Positions 1 to 6,174 of a stretch of 6,174 bases of DNA are shown here, one piece after another. Origin of the DNA: a bacterium (GTDB taxonomy: Bacteria; Krumholzibacteriota; Krumholzibacteria; LZORAL124-64-63); NCBI GenBank assembly GCA_030592025.1, contig JAUUZX010000101.1, forward strand, positions 1 to 6,174, read 5' to 3'. Both the position numbers and the translations under genes were made by a program. The first letter of the stretch is position 1, and the number at the start of each line of letters is the position of its first letter. The notes below the pieces were generated by a model. That model was given only the letters and a program-made list of their open reading frames with translations, did not search any database and was not told the origin of the DNA.

Positions 1-1
1 C

Positions 2-187
2 CTGGCGGGCGGCGCGGGCGTCATCTACCTGACGGGCCTTCCTTGCGAGCACTTCGCGAGCTATCCCGAGGTCTGCACATGCGAGCACTCGGCCACCGTG
101 ACCTCGGCCGAACTGGTGATCCAACTCGGCACGGGCGTGCCTATGGACCAGCGCAGTTGGGGGACGATCAAGGCCCTGTACCGCTGA
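2..187 (+). CDS. 3' end of a gene for a probable secreted protein with a WG-IKALYR tail
   Basis: Only the last 61 codons are present. The frame is open from base 2 to the TGA at 185-187. The visible part has three cysteines in two clusters (LPCEHF, then VCTCEH), a short beta-strand-like segment (ELVIQLGTG), and ends in RSWGTIKALYR just before the stop. The same tail closes the secreted protein at 4284-4889 (GWGKVKALFR), so I infer that this is another member of that class of exported proteins with a beta-sandwich-like body and a conserved C-terminal tail. The start, signal peptide and most of the body lie upstream of the window. It converges on the DUF2779 gene with a 27-bp gap. The function is unknown. 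An overlapping + frame starting at 43 is arginine/proline-rich and is a shadow. Confidence 0.75.
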   Translation: MAGGAGVIYLTGLPCEHFASYPEVCTCEHSATVTSAELVIQLGTGVPMDQRSWGTIKALYR

Positions 188-205
188 CCCCCAGTATCGT
201 TAAAC

Positions 206-239
206 CGTGGCGCCCTACTTCCCGTCCTTCGGCGCCACG
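206..239. terminator. Hairpin at the convergent gene ends, weak terminator candidate
   Basis: A perfect 9-bp inverted repeat (CGTGGCGCC at 206-214, GGCGCCACG at 231-239) encloses a 16-nt loop. It overlaps the last codons and stop of the DUF2779 gene and sits just after the stop of the partial + strand gene, where a shared terminator would be expected. Neither side has a good T-run. On the minus strand the stem is followed only by GGTTTAA, so termination may be weak or factor-assisted. Confidence 0.4.
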
Positions 240-1690
240 CCCTCCAGCCACCGCAAAATCTCCACCATGGCCAGGGTGTCCAGCCGGCAGTAGGCCCGCA
301 GGTCGTTGAAGATCGAATCGCGGCTCGCCGGCTCCAGCCCTCCGAACATCGCCTGCTCGTAGCTGTGGGTCGCCGTGCCGCCGTCGCCGATCTGCAGGTG
401 GCTGTAGTCGAGGTCCGTCACCGCCGGTAGCACCGCTTTCAGGGAGCAGCTCCCCGCCTGATCGGGGTGGTGCACGGCGAAGGACGAGAACGGCGCCATG
501 AGGTCGTCGAGCCGTTCGACGATGTTCGTCAGCCGGGGCGCGCGCACCAGGTCGGTCTCAGCCAGGTCCTCGATGACCAGCTTCTCGAAGGCCACGTTCC
601 AGGCCAGCACCGAGCCCTCGGGCTCGATGGCCTCGAGCAGCGCCTCGGTGAGGGCCCCCCGGGGGTCCCCGGGCCGAGTGGACAGGAACTCCCGGTGCTC
701 GGGTTCGGCCCCCGGCGCGCGCTGGATGTGCACCGAGAACTGGCAGGGGATCTGCTGGTAGGGCCGGACGCCGTCGAAGGCCGGCACCGCGGGGGCAAAC
801 GTTTCGAAGTCCAGGTGGTGCACCGGGTAGGTCAGCGAGTCCAGCCACTTGCACAGGGCCAGGCCCTCGATGTGGGGCTTGCCCTCGACCAGTGCCTTCT
901 TCTGCACGCGCTGCTTCCGCGACAGCCGGTCGTCGGGCACGCTCACGATCGTGAAGAGCCCCTCGTTCATGAGCTCCCATGCCTTCCGTCCGCCGGCATG
1001 GAGCTGGGTGACGTTGTCCGGCGGCAGGTCGGCCCAGCAGTGCTTCTTCATCGGGCAGGAATGGGGCGCGGTGCAGCGCGAGCCCAGGGGCGTGTCCGGG
1101 TCGGGGCCCGCGAGCATGTCCTCCATGGACGCGATGGTCTGGTCCATGTAGGGCGCCAGGCGCAGCACCCGCTCGGTGACGTCGGTGACGGTGAAGAACG
1201 ACGTCAGGTCGAACTCACCGCGCCGGACGTACCCGTTGTTGATGTGCATGACCGCCAGGTGCTCGACCTCGATGTCCGCGTGGATCAGGGTGTTGTACTG
1301 GAAGGAGATGTCCCTGATGTGGTTCTCGCGCACCCGGGTGCCGGTCTTGACCTCGACGATGTCCCAGCGGCCGTCAGCGGCGGGCACGAGGATGTCCACC
1401 CGGCACAGGCGGCCATCCACCGCGAAGGCGGCCTCGAACAGGGGCACGCGCTTGGCCAGCAGCTTCGCCGTGGCGGCGACGGCCTCGTGGGCGTTGTCGA
1501 AACGCGGCACCTCCACCCCGCCCGGGAAGAGCCGTTGGGCCAGCTCGCCGATGTGGCGCCCCGCCTTCATGAGCAGCTCGCGGCCCGGGTCGCGGGGGGG
1601 CACCTTCTCGGGGGCGTTCCATTTGGTCCACAGGAGCTTGGGGCAGCGCAGGCCGTCGAGGTAGCGGGTCTTGGTGAGGTCGCGGGGCAT
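215..1690 (-). CDS. DUF2779 protein with N-terminal Cas4/RecB-like PD-(D/E)XK nuclease domain
   Basis: This 491-residue protein has two nuclease-like halves. The N-terminal half looks like a Cas4/RecB-type PD-(D/E)XK domain: Cys16 in LRCPKLLW, Asp99 in RVDIL, Glu113 and Lys115 in VEVKTGT, and Cys206, Cys212 and Cys218. The four cysteines are arranged as in iron-sulfur cluster nucleases. The C-terminal half (about 290-485) matches DUF2779, with a DEDD-exonuclease pattern: HHLDFETF (Asp294, Glu296), LAWNVAFEK (Asn365, Glu369), RLDDL (Asp395/396) and YCRLDT (Tyr467, Asp471, the DEDDy spacing). It should therefore bind and cut or trim nucleic acid in the cytoplasm; the substrate is unknown. I chose the ATG at 1690 because the homologous sequence begins there. 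The 42 residues that a start at 1816 would add are low-quality and run through the divergent promoter region. The Shine-Dalgarno is weak. No cas genes lie nearby, so repair, phage defence or an unrelated role all remain possible. Confidence 0.88.
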   Translation of the reverse strand: MPRDLTKTRYLDGLRCPKLLWTKWNAPEKVPPRDPGRELLMKAGRHIGELAQRLFPGGVEVPRFDNAHEAVAATAKLLAKRVPLFEAAFAVDGRLCRVDILVPAADGRWDIVEVKTGTRVRENHIRDISFQYNTLIHADIEVEHLAVMHINNGYVRRGEFDLTSFFTVTDVTERVLRLAPYMDQTIASMEDMLAGPDPDTPLGSRCTAPHSCPMKKHCWADLPPDNVTQLHAGGRKAWELMNEGLFTIVSVPDDRLSRKQRVQKKALVEGKPHIEGLALCKWLDSLTYPVHHLDFETFAPAVPAFDGVRPYQQIPCQFSVHIQRAPGAEPEHREFLSTRPGDPRGALTEALLEAIEPEGSVLAWNVAFEKLVIEDLAETDLVRAPRLTNIVERLDDLMAPFSSFAVHHPDQAGSCSLKAVLPAVTDLDYSHLQIGDGGTATHSYEQAMFGGLEPASRDSIFNDLRAYCRLDTLAMVEILRWLEGVAPKDGK

Positions 1691-1739
1691 GGTGTGGCTT
1701 TCGTGGGGGTGCCGTCGGTGACGAGAGGGCGAAGGACAG

Positions 1740-1768
1740 ATGATAGCGGGTGGTCGGCAAGGTGGCCA
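1740..1768 (-). promoter_or_regulatory. Candidate sigma70-type promoter for the DUF2779 gene
   Basis: Read on the minus strand, TGGCCA (1763-1768, 4 of 6 matches to -35) and TATCAT (1740-1745, 5 of 6 matches to -10) are separated by 17 bp. Transcription would start near 1733 and give a leader of about 40 nt before the ATG at 1690. This is a consensus match by eye only, and the group's own sigma preferences are unknown. Confidence 0.4.
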
Positions 1769-1776
1769 GCCCGGCC

Positions 1777-1805
1777 TTGGCACCGCTGCTGATTTGGATG
1801 ATAGT
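1777..1805 (+). promoter_or_regulatory. Candidate sigma70-type promoter for the AtpZ-like gene
   Basis: TTGGCA (1777-1782, 5 of 6 matches to -35) and GATAGT (1800-1805, 4 of 6 to -10) are exactly 17 bp apart. The predicted start falls near 1812, about 25 bp before the ATG at 1837 and inside the palindrome at 1807-1816. The start codon is preceded by GAGG (1828-1831) at 5 bp spacing. The call is by consensus match only. Confidence 0.45.
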
Positions 1806-1806
1806 G

Positions 1807-1816
1807 GTGACGTCAC
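1807..1816. promoter_or_regulatory. Perfect 10-bp palindrome GTGACGTCAC, possible operator
   Basis: GTGACGTCAC is a perfect palindrome directly downstream of the candidate -10 of the AtpZ-like gene, overlapping its expected transcription start. That is a classic place for a repressor operator. No regulator can be assigned from sequence, and a 10-bp palindrome can arise by chance. Confidence 0.3.
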
Positions 1817-1836
1817 TCCCTGAACCCGAGGATGCC

Positions 1837-2196
1837 ATGAGCCACGACGACCTGCCCGAGCCCCCGGACATGAGAAAGGTCCACGCCCTGCGCAAGAAGA
1901 TCCGCGCGGACAGGGGCAAGGAGCACAACTACCACCGCACCCCGTTGCATGACCGTTTCACCCGGGATGGCGGCCGGTCCGCCCGCGACATCGGCAGCTA
2001 CACCATGATCCCCATGATGATGCTCGTCGGTCCCGTCATCGGCTTCCTGATGGGCCACTACGTGGAGGGTCGTTTCGGTGGCGAGCCGTGGGTTGGGGTG
2101 GGGGGTCTCGTGTTCGGACTGGCGGCGGCGGTGAGGCAGATCGTCCTCATGTTGCAGAGGAAAAATCCGCCCCCGGACCCCAAGGACAGCATGTAA
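1837..2196 (+). CDS. atpZ: AtpZ/AtpI-family small membrane protein
   Basis: This 119-residue protein has a charged, hydrophilic N-terminal part (1-54, many Arg, Lys, Asp and His) followed by two predicted membrane helices, about 55-75 (IGSYTMIPMMMLVGPVIGFL) and 85-106 (WVGVGGLVFGLAAAVRQIVL). The turn between them, EGRFGGEPW, and the glycine-rich second helix match the AtpZ/AtpI family. That family is encoded at the head of many atp operons and has been linked to F-type ATP synthase assembly or ion handling. The ATG at 1837 has GAGG five bases upstream; the in-frame ATG at 1750 would add residues from the promoter region and is rejected. No atpB or atpE gene follows; about 390 bp without a gene and then a terminator come next, so this is an orphan copy within the window. 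The family call is fairly secure, but the role is inferred. The hydrophilic N-terminus looks longer than in typical members. Confidence 0.75.
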   Translation: MSHDDLPEPPDMRKVHALRKKIRADRGKEHNYHRTPLHDRFTRDGGRSARDIGSYTMIPMMMLVGPVIGFLMGHYVEGRFGGEPWVGVGGLVFGLAAAVRQIVLMLQRKNPPPDPKDSM

Positions 2197-2218
2197 AAAG
2201 CGGCCACCCCAAAACACT

Positions 2219-2245
2219 TTCGAAGATTATTCGAGATTATCTCGA
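2219..2245. repeat. Tandem TTCGA(A)GATTA repeat overlapping a 15-bp palindrome
   Basis: TTCGAAGATTA (2219-2229) is followed at once by TTCGAGATTA (2230-2239). The second copy is also the left part of TCGAGAT-T-ATCTCGA (2231-2245), an inverted repeat with perfect 7-bp arms around one central base. The 8-mer CGAAGATT recurs at 2313-2320. Such clustered repeats could bind a regulator or form a small hairpin; no function is shown. Confidence 0.5.
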
Positions 2246-2259
2246 TCCGCAAAGCCCGT

Positions 2260-2277
2260 TAACGAAAATAACGAAAA
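2260..2277. repeat. Perfect 9-bp tandem repeat TAACGAAAA x2
   Basis: TAACGAAAA occurs twice head to tail (2260-2268 and 2269-2277). It lies in the same AT-rich patch as the TTCGA(A)GATTA repeats. It could be a protein-binding site or a slippage product. Confidence 0.5.
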
Positions 2278-2418
2278 CTCACCTCGCCCCCGCCACCCCC
2301 CCCCTCGATTTCCGAAGATTTCCAACCGAAGTCGTCCGTTTCCGTTGCTGCCCATGGGGTTAATCCGCCATATTGTATCGTGTGATTGGAGCGAGATACC
2401 ACAAATGAGATCCGAGGG

Positions 2419-2624
2419 GGTCTTGGGGCGGCTGAACCGTCGAAAAGGTTTCCGGCGAGCGACGTGTGGGGGACAGCACGTGGAGACCTGGGCGAGAATG
2501 CGATGGGGAGGGCCGCCCCCAGAACTTGGGACCATGCCGAGCCGTATGCTCTGCTTGCATACCATCACCTGATGGCGGCTCGCCCGGTCGTAGGAAACCT
2601 GCAATCCTACGGCCGGGGTTTTTT
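2419..2624 (+). ncRNA. Candidate structured non-coding RNA ending in an intrinsic terminator
   Basis: A run of nested complementary segments with no reading frame to explain it. Domain 1 (2419-2533) can close by GGTC (2419-2422) with GACC (2530-2533) and by GGGGCGGC (2425-2432) with GCCGCCCC (2512-2519), with small hairpins inside such as ACGTG/CACGT (2462-2466, 2477-2481). Domain 2 (2538-2582) is a three-way junction: outer stem CGAGCCG/CGGCTCG (2538-2544, 2576-2582), hairpin TATGC/GCATA with a 7-nt loop (2545-2561), and hairpin CCATC/GATGG with a 4-nt loop (2562-2575). All 17 pairs are Watson-Crick and the junction has no spare base. The terminator stem starts at the very next base. I do not see the signature sequences of tmRNA, RNase P RNA, SRP RNA, 5S rRNA or a riboswitch I know. 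The 5' end is uncertain, and no strong promoter is visible. Domain 1 has alternative pairings and is much less secure than domain 2. It could instead be the 3' UTR of the AtpZ-like transcript or an attenuator leader. Confidence 0.55.
2583..2624 (+). terminator. Strong Rho-independent terminator
   Basis: CCCGGTCGTAGGA (2583-2595) pairs with TCCTACGGCCGGG (2605-2617) in a 13-bp stem with a single G-U wobble. It has a 9-nt loop and is followed by G and six Ts (2619-2624). It acts only on + strand transcripts. The nearest upstream + gene ends 386 bp earlier, which is the main reason to suspect a separate RNA ending here. Confidence 0.9.
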
Positions 2625-2653
2625 CTGCCAAAATCCGTTGACCCCGCTATACT
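2625..2653 (+). promoter_or_regulatory. Candidate promoter for the HTH/FG-GAP gene
   Basis: CTGCCA (2625-2630, 4 of 6 to -35) and TATACT (2648-2653, 5 of 6 to -10) have a 17-bp spacer. The -35 begins at the base after the terminator T-run, giving a clean terminator-then-promoter boundary. The expected start near 2660 leaves a leader of about 55 nt before the ATG at 2714. A TTGACC at 2638-2643 lies too close to this -10 to be its partner. Confidence 0.5.
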
Positions 2654-2713
2654 CGATACCGCACCACCACATTCAGTCCCTGGTATTCGGGGGAACATCC
2701 GTGACGGGGCACC

Positions 2714-4021
2714 ATGCCGAACATTGAACTGCCAGATGACTTTCCGGAACGACTCCGCGCATTCCGCACCGCCGGTCAATTGGCCGAGTCGGAGTTGGCC
2801 GCCAAGGCGGGCCTGACCTACAAGACCATCCGCGACCTCGAGACCGGCAAGCGCCGTCGCGTCATGGAGCGCACGGTCATGGTGCTGGCGGCGGCGCTCG
2901 AAATGACCACCGAGAAACTCCTGGGGATCGAGCCCCCGTCCGACTCCCCGCCCGAAACTCCCCCCGCCCCCCAGCGCCGCCGCTGGAGCACCGGGTTCAT
3001 GGGTGTGGCCGTCACCCTCGTCGTGGTGGTGGCCGGTCTGCTGGTCGCTACCCGGTACGCCCACAAGCACGCCAATTGGGATGTCGGGCGTGATGTCCTG
3101 ACCGTGCGCGACGCCATCTTCGGCATCACCCTGTGGGAAGCCCACGCCGAGGCCCAGTTCACCTTCTGTGAGGAGTCGCCCTGGAGCCCCCACCACCTGC
3201 TGGTGGGCCTGGGCAGCAAGTCCCCCGACGGCGGTCGTCTTCTGTGCCTCGAACGGGCCACCGGCGACACGATCTGGTCCGTGGGGCCCGACATCGAGGC
3301 CGTGGTCCGAGCCTTCGGCCCCGAGATCGTGAATGCCGCCAACTTCAGCGCCCGGGGACTCAAGACCGCCAACCTGGACGGCGACGGCACCCCCGACCTG
3401 GTCGTGAACTTCATGCACGGTCCCTACTACCCCAGCGTCCTGGCCTGGATCGACCGGGACGGGAACCGCGTCGCCCAGTATGCCAACAAGGGCCACCTCA
3501 CGGACTACACGGTCGTCGATTGCGACGGGGACGGTCTCGACGAGGTCGTGGCCTGGGGCACGAACAACGCCCTCGACTACCAGGGCGGCACCGTGATCAT
3601 GCTCGACGCCGACCACTGGCGGGGCGCCTCCATCGACTCCTGCTGCAGCCCCGCCAGCACCGAACCCGACTCGGCTCTCCTGCGCCTGGTATTGCCCCAG
3701 TACCCGGAGGCGTACATGAACATCATGGGCCACCGACGTTTGACCACCTTCGGCCTCCAGGCCTACCGCGGACCCGGCGGCGCCACCATGTTCAGCGTCG
3801 GCATCGGGGGCAACACCCATCAAGGGGTCGTCCTCACCCTCGATGACCAGCTCCGCCCTCTGGGCGCCCGTTCGTCGGACACTTTCCTCGCGCACATGAA
3901 GCGCGACTGGCCCGACAGCCTCGTCCAGGGCGCCGGCCCGAGCGACGAGGTGTGGCTCGCGCGGTGGCTGACGCATCATCGGCGGTTCGAGGCGGGGCAT
4001 CGGCCAGTGGTTGCGGAATAG
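2714..4021 (+). CDS. Membrane-anchored Xre-type HTH protein with extracytoplasmic FG-GAP-like domain
   Basis: This 435-residue protein has three parts. Residues about 10-71 form an Xre/HTH_3 DNA-binding domain (LAESELAAKAGL, then the recognition-helix region TYKTIRDLETGKRR). A proline-rich linker (74-87) and an RRR cluster (88-90) precede one membrane helix at about 95-113, so the positive-inside rule puts the HTH in the cytoplasm. The remaining 320 residues lie outside and carry two DxDGDG-type calcium-binding loops typical of FG-GAP/VCBS beta-propeller repeats: NLDGDGTPDLVV (Asp222, Asp224, Asp228) and DCDGDGLDEVVAW (Asp271, Asp273). The order HTH-TM-outer domain resembles RodZ or one-component membrane sensors such as ToxR/CadC, but the outer domain is different. 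I infer that it senses something outside the membrane or anchors DNA or a complex at it. The ATG at 2714 is the first start after an in-frame TGA at 2702-2704; GGGG at 2706-2709 may be the ribosome site. Target genes are unknown. Confidence 0.8.
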   Translation: MPNIELPDDFPERLRAFRTAGQLAESELAAKAGLTYKTIRDLETGKRRRVMERTVMVLAAALEMTTEKLLGIEPPSDSPPETPPAPQRRRWSTGFMGVAVTLVVVVAGLLVATRYAHKHANWDVGRDVLTVRDAIFGITLWEAHAEAQFTFCEESPWSPHHLLVGLGSKSPDGGRLLCLERATGDTIWSVGPDIEAVVRAFGPEIVNAANFSARGLKTANLDGDGTPDLVVNFMHGPYYPSVLAWIDRDGNRVAQYANKGHLTDYTVVDCDGDGLDEVVAWGTNNALDYQGGTVIMLDADHWRGASIDSCCSPASTEPDSALLRLVLPQYPEAYMNIMGHRRLTTFGLQAYRGPGGATMFSVGIGGNTHQGVVLTLDDQLRPLGARSSDTFLAHMKRDWPDSLVQGAGPSDEVWLARWLTHHRRFEAGHRPVVAE

Positions 4022-4037
4022 CGACCGCGTTTCGATC

Positions 4038-4071
4038 GTCTCCATGCCCCCGTAGACCACCCGAAGGAGAC
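4038..4071 (+). promoter_or_regulatory. Inverted repeat covering the Shine-Dalgarno of the 47-residue gene
   Basis: GTCTCC (4038-4043) is perfectly complementary to GGAGAC (4066-4071), which contains the Shine-Dalgarno GGAG of the gene starting at 4077. The loop is 22 nt. If it folds in the mRNA it would hide the ribosome site. Six pairs over such a loop are weak, so this is tentative. Confidence 0.25.
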
Positions 4072-4076
4072 ACCCC

Positions 4077-4220
4077 GTGAACAACAAGGTCCTCGTCATC
4101 ATCGGCACCGCCGAACCGGAAAAGGCCCACGCCGGCGCCCTGGCCGACCTGGACGTGCAGTTCGTGGGCCCGCTCATCAGCGAGGCCATCCGCGAGGGGT
4201 ACGTGCCGCTGGTTTGGTGA
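4077..4220 (+). CDS. Small 47-residue protein, GTG start, possibly a shortened DsrE-like protein
   Basis: The frame starts with GTG at 4077, preceded by a near-ideal ribosome site (AAGGAGA at 4064-4070, 7 bp from GGAG to the start), and ends at the TGA at 4218-4220. It begins MNNKVLVIIGTAEPEKAHAG, a hydrophobic beta strand followed by a small-residue loop and a helix. This resembles the start of DsrE/DsrF-type proteins. The remainder includes DVQFVGPLISEAIREGY and ends PLVW. DsrE-family proteins are usually over 100 residues, so this would be a truncated or internally deleted relative, or an unrelated small protein. There is no signal peptide or membrane helix; it is probably cytosolic. It lies 55 bp after the HTH/FG-GAP gene and 63 bp before the secreted-protein gene, in the same direction. 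The GTG start makes it easy to miss. I am fairly confident that it is translated, but not of its family. Confidence 0.6.
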   Translation: MNNKVLVIIGTAEPEKAHAGALADLDVQFVGPLISEAIREGYVPLVW

Positions 4221-4234
4221 AGTGAAAATACGTA

Positions 4235-4277
4235 CCTTTTATCGATACCCCACGTCGGCTCATCTATCGAAAAGGGG
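4235..4277 (+). promoter_or_regulatory. Bulged hairpin sequestering the Shine-Dalgarno of the secreted-protein gene
   Basis: CCTTTT (4235-4240) pairs with AAAAGG (4270-4275), and CGATA (4243-4247) with TATCG (4265-4269): 11 perfect pairs with a 2-nt bulge (AT) and a 17-nt loop. The 3' arm contains the first part of the ribosome site AAGGGG (4272-4277), 6 bp before the ATG at 4284. If formed, it would repress translation until melted or displaced. The inverted repeat is visible in the sequence; the regulatory role is inferred. Confidence 0.4.
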
Positions 4278-4283
4278 ACCACC

Positions 4284-4889
4284 ATGGGAAAGCTCATCGT
4301 CACGTTGGCTGTGTTCATTCTGTTCACCGGCGCCGCCTCCGCCCAGGACATCGGCCACCACCCGAACGAGATCGGCGTGTACATCACCGAGACGCCGACC
4401 GGCGTGGCTGACGCGATACTGACGGCGACGGAAGGCGGCGTGTACCGGGCCCACCTCGTCCTCTCGAATCCGGTGAACGAGCACACCGGCGACCCGATCA
4501 CGACGCTGGGCTACTTCGAATTCGTCGTTCGGTTCCCCGCCGGCTGGGAAATCAAGGACGAGTTCATCCACTGCGACAACGGCTTCATCCCCCGAAACTC
4601 GGGCGTGTTCGCCTGCGACGGCCCCCATCCCGTCATGGACGGCTACGCGACGCTGGTGTCCTTCTACCTGGAAACGACAACGGCCCCGGCCGGCGAGGTC
4701 TTCCTCTCCCCCAACGCCTCGGCGGCTACCATCCCCGGTCACATGGTGATCTCCGACGCCTTGGACCGGACGTACTCCAGGGCCTACCCCGTCTCGGGGG
4801 ACTACGCGCGGCCGGTCATGGGCATCAACATGGCCGTCGTGCCGGGCGAGGATGCGGGTTGGGGTAAGGTGAAGGCGTTGTTCCGTTAG
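4284..4889 (+). CDS. Secreted protein with signal peptide and C-terminal WG-VKALFR tail
   Basis: This 201-residue protein starts with a clear signal peptide: MGK, a hydrophobic core (LIVTLAVFILFTGA) and an A-S-A cleavage site before Gln21 or Asp22. The mature part begins near NEIGVYITE and alternates short hydrophobic strands (YRAHLVLSNP, GYFEFVVRF, ATLVSFYLE), as expected for an all-beta, cohesin- or fibronectin-like sandwich. Two cysteines (97 and 111) could form a disulfide. It ends GWGKVKALFR at the stop, like the partial gene at 2-187. From memory, proteins of this general layout (GIYFD-like start, LTNPT-like strand, WG-IK-LYR end) are abundant in Krumholzibacteriota/Eisenbacteria genomes, without known function. 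GGGG at 4274-4277 precedes the ATG. No catalytic motif is seen; a surface, adhesive or structural role is a guess. Confidence 0.8.
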   Translation: MGKLIVTLAVFILFTGAASAQDIGHHPNEIGVYITETPTGVADAILTATEGGVYRAHLVLSNPVNEHTGDPITTLGYFEFVVRFPAGWEIKDEFIHCDNGFIPRNSGVFACDGPHPVMDGYATLVSFYLETTTAPAGEVFLSPNASAATIPGHMVISDALDRTYSRAYPVSGDYARPVMGINMAVVPGEDAGWGKVKALFR

Positions 4890-4899
4890 GTATACAAAG

Positions 4900-4931
4900 G
4901 CGGCCGGACCCCATCAGGCCCGGCCGCTTTT
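4900..4931. terminator. Bidirectional Rho-independent terminator between convergent genes
   Basis: GCGGCCGG (4900-4907) pairs perfectly with CCGGCCGC (4920-4927). After an A/C mismatch, CC/GG adds two more pairs, leaving a 6-nt loop. TTTT (4928-4931) follows on the + strand, and AAA (4896-4898) gives TTT on the minus strand. It lies between the stops at 4889 (+) and 4957 (-), so it can end both transcripts. Confidence 0.85.
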
Positions 4932-4956
4932 CATTCTCGCAGGAAAAACCGCGTGC

Positions 4957-6174
4957 CTAGTGCCCCGCATCCGCCCGCATGTGCCCCGCCAACTCCCTGA
5001 TCTCCACCAGGTCCTTCTTCATCTTGGCGTAGCCGTACCAGGTGGCGTAGTCCGGGTTCATGTGGAACGTGCCCTGGAACGCCTTCATGCGGTGGTCCAT
5101 GAACATCTCGTAGAGGATCAACTCGATCTTCGTGTTCACGTCGTAGAACTCGAGCAGGTCCGGGTACTCGGCGCCGGGGCGGTGGTCGTACTTGATGACC
5201 CCGTCACGGTACAGGTCGGCGATGATCTCGATGGCCGCGGCGAAGACCTTGTCGATCTCCTTCACCATGGCGTCGGCCTGGGTGAAGTTGTCCTTCACGA
5301 AGCTCGGCGTGTGGCAATCCTCGCAGACCTTGACGAAGCGCGCGCGCTCCACGTCGAAGTCTTCCTTGGTCAGGCGCGCCACCTGGCCACCCTTGACGAT
5401 GTCGAGGCGGGCGGTGGGCTGACCCGCGGGGTCCAGCACGCCCAGGGCCTTCAAGATGCTCACCCGGTAGCCCATCCACTCGGCGTCTTCCTCGGGCAGG
5501 CGCACGGCCAGGAAGCCCCAGGCCGAGTATGCGCGGTGGTTGCCATCCTGCATGTGGCAGGTCTGACAGGTGGGCGCGCGGCCCTTCTCGCCGTCTTCGC
5601 CCAGGGCCCGGTTCATGAGGTAGGTCGTGCCGTGCTTGGAGCTGGACCACATTTCCCATTGGGGATGGTCGAAGCCCATGTGGCAGGTCTGGCAGGCTTC
5701 CGGCTCCAGGGCCTCGACCTTGCGGAAGGCGTGGCGCGTGTGGCAGTTCTGGCAGTCCATGCCGTAGTGGTAACCGTCGGGCGATTCCTTGGCGCGGGAC
5801 TCTTCGGTCACGCCCAGGGTGTGGCAGCCGCCGCAGCCCTGCTGGCCCTCGTTGAAGGCGCTCGGCTGCATGTGCATGGTGGGCATCGCCTCGAGGGCGA
5901 CCATGCCCAGGGCGTGCTTGCCGCTCATGTACTGGTCGGCCTGCTCCTCATGGCACTCGGCGCAGGTCTCGATGGTCGGCAGCTTGGCCTTGGCCACGTC
6001 GTCGGCGCTGGTGTGGGCGTCGCCGTGGCAGCCCGTGCAGTCCATCTCGTGGGACATGACGCCGCGGTTGAAGTCCACAACCAGGTTCGGGGTCATCTTC
6101 GCGTGGCAGGTCTCGCAGTCCGACGGGACGGCCTGGGCCGCGCCCGCCAGCAGGAGCACCAGCAGCAGGGGAAC
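4957..6174 (-). CDS. Octaheme c-type cytochrome of the hydroxylamine oxidoreductase (HAO) family, 5' end missing
   Basis: The frame is open to the window edge and the true start lies beyond it; the GTG at 6157-6159 is inside the signal peptide (VPLLLV-LLLAGAAQA, cleaved before VPSD). Counting from that GTG, there are eight CxxCH heme sites at 15, 41, 66, 109, 136, 156, 198 and 279. Spacing and flanking sequence match HAO-like octaheme proteins: CQNCHTRHAF, PEACQTCHMGFDHPQWEM, SSKHG, CQTCHMQDGNH and the C-terminal helical part with HMNPDYATWYGY. The protein is exported and heme-loaded outside the cytoplasmic membrane. The family oxidises hydroxylamine or hydrazine, or reduces nitrite or hydroxylamine; which of these applies depends on a cross-linking tyrosine near heme 4 that I cannot align by eye. 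No redox partner gene is in the window; one may lie upstream of this gene, beyond 6174. The family call is strong and the reaction is open. Confidence 0.88.
   Translation of the reverse strand, partial: VPLLLVLLLAGAAQAVPSDCETCHAKMTPNLVVDFNRGVMSHEMDCTGCHGDAHTSADDVAKAKLPTIETCAECHEEQADQYMSGKHALGMVALEAMPTMHMQPSAFNEGQQGCGGCHTLGVTEESRAKESPDGYHYGMDCQNCHTRHAFRKVEALEPEACQTCHMGFDHPQWEMWSSSKHGTTYLMNRALGEDGEKGRAPTCQTCHMQDGNHRAYSAWGFLAVRLPEEDAEWMGYRVSILKALGVLDPAGQPTARLDIVKGGQVARLTKEDFDVERARFVKVCEDCHTPSFVKDNFTQADAMVKEIDKVFAAAIEIIADLYRDGVIKYDHRPGAEYPDLLEFYDVNTKIELILYEMFMDHRMKAFQGTFHMNPDYATWYGYAKMKKDLVEIRELAGHMRADAGH

Follow-up and report, generated by a model that had tools for sequence, protein, structure and literature searches.

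The intergenic fold between an AtpZ-like gene and a gene with helix-turn-helix (HTH) and FG-GAP-like parts, in the window analysed (the whole stretch of 6,174 nucleotides), is most likely a structured message tail rather than a new kind of RNA, and probably consists of an intrinsic terminator with an incidental or stabilising folded 3′ UTR (Table 1). Of the two options left by the preliminary description, a structured 3′ UTR and a non-coding RNA not described before, the first is favoured, as the terminator and the promoter-like site have counterparts in L001, the locus of the nearest relative compared (MAG Gpa_8), whereas the second has lost ground, the junction stems not having been found in relatives. 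The terminator and 3′ UTR reading is preferred because a similar, fully paired terminator occupies the same place in L001, where the junction was not found; because the only plus-strand promoter-like site detected by scanning positions 2100–2800 lies 3′ of the terminator and is aligned with a TATAAT of L001; and because the terminator is predicted with a probability of at least 0.87 from 16 of 18 5′ ends (2200–2536), in a span with no coding signature and no Rfam match.

Table 1. Coordinates of features in the window and, where a locus is named, in related loci.
Feature	Position	Strand	Basis
AtpZ-like gene (PF09527), nearest upstream plus-strand gene	1837–2196	+	Domain search
GAAAY-N5-GAAAY direct repeat, 10-bp period, candidate operator	2308–2322; L001 5661–5675	-	Enrichment upstream of HTH/FG-GAP genes
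Upstream G-rich domain: GGGGCGGC (2425–2432) pairs with GCCGCCCC (2512–2519)	2425–2519	+	Free folds; not alignable in L001
Three-way junction, 7+5+5 pairs	2538–2582	+	RNA folding; no convincing copy in L001 or 80 genomes
Junction outer stem, 7 pairs	2538–2544/2576–2582	+	Predicted fold
Junction hairpin, 5 pairs, 7-nt loop	2545–2549/2557–2561	+	Predicted fold
Junction hairpin, 5 pairs, 4-nt loop	2562–2566/2571–2575	+	Predicted fold
Intrinsic terminator (predicted): 13-pair stem, 9-nt loop, G, U6	2583–2624 (stem 2583–2595/2605–2617, U6 2619–2624)	+	RNA folding; similar terminator in L001
Promoter-like site of HTH/FG-GAP gene: CTGCCA, 17 nt, TATACT	2625–2653 (TATACT 2648–2653)	+	Promoter scan; TATACT aligns with L001 TATAAT
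Gene with N-terminal HTH and FG-GAP-like part	2714–4021	+	HTH_3 and FG-GAP scores just below Pfam curated cut-offs
47-aa remnant of the 111-aa short protein of L002, downstream of HTH gene	4077–4220	+	Protein comparison
R2 motif	L016 1253–1307	+	
R2 motif	L017 103–155	+	
R2 motif	L006 11–63	+	
R2 motif	L027 3063–3115	-	
R2 motif	L028 3059–3110	-	
R2 motif	L014 3140–3183	-	

Refolding of positions 2538–2624 gave the structure of the preliminary description, with stems of 7, 5 and 5 bp, Watson-Crick pairing in 17/17 junction pairs, zero unpaired bases at the junction, and a terminator stem that begins (2583) at the base next to the end of the junction (2582). The wording that 2538–2617 is almost continuously paired proved generous, 60 of these 80 bases being paired. 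The whole element has a minimum free energy of -46.2 kcal/mol (z -6.0, matched by 0/200 dinucleotide shuffles), and the junction with a few flanking bases (2535–2583) one of -21.2 kcal/mol (z -3.34, equalled by 1/200 shuffles). The Rfam look-up that had been proposed for the fold returned no family for 2538–2624 in a covariance-model search at E ≤ 5; the single match in the window at this threshold, at 5866–5933, is unrelated and below the gathering score. A UGGGACC 5′ of the junction suggested a T-box; this reading was rejected, Rfam being without a match.

In shape the junction goes beyond chance; in stability it hardly does. The strict 7/5/5 geometry occurs 0 times in related loci (596,420 bases, both strands counted, some loci overlapping) and 0 times in 740,880 shuffled bases, while four relaxed definitions, applied to 21 related loci with 99,587 bp in total, gave 0, 0, 2 and 1 clusters, all definitions, strict and relaxed, having been fixed after the structure had been seen. 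Comparable stability is common in this GC-rich DNA: z ≤ -3.3 was reached in 23 of 2834 49-nt segments of the 21 related loci and in 11 of 1022 such segments of the window itself, and the raw energy of the junction in 713 of 13,052 45-nt segments from the 21 loci.

The predictions for longer transcripts indicate that the terminator is robust and the junction conditional on the 5′ end, an argument against any switch that would depend on the junction. Among the 18 5′ ends between 2200 and 2536, the outer stem reaches a probability of 0.9 or higher from 11 and stays under 0.5 from the remaining 7; from ends 2460 and 2480, alternative pairing lowers the terminator to 0.41–0.43. For 11 ends between 1750 and 2450, a pairing limit of 150 nt gave 0.78–0.97 for the outer stem at 10 ends and 0.21 at end 2450; with no span limit the outer stem ranged from 0.00 to 0.98 and the terminator kept at least 0.79 at 10 of the 11 ends, with 0.48 at 2450. 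The junction competitors are CCGCCAU (2365–2371) and the 3′ arm of the G-rich domain, which has the 3′ arm of the junction as its alternative partner. The 260-nt span 2365–2624 (z -3.3) beats 200/200 shuffles, with a best fold that lacks the junction, whose 3′ arm pairs elsewhere.

The predicted terminator combines a GC-rich hairpin with a U-rich tract, as in intrinsic terminators, and one of its 13 stem pairs is U-G. The -10-like box lies 24–29 bases past the U tract, and 89 bases separate this tract from the start codon of the HTH/FG-GAP gene. A scan limited to sigma-70-type promoters found none on the plus strand between the AtpZ end (2196) and 2538. No plus-strand terminator was reported by the terminator scan between AtpZ and 2583; the same scan also missed the 2583–2617 stem, because its 9-nt loop exceeds the loop limit of 8. 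The distance given earlier between the nearest upstream plus-strand gene and the terminator holds: AtpZ ends at 2196 and 386 bases precede the stem. The fold was likewise correctly described as lying outside any gene: three plus-strand ORFs, one per frame, and one minus-strand ORF of the intergenic region lack the high third-position GC (0.88) of AtpZ and the HTH gene, with ORF 2386–2727 having GC of 0.65/0.52/0.63 by codon position vs 0.63/0.42/0.88 in AtpZ.

The protein encoded at 2714–4021 carries a HipB-like HTH domain scoring below the NCBIfam cut-off and a hydrophobic stretch read by eye as one membrane span. The HTH/FG-GAP proteins are an uncharacterised family of possibly membrane-bound regulators, present in 16 of 80 Krumholzibacteriota genomes with up to four copies per genome; in viral contigs, 26 stretches fit a pattern of the HTH protein and 0 were confirmed. 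In L002 the 111-aa short protein (4286–4621) follows AtpZ; the 47-aa copy of the window, which runs from 4077 to 4217, retains both ends, and by eye that of L001 (about 5339–5570) is internally shortened too. Elsewhere in the window (1–187 and 4284–4889) and in neighbour genes of L028 and L030, similar protein C-termini were seen by eye (SWGTIKALYR, GWGKVKALFR, VFGSVKALWR, SLSQVKALFD), a shared motif that is perhaps a sorting or anchoring signal.

The relatives compared are Krumholzibacteriota MAGs. Relatives of the AtpZ-like protein were found in four contigs, and two of the four genomes, those of L001 (G001) and L003 (G003), also have a strong HTH/FG-GAP match. Among the loci compared L001 is the nearest relative, yet it is distant: its neighbouring protein, assumed to be P0005, is 59% identical. 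Closer relatives, P0002–P0004 with 60–64% identity, are represented by protein sequences. Its gene order is AtpZ, short-protein remains, terminator, TATAAT box and HTH/FG-GAP gene, and the alignment of window 2197–2713 with L001 5571–5919 has three pieces in common: the GATTTCCGAAnATTTCC direct repeat, the terminator, and the segment that follows the terminator and carries TATACT in the window and TATAAT in L001. What is observed, besides the sequence and its predicted fold, is a similar terminator and a -10-like box at the same place in one relative. In the L001 terminator (5779–5822), 11/11 countable pairs form in both sequences, two of them changed on both sides and two on one side; as only two sequences are compared and 108/500 shuffles score equally well, this agreement is consistent rather than strong.

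A covariance-model check of whether the junction stems are preserved had been suggested; no such preservation was found, either in L001 or across the 80 genomes searched from the phylum. Model R1, in which the window sequence was entered twice and which is therefore a single-sequence model, matched only the terminator half of L001 (21.7 bits, E 0.005). A 7-bp CGCGCGG/CCGCGCG stem lies 5′ of that terminator in the short-range fold; it is not a three-way junction and is absent from the best fold of the longer stretch. Under strict filters, with at most 54 candidates scored per genome, R1 had matches at E ≤ 1 per genome in 6 of the 80 genomes (best 0.0275, 19–25 bits), and inspection of these six weak matches revealed no convincing junction: L080 combines a terminator with a short outer stem; L081 has a terminator and two hairpins but lacks the outer stem; the match in L082 (G075) is similar to the junction, yet it sits in antisense orientation inside an open frame; and L083–L085 (19–24 bits) have broken or missing stems. 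A DNA search with 2200–2660, with at most 8 candidates scored per genome, gave matches at E ≤ 0.1 in 14 of the 80 genomes (best E 0.0016 per genome, none in G001), all of 18–45 bases and read as chance. No match to the element was detected by DNA search in plasmid and phage records, and one exact pattern of it was found 0 times in viral contigs. With L001 distant, the model built on one sequence and the candidates per genome limited, a narrowly distributed RNA could have escaped these searches. The literature search yielded no riboswitch report for Krumholzibacteriota and no non-coding RNA report for Krumholzibacteri, and, among the papers listed, no on-topic report of a three-way junction with a Rho-independent terminator in a bacterial small RNA.

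The region upstream of the HTH/FG-GAP genes holds two further recurrent elements. The GAAAY-N5-GAAAY repeat, first spotted by eye, has 13 matches upstream of 11 of 22 HTH/FG-GAP genes (the 22 include that of the window), about 15-fold more than the 0.85 predicted by its overall frequency in the retrieved loci; ten matches lie on the strand of the gene and three (window, L001, L029) on the other. Other periods, from 6 to 20, gave 0 to 3 matches, and in seven genomes the stricter pattern KGAAAYN4KGAAAY was counted 3 to 25 times each, its reversed control 0 to 2 times. The repeat looks like an operator, perhaps of the regulator itself.

The other element, R2, is a two-stem structure with an 11-nt loop containing an invariant CUCGCCC, upstream of the gene in G003, G057, G058, G059, G060 and G062. 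In six sequences chosen by eye, 10 of its 15 pairs change on both sides, with a covariation score of 0.453; shuffles gave 0.136 and slid controls no more than 0.178. L020, which had been noticed, and L013, with a similar hairpin downstream of the gene, were left out of the model, and L020 was not recovered by it. Among the 80 genomes the model found one copy each in six, its own building set, and none in the other 74 at E ≤ 0.1; at most 71 candidates were scored per genome, so further copies may be missed. Eight loci, namely the six with R2 plus L020 and L001, were without an Rfam match at E ≤ 1. R2 was not found in the window, where, with filters off, the best score in 2190–2720 was 6.8 bits; in L001, scores of 14.4 and 12.4 bits (E 0.004 and 0.011) fell on the terminator stem, one on each strand, lacked the CUCGCCC loop and were read as stem similarity only.

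Under the preferred reading, a transcript from the AtpZ side would end at the predicted intrinsic terminator, which would halt RNA polymerase and insulate the HTH/FG-GAP gene, itself read from its own promoter-like site. The three-way junction would be a lineage-specific folded segment of the 3′ UTR that may stabilise the 3′ end of the RNA, or keep the upstream G-rich RNA from invading the terminator stem. We infer that termination happens here and that a promoter feeds the transcript, and any role of the junction is proposed in the same sense. Three points count against the terminator and 3′ UTR reading: an untranslated tail of 386 bases is long for a plain 3′ UTR, the strict geometry was met nowhere else in related loci or shuffles, and the conservation of the terminator rests on one relative, with 108/500 shuffles equal. 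The strict geometry is also what opposes the thought that the junction arose by chance in a GC-rich genome and only the terminator matters, a thought that deserves weight, though with odds clearly short of even, given how often equal z values occur in relatives and in the window, the failure to find the junction in relatives, and the competing folds at 7 of 18 5′ ends. This alternative overlaps the preferred reading, keeping the terminator and denying the junction a role, and therefore the probabilities attached to the readings do not sum to one.

A discrete small RNA of ~90–250 nt, with its own promoter, an end at 2624 and the junction as its functional head, is possible but unsupported, and we regard it as unlikely. 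Its stable junction and terminator, the rare geometry, the long non-coding span with an additional G-rich stem and the shuffle-beating 2365–2624 (although best folded without the junction) would suit it; against it stand the empty sigma-70-type scan between 2196 and 2538, the want of a convincing junction copy in the 80 genomes and of any in phage or plasmid DNA or, for one exact pattern, viral contigs, and the empty Rfam result. Less probable still is a 5′ leader attenuator of the HTH/FG-GAP gene, in which transcription would start upstream and a choice between terminator and antiterminator would set read-through. The 89 bases to the start codon, the position of the GAAAY repeat, which in window and L001 alike precedes the terminator, and the fall of the terminator for ends 2460 and 2480 and, with no span limit, 2450 are what it would lead one to expect, but the terminator holds for the other 16 of 18 ends and, with no span limit, for 10 of 11, the gene is separated from the terminator by a promoter-like site whose -10 box has a counterpart in L001, and the upstream region that would hold the antiterminator is not alignable in L001. 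Equally speculative is the idea that about 2330–2624 is a lineage-specific regulatory RNA whose transcription would be set by the HTH/FG-GAP regulator via the GAAAY repeats at 2308–2322, with the junction as functional head, and which would take the place that the CUCGCCC-loop element has ahead of this gene elsewhere in the phylum.

For now the element reads as an ordinary predicted terminator whose folded 3′ end is unusually tidy, and it cautions against relying on a perfect fold of a single sequence in GC-rich DNA, which is weak evidence. Should a discrete RNA be demonstrated, it would be specific to the lineage and linked to a regulator family, so far uncharacterised, of an uncultured phylum. 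The better targets lie upstream of this regulator family: the operator-like repeat and the motif with covariation.

The tRNA-like dimensions pointed out in the preliminary description are real, a 7-bp outer stem and a 5-bp hairpin with a 7-nt loop being shared with tRNA, yet the element is no tRNA: ARAGORN predicted 0 tRNA or tmRNA genes in the window, and a tRNA has a four-way junction whereas this one is three-way. The R2 motif is, like the window element, structured and intergenic before an HTH/FG-GAP gene, but differs from the junction in its fold and its invariant CUCGCCC loop. The closest likeness lies with intrinsic (Rho-independent) terminators with structured 3′ UTRs, which share the GC-rich stem with an immediate U tract, the gene upstream and the next promoter-like site downstream, and from which the present case differs by the unusually regular three-way junction abutting the terminator stem.
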